Source: Psococerastis gibbosa | Taxonomy: Eukaryota > Arthropoda > Insecta > Psocodea > Psocidae | Assembly (NCBI GenBank): GCA_963971405.1 | Contig: OZ020484.1 | Span: forward strand, 39,268,770 to 39,332,769 | Reading direction: 5' to 3' | Length of the DNA: 64,000 nt | Part shown: piece by piece, positions 1 through 64,000 of the stretch | Layout of the letters: the number at the start of each line of letters is the position of its first letter | How positions within the stretch are numbered: the first letter of the stretch is position 1 | Translations under genes and position numbers: made by a program | Notes under the pieces: generated by a model | What the model saw: only the letters and a program-made list of their open reading frames with translations | What the model was told of the DNA's origin: nothing | The model's database searches: none

Positions 1-417
1 GTGGAAAGTTGAATGCAGCACTGTAATCTATCCTTGTCCTGGCAGGGACAGTCAGCGTAGCTTCGTCCATAGCTTGCTGTATATATAGTTAGCTATCTTC
101 AACAATGCAGTCGTAATATGTATCCTCTTAAAGCCGGACTGTAACGGGTTATGGATTCGTCATGTATTCTGTCACCTGTTTCGCGGGTATTTTCTCTAGT
201 GGTTTTGACGTACTGTTCGCCCAGAAAATTTCGCAAATGCCCAATAGACATTCCCGTAATGCCTTCCCAAGTCCCGCCTCTCCATGCGAATTTCCTATGC
301 TGCATTTTCAAATCAGATAGAACTACTTTGCATGTGTTTGTATACACAAAACTTATAGGGGGTTCCATTCCAAATTTAATGCATTAAGGTCACAAGTGGA
401 CATTGCTTATTTATTTA

Positions 418-565
418 GGCAGGGTTTCCACATACGTCAATGGTCAATGAGAAGTATGAAATTGACGTTTTAGCAGACATTAAAGACATACTAAAAATGT
501 CTGCTACCACGTCAAAACCATATTTCTCATTGACCATTGATGTGACATTATGTGGAAACCCCGCC
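418..565. mobile_element. Foldback MITE, family A (PIF/Harbinger-like), short form
   Basis: A 148-bp near-perfect inverted repeat. The left arm begins GGCAGGGTTTCCACATACGT and the right arm ends with its complement. TTA lies directly outside both ends, the 3-bp target duplication typical of PIF/Harbinger. The arms contain the subterminal motif GCAGACATT near the hairpin loop, shared with four other copies in this window. It has no coding capacity and would be mobilised in trans. Confidence 0.8.
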
Positions 566-744
566 TTAGCTAAAATTGTCGATTTGTTGCACTTTTTACG
601 AATTTACTGCTTCAATGTCAAAATTAAAATAAACATTTTCAGAATGTCAGTTAATTATCTTCAACTACTGTAGCACCGTTAGTATGTGACGAATATTTCA
701 AGGATTTTCTCATCACTACTTTCGCTCACTGGTGTAACCACGAA

Positions 745-1115
745 ATTGACATCATGACAAAAAAAACTGGAAGCCTTTGAGTTGTGGTGCTACAGAGGAA
801 TCTTGAAAATCCCATGGAGAGACCACATAACCAACGATGAAGTGCTCCATAGAATAAACGAAAAAAGAGCTATTATGGCCAACTTTTCAACAAGACGGGG
901 CATATTCTGAGACACGAAGGGCTCCTCAAGAACATAATTGAGGGTATGGTTGAAGGCACCAACTCAAGAGGACGGCAGAGGATGAAGGAGCACCTTGAGG
1001 ATGTCATGAAGGACCTAGAGTGCGACACCTACAAAGAACTGATAATGACCGCACAAAACATACGAGAGTGGAGGAGAAAAATACAACATTCGCTGCAAAC
1101 CAATCCCTAGATTGC
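745..1115 (+). pseudogene. LINE reverse-transcriptase C-terminal fragment, copy 1
   Basis: Read in more than one frame, this encodes pieces typical of the region after the reverse transcriptase in non-LTR retrotransposons: FELWCYRGILKIPWRDH, then LRHEGLLKNIIEGMVEGTN, RGRQRMKEHLEDVMKD and EWRRKIQHSLQTNP. The frame shifts at least once, so it is a dead copy. Two relatives, at 45.5 kb and 48.2 kb, share the LRHE and GR-rich segments. The 5' part of the element is absent, as expected of a truncated LINE insertion. Confidence 0.65.
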
Positions 1116-1879
1116 AACCCAAGAAAAAGACGACATCATTTTATAATCGCTAATTTGAAGGCGTTGTACATTCTCCCGTTCAAGGGTCATTGACCCTGAC
1201 CCACGCTGCGCAAGTGGTTGGCTGCTGAAAGCCCAATGATGTATCTACATCTCCACTACTAGCTCAACTTTCGCGTTACATGTTCAACTTGCGTTTATAA
1301 GTGTCTTGCAGTTTTTCAAGTTTTATTTGAGTACATGAGTACCCAGATAATTTAAGGGGAGGGGGGAGGGGCGGTTTCAGTCCAATTGTAAAATACTCGT
1401 ATGCAATTTTGTAAAATGATAGCCTGTATGTATGTAATCTCCAAATTTATATGTAACTAATCTTCTGCTTGTTCTGGCCCTACATAGCCAGCTCATAACT
1501 TCTAAAGTAATTGAATTGCTTGGGAAAGTAAAAAAAAAAAAAAAACTAATATACACTAGTAGTATGGTTATCATACTATATTATATGCTTAAATACTATG
1601 TACTGTATTATATACTTAATACGAAACATATAAAAAACTGAAACATTTTAAGATCCAAACAATATCAATAATCTTATTGTATATTTTATTGAATTATATA
1701 CAGTAGTAGTCTACATTATTGTACACATACGTATCCTTTGTCACATCATTGCGTATCTGATATGTCACTATAGGTTAACAAGATCACGTTTGCCACGTTC
1801 ACCTCTACTTTTCACTCCACTGCGAGTACATTGGGAGACAAGGGAGAGCGTGAAAGGTGCTGGAGCTAGACAAGAGAGA

Positions 1880-3734
1880 TTAATAAGATGAGAAGTAGGA
1901 GGAGGTAGGGGAACTATGATCAATTTCTTCCATTTCAAATTTGAATATGATATTCTGAATCTCGTGTTTAGCCACAGTTTGGTTGCGCCTGTTTAGCTTC
2001 CTAAGCTGGCCAGCTACCATCTCTCCGAAAATTGAGCATTCGTCCCTGTTCGACCACTTCTTTGCTGCCACGTCTAAGAAGTTAAATGCCTTCTCTTCCT
2101 GCTCATCACAATAAGCCCTTTTTAAATTCCTTTTATTTGAAATGGGTCGCGCGAAGTTATCCTTTTCTTCCCCTGGCTCGTTATCTTCTGCTTTCTGAAA
2201 CATGATAAATTAGCGTATAGGAACTTAGGAAGGTCTATTTAAGCTTATTTTATACTGTATTAGGACCCGTTTAAACCAGGCGGTTGCAGAAGTGGGTCTG
2301 GCGTAAGAAAAGCAATGGGTAAGCTTGCCAGTCAGTGTTTACGTTGGGAAAAGTGTTTTCTTCTTATAAATCTTGTGAAACTTATCTTAAGAACCGGTCC
2401 GAGTTTACTCGAACATGCTTTCCAATTTATCAAGTAGTAGTTAGAGAAAATGAGTAATTTCATGGTAAATAATTTTCTTATGGTTAAAAAACTTCCGATA
2501 TCTCGGGGGGGGGGGGGGGGGTTGTCCACCTGACGTCACAGGAGGTGAGGTAAATTCTAGATAGGTCAGACCAACAAATTACCACCCAGCAATAATGGCA
2601 GGGCACGGAATGCATTTGACCGTGAATTTTGAATCATTTTTTCAAAAACATTTTTTTTGCACAAAACCAAATAGTTTTTTGGGAAAGCAATCTGTCCGGT
2701 TTCGTTACTCAATTTAACACCTAAAACATGCCTGAAGGTAGAAATCATCGATGGAAAGGTTTCACAGAAAAATTATTTTTTAGTAATTTTTCATTAAAAT
2801 TTAGTTATTTTTATTTTTTTACCCCCAGAAGCAAACTATCAAAGGGCAAGCGACCACCCGCATTTTGTCAACATTAAGAACGACTACAATATATGTGAAT
2901 TTAAAAGAAATCGTTGGAGCCATTTTGGATAAATATTTTTTTTGTAGTTTCTTGAAAATAAACCCCCCCCCCCAAATTGAAATAGCCCAAAATAAAAAAA
3001 TTGGTCCTGAGATATAATTTTTGTGAACCTACATGCCGAATTTCATCAAAATCGACCGAGTAGTTCGCCCGGAAATCGACGCACAGACAGACAGAGCAAC
3101 AGACAGACATTTCGTAAAAACCGCAGGCCGCAACTGCCTGCTATTAACGGGCCTTAAGTTAGTAAATACCTACTACCAAGTATACACAGATACCAGTATG
3201 GTAGAAAAATTGTAACACTATTTGATGTTATTGTCTTCGCAGATGCCATTGATGCATTTATAGTTTTTGCTGGTTTAATAAAGTTAAATTATGCATACTT
3301 ACCAAATGTGCATATTCCTCATTTTTAAGTGTTCCTTCAATGTCAGCAGTACTGTCCCCGTCCTCTGACTCTTGTTCCTCTAAAATGGATGTGTCTACTA
3401 ATGATTCACCCAAACAATTAAAAGTGCTTTTCGTATCTCTAGGCGCTATCACGTCTAGAATAAATGCTAACGGTCCATATGCAAACCATGTACATTCGTA
3501 ATTCTCATCATCCCCACTCTTCATAACTTTTGAATGTTCTTTTGAGAAGTATGACCGCAGACTCTTAATTTTGTTTTTTACTTGTTTCGCCGTCATGCCA
3601 GTCTTTTTTGCCATGTCGTCAAGAGCAATATTTCGTTTTCTTTTGATTGTGTAGTCTTTCCTATTACTGTCCCACAAAATGGCATGTTCACGATAGTACT
3701 GAATAAACTTGAGTGTCTCTTCGCGGTCTGACAT
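1880..3734 (-). CDS. MADF-BESS domain protein, two exons
   Basis: Exon 1 is 3303-3734 and exon 2 is 1880-2194; both splice sites are phase 0 (donor GTAAGT, acceptor TTTCAG), giving about 248 residues. I start at the ATG at 3734 (MSDREETLKF), where the MADF domain begins; an in-frame ATG at 3836 would add a leader that does not look like the family. Residues 5-100 form a MADF (Myb/SANT-like) DNA-binding domain with the expected pattern (FIQYYREHAILWD, then LRSYFSKEH, then WFAYGPLAFIL). An acidic linker follows. The C-terminus (FGEMVAGQLRKLNRRNQ) resembles a BESS protein-interaction motif. The family includes arthropod transcription regulators and also accessory proteins of some Harbinger transposons; I cannot tell which this is. 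A possible poly(A) signal (AATAAA on this strand) lies at 1685-1690. The only intron carries a HINE-like insertion. Confidence 0.8.
2389..3122 (-). mobile_element. HINE-like repeat, copy 1 (5' truncated), in the MADF gene intron
   Basis: Minus-strand copy of the window's most abundant repeat. It starts at the 3' terminus (AAGAACCGGTCCGAGTTTAC on the plus strand), runs through the conserved ATAAATTGGAAAGC inverted repeat, the core and the CAGACAGACAG simple repeat, and stops about 150 bp before the expected 5' end. It contains a run of about 17 G at 2504-2520. It lies wholly within the single intron of the MADF-BESS gene. Confidence 0.75.
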
Positions 3735-4840
3735 GTCGCAACTATAGAAACCAAATGAAAAGGAAAGAAGAAAACTCGCTATAGTGCAACTTTTGTTTAC
3801 TGGATTTGAAGTCATTTGCTTATACTTGTAAATCAATAAGAAGCCTGAGCTTTGGTTGCCACTCCGATCGCTATGGAATGGGGCTTCTTCTATTAATTCG
3901 TATGGCGTCGCGAAAACACGGATAATTCGCGCCTGTGTGATTGTGATTGTAGCAAATTGCTAGTTATAAAACCACAGCCAACTTCAGAAGATTTCTGAGA
4001 CTGTCGTGAAGTTGACAGCACGCAGATGCATGGTTTTCCTCTCGAGTCTCGACAGGGGCCCAGGACACCCAGTTTATGGAAATTTTCTAAAGTAGACTCT
4101 GAGGTTTTGCGCACCAGCCATTCACCAAACCATTTCCTCCCATGACAAATTTCTCAGCGTGCGAAGTAGAACCCCATTTCCACAATGAGGATACATAAGC
4201 TCAGGCACATCGATTTAGAAGCAAATGATGCCAGGAACATTTAACAAAAGTTGCACTGTAGTCACGAGGCGTGGGTATACCTATAGTTACGGTATAGTGT
4301 AAGATGCAAGTGAGAACGCACAGTTTACCGACCGGCAACGTGTACAGCAGAGTTGGGACTGCGACTGCGCGCTATGTGCGCTTGCAACTAGTCTTAGACG
4401 CATGCGTAATAGCTCTATTGCATGCCACACGTTCAATGAGGCATTCACCCATTGTAATATAACGCCTAGAAATAGCAAATGCAATGCTGGCTATTATCAG
4501 TTAAATCATGGCTCTTGATGTCTGGACATGCTTCATTATATTGTACGTAATGTGCACGCAGGTGTAGATTGAACGGAAGTGACTTTTAGAAATGCCCCAT
4601 CTTTCATTTTAGTAGATTACAACGTTACTCGATCCATCTCTAAGTAACGAAATACATGACACCACATACATAAGTATTTTTTTTTTTTATATAAAAAGAT
4701 TAATCGCATACAAACAACTTAATGAATGTATCCGATTGACCTCTTCAGTCGCCTCTATAGGTTAGTACATCTGTTGAGTTACGACACGTCACCGATCGCA
4801 TGGCGTGTAAAGACTTGCATAAGTGCAAGCATGTTACCAC
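3735..4840. other. Non-coding stretch 5' of the MADF gene
   Basis: This holds the presumed promoter of the MADF-BESS gene. Short open frames here show no domain, splice or composition support. A run of about 12 T lies at 4677-4688. I see no recognisable element. Confidence 0.3.
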
Positions 4841-5015
4841 CTGCAGCCTCATCGAGGCGATTATATTACCGGGGTTAAATAAATACCCTAGGATTATAAC
4901 TGTGAACAAACAAATTTGGAATAGCACTTTCCATTATAAAATTATCTTGTTCACATTTTTAATACCAGGGGATTAAATAAATACCGGTATTTTAATCGCC
5001 TCGATCAGGCTGCAG
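4841..5015. mobile_element. Foldback MITE, family B, copy 1
   Basis: Terminal inverted repeats of about 30 bp (CTGCAGCCTCATCGAGGCGA at the left, the complement at the right), with an internal direct repeat TTAAATAAATACC facing the loop from both arms. The same element recurs at 36226-36390 with high identity, so it is an interspersed mobile family and not a local hairpin. No coding capacity; superfamily not assigned. Confidence 0.75.
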
Positions 5016-5880
5016 GCCATCGAAGTCGATTTTATTAAATATTAAATTCTGGCAGCCCCTTAATTTAATGAATTATTAATTTATGCTCCTAGTATTTTAA
5101 TTGATAAAAGCTTGTCTCTTATTTTTCTCAGTGAAGTGCATAACTTATTATATTAGTTATTCTTACGCCCGTATAACTTTACCGATAATGACAAGTCCGG
5201 AATTCCCCCAATGTGCCACACGACTCAGAGCCAAGAGAAGACTTTCTGAAAGAAAACTGACTAGGCGATATATACTATTTCTTTAACAGCCTAGGAACTG
5301 TATTTGACATTGGACAGTTATACAAATGTGTAAAAAAAATTTCCCCGGGGCCAGAAGACCCCCAGACCCCACCCCGCTGTTGGCAGTATAAATAGTTTTT
5401 CATCTGTTTCAAATGCAAATGTTCCCTTTTCGCTTGTATTAGGCCTTAGAAATGTTATAAACGCTACTACTTGGTATCCAGGCAATATTATTAATTGTTT
5501 CTCCGAGAGAGATTCCCCCCCCCCCTCCTGTCGGCCTTTCTTGCCGAAAATCATGGGCGAAGTCTTAAAAAAATAGCTGCAGGGGATATACATGACGATA
5601 GCTCTATGGGGTCCTCGAAAAGTTCCTAATGGGAACCCCAGTGTTTCGCAGTGCTTCGCAGGTCCCAGGCTACAACCAGCAACCGAATAGGACAAGTCTA
5701 CAATCTACAAGTCATACGGAGAAAAACACCCCGCTGAGAACCCAGAATTTAACTTTTATGTTCTCTGAGTAGGTCTCGCTTGGGTTAAAAAAGAAACTAA
5801 TTTTAAGATAGAACGCCGATCAGGAAAAAATATTTCTTCAGTACTTCTTTAAATTCACCAATAAACGTATCATTGCAATG
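5016..5880. other. Intergenic sequence
   Basis: No gene supported. A GC-rich patch at 5340-5380 and a C-run near 5514-5526 give rise to a long but low-complexity minus-strand open frame at 5318-5695 that I do not accept as coding. Confidence 0.3.
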
Positions 5881-5881
5881 A

Positions 5882-6080
5882 AGTCAGGTAGAGTAGTGGT
5901 ACAGACTCCGACTTTCACCCGAAATGTTGTTGGTTCGAGCCCCACACTGGATGGCTACATTTTCTGGGCATGCTTCGGAGGACATGTAAAGCAGGCGGTC
6001 CCGGGTCATCCTAGTTGAGTGTAAGAAAGGGCTTTATAGCCCTAACTCCGCTGAGTTGGCTTAGTAATATAACAACAAAA
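5882..6080 (+). mobile_element. tRNA-derived SINE, copy 1
   Basis: The 5' part has a pol III type 2 promoter: an A-box-like GTGGTACAGACTCCG and a B box GGTTCGAGCCC about 35 bp downstream. The body ends CTCCGCTGAGTTGGCTTAGT and an A-rich tail. AAGTCA occurs at both flanks and may be a short target duplication. Two further copies lie in reverse orientation at about 25.85 kb and 50.26 kb. Confidence 0.85.
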
Positions 6081-6244
6081 AGTCAAGATTTATTTATTTA
6101 TTTTTAAGTGGCTTGTAGATATGACCAATCTTTGATTTAAGTAGGAAACATTTTACTGTTTCTCTCAAACCAATGAACTCCATACGCCAAGGAGAGAAAA
6201 TTGATCGATTCTCGTAGCCACTTTGACTTTAGCCAGTTTTTTTA

Positions 6245-6383
6245 GGCGGGGATTCCACCAACGTCAATAGTGATATTAAATGTTTTTTGACGTGGTAGCA
6301 GACATTTTTAGACTGTCTGAAAATGTCTGTTACCACCTCAAAAAACATTTAATATCAATATTGACGTTGGTGGAATCCCCGCC
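6245..6383. mobile_element. Foldback MITE, family A, short form, copy 2
   Basis: A 139-bp palindromic element with termini GGCGGGGATTCCACCAACGT and its complement. It is flanked by TTA on the left and TAA on the right. The arms carry GACGTGGTAGCAGACATT next to the loop, the signature shared with the other family A copies. Confidence 0.8.
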
Positions 6384-6389
6384 TAATTA

Positions 6390-6856
6390 AAAACCTAGAA
6401 GGTTCGCATGCCTAAATTAAAACCAGCCAGTATCGTAATAATAATCACTTCACTTTTTCCTTGTCCAGTACAAGGTGCAATATATTGAAAAAATTTACTA
6501 CATAGTGAAATAACAATAATAATAGCAACAACTCCCTAGACTTAGAGTGGGAGACGTTCTTGTCTGTATATTTTCGATTTAAGTTAGAGCTAGAGACAAA
6601 TTTAATTTGAATTGAATTGAGTCATTCGCAGAACATGACCATTAGCTGTAGCCTACTTTAAGCGTTACAACTGGGCGGTAACTTACATCGCATAGTTATG
6701 TTAAAAAGCAACAATCTGTATTTAAAATGTTCATTACTGGCCTTAAATTGTTATTTTTACATCAAGACCCACATACACATGTGCATGTAAGTTAGCTCAA
6801 TAATGAAATCATAATAATTTGTATAAATCTTCGTATATATACAGTATACACACTAA
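6390..6856. other. 3' flank of clip protease 1
   Basis: AT-rich sequence downstream of the protease stop codon. I see no clear poly(A) signal on the minus strand and no other feature. Confidence 0.3.
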
Positions 6857-9800
6857 TCAAGGATTTATACTTTTAAGTATCCAGTCCATGTAGAAGCCTA
6901 CTCTAGTGTACACTCCAGGCCGTCCTACTGTACCGCAATCCTTGGGACCAAAGGACACGATGCCGTACTGTATGTAGCTTAGCCCGCCACTCACGGGCTG
7001 TCCCACAAATTGAAGTGGTCCCCCGCTGTCTCCCGAACAAGAGTCTCTTCCCGATTGTCCTCCCGCGCACAACTGCTTGTCTGTTACAGGTACTGACTTA
7101 CTGTAGATAGCAGCGCACTTTTCTTTGGGTACAATTGGGAGGTCCACTTTGAGTAGTACTTTGCTGTTAGTGCCTGAAAAAAATTGAAATTTGTTAAGCT
7201 GGCCATTCACGAGGGCTCCAAACGGACTCGCGCCAAGCCAAATGGCGCGTCCTATTCCATTTGGCGTTAGCGTCATATAGAGGGGACATCACGACTACGC
7301 TGAAACAGTCGCTCCAAATCTTTCAAATTGTACACTTACTTTACTTACTACAGAGTGACGATATGGAAGAGATGCTTTTACACTTTTTTTATAATAATTA
7401 ATTCTAGGTAAACAAGTTGCGTTGGGTTATAGTATAATTTGTGTTATTAGGCTCGTAGGTGGTTGTAAGGGAACTTGGCCGCGCGTAGGTATAGTATTAT
7501 AACGTACATTATTCGTTGTCTCAGGACTGTCAGGGGTCAGGTTTTGAGGCTCCGTCATATGAAGAGCTTGGTTACAAACGTGGACAATTTTTCACAAAAT
7601 GGGGTTTTGATCTGACCTTGCAGAAAATGTTAATGTCCACCTGCACATTGTAAAATAAAGTGACAAAAGCAGCCAGATTGCGCACAGAAGCGATGAGAAG
7701 TCTAGGGTTAGTTATAAGCTTAATGCAATTTTCAACAGAAAATCCGCTCTCCTGAAAAATTCTACAACCTGGAATTGTCCATGTTTGTAAACAGCCTCCT
7801 CATATCCTCGTCACAAGCAAGGTCGTTCAAAATAGTCATCAATCATCATGTTTGATGTTTTGATTTCAATATTTCTGTTCAGACAAGTGCTGGTTACTTC
7901 CAAATTGCTTACCTATTTGGTATGGATCATTAATTGGAGACGGTTACTCATACCTATATGGTGACCTTAGTCTTAAATTGAAGTGTCGGAAGTCACCCTT
8001 TCCAAATACATACAGTATTCAGTTCCACCCACAATGCCTGTCGTCAGAATGAGGTATTAATGTCGGGATAAAGTCTCCCATATACCGTACCCCGTTTGGT
8101 GCTGCCTGAATCGGCTGAGGACTGACTTTTTGAAAAAGAACGGCAGTTAAATGGGGCTTCCTGTCGGAGGGACAAGACTTGCGTACCTTGCTGTCCTATT
8201 TGAAGCCAACGACAAAACCGTCAGGGCTATTGGACTGCACGTGATGTCGACACGCTAAGTAGGTATTAAGTATAGTAAGTGAAAGTGGAGACTTACCATA
8301 CTCTGTGGCGCCCCAGCCTGTCACCGTTACTTTGTCAGTTTCGAGTCGACGCCATTGTTCGTCTCCGACTGGCAAACAAATAGGTCGTACAGCTGAGGAA
8401 AAATAATGGAAAATTAAAAAAATTGTCCGAAATATTATTTCAGCTGAAATACAATATTTAAATGCGGTTCACTGAAAAATTTAACGGCGATTCTTTCTTG
8501 TGAAGAGGCTCTCCTCAAACACTCTCCCGCCCTCTCCGCGGTGGGGAACCCAGCAAACAATTCTTGATCACTCACGTAATGCGGCTCACCCTGACATCGA
8601 TATTGGGTATTGGGGGTTATCTGAGTAATGAAGGAGGGCCTGTTGAATTAAGTTAGGTGGTGAATTTCTGCATTAGAAGCATATTTGTGCAAGTGCCTAC
8701 GAGTATACGTCAGGGTCTCAAGTATAAACACTGATGCCAGAGGGAGGATATCGAGTTTCTCGATTAAGGGTCGACAAGACACTCGTTGATCCCATGTCCC
8801 AATCAGAGCTCTAATGGCACGCTTTTGGACTTTGAAAACCCGGTCGGACTCAGTGGCGCTTCCCCATGTTGCTATCCCATAACGCATTCTGGAGTAAAAA
8901 ATGCGAAATAAACAATTTTTAGTATGTCTTGGCTAACGAGAGGCTGCAGAGTGCGCAGGAGGAAGACACAGGACGATAATTTAGCGCATAACTTGTGAAT
9001 GTGTGTCACCAGGTAACATATGATCAATATTGAGGCCCAGAAAAGACACGGTAAGAGCAGCTGGAAGATCTAGCCCATCGGAAACCAGGCTAATGGCTTC
9101 CTTGTTGAAATGAATGGTGCTAGATGAGAAATTCAAAGTCCTAATTTAGTGACATTGTTATGTAAGAAATGAAATGAAATATGTAGGTACTGTTAGTGGA
9201 GAAGGTGTAGTTTGACTAGGTATTTGATGGCTACATGGGTACCATGCATTAATCCCTGATATTTCCCTCTTTCGCCATGCAGTCAATGCTTTGAAGCGTG
9301 ACGCCAAGGCCACAAGACTGAACCACTAGTGCATGATGGAATGAAATCATCTTCAATGGCAATGATCCTTATTGGGATTTTCGTTATTATGAGACTTACA
9401 ATATTTTTACTTAACGTAGGCCCATGTGTTTTTCATCCTCTAATCTATTTTATTTCAATAATAAATCAGTTCTTTCGATTTCATGTATTAAGCAAACGTT
9501 TAACCATACGTCAGGCACGTGTACAGATTTCTACTTGTGTGTGTGTGTGTGTGTGTGTGGGGGGGGGGGGGCTATGTAAGTTTGTATGCACGTTTGCGGA
9601 AAGTTGGTGCGCCGTGCGAGGCCTAGTAAGAGGAAAATTGTTTCAAAAATAGGGCCGCGGACTAGCCTAGTGGAGTTTACACATTTTGATAGTATTAGAG
9701 AATTAAGATTCGAGCCCGGGGGTCTTTCCACATTTTTACAATACAGGTGTAAAATAGTGAGGGTTTACGCATTTTGAAAGTAGAGAAACTATTTATTTTA

Positions 9801-12800
9801 CAGACTAATTAATAAAAAATGCAAACAGGGGGCCTCGGGAGTTTCCCCCGGGCGAAAATTTTTGAATGAATAAGTGCGATATAGTGATGGGGTTTTTGAT
9901 AGACAATGCGTGGATGGTGGCCATTGTAACTATAGTGTAAGTCGAATTAATGTCCGAGGGGGAGGGGAGTGGGGGTGAACCCCCAAAACCCTCTCTGCAT
10001 ATCAGAATATGTGCTTGCTCTCTGTAGAAATATTGTAATTAGTACCTGGCCATTTTCGCACACTGTGAACAAGTCCTTGAAAATCCCGGCATACCTTATG
10101 GCCTATGTTATAAGTACATAGGATCACTTTATTGAGTAACTTGTATTCTACTTACACTGGGAGAATGATACGTCCTGCGAAAGACCTACTAATGCTATAT
10201 CATTCCTGAGCTCCTCTTTGTAATATAGAGGATGGGGTTTAACGTTTTTGACGGCTACGTCCAGCACTGGGGCAGCGCAGCCGAGGGTCGGATGGCAGTC
10301 CAACTCGGATTTCTGGTCGTGCTCACCCAATCGAACTAGCACCCTAAAACCAAACATGCAGTATATTGTACACATAAATTTAAAAAGGTTGTTCTGTAGG
10401 TAATGCAAAGGTGTGCCTGCCGGCAGTGCCGGATCACCAACTAGACACATTAGGCAACTGCCTGAGGGCCCAAAATTTTTAAAAAAGTCAATTTATTATG
10501 TAATTTTTTAAACCTTTTCGTAATACCTTGAAAAATGTGATTTTCATAATATTATTGTAAAACTCAAATTTTTAAAACAGAAAGTTTTCCCGCCAAACTT
10601 TAAAACATTATTTTTATATAATATTTAAAATATGGTGTGCTTTGTATTTAGTATTATTAGTTCTTAGCTGCAATGTTAGTCACCTTGCCTAGTAAGACTA
10701 TAGAGCCCATAGAGGGGGGAGGGGAGGCCCACCAATTTCATTGCCTACATGGACCCAGGGAAGGTTAATCCAGCCCTGCCTGCCGGCACTATCAGAGTAG
10801 TGTTTGGGAGGACTACATAACATAAGGTGGTTCCCATTATCGCTTGAAAACACTCCGTAAGGCGCGGATTCCACCGACCTGTAAGTGCAAAATACAAATA
10901 TGGTGACGTGGTAGCAGATATCATTAATAAAGGCGGGGTTTCCACCGACCTCTCATTGCAGAATGGAAATGACATTGACGGAAATTTTTGTTTTACTCTA
11001 TGGCATAGTTAAAATTGATCAATGATCATAGAGTAAAATTACAAACAAACAAACTAAAATTAAAAAATGGCGTCATGGGATATGTTAAGTACAACCATTT
11101 TAATAGATTACTATAAAAAGAAAAATTTAAATTTCCGTCAATGTCATTTGCATTCGGCAATGAGAGGTCGGTGGAAACCCCGCCTTTATTAATGATATCT
11201 GCTACTACGTCACCGTATGTGTATTTTGCACTTGCAGGTCTGTGGAATCCGCGCCTTAGGATTACAACACGGCACAGCCATGTATTGGTTGATGGCTGTG
11301 CCATCCAGTATTACTTACTCAGTACTACTTCTCCAGCCAAGGTGGGACGGGCCTTGATTACATCAGGCGGAAAGTTTATTTTCTCCTACCATGTTTTATC
11401 CTAAAGCATGGGGATATATGACGATAACTCCTTAGTCGGATATTTTTTGCATTTATTCGCATACTGAAGCATATAGAAACGAATATGTTTTGTATGATAT
11501 ACGGTACTTACAGTTCAAGTCTAGATAGGTGAGAGACACAGTGGGCTGCAGTGAGCACATAGCGTTGATTGATAAGCGATCCGCCACATCGAAATTGCAC
11601 GATATCTTCTATGAAAATAAAAATTGATATATTATATGGTATCATAGGCATGATGATTGTGGTAATTTATCAATGGCTAGGCAATTGAGTAGGGTCACTT
11701 AGATAAAGATGATCACTTTTCGAAATGTAGTACGATGCGACAGGCAATTGGTTAGGATCCTGCTTCATCGCAAGATGATGTAGAAATGACATGATGAATA
11801 CATTCTTGTTGGAGTAATTTCAAATTGAAATTCATGATAAATCATGGCTCGATAATGTCTACGTGAAAATTCCATATTCCGTTGCGAATTTAATTACTAA
11901 TTTTCTATTTTATTTTTTATTTTTAATGTCCACGCCGCAAACATAATGAAGAACCGGTACGAGCTTGAGGCCGTACATGCTTTCCTATTTATCAATTAGA
12001 CATTAGCATAAGTACCGAGATAGATAGTATTAGTTAGCACCATGGTAAATAATTGTCCTAGTGTTAAATGTCTGTTGCCATGACTTTCCCTATCCCAAAG
12101 CACTGAATTGATCGATGGGACGATTGCATAGTCAAGAGTGGACAGACCAATATAGTAATATGACACGAAAAGTCGAAAATAAAGACTACCCTAGTATACA
12201 GTAGTACTATATAGCATTAGGTCATTGATTGAATTATCCTATACGATTGGGAACTCCAGCACGGCGGGCCAACGATGGGATTCCCCTATGACTAACATAC
12301 TCACATATGCTTGCCATGCACTCCTACTAATATATATATAACGTCATAATTCGATTCACGTTTCCCGTGTTAGCTAGCAAATATTTGGCTCTAGTGTCGC
12401 ATGAGAAAATCCCCTATTGCTAAAGGCTAGTATTACTTTGACCATCCGTCTATTGAAATGTGTTATTATCTGATTTTGTCCAGTTTTTGGACACAGATAA
12501 AATTCAGTTTTCAGAAGGATTGATTTATTATTTACCTACTCAGTATAAATTATTATATATATTATTGAGTAGGTATATACTTACTATTTTCAGTTGTCAC
12601 GTATCCCAACAATGCCATCCAGGGAAATTCGAAGAGAGAAGTCTCATTGCCCATGGTAATTTTATTTTCTGAGATAGGCCCGCAAAACTCAGGTAGCAAC
12701 CGTAATTCGGGGTAAGACCGTACGTCTATGGGATGGGCTTCTTGCTGTGGCCTACCAGTGATTTCATGAGGAGGTACAGGCTAAAAATTGTATAAATTGA

Positions 12801-14037
12801 GAATTAGCCTACTGGTAGTTTTATTTTTAGGTAATGTGGAAAACCGTACGGAATCTGGTAAAATAGATACAGTAGGTTATCTCCATGACATTTCAAGAAG
12901 TATATGACTATAGGAAAATGTAGACACAACTAAGTTTTACTATCTCGGCTGTCCCACGTCTCAATAGTTTTCTGACTATTTCAAATCGATCCGTCAGGCG
13001 ATACTACGCGTTATTGGTATCATAACACAAAATAAAAGTGCAGCTGTGCCAGTTTGTAAGAAATTAGTTTAAAACGTACTTTTTCTGGAGTACTTTACTG
13101 GAGTAGGCTTGTACAGTTGGTACCCGTAGTTAATTTTGCTGTAAGTAGTCGGGTACTATACAGGATCTGGTTGGGGGGAACGTAATTTTATAGAGGGCTT
13201 ACTTTATTGGATGGATCCGGGACTCCGTGCAAATAAAGTGCCTAGGCTACTCTATTTCGTCGTGCTAGATTGGACTATTGCTCTTAATTGTAATGAGTAT
13301 TACAGTATTATGATCTTATATTTAGGTACATTCAAGCTGATGAAAACACGATCTAACTTGGTTGTACAATTTGGTCTGCTCAATTTCAGTTGGATGTAGG
13401 TACCGACAAATCATATTGTTTTGTTTTCGTTACATCTTCTGCTATGTTATTACGATTATTCAACAATCGATGGAAGGTGAAAGGCTTTGTTATTAATCAT
13501 GTCTTTATAGAAGACGAAGGATACATGAAGAAGACAAAAAAGCCAATCTAGTAGGTACTTTATAGAATGAAATGTAAACGAAACCCAAAATTCGTGTTGT
13601 CGTGGCAACACTGCAACAGACAGCTACTGTACATATGTAGAAGCAGGTCCTTAACGCCAACATTCCTGTCTGCGGCAGACAAAAATGTGCAGCCAAGTTG
13701 GATCGTGTGCTTGCGGCTTTAAAATTGTCAAACTACTTTCAAAATCTTTTAATATTTCATCTGGGAACTGTTTGTTTAGTGGGGGGAATGGGATACTGAT
13801 ATTGTACTAGTCTTCTTACCGTATCAACTTCGGGTGGTTTGTAACTTGGCTTATCTGGACAGCATACCAAAGGATTGCGCCCTGCAAATCCACATTGGGA
13901 GCGTCTCAGGTAATCAACCGAAGATTCTGGGAGAGGACGAGGTCCCAGTAGGAGCTTCATCAAATCCGGGCAGTCCCTGAGGTTTATGCACTCGCCAGAC
14001 TTTTTGTTTGGAGTTTTACAAATCTCGGTAGAAGTCT
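6857..14037 (-). CDS. Clip-domain trypsin-like serine protease 1 (first exon not found)
   Basis: Six exons join in frame: 13820-14037, 12585-12780, 11512-11608, 10156-10343, 8297-8392 and 6857-7173, about 370 residues. The first exon found encodes a clip domain with the six-cysteine pattern ([19 protein letters not shown], then [17 protein letters not shown]). The linker leads to [15 protein letters not shown], a plausible activation cleavage after Lys, then EFPWMALL. The protease domain has the whole triad: His in LTAAHC, Asp in RNDIALVGL, Ser in [17 protein letters not shown] puts Asp at the S1 position, so trypsin-like specificity is expected. The product should be a secreted zymogen of an extracellular cascade, as in easter, proclotting enzyme or prophenoloxidase activators. 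The signal-peptide exon, which must end in phase 1, lies further right and I did not find it convincingly. It is probably a tandem paralogue of the protease at 19950-26286. Confidence 0.92.
8648..9150 (-). pseudogene. LINE reverse-transcriptase fragment in protease 1 intron
   Basis: The minus strand encodes [32 protein letters not shown] and [19 protein letters not shown], the thumb region after the reverse transcriptase in jockey/CR1-like LINEs. Upstream, about 8990-9150 encodes [19 protein letters not shown], the preceding part of the same domain. The parts are in different frames, so it is decayed. It lies in the intron between exons 8297-8392 and 10156-10343. Confidence 0.7.
9535..9571. 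repeat. (GT)n-(G)n microsatellite
   Basis: An uninterrupted TGTGTG tract runs directly into a run of G. It is in a protease 1 intron and explains the glycine- and proline/histidine/threonine-rich open frames here, which are not genes. Confidence 0.85.
10424..10778. mobile_element. hAT-type non-autonomous element with perfect 8-bp target duplication
   Basis: Left terminus CAGTGCCGGATCACC and right terminus GGTTAATCCAGCCCTG are imperfect inverted repeats of the CAG...CTG type. CCTGCCGG is present exactly on both sides (10416-10423 and 10779-10786), the 8-bp duplication of the hAT superfamily. The body is AT-rich and non-coding. It lies in the intron between protease 1 exons 10156-10343 and 11512-11608. 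Confidence 0.85.
10861..11255. mobile_element. Composite foldback MITE, family A, long form (palindrome within palindrome), copy 1
   Basis: The outer arms (starting GGCGCGGATTCCACCGACCT, about 71 bp each, with TAA/TTA flanks) match the short family A elements, including TGGTGACGTGGTAGCAGATA. Exactly at the hairpin loop sits a second palindromic element, 10932-11184, with its own termini GGCGGGGTTTCCACCGACCT and a unique core of about 165 bp. A second composite of the same layout is at 27838-28204. No coding capacity. Confidence 0.85.
11950..12115 (-). mobile_element. HINE-like repeat, copy 2 (3' fragment)
   Basis: Minus-strand 3' end of the family: AAGAACCGGTACGAGC, then GGCCGTACATGCTTTCCTA and the conserved CATGGTAAATAATT block. 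The sequence next to it (CTATCCCAAAGCACTGAATT) matches copy 4 near 19.1 kb, marking a subfamily shared by these two copies. It lies in a protease 1 intron. Confidence 0.65.
13346..13708. mobile_element. Non-autonomous element, family H, copy 1
   Basis: Short inverted termini (ACACGATCTAACTTGG at the left, CCAAGTTGGATCGTGT at the right) enclose about 330 bp of non-coding DNA. A related element at 21233-21488 has the same termini and shares internal blocks (TTTCAGTTGGATGTAG and a GTCTGCCGCA-like patch) in inverted orientation. Superfamily not assigned. It lies in the protease 1 intron before the clip exon. Confidence 0.5.
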
Positions 14038-15212
14038 CTGGAAAGATTCGGGTATTTTATGTACATTGATTAATGACTACCGGATTTGCGCAATATCGTA
14101 TGCGATTGTTCATGCTGGCAGTAAGCGTAGTCTTAGTACATTAAGCCTCCTTATATGCTGTAATAGGCTATTATGTAAGGTAAAATCAGTGTCATTTATT
14201 CTCTTCTGTGAGTACCACACTCCATATGAACTGGGTATTAGTTTATCGGGAAACAGAACGTTTTACCTACTGAACCTCTTAATAATGTGCCTACCAAAAA
14301 AAGACTATTTTTAGTAGTGGATCCCTCGATTTCTAATTTTATTCGGGACAACACCACTTAAATTGTTGTTGGGCCTACAGACCATTGTAACAATACAGTA
14401 ATTAATTAAAAGAAAGTTACTGCCATCCTATCTTGAATTCTTGAAAATTATATAATATATAAATAGCATAGACGTTTGATGATTTCAATGATTCTATACC
14501 TACCTCAAGTATTTCTATTTAGGTTGAATTACTTATTTCGCGTTAAACAGTATTTTATATACAATAAGTACCAGTATACCGTGTGCACTACGCTATAAAT
14601 TTATAGATTAACGTATGATATGTAGCTCCATGGGGCAGACCCTGGTGGGAGCCCCAAATTTCGAAAAAATTAAATGAAGTAATATTATATTTTAGACCTG
14701 TGTTGACCTATATAGGCTATGCCAAGGTAAACAACAATCAAGAGGTTTGGCTTGGTAGAAGGATTAGTGTAACTCTATTTGGAATATTGAAGTTAGTAAT
14801 AATGCCCGCCATGCGCGCTTTTCCCCTGTACGATTGAAGGCAAGGTACCCATTTGAATTATTGGACCCAAGCCCGATGCAAAGCTAGTTTATTGGAACTT
14901 GGAAGTTTTGTCATCACAATTTATTAAGGAAAAATGTCTGCCGTGACTACAAATTTTTTTTCTCATGTGATTGTCCTGAATAGGTCGGTACTTATTTGCT
15001 GACGGCGTGGGTGTTAACCATATTAAATCTGGCTGTTACATTATGTAAGTTACATGTTACGCTATATACAGTATTAGGTATTATACAGCACCTCAACTGG
15101 CTTAAACATAATGGTTCATTCACACCATGCCTATAATTATATCTTATTTTAGATCTGAAGTAAGATACAGCTAGAGGTTGTACTCAAGTCTGTGGCTAAG
15201 AAAAAAATACTT
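14038..15212. other. Non-coding stretch upstream of the protease 1 clip exon
   Basis: The missing signal-peptide exon of protease 1 must lie here or further right. I found no ATG followed by a hydrophobic stretch and a phase-1 donor. No repeat was recognised. Confidence 0.3.
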
Positions 15213-15222
15213 TATACCATGC

Positions 15223-15540
15223 TTACGCGCAAAAGTGATCGTGGAACCTGGAATGGATATCACGGCGCATAGAATTCCAATTCGGAACACGAACATTGTC
15301 GTAGACCCACTGATCCTTATAAGTAGCCCCCTCTGATGCGAGTAAGCCCAGCAGCCACTTATATTTACCAGACAAGAAAACAGAGCATCTTAACACATAG
15401 TTCACACAATTTTTGTCAACAGTGGGGTAGTTCCCGGATTGAAAAACATGGGGAGAACATGTATCACTTGCCGCACTTTGGTTGCAATTTCTATAGACAG
15501 TTACAACTCCGCTTTTTTCTCTACACATGACACATTCGTT
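15223..15540 (-). CDS. Unassigned cysteine-containing open frame, possible upstream exon
   Basis: An open frame of about 100 codons with spaced cysteines (NECVMCREKSG, RNCNQSAASDTC, NCVNYVLRCSVFL). It resembles no family I can name with confidence; the spacing does not fit a clip domain. An internal G|GTAAAT donor after SVFLS would leave a phase-1 end, which matches the phase of the protease 1 clip exon, so it could be an upstream exon of that gene. The putative acceptor before it has a weak pyrimidine tract. It may equally be a chance open frame. Confidence 0.2.
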   Translation of the reverse strand, partial: NECVMCREKSGVVTVYRNCNQSAASDTCSPHVFQSGNYPTVDKNCVNYVLRCSVFLSGKYKWLLGLLASEGATYKDQWVYDNVRVPNWNSMRRDIHSRFHDHFCA

Positions 15541-15918
15541 TCATTGTTATCGTCAGTTACATGCTTGGTGGAGACTGTAGGCTACGTGGTGACGAGTGTC
15601 TAACATGACCCAGTGAGTCCACTAGACACGCCAAGACTAACACTGGAACTGGCACTGCGGATGCCTTGTACTCATAATTACTCCGGTTTAAGGAAACACA
15701 AATAGACAAAGTGATATGAACCCCGTCATGAGCGCATCAGGTACGGCTTGGGCCTAACTCTTAGAAAGTGGGATTGACATGACTATTCGATTGGAACTGG
15801 GTAGGTACTTCTTGTACTGTATTTAACCGGCCAGTTAATTGCCTCTACCTCGAGGCGCTGTTTTCTAACGTACTTTCTGATCAAACAACACTGCACAATT
15901 GCTGCTCTTGCTATTAAT

Positions 15919-16609
15919 TTTTGCTTTCCAATTTATACGTAGTATATAAGGAAAGCTTTGTGATGGTCGAAATTTTCGATTCCGAGATTTCAACGGATTT
16001 ACTCGTTTTGATGTCCCAGGATACAAAAAAAGTGGTTTTTACGAAATGTATGTAGGTATGTCTGTCTGTCTGTCTGTATGTCTGTCTGTCTGTTCATCGA
16101 TTTCCGGGCAAACTACTCGGTGGATTTGGGTGAAATTTGGCATGTAGGTTCACAAAAATCATACCTGGCGAAATTTTTTTTATTTTGGGCTAACTCAATT
16201 TGGGGGGGGGGGGTTATTCTCAAAAACGACTCCAACGATTTCTTTTAAATTCACATATATTCTAGTCGTTATTAATATTGATAAAATACCCCTTGATAGT
16301 TTGCTTCTGGGGGTAAAAAAAAATAAAAATAACTTAATTTTAATGAAAAATGACTAAAAAATAATTTTTCTGCGAAACCTTTCTATCGATGATTTCTACC
16401 TTCAGGCATGTTTTAGGTGTTAAATTAAGTAACGAAACCGGACAGTTTGCTTTCCCAAAAAACTATTTGGTTTTGTGCAAAAAAAAAATTCCTCCCGTGA
16501 TATCCGAAATTTAACCATAGGAAAATTATTTACCATGAAATTAATCATTTTCTCTCCCTACTAATTGATAAATTGGAAAGCATGTTCGAGTAAACTCGGA
16601 CCGGTTCTT
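15919..16609 (+). mobile_element. HINE-like repeat, copy 3 (near full length)
   Basis: Starts TTTTTGCTTTCCAATTTATA and ends GATAAATTGGAAAGC, CATGTTCGAGTAAACTCGG, ACCGGTTCTT. The core carries a (TGTC)n simple repeat and the GGTTCACAAAAATCATACC block. The 5' terminal repeat is complementary to a block 42 bp in from the 3' end, and the 3' end folds into a small CGAGT/ACTCG hairpin. Confidence 0.8.
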
Positions 16610-16886
16610 TTTAATCGCTATGGAGAGGTAACTTTTCAGGCGTTAAAGTGGCGTCAGCGTTACATTACGTTACATTACATTACTTAGATGAATGTGAATT
16701 TTTAAATAATCAAATTTTGATCTATGGCTAATCGGATGAGTTTAACCAGAAGAATATTGTAACCTAATTTGAAGAGAAAAGTCTTAATAGTACCTATAAC
16801 ACGTAATTAGAGAATCAAAAAATAATCTGGCAGGATTTGAAACCCTTGCCTTGCCGGGGCATCGTGTTACCACTGTTTCGAATCCC

Positions 16887-17066
16887 ACCAAGCAAGGCCG
16901 TGCCCAGGGGGGTGGTCCAAAGGGTTCCGAACCCCCCCCCCCCTCCCCAAATATTTTTTTTATGTAAACCAGTATTGTATTGTTTTAAGAATTCATCCAT
17001 AATAAATTACCTAAAAAAATTTGGAATCCCCCCCCCCCCATGTCAAAACCAGGGCACGACCTTGTC
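16887..17066. mobile_element. Small inverted-repeat element, hAT-like
   Basis: Termini CAAGGCCGTGCCCAGGG and CCAGGGCACGACCTTG are inverted repeats. The interior has C-runs at 16931-16943 and 17029-17039. The flanks CCACCAAG and TCTCCAAG agree at 5 of 8 bases and may be a worn 8-bp duplication. Non-coding. Confidence 0.5.
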
Positions 17067-17174
17067 TCCAAGTCCAGATTTTTCTTGATTATCTAATTTC
17101 AGTTATAGCAGTTATAGCAACCCAAGCCAATTTTACAATTATCATTATACCATATAATAGTACTTACTTACTTA

Positions 17175-17745
17175 CTTACTAGCCAACGCCCACCCTTGGC
17201 ATCTGAGCCATTTGGTGACGCGCTGACCAGTATAGACGAGCTATCCCCGCGAAGTCGTCCTCATCATCCTCTATTGCGTCGTCAGTTAGGGCTGGGCAGT
17301 TAGGAAGGTGCGCAGCAGTCATTGGGGCGTAGTCGCACATAGGGCACGCATCGGACTCTAGGACCCCAATGCGGTGCAGGTGAGATGCCAGGTAGTCATG
17401 TCCGGTGGTTGTTCTGAATGCTGCGACGCTCACGGCTCTAGGTAGGTGTTTTGGAATGGGCGAGTCGACGAGAGTTGCCCAGCTTTTTCCATGGCTGCTT
17501 CTTTGGAGGCGATCTTTGTTCCAGGCTTTTACTGCACTATTCACACTAGATTTTGCAGACACGTATGACTGCGGGCAGGAGGGCTGCTGCATGGTGGTAC
17601 CATTTTTCGCCAGCTCGTCGGCTTCTTCGTTTCCATTCACACCTACATGACTTGGGATCCATTGCAACACTACGTTTCTGCCACTCTTGATATAATAGTA
17701 CCTACTGCAAACAAAAATTGATAAAACTGTCGTGGAATCATCCAA
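17175..17745 (-). pseudogene. LINE 3' end: RNase H domain and C-terminal zinc knuckle
   Basis: The minus-strand frame encodes an RNase H segment with the diagnostic LQWIPSHVGVNGNEEADELA, a basic linker, then a C-terminal CPMCDYAPMTAAHLPNCP zinc-binding motif, typical of non-LTR retrotransposons that carry RNase H (I/jockey group). It is 5' truncated, with no reverse transcriptase upstream. A TACT/TTAC-type simple repeat (17160-17180) lies at the 3' side and may be the tail. The fragment is open over about 180 codons, so it is relatively young. Confidence 0.8.
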
Positions 17746-17899
17746 CGTGGTAATTTAAAAACAGTTCGAGAAGAAATGAGTATAGATGGCCAAGACATAT
17801 AAAAGGGAAGGATGTGGAGAGAAACCTTAACCGTGCAGAATTTGAAAACAACCGAGAGAAATATAGACCCATCATCAGACCCTACCTTACCCTATACCT

Positions 17900-18640
17900 A
17901 TAATTTATTTCTGCGGCATTAGCGCGGTTCTGTCGCCTATTAACAGATGGATATGTCCGCTAAGAGAGAGAATTGACTAATTTTTGTGTTACGACTTATT
18001 TCATCAGACCATCAGCTGCAGCCACGTGGTACTAGGTGGACTTATCTCATGGGTCTTTTGCCCAATTACAATTTACAAAATCTGTCTCGTCGTTTGCACC
18101 GGGCAATGAACTGTTGCATACGATTTATTTCTAATACAAAGCGCCGCGACCATATCAGCCCACAGTACAAAGTACTAAATTTCCTAACCAACGACCAAAA
18201 AACACAATACCACGCACTGATGCTAATGTATAAAGTAACCCACTCAAGCGCACCTTCCTACATCATATAAAAATATACAAAATTACAGTCACAGCGCAAT
18301 GGTACAACATACGAAATACCACTACATAAGACCACAAGACACGGGCAATCTACAGTAATATACGCTATTCGCCCTACCATTGGAGGTTAGGGTAGCTAGT
18401 TCACTCAGTAGCTTTAAGAAAATTATTAGACAATATATCTTAGATAACGCTTGAGACTCTTTCCGGTCTTATAATGGTGACGACAATGGATCCTCCCCCC
18501 CCCCCCCCCCTCTTCTTCTCTATTTAATTTTAAGCATCTATCTATTAATACAATATGTTTGTTTTTAAGGTTAGCATGAAAAGAAGACTTTATAGTCTAA
18601 TTATATTCAATAAAGTCGTTTTCAATTCAATTCATCACTC
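17900..18640 (+). pseudogene. CR1-like LINE 3' end with 3' untranslated tail
   Basis: The plus strand encodes LQNLSRRLHRAMNCCIRFI, then DHISPQYKVLNFL and MYKVTHSSAPSYI, the conserved post-reverse-transcriptase region of CR1-like LINEs, then a decayed tail. The 3' region has a C-run, ATTTAATTTTAAGCA, ATTCAATAAAGTCGTTTT and a terminal CAATTCAATTCA tandem. A second copy of this tail without coding sequence lies at about 32.80-32.99 kb. Confidence 0.7.
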
Positions 18641-18659
18641 AATCTTGTCTGTTTTACCC

Positions 18660-19259
18660 GTAAAAAAAACTAAAAGACCGGCTAAAAAAATTATTACTCA
18701 ATAACGGCTCCAACGATTTCTTAATTTATATTCACATTTTGTAGTCGATATTAATGATAACAAAACGCAATGAGTCGCTTGCCCCTTGATAGTTTGGTTC
18801 TGGGGATAAAAAATTAAAAATTGCTAAAAATAATTTTTCTGTGGAACCTTTCTATGGATGCTTTCTACCTCCAGGTATGTTTCATGTGTTAGAGTAACAA
18901 ACCCGAACCGGTTGCTTTCCCAAACAAATATTTGTTTTGTGCAAACAATTATTTTTTGAAGAAATTATGGAAAACTCACGCTTCAATACATTGCGTTCCC
19001 TGCCAATATTACTGTGTTGTAATGTATTTGTCTGCCCGCTCTGCCTTGCTATATGGACTGAAGAAAACGTTGTAACATGGCACTAAACAACTGTTATTAT
19101 ATTATATTATCAATTCAGTGCTTTGGGATAGGGGATATCGAGGTGTCCGAAATTTAACCCTAGGAAAATTATTTACTATGGAATTACTCATATTATTATC
19201 TACCTATCTACTAATTGATAAATAGGAAAGCATGTTCGAGTAAACATGGGCCAGTTCTT
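18660..19259 (+). mobile_element. HINE-like repeat, copy 4 (5' truncated)
   Basis: Begins within the core (ACGGCTCCAACGATTTCTT) and runs to the 3' end AATAGGAAAGCATGTTCGAG, with terminus CCAGTTCTT. It is more diverged than copies 3, 5 and 9 and carries the AGTGCTTTGGGATAG block shared with copy 2. Confidence 0.65.
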
Positions 19260-19949
19260 TTTATATGGTTCTTTTGACTATATACGTCGGATGTAGTAAG
19301 TCTGGTGAGTTTATTAAATGGGTTGTTTAAGATCAGTTTTATTTTTCGAGCTGCAGCTGGACCGGGGCATGGTTGCCCTGAATCAGGTGTTGCCGTGAGT
19401 GTGGTTTTGGGAATCTGGCTGTACACGAAGAAGGGCATTTGGTATTTGTTTTTATAAGTAACTGAATATGATATTCTGAATGTTGTATTATACCTCGGTA
19501 TATGATCATCTCTGCAACAATAGCGTATTTATCATAAAACAAATTTAATTGTTTGCAGTGTAACAAGCCAGAATTTCTGCAGTATTCGGTGTTCTTCGAA
19601 AGTAAGAAGAAAATCCTTAGCACTGTTACAGCTCATAATTTTTGCAGCAGAAGTGATGGGACACTAGAGAAACCAGAATCTGACTTATACTACAGAAACC
19701 TTTAACACTTTAACAGTGCTGAATGTGAAAGCAGAGAGAATTAAAATAATTGAAATAATAATTATATAGAATCATCAAATCATAAATAATAATCCATTTT
19801 TGAAAGTATGGGTCAAGAATAAGCTTTATAGTGATCCCTCATCTCAGTATTATCATCATACTCATAAGCTGAGCTAAATTAAATCAAATGTTGCCTAGGT
19901 ATACCAAACATTGACCATATAAAAATCGAAAAACATATTGTATTACATA
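19260..19949. other. 3' flank of clip protease 2
   Basis: AT-rich, no gene supported. Small overlapping open frames at 19.2-19.6 kb have no domain or splice evidence. Confidence 0.3.
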
Positions 19950-22900
19950 CTACAAATTATCTAAAATCCATTCATTATATTTTCCTACTCGTGTCAAAAT
20001 AGCAGGAAGGTCGCGTCTTGTCTTGGATCCAACCGACGTGATCGCCGCTACGAAAGTTGTGCCTTTAGAATTTTGGATTAGAAGAGGTCCTCCGCTGTCA
20101 CCTTGTGTTGGCTTGGAGCCCCCGTCGCCAATTATGCACATCTGTAAAAGATAACTTGAATGAACGTGTAACCACATGTACGCCTGATTTACAGGAAAGA
20201 ATAGTTCTTTTATGATGCTGTCCTACGAACTACAATAGAATCCATCAGGGGTAGGATACTTACGATATGTATACAAATATGATATGCCCAACCCCCGCAC
20301 CCGCCCCATTTAAACAGTAACTGATGGCGGACGGAAGTGAAATTTCCTCTGCTGAATGATAGTAAGGTAACCTAGTCCCAGTCGTATATCATTATAAACC
20401 CGACACACCTAACTAGCGCTGTACTCACCCAGCTCCAATAATTTAAAATGTTTTTTTATTGCTTCTGATGTACACATTATTTGTGTCTGATAACGTATTT
20501 TAGTAAGGCGGCTATTCTACTTGTCAATATTCCGTCATTTATGCATCAATAATAAGTCTCTACCATATTATAACTTAATTTATAACAGATAAGTTAAGTA
20601 TCTACATAATAGGCAATAGCATTGAATATACTAGTATAACACTAGTGTTATATATTCAATGATAATAGTCTCCTTAAAACAAAAATCTCATCAATTATTG
20701 ATGCACAAAATACAAATGACGGAATATTGACAAGTGGGATAGCCGCCTTATATAAAACTCTTTCTATTCCACACTGCCAAGGGCATCGACCGGGGGGCGG
20801 GGGTGCCAGACGCCTACATACATTAAGCAGCTTGACAAAATTAATATAATGAAAAGTCAGAACCAATAATACAATAGTTATTCAGTTTAACTTAGATTTT
20901 CTAAATAGGTTTCTTTTTACCACTTCCTTGTCCCCTCTTGCCGACGCCCATGCCTACTGCGGGTCATTGCGATCATTTCTCAATGATCGTTTATCGAACT
21001 TTTCTTGTTTACGTGCCATGAGACATGAGTGGAATATTGAAATAATTTGTTTTAACTTTTATCTCACCTGAGATTTTTGTATTAGCAAAAGTGGAATATT
21101 CCATAGTTGAGAGCACATCTCTGAGTCAACAAATTTCGCATTTAATTTCTGCAAAACCCTGCTTTTATCTGCAAAGTTAATAATAATTTTTCAATGTTAT
21201 TTATTGTACAATATATCAAGCTGCAAACAAGTACGCAATCCAACTTGGTGGTTGTATTGTAGTATTAACAACCCAGTTGGTAACTATTCTATCCCAGTAG
21301 AAAACCTGGAAGGGCAGATTTGGTCTGCCGCATACTTGAGGTATTGATGTTCAGGATCTACCTGTAGCCCTCTGCAAGGCTGTAGGCAGTGGGGGCTTAT
21401 TAGGCTGCAGTTGGCCAATTCGGTCTGATCGTTTGTGTTGTGTTGCTACATCCAACTGAAATCGCGCATACCGCCAAGTTGGATCGTGTATTTAACTTAC
21501 AGTGATGCGATGATACTCTTCATGTTACAATTCATTTGAGTGTTAAATAGCTAATGGGTGAAATTTCATTGACAAATTATTGTTTTTAATGAAGTACAAC
21601 ATGAATTAAATAAGTACATATAATATGTAGGCCTAATATGATTGATTCATTGTTATGTTTTCATTAATTAATTTAAGGTAATAAAGAATAAAGAGACAGG
21701 TTATAATATTGTACTATGTTCAAGTTGAATTAGACTTAGTTAAGGCATATACTGTAAATATTTAAGACTTACTATTGGTAGCATCGGGTCCCCATCCAAG
21801 CAGCGTTAATCTTCTTCTAGACATCCTTCCTCTGAGACTTTCCTCGAATGGCAAGCACGCTGGCATGATAAAAGCTGCAATAATGAAGGCCGAATATAGG
21901 CACCTTTATGACTACAGTCTATGATAATTACTTGGATTGCCTGATCCGACGAAATATACTTAAAAATTAACTACTAGTGGCTATTATCTTATTGTTTTTA
22001 TTATTATAAAATATAAACAATTGAATCAGCTCACATAGGCGATCAGGCGATTCAATAATAACAAGATAAGCGTCACTTAGGCCTATATGATAAGCATTAG
22101 TCGTCGGATCGGGCCTTACTCCTTCTTCACTAGGCAGGTAAAAATTATAGAGGCGCATGTGTGATATCATGAAGTAGAAGAAATGCTCTTCTTTTTTAAG
22201 GAGATTTTGATATGCAACCCAACGACATTGAACTTCGTCCGCCTATGATTTTTACGCCAAGTCCAACTTTGGATTTATTTTTTATATAAACTAATGAATC
22301 TATCGAAATAATGATAACTTAAATAAAGGAAAGGCACAGAAGAAAAGACCCTGCACGAAAGAAGCGTGGAAGAGGGCCATTAAAGAAGTCTGGGACACCA
22401 TAGCACCACAAGAAGGTGCAGCTCTTGTCAACACGATGCCTAGCAGAATAAATACTGTAATTATAAATCCTGGGGTTTAAACATATGGGACATGTCGCAA
22501 AATATTGATAGCATCTCCTAAAGAATTGGACGAACTTCAATGTGGGTGCAGGAGTCCGCGATTTTGTCTAGGCCTATAACTTTTTTCTGCGTTCGTTTTA
22601 AATGATTTGATGAATGGACAAATATATTCGATCTATCACTATTACATTAATTCAGAAATCATTATTTCGATAGATTCATTAGTTTACAAGTACCTGTATA
22701 TAGATAAAAAATAAATCCAAAGTTGGACTTGGCGTAAAAATCGTAGGTGGACGAACTTCGATGTGGTTGGGTTGTATATGTATGGCCGTGCCTAACACGC
22801 AATTGGCAATTGACTTGACATCTTCAACTCAACTCAAATCTAGTGCAATAACTGTGATCGATTGGTGACACTTAAGGCGTAGAGGAATACTTTTTGCTTT

Positions 22901-25900
22901 CCAATTTATACTTAGCCTAGTATAAGGAAAGCTTTGTGATGGTCGAAATTTTCGATTCCGAGATTTCAACGGATTTACACGTTTTGAGGTCCCAGGAACC
23001 CAAAAAAGTGGTTTTTACGAAATGTCTGTCTGTCGTTCTGTCTGTCGCTCTCTCTCTGTCTGTTCGTCGATTTCCGGGCAAACTACTTGGGCAAACTACT
23101 TTTGATGAAATTCGACATGTAGGTTCACAAAAATCAAAAAATAATTTTCTGTGAAACCTTTCCATCGATGATTTCTACCTTCAGGCATGTTTTAGGTGTT
23201 AAATTGAGTAACGAAACTGGACAGATTGCTTTCCCAAAAAACTATTTGGTTTTGTGCAAAAAAATGTTTTTAAAAAAATGATTCAAAATTCACGGTCAAA
23301 TGCATTGCGTGCCCTGCCATTATTGCTGGGTGGTAATTTGTTGGTCTGACCTATCTAGAATTTACCTCACCTCCAGTGACGTCAGGTGGGCAACCCCCCC
23401 CCCCCCTTCCCCCGAGATGCCCGAAATTTAACTCTAGGAAAATTATTTACCATGAAATTACTCATTTTCTCTAGCTACTACTTGATAAATTGGAAAGCAT
23501 GTTCGAGTAAACTCGGACCGGTTCTTATAGTTTATGGCATATCATTTATGGCTCTAGGCCCTACGATTAATATTTCACCAGAAATTTGACTTAGCGAAAA
23601 AAAAATGGAAAGGGGGGGCTCCGCATTGGCCCTTAAGTCGTTAGTTTGTCAACCTTTATCAACCCTTTTTCAATCGAACTAGATGTACCTTCGACTTACC
23701 GGTAAAAGTTAGGCTATCGCGAAGACGGATCAATGCTATGTCATTCACGAAGGATCCCGCATCTGTTCGCTTGTAGTTTTCATGTCGAATCATCTTCTCT
23801 ACTACCATTTTTTGCACCGAAGTTGGACACGAGTTATTATTAGCGCAAGTTAATGATTCCAGCCCCACGAAAACCGTCACTCTGGAATTAATATTATAAA
23901 TAATGCATCAATGGAATAGAGTCCAAATCGTATGACGTATATAGCCCAAACGCCAAGTTTCCAAGCCAATGTCACGAAAACAACAATTAAGTTAAAAAAT
24001 CCATTTTTCAGCGATATTTATGGATGTAAACACAAAGAACGAAAGCATGGCACTTGACACGTTTTATAAAACAGGACATGGCAAAAATGACAACTATCTG
24101 CCAACTGCAACTATACTAGTACAATAATAATTTTGCCACCGTCGCTTGGCGCGGTTTACTTAGGACATTGCTGGCCATGTCACTTGGATCGTATTTAAGT
24201 GGTACCTACGACGAATTTCCTATTTTTGGCGCTTAACCCGGTTTTCATTTCCACGCTTCAATTGGTAAATAGGAAAGCATGTTTGAGTAAACTCGGACCA
24301 GTTCTTATATTGTAATTTTGTATTTTTATTTGAAATTAGCTCACCTAATTTTTTTTTTTTTTTTTACTTGGGGGAACAACAATAATACTTTTCCCAGCGT
24401 TTGTTCGCCCGCGAATGAATTGCCAACGACCGAATCGTCCGTGTGTACCGTGTCTTAGATGGAAATCTGCTATACGCTAGTCAAAATTGTCCTTGGCTTG
24501 CTCTTAAATCCCGTTGCATTTATTCACAATTTTAGCTTAGGGGCTTCTCTTAGACTACAGTTAACATTGACCTGCAAAGGTGAAAATAATAAGCATATGT
24601 ATTTCACCTTTTCTCCTTGAAGCCCACTGTGCAATGACCTGCTGTCAGAATGTGGCGCTGGTGAATAATTGTGCCACTGCAATGCCCGAGCACCTTCCTT
24701 TGTTCTAAAATAAACGAGAAATTTATGAAACGAGGACGAAAGGATAACAGCGAGCAAGATGATTGAAGGTGGTATTTTATCGTTTTCCATGAGTCAAAAT
24801 TAAGTTTAATAATTTTATCTCGAGCTCATGTTACATAATGCACGTAAAACGTTTAAAATAGATGCGGATTTACCATCAATTTGTCGCCTATGAACCAGGC
24901 CGGTTTTGCCACCCTATACCCAGTACCAGGGGAGGGGGAGGGGGAGGTTTTTGTAAGTTCAGCACGAGTGTATACATGTGGACCCTGATCATATAAGCAC
25001 TATAAGAACCGTCACTTACGTATTACCAGTATATAAGCCATCCATGGAAATTCTCCGTGATCAGTCGGATCACCGTCTTCCATTTTATTATCAATATAGA
25101 CGAATAAATCCGCTCGTCCGCAGTCTTTTGGCAAAAGAAAATAATTCTTATGACGCTTTAGGTCCTGTGATGTAGTGTCTGATTGGTTGTTAGTAAGAAG
25201 TTTCGGATGACGCACTGCAGTGTCTGGTTTGCCACAACATATACCTTTTCCATTCTGACAAGAAAATAAAATACTTCCAGTTTGAGTTGGGGGACACTCA
25301 TTGGCTGGCACGCAGAATTGATGAGCCAGACAACCCTGTGAATTAGCAAATTCTGAAATGAAAATTCATATTCATAAATGCATCCATCATGGTGCCTGGG
25401 AAATGGGAAGAGTGGGATTTGGCCATCAGTTTCTACTTCATTCGGAGCTTAAAATCTCGTTACATGGTAGGCCACCTTTCCTACAGTGCACACAATAAAC
25501 TGAGCCTACTGCTACTTAGACATATATATTACTAGGCCCGGGGCTGAAGTTAATGATCGCTACAATTGTCTTGGCCTACTTGAAGAGTCATTAGTTATTA
25601 GGTACCTATAGTTGTAGTAAGTTGTGGCATAGTCCCAGACCGCAGTGACAGGCCCAGGACACTAAACCGGTCAATACCTAACATTCTTAGCTGATATTGA
25701 TGTGTGTTTTCTCAGGCCGTTGAGTAAGGTAAATGGATCGAATTAAAGTTTTGGAGAAATTTCAAGCAAAATCAAACTTAGACTATACTTAAATAATTAG
25801 GCCTATTCAGGTAATGTACAGTTAATAGATAAATAAGGACTTTTTTTGTTCTATTACTAAGCCAACCTAGCGGAGTGAGGGCTATAAAGCCCTCTCAGCT

Positions 25901-26286
25901 CTCTTACACTCAACTAGGAAGGCCCGGGACAGCCTGCTTTAGATGCCCTCCGAAGCATAGCCAGAAAATGTAGGAAGTGAAGGACTCGAACCAACAACCT
26001 TTCGGGTGAAAGTCAGAGTCCGTACCACTATTCTACATGTCTTGTCTTGTAATGTGCAGTAGGTACTTTTTAGTGAAGAATCAGAATCCGGGATGATAGG
26101 CCGTGGTCGTCCTGAAAGTCAACTGCAAGTACACTTTCAGGACGACCATGGCCTATCATCCGATATTCTACTGATTCTTCATGTAGCTCCGGCCGTGAAA
26201 GCCTTTGTCAATATATTACTTTTCTAGTCCTTACCTGCTAGTGAAAGAGTTAAGCATGTAAATATAATTAGTAACGGATGTAGCAT
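19950..26286 (-). CDS. Clip-domain serine protease 2, complete, with unusual protease domain
   Basis: Seven exons join in phase: 26235-26286, 25020-25352, 24608-24704, 23700-23881, 21773-21874, 21068-21168 and 19950-20141; 1059 nt, 352 residues. The ATG at 26286 begins a signal peptide (MLHPLLIIFTCLTLSLA). Residues 25-57 form a compact clip domain with cysteines at 25, 31, 37, 49, 56 and 57. The triad is present: His152 (LTAGHC), Asp208 (VNDIALIRL), Ser305 (GDSGGP). Three things are odd. The usual Arg-IVGG activation site is replaced by FVYIDNKMEDGDP. The S1-floor Asp is Lys299. The cysteine normally three residues before the GDSGG Ser-Asp pair is Thr301, and its partner before PGVYTRV is also gone, so one conserved disulfide has been lost as a pair. 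It may have changed specificity or act largely as a cofactor. Secreted; head to head with COQ6. Confidence 0.93.
20517..20747. mobile_element. Foldback MITE, family C
   Basis: Arms of about 50 bp: left GGCGGCTATTCTACTTGTCA and right TGACAAGTGGGATAGCCGCC, flanked by TAA and TTA. A second palindrome (ACTAGTATAACACTAGT) lies near the centre. Termini and flanks resemble family A, so PIF/Harbinger is the likely superfamily. It lies in the last intron of protease 2. Confidence 0.75.
21233..21488. mobile_element. Non-autonomous element, family H, copy 2
   Basis: Ends ACGCAATCCAACTTGGTGG and CCGCCAAGTTGGATCGTGT are inverted repeats and match the copy at 13346-13708. Internal blocks are shared in opposite orientation. 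It is in a protease 2 intron, so both tandem proteases carry one copy. Confidence 0.5.
22213..22774 (+). mobile_element. Tc1-like transposon remnant with long terminal inverted repeats
   Basis: Inverted repeats of about 100 bp (TGCAACCCAACGACATTGAA inward; the right end ends GATGTGGTTGGGTTG) are flanked by TA. Between them, 22373-22478 encodes AWKRAIKEVWDTIAPQEG and LVNTMPSRINTVI, the C-terminal tail typical of Tc1/mariner transposases. The catalytic DDE domain is missing, so the copy is internally deleted. It lies in a protease 2 intron. Confidence 0.75.
22891..23526 (+). mobile_element. HINE-like repeat, copy 5 (both ends present, internal deletion)
   Basis: Begins TTTTTGCTTTCCAATTTATA, carries the CTGTCTGTC simple repeat, lacks about 200 bp of the core, and ends GGAAAGCATGTTCGAGTAAA followed by ACCGGTTCTT. 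It is in the same protease 2 intron as the Tc1-like remnant. Confidence 0.8.
24259..24306 (+). mobile_element. HINE-like repeat, copy 6 (terminal 48 bp only)
   Basis: Only the 3' end remains: AATAGGAAAGCATGTTTGAG, AACTCGGACCAGTTCTT. It lies in a protease 2 intron. Confidence 0.6.
25848..26040 (-). mobile_element. tRNA-derived SINE, copy 2
   Basis: Reverse-strand copy of the SINE at 5882-6080: ACTAAGCCAACCTAGCGGAG at the 3' side and the B box complement near 25991. It lies in intron 1 of protease 2. Confidence 0.8.
26074..26181. mobile_element. Foldback MITE, family D, copy 1 (short)
   Basis: Arms of about 45 bp: GAAGAATCAGAATCCGGGAT with ATAGGCCGTGGTCGTCCTGA, and their complement ending CTGATTCTTC. 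A longer relative is at about 40266-40475. It lies in intron 1 of protease 2, about 50 bp from its first exon. Confidence 0.65.
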
Positions 26287-26671
26287 ACTATTATTTAATG
26301 CATTGAAGTGAAGGTAATAGTTCAGCTTCCTTAAAGACTCACTAAAAATGTGGTCAACTTCAATAAGTTATATCTTTAAATAATTCCTTGTTTTCTCATC
26401 TATCAACCACAATATCCGGTGTGATAACGTTTTCCAATTGTATACCTACATGTATTCCTAGAAATTCACATTCACTTAAGTGTTATTTTCATGTTTAAAT
26501 TTTTTGAAGTTGGAAATTATAACGTCGTATTATTTTTTTGTAAAACTTCACAAACTTTAGTGCCCGCGTCTCGCTTGAAACTTTTTCAAAAGAATTTTCG
26601 TGTCATTAGATAAAAAATTGCTGCCTGCTTCCACTTTCAACTTTTGTAAACATTAAACAAAAACAACAGTC
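26287..26671. promoter_or_regulatory. Shared divergent promoter region of clip protease 2 and COQ6
   Basis: The two start codons face away from each other across 385 bp, so both 5' untranslated regions and core promoters must fit here or be shared. I see no convincing TATA box at a defined distance. The assignment rests on the two gene models, not on recognised sites. Confidence 0.5.
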
Positions 26672-29600
26672 ATGGCCGCTGTTAACAGATCTAAGCTTCT
26701 TCAATATTGCTGCCATTTCAGCACAAAAAGATATACTACAGATGTAAAGTTACCTGAGCAGCATTACAATGTTGTTATTGCAGGAGGGGGTATGGTGGGT
26801 ACAGCTGCCGCCTGTGCTATTGGTACGTAAAATAATTTGGAAGGGGTACCATTTTAATGTGTAGAGTAGTAATTTAAACAACTTTTGCACAATTTCCACA
26901 AAAACAATTAGTTGTAATTGTGGAAAAGTCGTTCAATTTTCTACTCCACATATTGTGTTTTGTTTCCGCGAAGTCACGAGAGAAACCCTACATTGGGTAC
27001 AATTTTAACTTCAGTTCCTGCAAGGCATTTTCTAATTAGCATGCTACACTCCTTCTAAACTTAAATTATTATCATTTTTATATTATTTTATTTGAAACGT
27101 TGACTTTCAAAGTTATGTACCACCCAGTGGCCAACCCTGACGATGCCTAAAACTAAGACGACATGCCTAGGCGGTTGGCTTAGTTAAGACGGGTGGAAAT
27201 ACTGAAATACCCTTTCGTTGTGACGATTCTGTCTGATTATTATTTTATATTGAAAGGGCATAAAATATCTTGATATAGTAAGCATACTAGGTTAACTGAA
27301 ATGCGTGATATAATAATAGTCCACGCAAAATGACAAAAGTATGTGCTTGGAAATTGGAATGTTTTGATCCTGTACAACACTGTAAATTAATAAATTGCAC
27401 CACACGGCACATTGCTATGCCTTACTTCCAACGCAGTTTCCCTATGCAGATAAAATAAATACACTTACAAGCACGCTTGAATACAAATGCGTGGACTAAA
27501 AATTAAATCAGTATAAATAAAAATTAACACGAACATCAAGTTGATATGCACCCTACCTTGATCACTGGCAGTATACGCAATGTATTTATAATACGTGTAG
27601 CTTATTTATACGCCAGCAGGGCGTATATGCTACCGATTTCAATGGAATATATATTATTATTATATTTACGTGTATTTATTTTTAAAAAACATTACAAATT
27701 TTACTAAACTGGTGCCAAAAAGGCGCGTTGGAATCACCACATATGTATATGCCTGTCCGGCCAGGAGCCGTTGATATTGCATGTATTCTACAATGAATTA
27801 TGTTAGGTGCGAAATTACATTTTTTAAGGCGCCCATTCCATCGACCGGCTAGGGCTATTTACAAAAATGGTGACGTGGCAGCGGACATTCAAGTCTTAGG
27901 TGGCGTTTCCACCGACCTCGCATTGCAGAATTGACGGAAATGTATATTTCCTCTATGTCATAGTTGAAATTGATCAATGATCATACAGTACAATCACAAA
28001 CAAACAAACTAAAATTAAAAAATGGCGTCATGGGATATGTTAAGTACAAACATTTTAATAGATTTCTATAGAAAGAAAAATTCTAATATCCGTCAATGTC
28101 ATTTGCATTCTGTAATGCGAGGTCGGTGGAAACGCCACCTAAGTCTTGAATGTCTGCTTCCACGTCACCGTTTTTGTAAATAGCCGGTCGGTGGAATGGG
28201 CGCCTATGTTGAATGAACCAGTTATCCAACGGCGTCGTTGGCGGTCACGCCACATGTACGCCTACGCCCATAAAAAAACTCAAATAATAATAACAGAGCC
28301 AACCGCACCTAACATTAGTAGGAATGCCATTAACTTCAAATTTATTATGTTGCAGCAAAAAACAAAAAGCTAAGTGCAAAAAGCGTATTACTATTAGAGG
28401 GAGGCGGTCGGCATGAGTTCCAACCAAAGAATCAAAATGATATCTACAGTAATCGAGTCGTATCGCTAAATCCAGCATCTAGAACTTTCCTCGAGAACCT
28501 TGAAGCTTGGCCCTTTGTAAAGGAAAATCGTTTTGCACCAGTAAAACAACTTCAGGTGTGCCTATAATAATATGTGTTGTAGAATTTTATAAAAACGCTC
28601 AATAACCGCGACGTCGTATCATAAATTTAAATTAACATACTATTTGCTTGTTTAATTCATCATTAATGAATACTAAAAAACAAAATACTGTGTTTGGCTT
28701 TCGGCCAAATGACGTCTTCAGGCGGAATTTAATTTAATTTGGATGCTGCAAATAAGGAGGCTGTCAGTACTGCTAGGTTATAAACACATCGATGGATTCC
28801 TTAATAAAAGAATAATTTGTTGCAGGTATGGGATGCTGGCTGTGACGCTGCCATAACCTTTGAATATCCTGGATTTTCCGAAGACGTATCGTACATTATC
28901 GAAAATGACGTTATTCTTTATGCATTGGACAAAGTGGTGAAGAACTGCCCTTCTGTGTCTGTGAAATACAATAGCAAAGTCGTAGATGTTCGCTTGTGTC
29001 GCCAGGATAATCCTGCCACTGTTATTAGCCTTGATAATGGAACTTCATATACCTGTGATTTGCTGGTAAGATATTCTTAAGCCTTCACCTACATTCTATT
29101 GTATTTTATCTATCGTATTTCATGGGAGGGGCTGACGTTCGCCATAAGCATGAAGTAGCTTGACACTGGGAGATATAGAAAAATTGCATACGAAAATCTG
29201 TATTATTATTGTAATATCAAAGAAAGATTGATATTGATATGATATGTGTAGTTAAAGAAGGTACAAGCACGGTTTCTTACTTAACTATTTCAAACTATGG
29301 TATGTTGGAGATAGACTGTGAGCTTCAATGATAAATTCTATTGGTAGTTTTTATTTTACTTCAAGAGTAGACTGAATTGGAAGTAGCAATGAAAGAATTC
29401 AGCATAGGGACATGCTGTTTTGGCGACTGGGAAATGTTTTGTCTTGGCGTCTCCCACTGGTTTTCCCCTTTCTTGTTGGTTTTCTTTCCGCAACATTTTT
29501 GTAAATTGACTGCACTAATTCATCAGGAATCCGATTACCTCGAGGATCATTGGGTCGTACGATGAGCGTGCATTGCCGCCTTGAGGATAGTAGTGTTGCA

Positions 29601-32600
29601 CTGCTGCGAAGCCAAGTATGCATTTTCTTAGGAAGCCAATTTAGGAGACGAGAAAAAAGCATGCTTTCCATGTATGCTACCAATTCCACTTGTCTAGCCA
29701 GCCTTTCCAAACCAGCTGATCTCTGTAAACCTTGAATATCGCTTACCGACAAACCTACAAGTAAGTTTGTCAAAACCGTCGTGACTATCAAGGTAAACAG
29801 TAAAAAGAACACATGAGCTGTACCTGGATAGGGTACATTTTTGTTAGCCTCAAAAATGAGTTTAGTCTTAGTACCTGGATCCGGGAAGAAAATGTCTTCG
29901 AATTCAAGTTCACCAGTCATCATGACCACGGTTTTCACGATACTAATTGGAATTGCTTTGAATGCATTATATCTAGGGAAAATCATGCGGAAACTGAAGG
30001 CAAATGCTAGAAGGAGACAACAATACGCTAGGAGGAACTTGGCAAAATTGACCGCGCCTGTGGTGAACATTTGCACATAGATTCCGAACATGGGGAAGCG
30101 ACCCATCAGCACCATCAATTCTATCCAATTAAAAAACATGCCAAACACCGCTATATGATGCTGTATGCGAGAAAAGTCATCTGACAGCGCAGAGCGCGGG
30201 ACGAGAGTGACAAACATGGTAATTATTATGAACCACTGCAACCAATTTTCCCAGTGATACACGTACCCCAGGCGAGAATGTGCCAATTGAAAAAGCTCTT
30301 TTAACAAAATGCAGATGTTGCTTATTACTATTACCAAGCTTAAGCACAGATCACTCTCGGAAAGTGTTTCTGTTTCGTCGTCTAAGAAAATATCGATAAT
30401 GTAAATTGAACAAAGTAAGACGTAAACAGCATGGAGAATTAGAGATGCAATGAAAAATTTTCGGATCCTCAGCCATTTCAAGTGCAAAAAAGTCTCAGAG
30501 AGTGGATGCCTCAATAAGCGACGCTGTCCTACTTCAATGAATGTGAGTAATAATGCAGTTTCACCAATTCGAATGTCAGGCACTAGTATTCTGAAGTCAA
30601 GCTGCACTTCACAGTTGGTGTCCCCAAGCTCATGGTCGTGCAATTTAATGGCTTGATCCAGTTTGATTTCAAGATGTCTCAATATTTCAGGAGTTCGTCT
30701 AGCAATAAACGATAAAGCCGAAATATTGCCGTTTGTTTTCTTCGTGACGTCACCTCCGTAATCCAAGAGCATCCGTAAACAAGTTGTAAAGTTGTTCAGG
30801 GCTGCTAGATGTACTGGTGTGTATCCATATTCATCTGCTGCATTGACTTCTGCACCGTGCTCCAGCAACATCTGCACGCATTCGCATGAACTGGACACTT
30901 TCACTATGGCGCAGTGCAGAGGAGTTCGCTTTTGTTTGTCCTGTGCGTTGGGATTGCTTTTCATGTCGAGTAATAATTCTAGAGTTTTTACAGATTGAGC
31001 TAACGCTGCCAGGTGTAAAGGGGCTTGATCTTTCGATGTTGTTTTATTGATATCAGCGCCTGCCTCTAAAAGTAATCGTGCACATTCGGCGTTTCCGTCT
31101 TCCGCTGCTAAATGCAAGGGTGTTGATCTGTTGTCACCAAACTGTACGCGGTAGTCGGCGCCATGTGCCAGCAGGATTTTGACACACTCTGCGTAGCCCA
31201 GACCTGCAGCTACGTGTAGCGGCGTTTCGGAGTAGGCTTGCGTCAGGTTGACTTGCGCGCCATGGTTGATTAGTTCTTGCACAGTGTGAATGGCATTGCT
31301 CTGTATTGCATAGTGTATTGGCGGTTTTCCGCTTCCATAGAGTGTCAGGCCTGCTTCTATATTAGCTCCAGCCTTGATGAGCAGTCGGATGCTTTCGAGG
31401 CTGCCGACGCTGGCTGCGCAGTGCAGTGGCGTAGCAATCGTCTGGTTGTCCCACACCTCGGTTTCCGCGCCGAAGTTTAAAAGTACTGCAATACAGTCGC
31501 CGCTCCCTGAACATGCCGCTAGATGTAGAGCGGAGCTAAAATCAAAACATAACATTTATATAATGTTGGTCACATCGAAATCATCCATAAATAAAAATAA
31601 TTCGCGGATTCGCCAGTGGGGCATCTGTAGATGATACATCAATATTTTCGCCTAACTATGCCTTTAACGAGGTTAAGAGAAAATGTAGCTGTTCATTCTA
31701 AGAACTGATTCAATCTATGGAGGAGAAAATGAGAACATGGCTCTTGCGCTACATTGGATACTTACCGCCCAGCAGAATCTTTGGCCGAGGTAGATGCACC
31801 TCCTTTGAGCAACTGCTCTAAAACCTTATCGTGCCCCGTCCAGCTTACTACGAGCACCCCAGTTGTTGTACTTTCTGCGTGGCAAAGTACCGCCTCTATG
31901 TTTCCTGAGTTGAGGGCACTAAGTATTTCTTGTCCGCCCGGCAGCTCGCTCAGTCCCTTCAAAATTTCTTGACGTGGCCATATCTCCTACAGCACAATTA
32001 TGATTAGTTTCATGAGCTACATATCACGGGGGGACATTTACTCGAAGAAAAGTTTTCTAGAAGTTGGTGGGAACGGGCCCACCAGTACCACGCTCTGAAA
32101 TGCTTTTGTGAGGAATACCGGAGGCACCGTTATGCATTAGAAAATGGGGGTGCCGTCCTGTTATGGGGGAGAACGGCACCCCCGTGTTCCAATGCACTGC
32201 GGTGACTCCAGTATTCCTTAAGAAACATTTCTAAGTGTGGTGATACCGGGCCTTAAAAAACGTGTCGAATCTATTCACCTGGAGCTTTAAAGAAAATACT
32301 ACTACTAGTACATAGATCCCACCTGCATGGGCTGTTATGCTTACTTGGGTTTCAACTATTGTATTTGTTTAAAACAACTGGTTCTGTTTGCAGTATCAAA
32401 TGAAAAAAAATCCCGTTGATTTAAAATTTCAAGTGCCATTGTGTAGCGATCATTGACGAAAATACGCATGTAAACCGTGAGTATTAGTCTTTTTGAGAAC
32501 AGTTTCCATCCGTTGGGGACAAGTACAAGTGTCTTCAAACTTCGGCCCCAATTTTCCCCTGATGCGGGATCGTTGGCATACGGCGAATATATGGGCTCCA

Positions 32601-35600
32601 TAACACCTAGGTCCGTCCAAAAGTATACTGGTTTAATCGTTCATTTCCTTCGTGTCCGTATATCATTGTCGGCGGGTGATAAGGTTGTCAAATTTTTTGG
32701 TGGCTGACGAAAATCTAGCTAATTATTTCCCTTATATCTTTGTACTAGGCCTAGATATTGGGCCACATGCAAAAATTTAGTTTAATTTTAGAACAAATCC
32801 CCCCCCCCCCGTGTATCTTTCTTTTATCCTTCTATTTTTTCCTCTCTTTTTTTCTGCTCTATTTAATTTTAAGCAATTATCAATAGTATAATATTTTTTG
32901 TAGGGTTTGCATGGAAACAAGACTTTATCCTAGTCTTATGGCTTTTTTCCTTCAATAAAGTCGTTTTTAACTTTCGATTTCAATTTCAGTTGAAATTGAT
33001 GTTATCTTAATCTGTATTTAAAGGCTACCTGAATTTGTAACGAGGGATTTTGTATTTCGCCGTCCACATTTCCGGCATGACATTCACTGGAAATAATGCT
33101 TTCTGAGTCATCCACTTCTCCAATCTGATCTTCATTGGATCCGAATCGATCCTAAAAAATTTATGTCATAAATGTAACCGGTGTAAGTTAAGTTACCTTC
33201 TTTCAAGCGCTGAGTTATTTTTTTCTTTTTATTCAGATAAAATATTTGGCGCAGAAACATCTTTTAAATACACTCTATTTATGAACAGATTTTAAAATAT
33301 TTTGTGAGCTGATGACTGTAATTGTGACGAATTTAATTAACTCCTCGTTTTAACGCCCCAAAGATATGCAGTTCTTTGTACTAGAGACCTATATAGTATA
33401 TATTATACTATAAAATTGGTCTTATAGATATTCTTTAAAATACAAGCTTCCTCAACATACATACTATTTACCAAAATGATGCCCTATTTCCCTTCAAAAT
33501 CGGTATTTTTCACTTAATCGCGTCTTTTGAAGTCATCATAATATCAGGTAAGAAAATGTAATCTTACTGGGAAAGAGTGAATTTTCTATGAATTTTTCAT
33601 GTGGCCATTTGCATTTCTTTGCGGATGTGGAACGAGAAATAAATTAATTTCGTCAAAATGACATGGTTTCATGTTGTTTACAAAACATTCTTAAATCTCT
33701 AAAGAGCTTAATCAGTTAGTTGCACAGTCTACGACTTTAGCCATTTGCCATAGCTTGTGGAATCACAATGGTTTCTTTACATGTCAAAGGAACAATGACT
33801 ATCTGTAGCTATAGGAACAGGTCTCCGTGATAGTTAACAGCTCAGCTGGGATTGTAAAAAGCCTATCTGAACGTGCAAGCACTCTATGTGTGTAAGATCC
33901 TGGAAAAATTCTTTACTTTATTGTGTATATACTGTATATACATACTCACACAAGAACTGACTTTTCTGAATGGTCTCTGCTGTTGTGATGTTAATGAGTC
34001 CTGTTTGTCCCGAATATTCGAGCTTATGGACAAATCAGATCGCTTTCTTTTAATTACTGGATTCCTATGCATCGGCCTGATTGACGGCTGAAAGAAATAG
34101 ATGATTAATTCCTTTTGTTTGGAGTTTTATAATGGACTAGGATTTCACCCGAGTCTGTAGAGCTATGCCAACGACCCCATTTAAAGGTATGTAACAGTTG
34201 ATTAACACTTGGGTTAATAAGGAAAGATGAGATTCGTCTGCTTAAAAGCAAACTTTATGCTCCACTTCCCACTCGTTTTATGACACACTTTTCACTCCCA
34301 CAAGCCAGGAAAGTGCTAGTAGTTAACACTGATATTTTACAAAACTGTGGGCTTGGCGCTAAGTTATGTTTTGCATTTTAGTAATGTTTGAAGTTTCAAG
34401 CTATTCAACCTGTGTTAAATTGTTAGTTAGCGCATAATTTATTTATGTGCACCTTTTTCTTTGTTCCTCCCAACTTCGTTTGTAAACATTAGTCCATTGG
34501 ACTCTGGGGTCAGCGATAATAAAGTCTGAATTTTTTACAACCTGCTGCAATTTCGAAAATATCTTGTTACCTATATTATCTTTATCCTTTTTGGCAATAG
34601 GCTCCTTAACATAGAAGCAAGTGCTACATTGACTTCTTATTACTATGAACACTGTAGGGTAGAGTAGGGGGGAGGGAATAAAGATTCGCCCTTTTAAAAC
34701 ACACCCGCCTCAAACAAATTCTATTAATCTCTTAACCACTAATCTTACTCTACCACCAGCTAAGACTTTCACACCTTTGATCAGCTGTGGAGAAAACGAA
34801 AATATCACCAGGACTGATGATCAAGACTTTCTCCTAAACTTCTACGAATTGGGGTCTTTTTCCCGCGATTAGGGCAAAGACTCGCACTTGCTGTTACCCA
34901 CTGTCAAACCGCCAATTTTCGTCATCAAAATGGAGGAAGTCTTGTTTGTCCGCTCAGCTTTAAACGCTCTGGATGCCTTTTTGTCAACCTAAGTCCTAAC
35001 CTAAAATGATCTTCAGTCGTATCTATAGATTAGGTCTTGCAACTACTTTGTGTCACCACGGCTGGCTACACAGCGTCCATATGTTGTGGTAAATATAAGG
35101 TGGATGTGGGTCTTTGCCCCGTACGGGTCTTCACCGACAATATCGCCTCTAGTTATCAACTTGTTGCCGCAGGCAGACGTAGAGGCAGAGCCCTATCTTG
35201 GTTGGCTTAGTGATAGAACAAAACGTCCTTATTTATTTGTTTATTTATTATTTATAAGTTGAATTCTACAAACGCTCTCTATTGACCCGAGGATCTATTC
35301 GATCTGGCAAATTATGCATTCCCCCATATTACACACTCTAATATTTCTTTGTTCGAATAAATATTGGGTCGAATAAATATTCGAATGTGTAATCAATTAC
35401 AACAACTCACATTAGTTAATTTCATCTTATTTTTTTCCGGGACTCGGGCCCCTGCCACCTCCTTTATTAAACTGGCCACCCTTATTAAACATGTTTTAAA
35501 ATTGCATTAATAAAATTAAGTACTACATACCACTGGGCTGATTGAAGAAGCCATGCTTTTTCATCCCGGTTTTAAGTCATCTCCACTCAGTCCCAGCAAC

Positions 35601-38600
35601 GCTACACGCACTGAGCTCTGACTTAGACAAACACGCGTGCCAAAAAATTGGACTTGCGATACTGAAGTGATTTCAGGCAAATAGCTGTTAAATGAACTTG
35701 AACAGGGGATTACTGAAGGAAGTGACCCCGATTGTGTTAAAAATATCCATTCGTAGGAAATCACATATCACAAAATTATTCAGATAAATTAAGTGTCAAA
35801 CGCCGTGAGATGTGTACCCATCTAAAAGAGCTGCTTGTAGACTCCTATAATGTACTGCAGCTTAATTCCACAAGATAGTAGGTGCACAATATTTGGTATT
35901 ATTAAAATGTATCTTATAAATCTTTATTTAAGCCTACTTTCAGTTATATCTTTTTATTTATTTTTCTACATCACTTAACTGTAGGTAGGTACCTAGTGTA
36001 TCTATAACATAGTTATGTGTCGGATTTCTTCGTTATTTTTTATATTCCTTCCTTCATCCATCAGCTTCCTTCTTTCCTTCTCATTGACAACCAAAATCTC
36101 GCTAAATTACATGTTATACATAATAGCTCCTTAGTAACATTGTAAAACTTGCTGTCACTCATTGTGAAATGACATCTTCATTGAGCTACTGTTGAGCAGT
36201 TTATGCTGTGTATTGCGTGGCAGCCCAGCAGTCTGATCGAGGCGTTTATAATACCGGGGTTAAATAAATACCCTAGGATTATAACTGTAAACAAACAAAT
36301 TGTGAATAGCACTTTCCATTATAAAATTATCGTGTTTACCAGTGGATTAAATAAATACCGGTATTATAAACGCCCCGATCAGGCTGCTGGTTTGTAATGT
36401 TTCGCAAGCCGCACACTTGAAAAAATGGCAATGATGACGTCAAACGCTAATACAAGAACCGGTTTGTAGGGTTTGGGTTATAAAACTCCCCAAAATGAAG
36501 TTATCTCAACAACAAAAACACATAGCCCAGGACAATATTTTTTTGTGAACCTACATGCTTTCATCGAATTATATCGAGTAGTCGAGTTAGACAGACCGAC
36601 AGACACTAGGCGTGGGTTATGTTTTTGTTGTACACCGGCCTGCTATTGGCTTAGCCACAAGACCGTTAATAAAAAAACCGTACTGTCTCTATTTATGAGA
36701 TTAAAATAATTATGCAATTGTCTCGATAATAAGGTAGAAATTGTACCTAACCAAGTAGTAGTAACGAGGGGGGGGGGGGGATTTCTGAAATTTTCCTTGG
36801 GGGGGGGGAGATGGGGAAGTAGGGAAATCAATCATTCAATAAATCGCTCCTTTGTGATAGTTCTGATTTTGTTTGTCATATTAGTCTATGTAGGCCAAAT
36901 GAGAGCAACGGACAAAATACATGTAGTTTATTCTGCTGCTATAATTTACAAGGTGTTGAGAAATTCCACGATGTACTAAGTAGACGTGAGACAACCTTTA
37001 TAATTAGCTTTCTATGTTCGACTAACCAGCTGCGACTTGGCTGTCGACTGCTCCTTTGACGCTCATTAATATTAAATCTTATCAAATTGATCAGTGCCGC
37101 TAATTTTTAACTCCTATCATCAATAATGCTTAGTGTTCGTCTGAGGCCGAGACCGAGACGAGACTACGGGGTCTCGGTCTCGATTTTCATGGTCTCGGTA
37201 TCGGTCTCAGTCTCGAAAAAATGACCTGGTCTCGAAAGTTTCGGTTTTCATATGGGCATGGTGGCATTATATTATTGTAATAACCGCCTGGACTGCTATA
37301 CTTTTTGTGGCCAACGCCCACCGAATTGCAATGCATGCGTAAGCATGTTTTTACCTCAGATTCTGGCCATCACGAACACAGTAAGGGGCTGTCCCAGCAC
37401 GACCTCGGCTTATCCTAGTCCTAAGCTGAAGTTGGCATCCCTATCCATACTTAACTTATGGCATTTGGCTTAGCCTAGAGTAAGCAGAGGTCGTGGAACA
37501 GCCCCTAAAAGTCTGCTGTCCCAGCACTTCTACTTACAGTAGGTGGACCTCAAACAGTGGCGCCATTGCATATTTTCCCTAAGGGTGGCTTTGGGGGGCA
37601 ATAAGGGTTAAAATAGGCACACAGTGCATATTTTTCATAGGCCGACCACCCTGTCACCCCCTTCTCCCCAAGACCCAAATGGCGCTACTGACACATCGGA
37701 TGCTCTACACCAGAGGTTATCAAACTTTTTTCGTCGCGGACACCTAAATGATATAAAATTGCATCGCCACCCACTGAATTCTACATTGCAATTTTTACTT
37801 CGATTTCCTTCATAAAAAAATAGCCTTACAGTCCATGGGCGTACGCAGGAATAGGAGCAAGGGGGGCAAGTCAGGGGGTGGATCCAGCGACCAATAAATA
37901 TGATACCTCGCCTTACTACTCCCCCCCTCCCCGAGACAAATTTTTCAAAGGATATGCCAAAGGAAACGGGTTTCCACGTATTCTTTTTGCAACTCTAAAG
38001 AGGGGGCCCGGGTGTCTCCCCCGGAGGAAATTTTTTGAAATTGTAAGCAGAAAATAGTGGGTTTCCGCGTTTTTTATCGGTTTTGGCCGAGCCGGTGGTT
38101 ATCGTTGGTTCCCGCCAATTTCTAGTATACAGTATATCTTTGGTTCCAGCCAATCTTTAAAACATATATGACTTAAATTGAAACAAACTCATTCAATTCA
38201 ATTCAATCTAGTGTATAACTGGCAGACGAGACCACGCCGCGACCCACACTTTGAGAACCCCTGCTCTACACTGACCCAATAGTGACAGCTTCAGCACACT
38301 CCAAGGGGGAGCCAAAAATATTTCTCGAGGGGGGGGGGGGGGTTTCATGCTATAGTAACAATTTGAATTATTTTTCGTGGGAAGTTTATCTAGTCTTCAC
38401 CCTATGGATAAATGATGATGCAAATATAATAGTAATGACTGTCAAAATAAAAAAGGTTGATTATTTGTTTTTTTAATTAATTATATCATAATTTGATTTT
38501 TCGTTGGCTATTAAATATTTTTGTTATCAATAATAATAATTGTTGTTTTTATTTTATTTATTTTTTAAATTGAAAAGCTATAAGTATCTTTAATCATAAG

Positions 38601-41600
38601 AAACAATTGGAAAATGTCACTATAAAACAATCATTAAAATGTGTCCAAAATATTTTTTAGTCCTTGTACTTGGGGTAAAAAAAAAAATTGGACCAATAAA
38701 CCAAACCCTCTGGCAACATCGAGAATCATAATCTGCAAGCTTTTCTGAGTTGAAAACTGTTTGCAGAATGCGGTCCTCATATTTCGCATACTCAACTACC
38801 TATATGCCTGCATTGACAATGTTATGCTGGCTCATGGCTGCCTCGTTAGAGTTCATATACTCATAGCCCCACGCACACACACAAAAATACCAAACACAAG
38901 GTATGGAATATATAGAAGATAAGCAAGATTATCGCCTAGCTAAGCAAAACTCCGAACCTGGCGTAAACAGGCCATTATAGAGATCAATTTATTGTTTTTA
39001 TTTTTTTACTATTGCAGATTCATCAAACCCAAACCGAGACGAGACCGAGACTAGTAGATCTCGGTCTCGGTCGTGTTTTATTGGTCTCGAGTCTCGGTCT
39101 CGGAAAAAGTCTCGTTTTGAGACCGAGACGGGACCCGAGACCGAGCCGGGCGAACCCTAAATTAATGCTCTTCTGCCAAGATTTTATTTATTTAAAAGCA
39201 TTGGACAATTTTATTTGTAATAAATTTTTTTTTTTTTTAATCAATCTGATCAGGCTAGCTAGATGGCAATCCACAGTGAATACAGTAAAGATGCAAAAAA
39301 AAAAAATAGTCGCCAAATAACCTATTTAGATGTCGAAATGCGAACTTACTTCGCCTGTATTCTGTTGGCAGCCCGGTCTGTTGAATTGTTCACTTGTTTT
39401 TAATTGCCGCTATTTTTTTTATGTTGAACCCTACAATGGTTTCCTTTCCCCTATGCTTGCCCGCTATCGGCAATACTTATCTTATGGTTAGACCACATCT
39501 ACAATGTTTTATGTTATTGTTGGATTGTACGAAACTTGCACCTTATATATTCACAACATTCTATACGTTATAATGCCGGTGAATTTGAATTTAATTTTTT
39601 TTTTTTTATAAAAAAAATAGTGAAACTTAATTAATTAATTGAACCTCGTATACTAAGGAACGTCAAAGTGACGGTGTCAGACATGCAGTCAGGGAATCAA
39701 AAAATATATCTATCTTTCAGTACCTGCCACGGTAGTCTTTTTAATCAACTTGTAAGCTGCATACTGCGAGGTGCAAATCTCACAATTAAAAAATATTTCA
39801 ATTTTGTAGGAGGTAGGCTATTTAATGTTATTGCAATTGGACACGTTTATAAACCGTGTGGCCTACTATTCAAGGGAAATGTTGGAAACATTCCACCATT
39901 TGCTTACGAAGCTGATTGGTGTTGGCTGTGATTGCCTTCCTATTTTTATGAGTTAATAAAAACTAATTAAAACAACGAAAGTTGGGACTTTATTCATTCC
40001 AAATGTTGGCTTTCCTGCGCTCTTGTAGTTGTTGATTGTTCTGCAACGTTTCTAATTCAATTTCACCTACCATTAAAATTCAGAAAGCTCAGTTAACAAA
40101 AGATTGTAGAAGATTTCTTCGATATTTAGTCGGAAATCATGGACACATAGCCATTTATAAGAATAAGACTGCCAATTCCTGTCTGATCGCGCACCCATTT
40201 GTCACTTTGATGTGGGTATGAGAGACGAGTGCCAGAATTTGTGTAATATTGTACAGTAGCAATAGATTTCAGGATGATAGGCCGTGTTCGGTTTGAAAGC
40301 ATACTTCCAAACGTTTCGTCAGCATCTGCGGTCGCCATCTTCAGTGACACTGCGTAGTACTTCTAAGATTGTATCTCAGAGGCTCTGCAACAACTGTTTG
40401 TTTGACGAAACGTTTGGAAGTACGCTTTCAGATCGACCACGGTCTGTCATCCCGGATTCTACTGCTTCATCATGTAACTCCTTTCGTGCTAGTCTTTGTA
40501 ATTATATTGTGCATGAGTGTTGACCACAAATCGGTCATGACTCATGTAAATAGTGAATACAGGTTGCCTCTGAAAATGGAATCGTTGGCGAAGGGGGGCT
40601 CTGAATGTTCTAAAATGTATTGCCATATTTTTTGTTGCGAGAAACTTTGGTCACACCCAAATATTTACTTGAAACCTTATTTTTTATTTAAGCTATTTTG
40701 AAATTTGTTTATGGATATGGTACATACTGTACCTACTCTCATATAGCTCCCATTACATAAATAATATTAATAAACAATTTTGGAATTTCTATGAAGTGCT
40801 TTTTTCATTAATCCTCTTCACTAAAAAAAACACTTCGCCAGCAATTGGCATTCCTTATATACTGTCGTATATGGCAATGCTAATTTTTATGCTACGAGTA
40901 TGTATAGCCTATATTTAAAACTTTGTTGGACTATTTTCGTTTACAACTTGCGTATGAAACGAAATTTAAGAAATGTCACCAATCACAATCTTTAACTGAT
41001 ATTTTATAAAACGAGAGCATCAACACGTTCAAACTAAAATACCAACAATGTAGGCTACTTTGATGACAGATTAGGCCACCCTTGAAAGTGAACGGTTGGT
41101 TAAGTGCCAGAACATTACCACATAATAGTCGGATTTATGTGTCCGATTCTCCTACACAATATTATATAGTTAGTGACAATATTTTAGTTGAAGCTGTTTT
41201 GGTCATGAGCCCCTAAATAAATGTGTAGTTTCTGTTCAGTTTATTTTGAACTTTTGATATGTTCTATTTAGTGCTCTATATTAGACAGGTATTGTCATCC
41301 GCCATATTGTATCCATTATAAGTCTGGTGTATAAGCCAAGCATTGGGTGTTTACCTATTTATTTTTAGAAATTTATCGCTATTTATTTATTATTATTTAA
41401 AAAACGTGCTACCAATTAGGGAAGCGTTTAGTAAAAAAAAATACTAAAACGTGTATTCGTTTTTTTTTTCAATCTTTTACTTTTACAATACTTACCATAT
41501 AGGAAATATGGGATACAAAATGGCGGATGACAATACCCGGGTATATAGTGCCTTAGTTCTATTAGGTAGGTGACTCCAAATATACAGTATATGCTAGGTC

Positions 41601-44600
41601 GAAAAATCGACTGTAGTTGTCTGCTTCCACATTTTCCCCTATTCCAAGACATGCAACAACTTCCCTTTCTTTGATAGTTAGGCGTTTAATCGGAGTTGCC
41701 GTTAATAAACTATGTCTAACTTAGCCTAAGTGCTTGCTTTAAAAATTCTGTCCAATATTCTCTCAACAAACCTACGGTATACAATTATAAATTGGACTAA
41801 GACATAAGATATTTTTAGACATACTTATCGAAAACCTGCTGTCGCAGCTTACCTAACTATTCAACAGGAAGTATTATCTACTGTGGTACTACTGTAGTTG
41901 ATGGTTGATAATAATCATTTTTGTAAATATACAGTAAAAGGGAAAATATTTTGTTGCTGAAAATTGCCAAATTGCACTTACCACAAATGGTTCAGGGGTA
42001 AATAGGCGATATTGTCCTCCAGCGACTGCGGTGGTTCACCGTCTATTTTTACTCGAATCTCCCACTCTACTCTCATAGCCCGTGCCGAGCCGGTTCCTTA
42101 TGTTTGTTTATGGAACAAAGTGACGAATAAAATTGTGTCTGCTTGATGTTAGTCTCACTTAGATTTAGAACTTATTTCGCATGCCAACAATTAAGTAGCA
42201 GCTCTTTCCTGCTCGTTAGCAACGCGACGCCCATGTAGGGTTCCAATTTCCTGTGTATTTATCAATTTTTTTATCTGATTAAGCATAGGTCTATATCGCT
42301 TTTTAGAACCTGAAATAAAATTAAACATTTAAATGGTGCAATTTGAACAATTTACCCGTATCTGTACCTGGATTGAGATGGTGACATGCTGTCAAAACGC
42401 AATAGCACTTGGTAGCTCAACTATAGTGGCAAAAGTTTGGTCGTTTGCATGCTATACCCATGTTAGGGGGACTGTAGCAAAATAAAAGTTTGGTTTTGTT
42501 GAGGAACTTAAACTGCCATATGCATTGGAATGATATCTGATATCGCCAGATGGACACAGTGTCAAACTTAGCCCTACGTTGGCATAATTGTTGTGGTCGT
42601 GTTTGCGATCGGAGACCTATCGTACCTCAACACAGGTATTACCTATAGAGGCAACTGAAGAGAATATTAGGATACATTCATTCAATTGTGTGTAGGCCTA
42701 TACGATTAATCTTTTGAAAAAGACATTACGAACCATTTAGCAACCTGTATAAAATGGGTAAGAAGAGCAAATCTGCTTCTATCAATTACAATAAGTCAAA
42801 AAAGAGGCTGAGTAAAATTATTGCTGCACCCGGGGGGAGCCTTTCAGCAGGTTTTTCATAACCTGGGGGGGGGGGTGGTGACAATGACATATAAGCACAG
42901 TTAGTGTGAAGGTTAAAAATTACTTACATCCGCCAGCCCTTGGTGTGTCTGCCATTATACGAGAATCAGAGCTAATACGATTTCTAAACATTTGGGTTAT
43001 CTATTGTGTATCGTACTTATGCTTACTGTAGAATTGATTTGTTCTTTTCCCTACTCTAAAATTTTCTCTCTTGTGCTTCTAGGTGGGGGCGGAAGGAGTA
43101 TCGTCAGCAACGAGACGTGCAATCGGTGGCCAGTATCTGTCTTGGAGCTACAAACAGAAAGGCGTCGTTGCTACCCTTAAGCTGTCCGAACCGACCGAGA
43201 ATGTTGTTGCTTGGCAAAGGTTTCTTCCAGCGGGACCAATTGCATTGTTACCGGTAAGTTACTATAGCACTTACTTCAGTTACGCCTATTACATTGTGTC
43301 AATGCGATAGGTATTTCTCAGCTTGTCCATTATCGCTTGTAGCCGGTGTGGGTTGCCATATAGGACGCATACCAGTTTGTTAGCGATTTCAATTCAGACG
43401 GAAACATGACCAATAATGTCAGAAAATATCAATGCGGTCGTTGGCAAAGAAAGAAAGAAGGCTTACGTCCATTATGAAATATTATAAATTTAAGCTTGAT
43501 GAGAGGCTGGGAGAGTTAAATAGATGCTAAAGAATGCCACGAATGGAACTCGATTGGTTCAAGGGCTGTTTTCGAGGAAAAACGGCTAGTGCGCGGAATT
43601 TGGATCACCATATTTGCATGTATGGTATATGAAAATTATCCTGTACATGACAGATATTGACATTAATCTGTCAGATGTGCCATACTTCCTAATGGCAGTT
43701 GGTAATTGTGTGAGGTGGTTGTTACTACTATTGTAGGAATACCAAGCAAACATGAAAAAAAAAATGCTTCATATCCTCAGGCATCATGCAACACACATAA
43801 CAGAAACATTGTAAACACTCATATATTGTTCTATAAAAAGTCCACGTGAACATGAACATTTGAAACAAGTATTTTCAATAATTCCCTTATTAATAATGTA
43901 CATAGTCGAACCCTATCTAATTATGCTCTGGCTAATCGACAAAATCCTTTCAATGGTAACAGACACTAAATTCAATTATTTATCTACTTGGTTTGGGATT
44001 CTATAATATTTGTGTGCTTTGTTTCTAGTTGACCAATTCGTTGAGCTCACTAGTATGGACAACAACCAACGAAGAAGCTGACCGTCTAATAAAAATGAGT
44101 GAAGAAGCTTTCGTTGATTGCGTGAATGACGCTTTGGTAGGTTACCTTATATAATATTTGAACTTCCATCAAATATTTTATTTTAATTATATTAAATTCG
44201 CTTATAACAGCTTTGAAGAGGTTTTTACCCTGAAAGTGTCGCTTTCCCTTTCTTCGTTGGCTCTCCAGTAGTTCTCTTGAATCTGTGTACTACCGTGCGA
44301 ACATGGACATGACAGTTTTAGTCAAACAGACCATTTTAATGTACCTTATTATATAGTTCTATGCAAATAGAAGAAACTCGTTGGTCTCTTAATGCGGTAT
44401 TAAAGCTTAATACATACCCAGTTCTGACTTCTACCTACTCGCGGTAGAGACCGGTAAAAATCCGGTCCGAAGGAAGTGCAATTCTACAGCCACGGGGGTA
44501 GGAGTGACATGTTGTGTATGTTTTGTAGCAGTCAATGCGACGATTTCTGCGATACCACCAACTCAAAAATTATTTTTTTTTAACAAATCGCCTTTTGCAT

Positions 44601-47600
44601 ACATACTACTCAAATATAATTTTTAATTTCGCTATAATGCTTACCCTATTTCAGGACTTTTTAAAAATAAATAAATATGGGTACTCCCATATTGGGGTAA
44701 AGTGGGAAAAGTCGGCCAGAGTAAAAAAAAACAACAACTATGAAATACAATTGAAGTTTTCTCTGAATGTATGGCCTATACTTTTTCTTAGTTTTTTTAT
44801 TTTCCTAATTTACCACAGGAGTATGTATGTAAATACCTAATGGGCCTGCTGTAAATTATTGCATTACAGCTATTAATATAATTATTAGTTTACAATAAAT
44901 TGATGGTTACTTTATTGTTCTTTTAGTGGAAGCCTCATAGTCAGAGTCCTCTCGTAAGAAGGGTGGAAGATAGCCTAGTCAAAATCCTCAGCAACCTACC
45001 GATTGGGACAACAGGTCACCAGCAGTTGCCTCCGTCAATCAGTTATCTACTTCCTGGCAGTCGAGCTTCTTTTCCATTAGGCTTCGGCCATGCAACTAGA
45101 TACACAACCCCTGGAGCTGTTCTCATCGGGTAAGGGCTGCCACTGGTTTTGGCAATGTACCGCAATCCACTTTTAGGGCTGTTTTAAAGCAGGCAGTTTG
45201 CCGCGCGGCTAAAACAAAATATAAACTTACTGTTCTGTGTGTACATAATAAGGCCCGATTCGACGATTGATACTTAACATTTTAGTTACTCTTATCTTCC
45301 TATTATTATTATTATTGAATCGGCTGACGTAGTTCCGATTCAATAATTATTATTATAAAAATAATAACAAGATACGCGTTACTTAATTTTTAAGTATCGT
45401 TTGTGAATTTTTTTATTTGTTTGTCCCCAGAACCAAACTATCAAGGGGAAAGTAACTTATAGGATTTTATTGGCATTCTTCTTCTTGAGTTGCAATCTAT
45501 TGATTGGTTTGCAGGGAATGAGTTAGTCTTCTTCTCCCGTCTTGTCTGTCATGTGCGGTCCTTTTTAGTCCTTTGTAGTTGTCGCACCCTTGTCCTAGGT
45601 CCTTCATGACATCCTCTAGGTACTCCTTTCTCTGTCGTCCTCTTGAGTTGGTGTCTTCAACCAAACCCTCAATGATGTTCTTGAAGAGCCCTTCATGTCT
45701 CAGAATATGCCCCATTCATTTGCTTCTTCTTGTTGAAATTGACATTAATAATGACTACAATAAACTGTACGTGAATTTTTAAAAAATCATTGGAGCCGTT
45801 TTTGTGAAATTGGCCTAGTTTTTGTAGACTTTTAGACTAGTTTTTGAAGGGTAATAAAACCCCCCAAAATTGAGTTAGCCCAAAATAATGCCAAATTTCT
45901 TGCAAATCTACGAATAGACAGACCTACAGACAGACAGAAAACCACTTTTTGGTTCCTGGTACCTCTAAACGTGTAAATCCACTGAAATCCCGAAATCAAA
46001 AATGTCGACCATCACTAAGCTTTCCTTATATTACGTAGTAAATAGGAAAGCAATAGAGGGTAAATGCTACTTAATTATCTTATAAGCTGCTAAATAATTG
46101 ATCAATATTCTGACATTCAATTTTTAACTGCTTGCCAGCTATGTCTACCCAACGAGAATAAAGTAGAATAGATGGTGCCTAATCATAAGCTAAGTATGGC
46201 CGAGTGTGGTAAAATGTACAAAGGCTGCATTTGTGAAGTCGTCTTGGAAATAATGTGACCAAGTTGTGGGGTAGCAATATAAAAAAACAAAATAGGGGCC
46301 AATTAAAGACAATAAAGAGTAATTCAACAAGCAAGGCTGACAATAGAATCACAGATGTATAAGTTCTGCTCGCTTGACCTTTGATCCCTGGCTATCTTAA
46401 TAGCTTAAATTTGACTACTTGGCTTATAGCGAGAACCACCCACAGTCACAATGTTTTGCTTATGCATTGCTTGCGCTGTGGATGGTCACCTTAGCCACCT
46501 GGCCTATCCGACTATTGAAAGAGCATTCCTCTAAATATGCTTACGCCAACGCCCATTTTTGGTATATCAACTATTCCACGCTGACGCATAAAGTGGTACC
46601 TCATTATTGACTGCATTATTCGACAGATAAGCTATTGATATACGGGCAGAGCTTCTATTTTGCGTATCCCAATAACCAAAAATGGAAAAAATACTATCGA
46701 ATTTCCTTTATGGTTAAAAACAAATAAATAAATGGCAATTACTGTTTATTTAGGCTGGTAATTTAACTTACATACGTTATTTGAGGTACTCATATATTTT
46801 TGTTATTTGCTGCTTAGCGATGCTGCTCACCGAGTTCATCCTCTTGCCGGCCTTGGAGTAAATCTGGGTTTCGGAGATATTGAAACTTTAGTCGCAGAAT
46901 TGGCGAATGCAGTGTATGCAGGTGAAAAATTAGGTATGTGGTTCTAATTTTTAGAATTGCCATTTGCACCGTGATACAGTGAAATGCAATCCACCTATTA
47001 GTTCAGTAACATAGGAGAAAACCTCGGAATTGGTGCTAACCCACTGTTTTTTTTTCTTTTCTTTTTTTTTCTTTTTTTTCAGAGAAATTTTCCTTGTGGC
47101 ACTCTCTAACTAAAAGTATGCATGACTAAGAAAATTGGACTAGTGGAACTTGACTTAATTAAACATCAAAGGTCATCATCGTCCCTTGTTTACAATAATG
47201 TGCTTCCTTTCACTCATACGACGCTTTAGATGTTTGTACAAGCTATTGAACACAAAATTGCCTATCGACTGATATGTACACAATTGTCATCCGCCATTAT
47301 TCAAACTGGAATGACGCTAAGCTCAAACTATAAATTGATCATAAGTTTGGTTATATTTGTTCGATATTATACAAACTTGGGACATCGATTCACTATGCCG
47401 ATAGCTGTTGCGAGAAAAATTATAAAGCGCCATGTTACCAGTTATAACGGGACTATAACTTTGTTTCTATCTACCGATTTTAATCAAACTTGGCATAACG
47501 GTTCATAATACCAATTGCAATTGACAGAGAATTAGGTAGTGCTGTAACGCGCGAACCAAGTTCTCTAGTTCTTTAACAGGGAACTTGGCTCGTGTGATGC

Positions 47601-49664
47601 CGCTTTCCCTAATTTTTCTGTCAGTGGCTATTGGCCTAGTGAATCGATATGTCAAGTTTGATGAAAATCTGACATATTTAACCAAATTTATGGTCACTTT
47701 ATACTTTGAGCGTGACGTCATTCCAGTTAGAATGATGCTGGAAGACAACTTTACTGTATACATATCAGAGAATGCCTTGAGGAACACTTCTCGGGGTGGA
47801 AGAGATTTAGCATCAATTCCGTAGTTTTCCCCTTTTTTACTATGGTCCGAATTAATATTAGTGTGCAATCAGGGCCAATGGTCGAGTTACTTTTAGGTTT
47901 CAAAAATATAATATATTTACTTCCCATACAAAGTAGCATAATCTGAGACATTTTTATTTAACTTTCAAAATATTACTTATTTGGTAATTTTAATTTTACT
48001 ACAACACATGAAGTCAAGCCATAGCTCTCTCTTAGATTTGTTTCGTTTAAAAATGTATTTCTAATTTTCAATTACTCTGGGCAGCAACTTCTCACTACTG
48101 AACAAAATAATTTGCTTTCTGTTTATTTTAATTTTTTATTTATATTATATATTTATTTTCATTTCAATTCCAAGATTCGAGTAGCATGTATTTTTCTTCA
48201 TCTTGAAGCCGGCTGGCTGGTCGGCAGCAACATGTGACATCCTCCACTCCCCTCAATCCTAGCGCGCCCTCTTCAGCTCCACGTATGTACTGGCCCCTAC
48301 ATCCTCCATCACTTGCTGCAGTTGTTCGTTTATTGGGCGCCCAGTTCGGTTGACGCCTTCTAAGGCTCCTTCCATGATGCAACTGACGAAGTTTTCGTGT
48401 CGCAGCAAATGTCCAATCCAGCGAGCTCTTCTTGTACATTTTGATGCAACTAAAGTTTTGCTTTCGCCTGTTGAGAATATCAATATTTGTACTGTTTTCA
48501 GGATCCATTTCTAGTCTCAGCAAATATCAGCGACAGCAACTGCTTCACAATTTTCCTATCATGACGACTATTGACGTAATACAAAAGCTATATTGCACAG
48601 ATGCGGCGCCTGCTGTGATTGCCCGAAGTGTAGCAATGCACGTCATGAACGCGCTCTCGCCATTGAAAGTGAGTTAACTCAGGACTAATTGGTTTGGCAT
48701 AATGATAATAACAACCACTTGAAAACTCCTAAAGCTGATTTTCTTGATCTTAAATGCAATAGCCTATTAATTATTGTTGTTAAACATAATTATAAATACA
48801 GCATTGAACCTATAAGTAGGCTTACCTTAGTTTAAAAGTAGCCGATTGTTTGCTAGTTCTGCAAGGTCGCTTTACAGGCATTGCAATATTATCATAAATT
48901 CAGATGCACTGACCCGTGATAGGTCAACGACCCTGGGTTATTGTTAGTTAACATTAAAAAAGGTTTACTACCTGCTCAGCGGTATCCTACACAGTATTTC
49001 ACCTATGCACCAGGCTCTATTTTTAGAAATATTTGTTTGCATCAGACTTTATTTTTTTTCTCTGTTTGCCGTTGGCATATGTTCACCAGCATCAATCAAA
49101 ACGAATAAGGTGCTAGGTATTGGGTAACCGGTGGCCATACCGAGTTGAATCCAGCGGACCAGAGCAGGTTCAAAGCTGCAGATGACTTGGTCGTGTGCAC
49201 AGTGCCGGTAGGGAAACATGATAGGACTTATCCTGGTCACCTCCGAACTAATCGTGTGACCTCACTGTGTTTCCCAAGTGGTTCGGAATCCACTATAATC
49301 AGGAGGTCCGTTGTCCTATGGGCTGGCGTAGGACAGTCAAGTCGGGGTCGCTCTATTGGCCCAAATATCACGCCTAAGTCGTTATTAACCCGACGAACAC
49401 TACTACTACTACTAGGTATTGGGTATAAATTCCCTACTCATGAAATTAATCAGTATTTCTTATTTCAAACTTTTTTGATAAGAGCCGGGTGAGTTTGCTC
49501 TCTTTGCATCTGCCCTTCAGTTCTTTATTCACACATTCCCCTACCTTTATAGCGACGCACTCTCCTTTGTTGACTTGAACATCTGCTTGGAATTGTAACT
49601 GGTATTCATTGTAATGTTCTCTTATTTATTTCAGAGGGTTTTGATGAGCCAAGCGTCTTCATGA
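26672..49664 (+). CDS. COQ6: Ubiquinone biosynthesis monooxygenase COQ6, complete, nine exons
   Basis: FAD-dependent hydroxylase acting on the ring of the coenzyme Q precursor on the matrix side of the mitochondrial inner membrane, within the CoQ synthome. Nine exons join in phase: 26672-26822, 28356-28555, 28826-29065, 43083-43253, 44029-44136, 44927-45129, 46818-46933, 48502-48668 and 49635-49664; 1386 nt, 461 residues, close to the human protein. Residues 1-23 look like a mitochondrial targeting sequence (basic, no acids). The dinucleotide-binding motif [12 protein letters not shown] is at about 34-45, [10 protein letters not shown] follows mid-protein, and the second FAD motif [19 protein letters not shown] is at about 358-376. 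No catalytic motif is broken. Intron 3 is about 14 kb and holds a complete TRP-channel gene on the opposite strand. A poly(A) signal AATAAA is at 49807-49812. Confidence 0.97.
27690..27752. repeat. Dispersed repeat, copy 1 of 2
   Basis: About 60 bp (AACATTACAAATTTTACTAA, then GGTGCCAAAAAGGCGCGTTG, then ATCACCACA) recurs at 51020-51075 at over 90 percent identity by eye. Function and family unknown. It lies in COQ6 intron 1. Confidence 0.6.
27838..28204. mobile_element. Composite foldback MITE, family A, long form, copy 2
   Basis: Same layout as 10861-11255. The outer arms begin GGCGCCCATTCCATCGACCG; at the loop is an inner palindromic element, 27899-28139, with termini GGTGGCGTTTCCACCGACCT and TTA/TAA flanks, around a core almost identical to that of copy 1 (AAAAATGGCGTCATGGGATA). 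It lies in COQ6 intron 1, about 150 bp before exon 2. Confidence 0.85.
29399..35554 (-). CDS. pyx: Pyrexia-type TRP channel (TRPA family), nested in COQ6 intron 3
   Basis: Predicted exons: 35531-35554 (MASSISPV, tentative), 33029-33151, 31766-31986 and 29399-31535; all junctions are in phase, about 834 residues. After an acidic N-terminus come about nine ankyrin repeats ([40 protein letters not shown] and others). Six membrane segments follow, S1 near [20 protein letters not shown] and S6 near [20 protein letters not shown], with the pore segment [14 protein letters not shown] between S5 and S6. A basic C-terminal tail ends [13 protein letters not shown]. The order and pore match insect pyrexia, a heat-gated cation channel of the plasma membrane that limits heat-induced paralysis. 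The large last exon (about 2.1 kb) is unusual among these gene models but uninterrupted. AATAAA lies about 45 bp after the stop (29350-29355, minus strand). The first exon is least certain. Confidence 0.93.
32076..32252. mobile_element. Foldback MITE, family F
   Basis: Nearly complete hairpin: left arm GGCCCACCAGTACCACGCTC ... GGGGGTGCCGT, right arm the imperfect complement ending GTGTGGTGATACCGGGCC. Non-coding; single copy seen. It lies in an intron of the pyrexia-type gene. Confidence 0.65.
32795..32990 (+). mobile_element. LINE 3' tail, solitary copy
   Basis: Shares a C-run, CTCTATTTAATTTTAAGCA, TGCATGGAAACAAGACTTTA and TTCAATAAAGTCGTTTTTAA with the CR1-like LINE tail at 18.49-18.64 kb. 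It is the very 3' end of a 5'-truncated insertion. Confidence 0.6.
33152..35530. other. Intron 1 of the pyrexia-type gene
   Basis: No further exon, coding fragment or known element recognised. A minus-strand open frame of 69 codons at 34443-34652 lacks splice or family support. Confidence 0.3.
36226..36390. mobile_element. Foldback MITE, family B, copy 2
   Basis: Termini CAGCAGTCTGATCGAGGCG and CGCCCCGATCAGGCTGCTGG. The body (ACCGGGGTTAAATAAATACC) matches copy 1 at 4841-5015 almost base for base. It lies in COQ6 intron 3. Confidence 0.75.
36454..36610 (-). mobile_element. HINE-like repeat, copy 7 (internally deleted)
   Basis: Minus-strand 3' terminus (CAAGAACCGGTTTG) joined directly to the core (AAACTCCCCAAAATGAAGTT, TTTTTGTGAACCTACATG) and the CAGACCGACAGACA simple repeat; most of the 3' half is missing. 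Confidence 0.55.
37384..37506. mobile_element. Foldback MITE, family E
   Basis: Termini AGGGGCTGTCCCAGCACGAC and GTCGTGGAACAGCCCCT are inverted repeats of about 30 bp. It is non-coding and nested inside the GAGACC-ended element. Confidence 0.6.
37711..38263. mobile_element. hAT-type non-autonomous element with perfect 8-bp target duplication
   Basis: Termini CAGAGGTTATCAAACTTTTTT-like at the left and ACACTTTGAGAACCCCTG at the right are the classic hAT end. CTCTACAC occurs exactly on both sides (37703-37710 and 38264-38271). The interior is non-coding. It is nested in the GAGACC-ended element, in COQ6 intron 3. Confidence 0.88.
39160..40265. other. COQ6 intron 3, no feature recognised
   Basis: An 87-codon plus-strand frame at 39668-39931 has no family resemblance or flanking splice sites that I can defend. 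T-runs at 39222-39238 and 39596-39607. Confidence 0.3.
40266..40475. mobile_element. Foldback MITE, family D, copy 2 (long)
   Basis: Arms of about 50 bp (GGATGATAGGCCGTGTTCGG, ACTTCCAAACGTTTCGTCA, and the complement on the right) around a loop of about 80 bp. It shares its outer arms and the CATGTA.CTCC right flank with the copy at 26074-26181, which lacks the inner arm. Confidence 0.65.
40476..43082. other. COQ6 intron 3, distal part
   Basis: No gene or repeat family recognised. G-runs at 42830-42838 and 42865-42876. COQ6 exon 4 follows at 43083. Confidence 0.3.
43318..43440 (+). repeat. Dispersed repeat family G, copy 1
   Basis: A 31-bp stretch beginning CAGCTTGTCCATTATCGCTT is repeated exactly in inverse orientation at 55228-55258, and similarity continues for about 100 bp (ATACCAGTT, GACGGAAAC). 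Family unknown. It lies in COQ6 intron 4. Confidence 0.55.
45412..46053 (-). mobile_element. HINE-like repeat, copy 8, split by a LINE fragment
   Basis: Minus-strand copy with its 5' end near 46053 (AAGCTTTCCTTATATTACGT), the CAGACAGACAG simple repeat, the core block AAAATTGAGTTAGCCCAAAA, and the further core part AGAACCAAACTATCAAGGGG at 45430-45450. Between the two core parts lies the LINE fragment at 45474-45735. Confidence 0.7.
45474..45735 (-). pseudogene. LINE reverse-transcriptase C-terminal fragment, copy 2
   Basis: Encodes [39 protein letters not shown] and a tail ending LTHSLQTNQ on the minus strand. It is the same family as the fragment at 745-1115, and is inserted within HINE-like copy 8 in COQ6 intron 6. 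Confidence 0.7.
47230..47868. repeat. Inverted repeat pair, about 200 bp arms
   Basis: The plus-strand frame at 47.28-47.45 kb and the minus-strand frame at 47.58-47.80 kb give similar peptides ([17 protein letters not shown] versus [17 protein letters not shown]). This shows two diverged copies of one sequence in inverted orientation. I read it as a DNA repeat, not a protein. It lies in COQ6 intron 7. Confidence 0.6.
48164..48483 (-). pseudogene. LINE reverse-transcriptase C-terminal fragment, copy 3
   Basis: Minus strand encodes [39 protein letters not shown] and YVELKRAR, the same region as copies 1 and 2 but a different subfamily. It ends just 18 bp before COQ6 exon 8, so it forms part of that intron's 3' end. 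Confidence 0.7.
49127..49411 (+). mobile_element. 5S-rRNA-like SINE (SINE3 class) with 14-bp target duplication
   Basis: A 285-bp insertion flanked on both sides by the exact 14-mer CTAGGTATTGGGTA (49113-49126 and 49412-49425), the mark of target-primed retroposition. Its head GGTGGCCATACCGAGTTGAA resembles the start of 5S rRNA, and AAAGCTGCAG downstream may be the internal pol III control region. It ends with an (ACT)n tail. It lies in the last intron of COQ6. Confidence 0.75.
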
Positions 49665-50257
49665 GTTTTCTCACACTCTTCAAGTAGGCTTTCCAAGGTT
49701 AAAACTTGGGCAAAGTCTGTTACCTATTGCCTTACCTTTGACATTATCGAAAACAGATGATTAGATTCATTGTTCACCAGCAAGCTGTGGAAACCAAGGA
49801 TAATACAATAAAATAGATGATCCGAAACCGTAAGCTTAGTATTGCCGATAGCGGTGAAACGTAATGAAGAACTTGGCTGCCCTACGATGGGGGAAATGGC
49901 ATTCCTCGTTGCAGGGTTACGACATAAAAAAAAAAAAATAGTGGCAAATGAAAAACAAATTAACAATTTTACATGCGCCCTAAGTTTCTGCACATTCGAC
50001 TCGCAATCTAAATAGCTTGCTTTTGACTGTATTAGGTTTGTGGCTACTACCACCCCCTTACACGAGGCTTTAAAATTATCCGGATTGTACTACAAGTAGC
50101 TCTGAACTTCTGTACGTAGCAGCCATAGGCTACGGCTTTCCCATTGGACAATATTGCTCGCACGGATATTATACGTAGGCCTCATAGTTTATTTCAGTCT
50201 TATAAATTATGAGTTCCAAAATGGGTGTGGCACATCATTAATAAATAAATAAATAAT

Positions 50258-50436
50258 AACTTTTTGTTCTATTAATAAGCCAACCTAGCGGAGTTAGGGC
50301 TATAAAGCCCTCTCTTACACTCAACTAGAAAGGACCGCCTGCTTTAAATGCCCTCCGAAGCATGGCCAGAAAATGTAGGAAGTGTAGAACTCGAAACAAC
50401 AATCTTTCGGGTGAAAGTCAGAGTCCGTACCACTAA
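50258..50436 (-). mobile_element. tRNA-derived SINE, copy 3
   Basis: Reverse-strand copy of the SINE at 5882: TAAGCCAACCTAGCGGAGTT, GGGTGAAAGTCAGAGTCCGT. It lacks a few bases of the middle compared with copies 1 and 2. Confidence 0.8.
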
Positions 50437-51019
50437 TCATTTAAAGATAAGATAAAATTTAGTACTTATTTATTTAGTATTTATTAAAATTATTCATACC
50501 TATATTTGCGTGGTGTTTTCAAAATTAAAATGCAATTTTCCTAAATTTAACAACTGCCTACCTTATCGCTTCCCCTTTTTCTTGAAATTCGATGCAGGCT
50601 TCTTATAGTACTACGCTTTTTTTTAATTAGGCTCTATCATGCAGACGTTTGACGAACAATTTGCTAATACATTTTTTACCATTTCAATGACGAAGTGAGG
50701 ATGTATAATAGGACCCACAAAATTTACAATGCTTAAAACTTAGAATGTGTTAGAAGTAGGAACAGTATGTGGTTGACAAATGGCTGGACATATTAAGCCC
50801 ATATTAGAAATGTTTATGAGTGACAATACCGTTTTTATGATAATATTCACATGCAGTAGACCCTCCGCCCTACCTACAGTATTGGCCAAGAATCCTGGAA
50901 CAAACACGTTTATATCATAATATATAAAAACGTCTCCTTTGTAACTTTGTAATATTTTGAACACATTGTAATGAGAGTTAACTTTGTAAAATAATAATAA
51001 TGCGTGTGTTTATCAAAAA

Positions 51020-51075
51020 AACATTACAAATTTTACTGAACCGGTGCCAAAAAGGCGCGTTGGGATCACCACACA
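51020..51075. repeat. Dispersed repeat, copy 2 of 2
   Basis: Matches 27690-27752 (AACATTACAAATTTTACTGA, CGGTGCCAAAAAGGCGCGTT). Family unknown. Confidence 0.6.
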
Positions 51076-51235
51076 ATTTACTGTAGTAGGTTATTTGCTA
51101 GTTCGTCACACTAACAATATTTTTTTAAACTGTACCTGTGAGTAGATTTACAATATAGTTCTTAATGATAGACAAGGTAGTATTTTCATTGTATCCGGCC
51201 CTGATCATTTTATTGTAGCAACTCAAACCTCTATA

Positions 51236-51435
51236 GTTGACAGAATTTCTGCTGTGTGTTAATTTGTAATTAGGAACCGTGAGGAATCCACGTCCTGTTT
51301 GCCTAGTGCTTATGTTATTAGCAGAAATTCTGTCAACTTGGAAGTTACTCAAGTTACTTACTACCATTGTCAGTAAAATATCACATAAAAACTTTTTATG
51401 TGATATTTTACAAAGTTAACTCTCATTACAATACG
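51236..51435. repeat. Cluster of hairpins
   Basis: GTTGACAGAATTTCTGCT (51236) pairs with AGCAGAAATTCTGTCAAC (51318). GTAAAATATCACATAAAAA (about 51372) pairs directly with its complement. In addition TTTTACAAAGTTAACTCTCA (about 51410) is the complement of a stretch at about 50969-50988, some 440 bp away. Confidence 0.65.
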
Positions 51436-51582
51436 TTTATATCACTTTCCATCTTACTTTTTAGTTTTTCGTGTCCGAGGCTGAGGCTCATTAATTGCGT
51501 TTTTTTTTGGGCAAAGTGTTCTGCCACCTTGACGCCATTGTCTGTGCACTCCCAAAGGTCATCTATCGTTTCACGTAACAAA
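51426..51582 (-). CDS. Candidate terminal exon of an unrecognised gene
   Basis: Minus-strand frame preceded by a fair acceptor (TGTACCTACAG) and ending in a stop. It encodes about 51 residues rich in charged and leucine positions (LLRETIDDLWECTDNGVKV, then AEHFAQKKTQLMSLSLGHE), predicted helical. I do not recognise the family, and no upstream exon was found. It could be the last exon of a small gene or a retrocopy fragment. Confidence 0.3.
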
Positions 51583-51774
51583 CTGTAGGTACATGATATA
51601 GTAGCATCGTAGGCAGGTACCACACATCTTCACAAAAAAGGAAGTTGAAATTGGATCAGTAGGCCTAGTTTCAAGAGGATGGGCTGAAGACGGAAGTGGC
51701 GTTGGCAATATTGGTTGAAGAAAAACTAAATAAATAAAACCGACTCTTATTTTAACCAATATATTAATTTATAT

Positions 51775-52110
51775 GGCCCTCATGTCTCTCATCCTCTCAA
51801 CATGTCAATTGGGCATTGAATGTATCAGGGAAGTGATAATTGCACCGGGGATGTCCTTCCAGACGTCTTCAATGGTTCTTCAAAGTTCTTAAATATTTCT
51901 CAGTTTTTTTTCTGGTGAACTAGGCAATAATTTCCCACAGGTTTTCAATGGGGTTGAGGGCAGGACCTGGTGGAGGCCAACACAGAATTCAAATTTTTTC
52001 CTGCTTCAGGTACGGTAGGTAGGTACTCTTTCACCACGATTGATGTATGCTTGGGATCGTTATCATACATACATCACTGTTACCCGGATATTCATCTTAA
52101 CAGGTGTTTG
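51775..52110 (-). pseudogene. Tc1-like transposase remnant
   Basis: Read across shifted frames, the minus strand gives YDNDPKHTSIVVKEYLP, ALNPIENLWEIIA and IEDVWKDIPGAIITSLIHSM, the second and third catalytic blocks and C-terminus of Tc1-like transposases. Frames shift and stops occur, so it is dead. No terminal inverted repeats were recognised. It is a different family from the remnant at 22.2 kb. Confidence 0.7.
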
Positions 52111-52646
52111 TCGGGCAGGTTAAAATAATTAAATTTCGTTTTCCTACTTTTTTTTATATTTAGAAACAGCTATTAATATACATAACAATATAAGTAATAG
52201 TGTTATTTTAACTATACTGCTCATTAATCCTCCTGTTACACATGTTTGTATTACGTCACTCCCCTAATGCTCAACGTACCAAATGGTTTTATTAGGGGTA
52301 GCCCACTATCTCAATACCTATGTAGTATATGTGATTTTTTTATTTATTATTATTGCTAATTTGTGGGATACAGAGTTATATTTTGATTTTTTTATGGTGT
52401 TAATTGAATTAAAAAATTTCTTTCCTCTTACTGCCTTCATACCAACAGATTGAACTTTAATTCATCGCTGAAAACCAACAGATTCCAGTCCAATGGATAT
52501 ATGGTTAAATGTGAATTTCAGCTGAGCCTTTATGTTCTTCCTCGATAGCGAACAAGGCTTCTATGTAGGGCAGCATAGCACATTTACTAGGCCTATATAC
52601 AGTATACTGTTGATTTAAAGAAAGTTCACTTTGAATTGGGACTTGG

Positions 52647-53494
52647 TTTTTTGCTTTCCAATTTATACGTAGGCTAGTATAAGGAAAGCTTTGTGACGGT
52701 CGAAATTTTCGATTCCGAGATTTCAATGGACTTACATGTTTTAAGGTCCCAGGAACCGAAAAAAGTGGCTTCTACGAAATGTCTGTCTGTCTGTTCGCCG
52801 ATTTCCGGGCAATCTACTCGGTCGATTTTGATGAAATTAGGCATGTAGGTTTACAAAAATCATACCTAGGGACCATTTTTTTTATTTTGGGCTAACTCAA
52901 TTTGGGGGGTTTTTATTTTAAAAAAACGTCTAAAAAAATTATTTCCCAAAAACGGCTCCAACGATTTCTTTTAAATTCACATATATTGTAGTTGTTAATG
53001 CTGATAAAATGCGGGGGGTCGCTTGCCCCTTGATAGTTTGCTTCTGGGGGTAAAAAAAATGAAAATGACTAAATTTTAATGAAAAATGACTAAAAAATTT
53101 TTCTGCGACACCTTTCTATCGATGATTTCTACCTTCAGGTATGTTTTAGGTGTTAAATTGAGTAACGAAACCGGACAGGTTGCTTTCCCAAAAAGTATTT
53201 AGTTTTGTACAAAAAAATGTTTTTTTTTAGAAAATGAATTTATGCTCAAATGCATTGCGTGCCTGCCAGTATTGCTGTGTGGTAATGTGTTGGTCTGACC
53301 TATCTAGAATTAATTTACCTCACCACCAGTGACGAGTGACGTCAGGTGGACAAGCCCCCAAAGCCCCCCTCCCCCCCGAGATATCGGAAATGTAAGCATA
53401 TAGGAAACTTATTTACCATGAAATTACTCATTTTCTCTATCTACTAATTTTGATAAATTGGAAAGCATGTTCGAGTAAACTCGGACCGGTTCTT
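52647..53494 (+). mobile_element. HINE-like repeat, copy 9 (longest, both ends present)
   Basis: From TTTTGCTTTCCAATTTATAC through the TGTCTGTCTG simple repeat, the core, the CTATCTAGAATTAATTTACC block and a C-run, to GATAAATTGGAAAGCATG, the CGAGTAAACTCG hairpin and ACCGGTTCTT. At 848 bp it is the best reference copy in the window. Confidence 0.85.
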
Positions 53495-55372
53495 AATATT
53501 TACGTTTGCTATGAACTAAAATTTTACTATTAGGCCTATATATACTGTACTGTATGTAGGTATACTGAACAACCAAGTCCCAATTCAGATTGAAACGGTC
53601 TGTCGCCCCGTGTGTGTCACACTCTCCTCCTCTTTAAATCACTGATTGATGGGGTTTAGTGTACCAATTTCTTTATTTCTTCACCAAAAAATCCAAGGAT
53701 AACAAGATTAATTATTCGCATACATAACCCGCCCCATAAATTTTTACAATTAGGCTATAAGCAATAGCTACTTCAATAATAAAACTATTATTCCATTCTA
53801 CCTTGTGTATTTTTATCCGACTTAAGATTACTTGTATTAGTTGTATTTAGCGGAAGAGTGTACTTCCTCTTCTCCTTCTCCCCCAGCGTCAAAATTGCAA
53901 AATTCTGTAAAAGAATAAAAGCCTAGGCTAGGATCTGATTTAAAAAAGAATAAATTTTATATTTGCATCAAAAGCTCAAAAAGAAAGACTATGCCGAATT
54001 CAGAACACAAAAGAGTATAAATACTCTCGAGAAGAGTATATCTGGCCACCCTAGTATAACACTATTTTATTTTATTGTAACAGTACATGAACCATTGCCC
54101 ATTAGTATTAGTTATTTGACTATGACATGAAGTCATGAACTCATCCCAACGTGTAAGCCTAACTTAAATTTCGATCACCTACTGTATGTAAATCCTAATG
54201 CCTAACGAAAACCTCAAACTGGAAACTGATAAAACTATGTAAGGCGTAAGCCTAGCCTAGCCTAAGCCATTGTTGAATGTTGATTGTTCTTGTTCAACGA
54301 TCTATTTGTTGTTGAATGTCCTCACCTCTCAGTCGCTTCCCCTCCCAGACTCACAGTCCATGAAACTTCCAGATGACGCATGTCGCATTGCCCAGATGAT
54401 TACCAGCAGTTCGCTCATTTTCGATGGCAAGTTTAACATGTTGCAATATTCGAGTGTCTGGTTTACTTTTTATTTCATTTATCAGGGTGCGTTCGAAGTA
54501 GGCTACTGTTGAGAACATCGGATGATCAGAGTGGTCGCTGAACAATAAAGATTAGGTACATTAAAAGTAGGTAACGTTTATTCTTTATTCTAGGCCTATA
54601 GAGGCTTTTAGTTGTATTGAAGCATCCAAGCTTGTAACTCGCCGAGTGTGTCTACTGGAGGCTTCTTTAGAGCCTAAGGCTACAGTTACGTAGGCCTACT
54701 TAAATTTTAAATAATTATAGCAATACTTGTCAACTAAGGAAGTTGATCCAGTTGATAATGTACCAGTATCTAGATTTCAAGTATCAGTAGCCTATCTGTA
54801 TAGCTTACTTATTAGCTTATATTATTATTATATATAGGATGATAGAGCATTTTGACCCCAATTTTACGATATAGGTAGGTAGGTACGATATTTTCACTGT
54901 AGGCCTACCCCATACAATAGCGAAGTTAAGGGGGTACGACTGCTCTGGTTCACCCTCTATAATAAATCTACTTATGTATAGAATTAGAGTATAATTTCAA
55001 AAACGGCCAAATAGCCTATTACAAAATATAGGGCAATTCGCAAGTCCAATCCTAATCCAATTTGCGACAGGCTGTATTTAGCATTTTTATGTACCTAGAC
55101 CTACTTATAGTGGCCCATTGGTCTCTTGTCCAATGCCAACAATGGACATTATATTGGTATCGTTTCCGTATGAATTTTGTGCCATTGGCAAACTACCAAC
55201 TGGTATAAGTCCCCGGTGTCATTCTACACCGGCTACAAGCGATAATGGACAAGCTGAGACAAGCTTACCATTGACAAAATGGTCAATGAAACAGACAAAA
55301 TCATGACTTAACCTAGAAACTAGACTGTATAGAGTAGTAGCCCACAGCAGTTACAATTTCAGGCTGTATTTA
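53495..55372. other. Intergenic sequence right of COQ6
   Basis: No gene supported; overlapping open frames at 54.27-54.55 kb occur on both strands without splice or family support. A copy of repeat family G (minus) occupies about 55105-55262. Confidence 0.3.
55105..55262 (-). repeat. Dispersed repeat family G, copy 2
   Basis: Inverse-orientation partner of 43318-43440; ACACCGGCTACAAGCGATAA at 55228 is identical in complement to that copy. Confidence 0.55.
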
Positions 55373-55527
55373 GGCGGGGTTTCCACATACGTCATACGTC
55401 AATGGTCAATGGTAAATATGGTTTTGACGTGGTTGCAGACAATTTTAATATGTGTTTAATGTCTGCTAAAACGTCAATACCATATTTACCATTGACCATT
55501 GACGTAGGCCTATGTGGAAACTCCGCC
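55373..55527. mobile_element. Foldback MITE, family A, short form, copy 3
   Basis: A 155-bp palindromic element (GGCGGGGTTTCCACATACGT to its complement) with TTA on both sides. It is closest to the copy at 418-565, and carries GACGTGGTTGCAGACAATTT near the loop. Confidence 0.8.
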
Positions 55528-55796
55528 TTAACTAATGCAGTTTTTCAATTTATTAAAAACACCTGAGGTCTATGATAAATAATGTAGATATAACTAAAAA
55601 AAGGTTTTTTAATTCATTTGTATTTCATGCATAAACATTAGATCATATTTTTTTTCAAATGCGCAATATGATTACACATGGTCCAGCAAAAATACTCGGG
55701 CTGTGATTTCACCGCATTGAAGTGGGCTAGCGAACGAATACAACCTCGGATCTAGATCTCACATAAATACGCTCAGCGTCTAAAAATTTCCGTCAG

Positions 55797-55885
55797 ATGC
55801 ATTTGTCTCGTTTGTGGTGGTGTACTGTTTTTGTATTTGGTTTTTATAACAAGAAAAACGTCCGGAAATGCAATTTTTGCAATTG
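55797..55885 (+). CDS. Candidate first exon with signal-like N-terminus
   Basis: ATG followed by MHLSRLWWCTVFVFGFYN, a short basic then hydrophobic stretch that could be a signal peptide or membrane anchor, then a strong donor (AATTG|GTAAGT) after 29 codons plus two bases. No downstream exon with matching phase and a long frame was found, so it may be a chance or a non-coding first exon. Confidence 0.3.
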
Positions 55886-57248
55886 GTAAGTATTTTAAAT
55901 CCTGTTTTTTATTACGACTTCTATCTAAATTAAAACTTTTCGTTGTAGTTATATGGATTTTATATTGGTATTAATGTGGCGTCAAAAAAGGAATCTGACT
56001 AACTAATAAATACAGAAATAATTTCCCTGTAAGCTTCACTCGGAGTTGACAGTTAAAAACAATTATTTAATTTACCTGATAAAGGAGTGATTGAAGTACT
56101 TAAAGCCTAAAGGGATATCTAGGTACAGTATATGGAATGAGTACATACAGTATCTTGTTTTTGGTCGTTCCTACGTACTGACTACTCCGAGTGAGTGCAA
56201 TACTTTGCAATCTAAAACCTTGAAATCAATAGAATTGCTGGTCGCGCAGTAGGTAGTCGTACTGTATGAAATTGTAACTGCCAGCCGTGCTGCCATATGG
56301 TTGGGCCTAGTAGCCTTGTCTTCGCCCGATGTCAAATATTTATTCCATGTGTTGTATTTAAGAATGTAAAAGCTATATATATAGCCAGGTAGCCTTCAAT
56401 CAATATTGTGATTGTCAAATCACATTAGCCTAAGCCCTTAAGTCTTTATATCGTCACATGGTGTATGAAATTATGAATAGACACAATAGGTCTAGTGTCG
56501 TCGAGGGATTACGTCACCGCGGTTATTGATGACATGACAAATGCCCTTCAAAATAGCTAAATACTTCGAAAGCCATCTTGTATTAGCATTCCATCAGTGC
56601 AATACGTTGTTGAGACTTAATAATTAACAAAACTATCAATAGTGATATATGGAATGAAGTTTAGATAAGCTGGGCCTGTGTGGCTCTTCCTATGGAATCG
56701 AACTTGTATTGACCACGTCTACTTCCTAATCCCAGTGTTTTTGGCCCCATTAAACGACGTCAGTGTCGATCTACCCTTTTGTTATTGTAATACCAAACAG
56801 CAATTTCCTTTTTCTGAATTCAAAAGTGTGTGGCGTTACTTTTACTTATAATTTATGACTTATGTTCGATATTTTATGAAAAATTTGTCAATTAACAAAA
56901 TAAAGTAGTGGGGCTCGCCGATCGGCTCTTAATACTACCCAATGTGATTATTATTTAAAAAAAACAATTGACAGTATACTACCTGAGAACGATTTGATGA
57001 CATTTGCAACACTTAAAAATTGAATAAACTCAACTCTAACTAAGAAATAGCTCCAAATGTCATCCTGTCGTGGTTGTGTAGTACTTGGCATCCTCACTGC
57101 GTAGTGACGTCACCAAAGTGCGCACATTCTCAGTATTTTTCCTTCAACTCCTAGGCCTTCCATAACCCAGTTGATGATAGTGACGTGTACATACGGGCCT
57201 TACTATCTCGGTTGTTTTCATTAATATCATATTTCTCTTTCCTTGCAG
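55886..57248. other. Non-coding stretch, nothing recognised
   Basis: AT-rich sequence between two exon-like segments. No repeat family of this window recurs here. Confidence 0.3.
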
Positions 57249-57302
57249 GATAACTTGACAAATGCATACTGGCTGGGGCATTTTCCTTATGACAGCGGAT
57301 GA
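57249..57302 (+). CDS. Exon-like segment with short frame
   Basis: A strong acceptor (TTTCTCTTTCCTTGCAG) is followed by an open frame DNLTNAYWLGHFPYDSG and a stop. Its phase does not agree with the donor at 55885. Unrecognised; possibly an alternative last exon, possibly chance. Confidence 0.2.
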   Translation, partial: DNLTNAYWLGHFPYDSG

Positions 57303-57949
57303 ATTGAGACTTCTGGTTGAGTGAGATTTCAACTTGCATTCTGTTTTCGAGGGTATCTCCAGTTTCGATCAGTAGGATATTATGATTTATAATAGGAGTT
57401 GTTGTGCAGGTAGATGTCGAATTTGATTGGTTCTTGTCGAGCATCTTCATTCGATTGTTGTTCAAAATTCCAGCACTAGCAATTTTGTCCGACTGATATT
57501 ACTCCTGGTATTAGAGAATGAACTACTTTTTGAAGAATTCTGGGCATTACTAATGGGAACACTTGGAATATGCATAATCTCTAATAAGACATTGAAATTT
57601 ACTAGCTGTGCACAATGATAAATAATACTTCAGGTAATACTCGGAACTTCGTCTGCCCCAACCTGGCGTGTTGTGTTAAGAAGTAGAAGCTACCCAACGG
57701 CCCAATTTCTTTTTGTGAATTGTCAGTAAAATATGTTGATTTGTATAAAATAACTTTTTGCATTTTATGGGAGATCAATAAGTCGTGATGTGGGTGAAAT
57801 AATATATTTGAAACGAAATAATTTCTTGAATATTTAAATCAGTATTGAAATGTTGGTGTCCCGAATGGTGGCATGATATGATGTGATGATTCATAAAGAT
57901 ACCTGGCCCAGTGAGAGTTACTTTGGAGTGGTGTTTACATTTTTTTTAG

Positions 57950-58111
57950 GAGTTTAATTTATCGCAACCTGGGACTATTGTGGATTATAAAGGTTTTATA
58001 CATGTGAAGAAGAATGTAGTGGGTGAAAATTCGGTTGAAGCTATAGCGTTTGATTCGAAACTGGTCAATTCTAAAATGATGGATATTTTTACGATGATAG
58101 ATGGGATATAA
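57950..58111 (+). CDS. Exon-like segment with 53-codon frame
   Basis: Acceptor TTTTTTTTAG, then an open frame of 53 codons starting EFNLSQPGTIVDYKGFIHVK and ending in a stop, with a composition typical of soluble protein. No family recognised. Read in phase 0, it does not agree with the donor at 55885. Confidence 0.3.
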   Translation, partial: EFNLSQPGTIVDYKGFIHVKKNVVGENSVEAIAFDSKLVNSKMMDIFTMIDGI

Positions 58112-58611
58112 TTCATCAAGATTCTCTGGCCCAAATATATAATAATCAAATTCTTTACAGTATGTTGAGCACAAACGTCTGTGGAGTGGAGTTTTATATT
58201 TTTAGGAGAAGTGACTGTTAATTGACTAACGATAGTTCATTTTGACGAAGATGATGAAGGCTAAGACGTGAAGAATCAACCTTATATTTTTAAATTATAA
58301 CATTCTTAAAAAATTATTGAAGAATTAACTCAAGAGTAATAGAGAAACACAAGTAAGATCTTCAAATCGATCGAAATTTTACGAAGAAGTGCGGTTACTC
58401 AGATCAATAATTCCTGATGTGTTCTAAATGGGAAATTCATTTAACAATTGACGTGATGTGATTCGTTTAAAAAGTTTGGTTCGTATTCCTTTGTGCGGTT
58501 GTTTTACCTAACCAAAAGTTTTACCGGAGTTTACCATCCTTCCTGCCTGAGGTTGCTAAAAAAAATAACATTTCCGACATAAAGTTACTCTGAAGTCAAA
58601 TTTTGATTATT

Positions 58612-59640
58612 TCAGGCACTCAAAGATACTGTATATTCTTCAGAATAAGAACCGACGTTCACTTACTTTCCTTGTTTACCGTCTGTATAACGCAGATGTG
58701 GATTTTTTCTTTTTAGGAATATATACAAAACTGCACTGAGTCAACTTTACAATGATGTTGATAGCCAGGGGCTAGTAATTTAAAGAATTAACACAAGTTG
58801 CTTTCACTGCGAAAAAAAAGAATTACCATATAAAATGAATCGACAAATAACGTTACATGTTACAGGAGATTAATTAAGGTTTGATGTTCGCCGTCGTGTA
58901 AATAAAGTAGACATTTTTTTTTCCCAGGTCCCGAATGAAATAAATGAAAGTTAATTCATCGTTCTACAAGATCTGGCCAAGATTTTCGTCTGGTCTACCC
59001 CGTACAATTTAAATTGTTTGGCAGGAATTAAGATTAAGAAGGCACGGAGTAGTGAGTAATAAAAGAAGACTTTTGAAACAGCTTAGAAATCGAGAAAAAA
59101 AATAACGTTAAATGTTGCAGGAAAATGAGTAGAAGTCTGAAAAAAATGGATGACGACGATTCTTACAAAAAAAAATTCGCAGATGAAAAGAAACACGATG
59201 CGCCTTAAATATAGCAGTTTTATTTATACCTCGACAATTAGTTGAGATGTTACAGGAAATTTAACCGAAAACGTGAATATAAATGTGGACCATTAGCACG
59301 AAGAAATTTACAAATTTTTTTTACAGGTTAAAAGAAACCTGAGTTTATTTCAAAATGTCGGAAATTTTCATCCATGTTACAGGAAGCTCTGTTGAAATTA
59401 TGCAATGAAATTTTCGCGAGCATTCTACGAGAACTTAACAGCTAATTTTTCACAGGTTATTATAAATTCTTTTTGAAATGTCCAAGAAAAAATATACGAT
59501 TTAAATTCTTGCAGCGAAATGGAAAATAACGTAACCCAAATGTTTCAGGCAATATGGTGGAGTAAATGCCATCATGATAATTTTTATCGCGGGAATGCCA
59601 GTTCCGAACCTGGCATTTTTATTTTAGGTTTCCTTAGGTA
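58612..59640 (+). repeat. Recurrent acceptor-like motif region
   Basis: In about 1 kb the motif T(T/A)(A/T)CAGG, often ATGTTACAGGA or ATGTTGCAGGA, recurs at least ten times at 50-150 bp spacing (for example 58863, 59117, 59252, 59326, 59380, 59452, 59548). The intervals contain stops in all frames that I checked and share no strong identity. AAGGTTTGATG at about 58876 resembles the donor-like motif of the array further right. Confidence 0.4.
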
Positions 59641-59641
59641 C

Positions 59642-61490
59642 TAAAGCAGTAAGACGTACGCACAAAGAATAAAATAAGACTTACAAATAATTATTGGAAG
59701 TAGTATCTGATGCTGATGTCTGGTCTTGCCGTCAATGTTTTACCCATAAAAGTTCTCCCTTTGGTTGACCTGATTAGAGACGAAAAATTGACAATTGATC
59801 TGAAAACTAAACTTACTATCCGCGTACAAGAATATGTCCTACTAACAGACGGTTGTAATAGGATGGAAATGGAGTTTTTAATTATGACAATTGGGTGGAA
59901 AGATTGTATATTTACAGCCTCCTCTTGCTCATCAAGTTCCATTTCAGGTAAATAAGCGTAATGAACTTTAATTACCGTATTTTACTATTGATGTAAATAT
60001 TCTTTAGTATATGGATGATCTACATCTTACTTGTATTTTCTTACATGTATGCACTAAATATAAATGAGTGTTATAGCTTTGTAGGTTGGGGGCAATTTAA
60101 TTGGTTTGTGAATGGCACGTGAAATTTATTCGTGTTCATTTTGGTAGCACTATCAGCTTGGTTTGTCAATTTACTTGTAAGTGCTGCTGCTGTTTCATCA
60201 GCTTCTGATATTATAACCTTCATAGCTTGACCCTGTATTTGCCTTAATCTTGTGCATTAATGTACTACCAATTTATTACCTGCAAGTTTCATTTTTGAAT
60301 AGAACTTGTGTTCTTGCCAATCGTTTTTATGTTGATTGTCAAGGCGTTAACGTATCTCACCCACGAAAAAAATAATAATTAGGGGTGGTTTTAAATTAAT
60401 AGTTGTCCTGAATAAAATTGTTACCTGTATACTTACACTGGGTTATTTAAGATCAATAACAGCCCTGTCTAGCCAAAAAAGGTTCATGTGATTTTATTGT
60501 GTATGTCATTTTATTTTTTTACAGTGAAATTATTTTGACAATATCCCAACATCTCTGCGGTTAGCTATGGAGGACCCTTAAAATATGAAACTATGACGGA
60601 TGACCTTACCCTTCCTTAAAATCGTTATCTGACTGAAAACAAGGAACCAATGGGAATTCATTGCTGAAAATAACATCAGGGAGTTTTTTTCATTTTCATA
60701 TAATTTTCTTATTATTTTCTCTTAATAATTTTACAAGTTAGAGCGTCAAGTGCTCCTTTTTCTCTATTTTATACCAGACATTGTCAATGACATTAACCAC
60801 ATCAATAGTTAAATAATATTATTAACAACAATAATGCGTGTTCAAAAGTTTAATTAGTGTTCATGGGTTTGTTTGCACAGTTTTATAATTTCGTCATTGG
60901 ACCGTCCTTCCTGCTTAATGGCCTTGAAACATTCTATCTGCTGCTTGGTTTTGGAACACGGATGTAATCATATCTATTGACTTAACTGGATAGCTTCGGC
61001 GCATTTAAAAGTGTAATTAGTTTGGGAAACAGCACAATTTTGGAATGCCAGTGTGGAGTAGCTGCGTTTAAACAAGCCCAAGTAGCCGCTGTCGGTGTCT
61101 TCGTTATCAGCATGCATTCTGTGTGTAGCCTGTCTATTACTGGAGTCCGAGAATCGGCGCCAGGTATTCCTGTGTCATTCACTGCCTTGCTTTATTGTTA
61201 ATACTGCATGGAAATATAATATCCATTGTAATGAAAGTAAAAGGGAAAAGCTCATACAGTAATGTAGATTTTGCTTTTTACCCCGGTTGCTGGTTGAGAC
61301 CCGTTTGCCCATGATATATGTTTTGCTGACCACTTGCACAGATGTATTACTACTTAGATACTTCAACTATTGCGTTTTATAGTGATTATCTTCAACTTAA
61401 AGTATTTTCTTGGATAATTTTTTTCTGACACTAGCTATGCCATGACAGTAACTGGCGAAGTGCCTGGGTTATAATTGGTGTTGCGCCCCC
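59642..61490. other. Non-coding stretch between the two acceptor-rich regions
   Basis: An 81-codon plus-strand frame at 59710-59955 is followed by TTTCAG|GTAAAT and could be an exon, but an equally long frame lies on the other strand and I recognise neither. Nothing else seen. Confidence 0.3.
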
Positions 61491-63830
61491 CGTGGGGGGT
61501 GTGTGTAATTATTGTTGTTGTTAACAGTTGTGTTGCTGTGTTATAAGTATGATGGGAGAATGAATTTTGACAATCTCCACGGTTAGAGACGTATAGGGCA
61601 TCATGGACGTTAAGTTACCCAGGATGTATTTTTAATGGCCTGACGTGAGCTGCAGCGGTTTAAGTGGTAAACGCGAGTGGATAAACAGGTATCTTTTATT
61701 ACCAACTTATTATTCAATTGGATGTCTGCTAACATTTAACCCCAACTTGATACCTAGACGACGAAATTTTTTATTTGAAAACAACTTCATTATTATGCAC
61801 TGATGTTTTGATTTTTGGGGTGGGGATTCACGCAAGGTTTCATCACATATTTCTAGAGTTGCTGAATCCCTCCTAAGTGTCAAGACTTCTCTCCAATAGG
61901 CCAAAATATTATAATTTCTGTGGTTATTAAATGAGTACCTCTTACTTGTAATGAGAAAGATTTCACAGAATTTCTTAGTTGTTGTCTTTGTGCTTTGTGG
62001 GAGGGGGGGGGGGGGGGCTTCATTGACCGTTATGACATACTTCTAGTTGTTTCGTTTTTGGCTTTCGTCGACTAGTACACATGCTTTTATCGCAACGAAC
62101 TACGGAAATGGTTCTCTGGCACCGTTTAAGAATTGGACCGGATGTTGAAGGTACTGAAAGAGATACAATTAAATTGCCTTGAACATGGAACACATAATTC
62201 ACTGTCAATAACTTACAGTTGCCCGTATAAATTTTTTTCGCCTAAAAAAAAGACACCTGGCATCAAGTGAGCTGCGTCTGTAAATAATCGAAAAATTTAC
62301 CAGATTATACAGGTAAACAATTTACGATGTTGAAATTTAGGGAGGGGGAATTCTTAATTCGCCATTGTTTATAACTTCCAGTTTCTGAAGTTGCTTCAAT
62401 GAATGTGGCATTCATAGAGAATTGATGTGTACTTCATATTTCACCATGACATCAAACTTCAATGCTTGGGCTTCATAAAAGCACGGAAAATTATCCAGAT
62501 GCGGCAAGTACTTTTTAGGCTTGAATCAAATATGTGAATTTTTAGGGGGGGTGGGAATGTAATTTGCTTTTGAGATATATTTTCAGGTTTCTCAACACCC
62601 GTGTTTATATTGAAATCGAAGACAGCACAACTACGTTTTTTAAGTAAAAGGTTCTCAACCCGTCGACTTGTCTCCTTAGTGATCATTTTTTTGGATATTA
62701 ATGCAATCCCGCTCAAAGTGTACAGACTTCTTCGGGCCCTATCAGAAAAGCAACCCATGAAAGGTTTGATCAATTTATTATTGATTACTGATTGTAGGGG
62801 GGTGGGTATCTTAATTCACCACTTTAATGTATTCTTTCAGTTACCCTAAAAGTCTAGCGGCCATAACGTGATACGGAAGAGTCAGGTATTTTTGAGTTTC
62901 TTCAGCAAATACCTTGTTATTTTGGGGGGTTGGGACGGTAACTGCTGTTCTGCGATGTATTTGCAGGTCACTGGACATTGCGCAAATGAACTCATGCTGC
63001 TTTCCCTACTCCATGGTTTTCGGATGCTCATCCAAGCAGAGGCAAGGAAAGCCAGAAAGGTTTGATGTCACATTCGTGTTACACCAGTCTCAATGTTCGA
63101 GTTCTTGCCTCGACTTTGATGCGTTCTGGCGATCAATCCATTAGCTTGATGAACGCAACTCTTCGCCCATTGTATGTCTCCAGCGCAAATGAAACTCCTC
63201 ACCTAGCCCTTGGCCAATTCAAATTCATTGCGGACCATCAGGTATTTTTTTAAACGAATGAGTACAGTAGCCTTTCTTTGGGGGGTGGGACGGTAATTTC
63301 TGTGCGATATATTTACAGGTTGCTGATCATTGCTTCATGTACCTCTTCAGCTCGACATGCCTTCTTTCATCCCAGTAATAAACGAAGTCTAATGACCAAC
63401 CTCCTCCACTCGAATTTCTGGAATCAAAAGCTAATTTACCAACAAGATACACATCGTTTAGAGTCTTCTTCTCGCCCTTATTAGAAGCAGAAACCGATTA
63501 AAGGTTTGAAGTTAATATCTGGTTATATGTAAATTATTATTCAATTTTGGGGGGGGTGGGTATCATAATTATTTTTTTGGTATGTACTTACAGAGTGTTA
63601 TTTGAAGATTTCCGAATCTCACCAAGAATATCTATAGGCATATTGAAGCGGATGGTCTTTCATTTCGACAGCTGTTCAAGTCTTTCGGACAAAGGTATTT
63701 TTTTTTTTTGTAACTTGAATAGCATGTCGTTGTGGGGGGGTGGGAAGGTAATTGCTCTGCGATGTACTTGCAGGTTGCTAACCCCCTTCTTCATGTGGCA
63801 TGAATGAGCTCGCTGGCACTGTGTCACCAG
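61490..63830 (+). repeat. Array of G-run/acceptor modules
   Basis: At least ten times this stretch repeats a module: a G-run (GGGGGGTGGG), an AT-rich stretch of 25-40 bp, and an acceptor-like TTNCAG. CAG/TAG ends fall near 61528, 61856, 62046, 62381, 62585, 62840, 62966, 63318, 63593 and 63773. Two subtypes tend to alternate: one with GGTAATTNCTNTGCGATGTA before the CAG, one with TATCTTAATTCACC. What follows often begins GTTGCTGA or GTTTCTGAA and stays open for 8-30 codons. Before most modules stands a donor-like CAG|GTATTTTT or AAAG|GTTTGA. The array reaches close to the window edge and may continue. Confidence 0.55.
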
Positions 63831-64000
63831 TCACCACCCTGCACAAATGAGGCGGTTTCCCGTAAATTTTTGGAGTCTAGTCGAATGATGGTCTTAGGGG
63901 ACTGCGGAAGCTTCTTCCATGTGTGGTACCAACAAGTAAGATTACTTAACAATAACGTGCAGCCAAAAATTAACTGACGGTATTTTTGAGAAATTCATTT
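63831..64000. other. Window edge
   Basis: Continues after the last module; CCAACAAG|TAAGATT near 63937 is a possible donor. Nothing else recognised. Confidence 0.2.

Follow-up and report, generated by a model that had tools for sequence, protein, structure and literature searches.

A tandem array of short intron-like modules in Psococerastis gibbosa, possibly part of a spliced non-coding transcript

A stretch of about 2.5 kb in the genome of Psococerastis gibbosa carries a single kind of short intron-like module in seven to ten old copies. The copies have two conserved blocks in common, no continuous reading frame runs through them, and no convincing copy was found elsewhere within the limits of our searches. 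The explanation that we favor, at a probability of roughly 0.48, is that the array lies within a plus-strand transcript that is spliced and non-coding, and that its introns descend from one ancestor through tandem duplication of a unit made of two introns. Transcription, use of the sites, and selection on splicing are what we infer from the DNA.

The window, i.e., the whole stretch analyzed (64,000 nucleotides), spans positions 39,268,770 to 39,332,769 of contig 1 in a 409-Mb genome of 68 contigs. To trace the array beyond the window end, 80 kb of sequence starting at window position 60,001 was added, giving a search region of 140 kb. The array (61,486 to 63,773) lies on a single strand (plus) and comprises seven intron-like copies, four of type A and three of type B, and three weaker modules (M0 to M2), as follows.

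61,486 to 61,527, plus: M0, the weakest module; C6 run at 61,486 to 61,491, G6 run at 61,494 to 61,499, TAATT, and an acceptor-like end AACAG at 61,527; aligns with B3 no better than at an E value of 1.2
61,689 to 61,856, plus: M1; G-run at 61,817, acceptor TTCTAG at 61,856, candidate donor ACAG/GTATCTTTT (by eye)
61,999 to 62,046, plus: M2; G-run at 61,999, acceptor TTCTAG at 62,046, no assigned donor
62,313 to 62,381, plus: intron-like B1, 69 nt, CAG/GTAAAC to CCAG
62,382 to 62,507, plus: exon-like segment 3' of B1, stops in all three frames
62,508 to 62,586, plus: intron-like A1, 79 nt, CAA/GTACTT to TCAG
62,587 to 62,763, plus: exon-like segment 3' of A1, one frame open; last 45 nt similar to those of the A3 segment
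62,764 to 62,840, plus: intron-like B2, 77 nt, AAAG/GTTTGA to TCAG
62,841 to 62,885, plus: exon-like segment 3' of B2, 45 nt, stops in all three frames
62,886 to 62,966, plus: intron-like A2, 81 nt, CAG/GTATTT to GCAG
62,967 to 63,059, plus: exon-like segment 3' of A2, ending in AAAG before GTTTGATG; two frames open
63,060 to 63,241, plus: degenerate B slot; donor-like GTTTGA start, no G-run module, runs to the A3 donor
63,242 to 63,318, plus: intron-like A3, 77 nt, CAG/GTATTT to ACAG
63,319 to 63,503, plus: exon-like segment 3' of A3, stops in all three frames
63,504 to 63,593, plus: intron-like B3, 90 nt, AAAG/GTTTGA to ACAG
63,594 to 63,694, plus: exon-like segment 3' of B3, one frame open
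63,695 to 63,773, plus: intron-like A4, 79 nt, AAG/GTATTT to GCAG
63,774 to 63,935 (end guessed), plus: segment 3' of A4, stops in all three frames (tested as 63,774 to 63,937)
63,936 to 64,000, plus: possible last intron without a G-run, GTAAGATTAC at 63,936 (by eye)
63,980, plus: further GTATTTTTGAG copy inside the possible last intron (by eye)

An acceptor-like ATTCAG for the possible last intron stands at 64,011, just beyond the window end (by eye). Upstream, no recognizable protein gene was found in about 29 kb (32,000 to 61,000; Pfam on chosen open reading frames [ORFs] from 40 kb on). Downstream, in extended coordinates, lie a G-rich minisatellite at approximately 65,650 to 66,170 (units of ~49 bp by eye, more than one plus-strand frame open) and two single uninterrupted frames: one of 769 codons at 86,806 to 89,112 (plus), which we take to encode a cullin-like protein, and one of 599 codons at 127,130 to 128,926 (minus), presumably INTS11/CPSF73-like.

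An earlier note, made from the sequence alone, had described at least ten modules of a G-run followed by TTNCAG. The modules are real, seven of them clear and three weaker, and the acceptor is better written TTNYAG (9 of 10; TTCTAG in M1 and M2). The array region holds ten G-runs on the plus strand (61,494 to 63,734) and one on the minus strand (the C6 run at 61,486). TTNYAG follows within 16 to 50 nt of the G-run in 9/10 cases in the array versus 5/82 elsewhere in the 140 kb (both strands), and in 6/10 versus 1/82 when no earlier AG is allowed; only six modules are clean, because an AG intervenes in A1, M1, and A4 (in A4, one base past the G-run) and M0 has no TTNYAG. A branch-like TAAY occurs within 25 nt past the G-run in 8/10 array modules and 9/82 controls, about 20 to 28 nt before the AG by eye. 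Each of the seven introns has a GT donor and a YAG acceptor at a workable distance (69 to 90 nt), as the note had proposed for its donor-like sites; six of the seven donors read MAG/GT, and the donors are weak past +2.

Across ten acceptors, columns −6, −2, and −1 are fixed, −3 is a pyrimidine, and −4 is fully free (0.03 bits), a pattern that is partly selection biased because M0 to M2 were first chosen by eye for CAG/TAG. Such a mixture of fixed and free columns is expected of real 3' splice sites. Spacing from donor to G-run is variable (27 to 45), and that from G-run to AG is nearly constant (39 to 45). Since the copies are homologous, their agreement in AG and GT is partly descent, and the counts are not independent trials. 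Among 12 ordinary acceptors of this genome (seven from a myosin exon cluster and five from another myosin gene), none has a G-run of at least 4 in its last 60 nt, so in this small sample the G-run is not a general intron form; 5/12 end in TTNYAG. The longest pyrimidine run is 2 to 7 nt in the array versus 3 to 17 nt in the ordinary acceptors, and the pyrimidine fraction is 0.65 versus 0.72, a difference small enough to leave the argument from a weak tract soft. In the window as a whole (1 to 64,000), G/C runs are far above shuffles (149 overlapping matches versus 4 expected, one mismatch, both strands).

Profile E values are below 1e-22 for class A (four modules) and below 1e-16 for class B (three modules). 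The next-best match to the A profile in the 140 kb is B3 (0.09), followed by one beyond the array (1.4); for the B profile, an A module (0.012) precedes the first match beyond the array (0.07). The two classes are themselves kin (A1 versus B3, 75% over 49 nt; E value, 0.001), and these sequence comparisons establish common descent as the reading of the copies. Type A copies have two blocks in common, a donor block (83% identity) and a block from G-run to AG (81%); the 5' half of the intron is at 51% versus 48% in shuffles. Most exon sequence (segments of 45 to 185 nt) gives no alignment clearly above shuffles, and whole-exon identity is at or little above shuffle level, in a comparison that used an A2 exon one base too long. 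Similarity confined to the G-run, a prospect raised by the note, is only part of the picture, as it extends to the donor block and to the stretch up to the AG and falls to about shuffle level in the 5' intron half and most exon sequence. A control cluster in the same genome, seven tandem 171-nt exons of a muscle-type myosin heavy chain (contig C19:32574300-32578200), has the opposite pattern, with exons at 79% and flanks at shuffle level.

The A1 exon end plus the B2 intron align in one piece with the A3 exon end plus the B3 intron. The A1 and A3 exon ends are conserved too, for which exon-end enhancers are a candidate explanation. The proposed alternation of two subtypes holds as a B-A order, with A-to-A spacing of 356 to 453 bp, and is broken at 63,060, where a B slot has no module.

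A DNA search of the genome with the whole array matched only the array itself, and a strict pattern search gave three matches, all within it. Shorter patterns with mismatches gave 6/9, 20/22, and 3/7 matches outside the array, against 11, 60, and 1 for backward-read controls. The three outside matches of the third pattern (three mismatches each) exceed its single control match; all outside matches were treated as chance. The genome searches pass over frequent words and tolerate few mismatches, so that distant copies could be missed. Many COX1 fragments were seen in large contigs (C1, C2, C3, C12 to C15, C19, and C20; longest on C14 near 11.09 Mb) and most probably represent mitochondrial DNA copied into the nucleus; the mitochondrial contig itself seems to be C68, whose gene order nad2-cox1-cox2, like the gene content of the window (TRP-like ankyrin channel, trypsin-like protease, and MADF), fits an insect.

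Under the favored explanation, small introns would have multiplied from one ancestral intron, the copied unit being two introns, B then A. Each intron would open with a weak donor (GTAYTT, GTTTGA, or GTAAAC, preceded by MAG or CAA) and continue through a G-run and a TAAY branch-like site close behind it to a pyrimidine tract of rather modest length and an acceptor of the form NYAG, with the G-run acting as an intronic splicing enhancer that compensates for weak sites. Exon middles and intron 5' halves would drift to shuffle level with copy age; if the copies are old enough for the rest to have drifted, the likeness that remains would mainly reflect the requirements of splicing. A non-coding spliced transcript is preferred to alternative protein exons because the splicing signals are alike and the stretches between them largely unrelated. 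The transcript may perhaps serve local gene control through splicing. An excess of T plus G on the plus strand at 60 to 64 kb is only suggestive as a sign of transcription, and the slot without a module at 63,060 counts against the explanation. In a more specific version, which we consider improbable, the tandemly multiplied introns with their own G-run enhancers would form a splicing array whose function is the number or choice of splicing events, with exons as filler, possibly using one acceptor at a time via pairing of G-run and C-run.

The main rival, unlikely in our judgment, places the array at the DNA level, as a diverged local repeat whose conserved blocks are protein-binding sites (e.g., for a zinc finger protein at the G-run) or just the portion of an old repeat that changes most slowly, the splice-like ends being coincidental. 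The array is known from its sequence, with no known transcript; its shared CAG needs no function, because the copies share descent; and the window is rich in G-runs. The A1 and A3 exon ends are alike, which splicing signals alone do not require. Also in keeping with this rival, a Pfam search of 85 of the 123 ORFs of at least 50 amino acids at 40 to 64 kb gave no strong match and one weak one (E value, 0.0011); 38 ORFs, mostly shorter and none from 60,977 on, had been left out by hand. Against it, there are two separate blocks at variable spacing, placed on a donor-like site and on a stretch up to YAG in which −4 is free; one binding site would leave the donor block unexplained, and of the 11 G-runs in the array region, 10 share a strand.

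Rather improbable, too, is a decayed or fast-evolving protein gene with many small exons that diverge faster than its introns, although the exons have changed faster than the introns here. In its favor are an open run of 106 codons in the chain A1-A2-A3, the longest in any combination of segments and frames, and two of 24 segment-frames with codon scores at or above the average of three local genes (0.145 per codon), namely, A2 in frame 1 (0.20) and the guessed segment 63,147 to 63,242 in frame 3 (0.15), both open. Yet shuffles average 95 codons and reach 106 in 41/150 cases, and four of the seven exon-like segments are closed in all frames. The other 22 scores, computed like the rest with some segment edges off by one base, are below the coding mean (most 0 to 0.1, above the non-coding mean of −0.01). 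Eight window ORFs were also searched against Pfam, of which four matched (TRP-like ankyrin channel, trypsin, MADF, and RNase H), none near the array. By these measures, the array shows no coding potential.

Tandemly duplicated alternative exons, mutually exclusive or last, with short variable protein tails, were the layout proposed in the note. Tandem copying and intron-like modules survive from that proposal, the exon-like segments being hardly alike and showing no coding potential, and we now regard it as quite improbable. Acceptors do follow one another on a single strand, the sequence contains short tails such as VADHCFMYLFSSTCLLSSQ, and pairing with the G-runs is conceivable for the C6 run that precedes the array at 61,486. 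In passages of PMC6071210, neighboring flanking introns of known clusters are also more alike than usual. The exons of the array, however, are hardly alike, in contrast to the myosin control. The segments said to start alike after the acceptors start in different registers, and four of the seven are closed in all frames, as given above. With 12 C6 runs in 64 kb, a single one in 2.5 kb is close to what chance would give, and no coding exon with a known domain was found upstream among the 85 scanned ORFs.

Introner elements are related introns in unrelated surroundings, dispersed over a genome. The array resembles them in that its introns are alike and their surroundings mostly unrelated, as if the intron itself had moved into unrelated sequence. 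Such an origin is very unlikely, as clear copies, unlike genome-wide introners, were found at one locus within the limits of the genome searches, confined to one 2.5-kb stretch, one strand, and a B-A order, and the one-piece alignment of the A1 exon end and B2 with the A3 exon end and B3 is the outcome expected when whole units are copied in tandem. The least probable reading is that the introns host a small RNA (snoRNA or mirtron). Introns are better kept than exons in snoRNA host genes, as they are here, and three of the seven fold better than shuffles (z below −1.8); a shared intron fold was nonetheless rejected, since the folds differ (z, 0.65 to −2.35). Of the 16 pairs in the consensus fold, one is doubly changed, and Rfam gave no match at the gathering score in the window and none at an E value of ≤1 in 61,300 to 64,000. 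A Pol III unit (GTTTGA as B box, T-runs as terminators) was dropped by eye because its spacing of ~90 to 180 nt is too variable. The diverged minisatellite that the note had also considered was discarded, with no TRF array at 61 to 64 kb and no steady period.

If the sites of this presumed non-coding transcript are spliced, the locus offers seven to ten replicates of one intron in which most but the splicing signals has drifted, a natural experiment on the parts that a small insect intron needs and a direct test of non-coding transcripts kept for splicing rather than for sequence. A search of open-licence literature gave no account of a similar locus, which would, if its sites are used, be a new variant of spliced non-coding RNA.

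PMC4245815 describes human lincRNAs in which constraint is mainly splice related and located at exon ends, a pattern not seen there in Drosophila. The array, with its proposed non-coding transcript, is similar in that splicing signals outlive exon cores; it differs from those lincRNAs in that its splicing blocks are repeated copies in one locus, compared between copies and not species, and in that its transcription is presumed. Splicing of enhancer transcripts aids enhancer activity, according to PMC7035876. G-rich motifs that precede weak tracts serve as enhancers in human introns, including one of 83 nt (passages of PMC2481429). Introns of this LCAT intron 4 type resemble those of the array in size (83 nt versus 69 to 90), in a weak tract, and in a G-rich element 30 to 80 nt before the acceptor; they are human and coding, with groups of three to four G, and no family of related copies is mentioned in those passages. 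Mutually exclusive clusters of the insect Dscam type, with docking and selector sequences, likewise have tandem units, related introns, and a repeated element before each acceptor, but their exons, in the passages of PMC6071210, are often alike and coding, whereas those of the array are neither.
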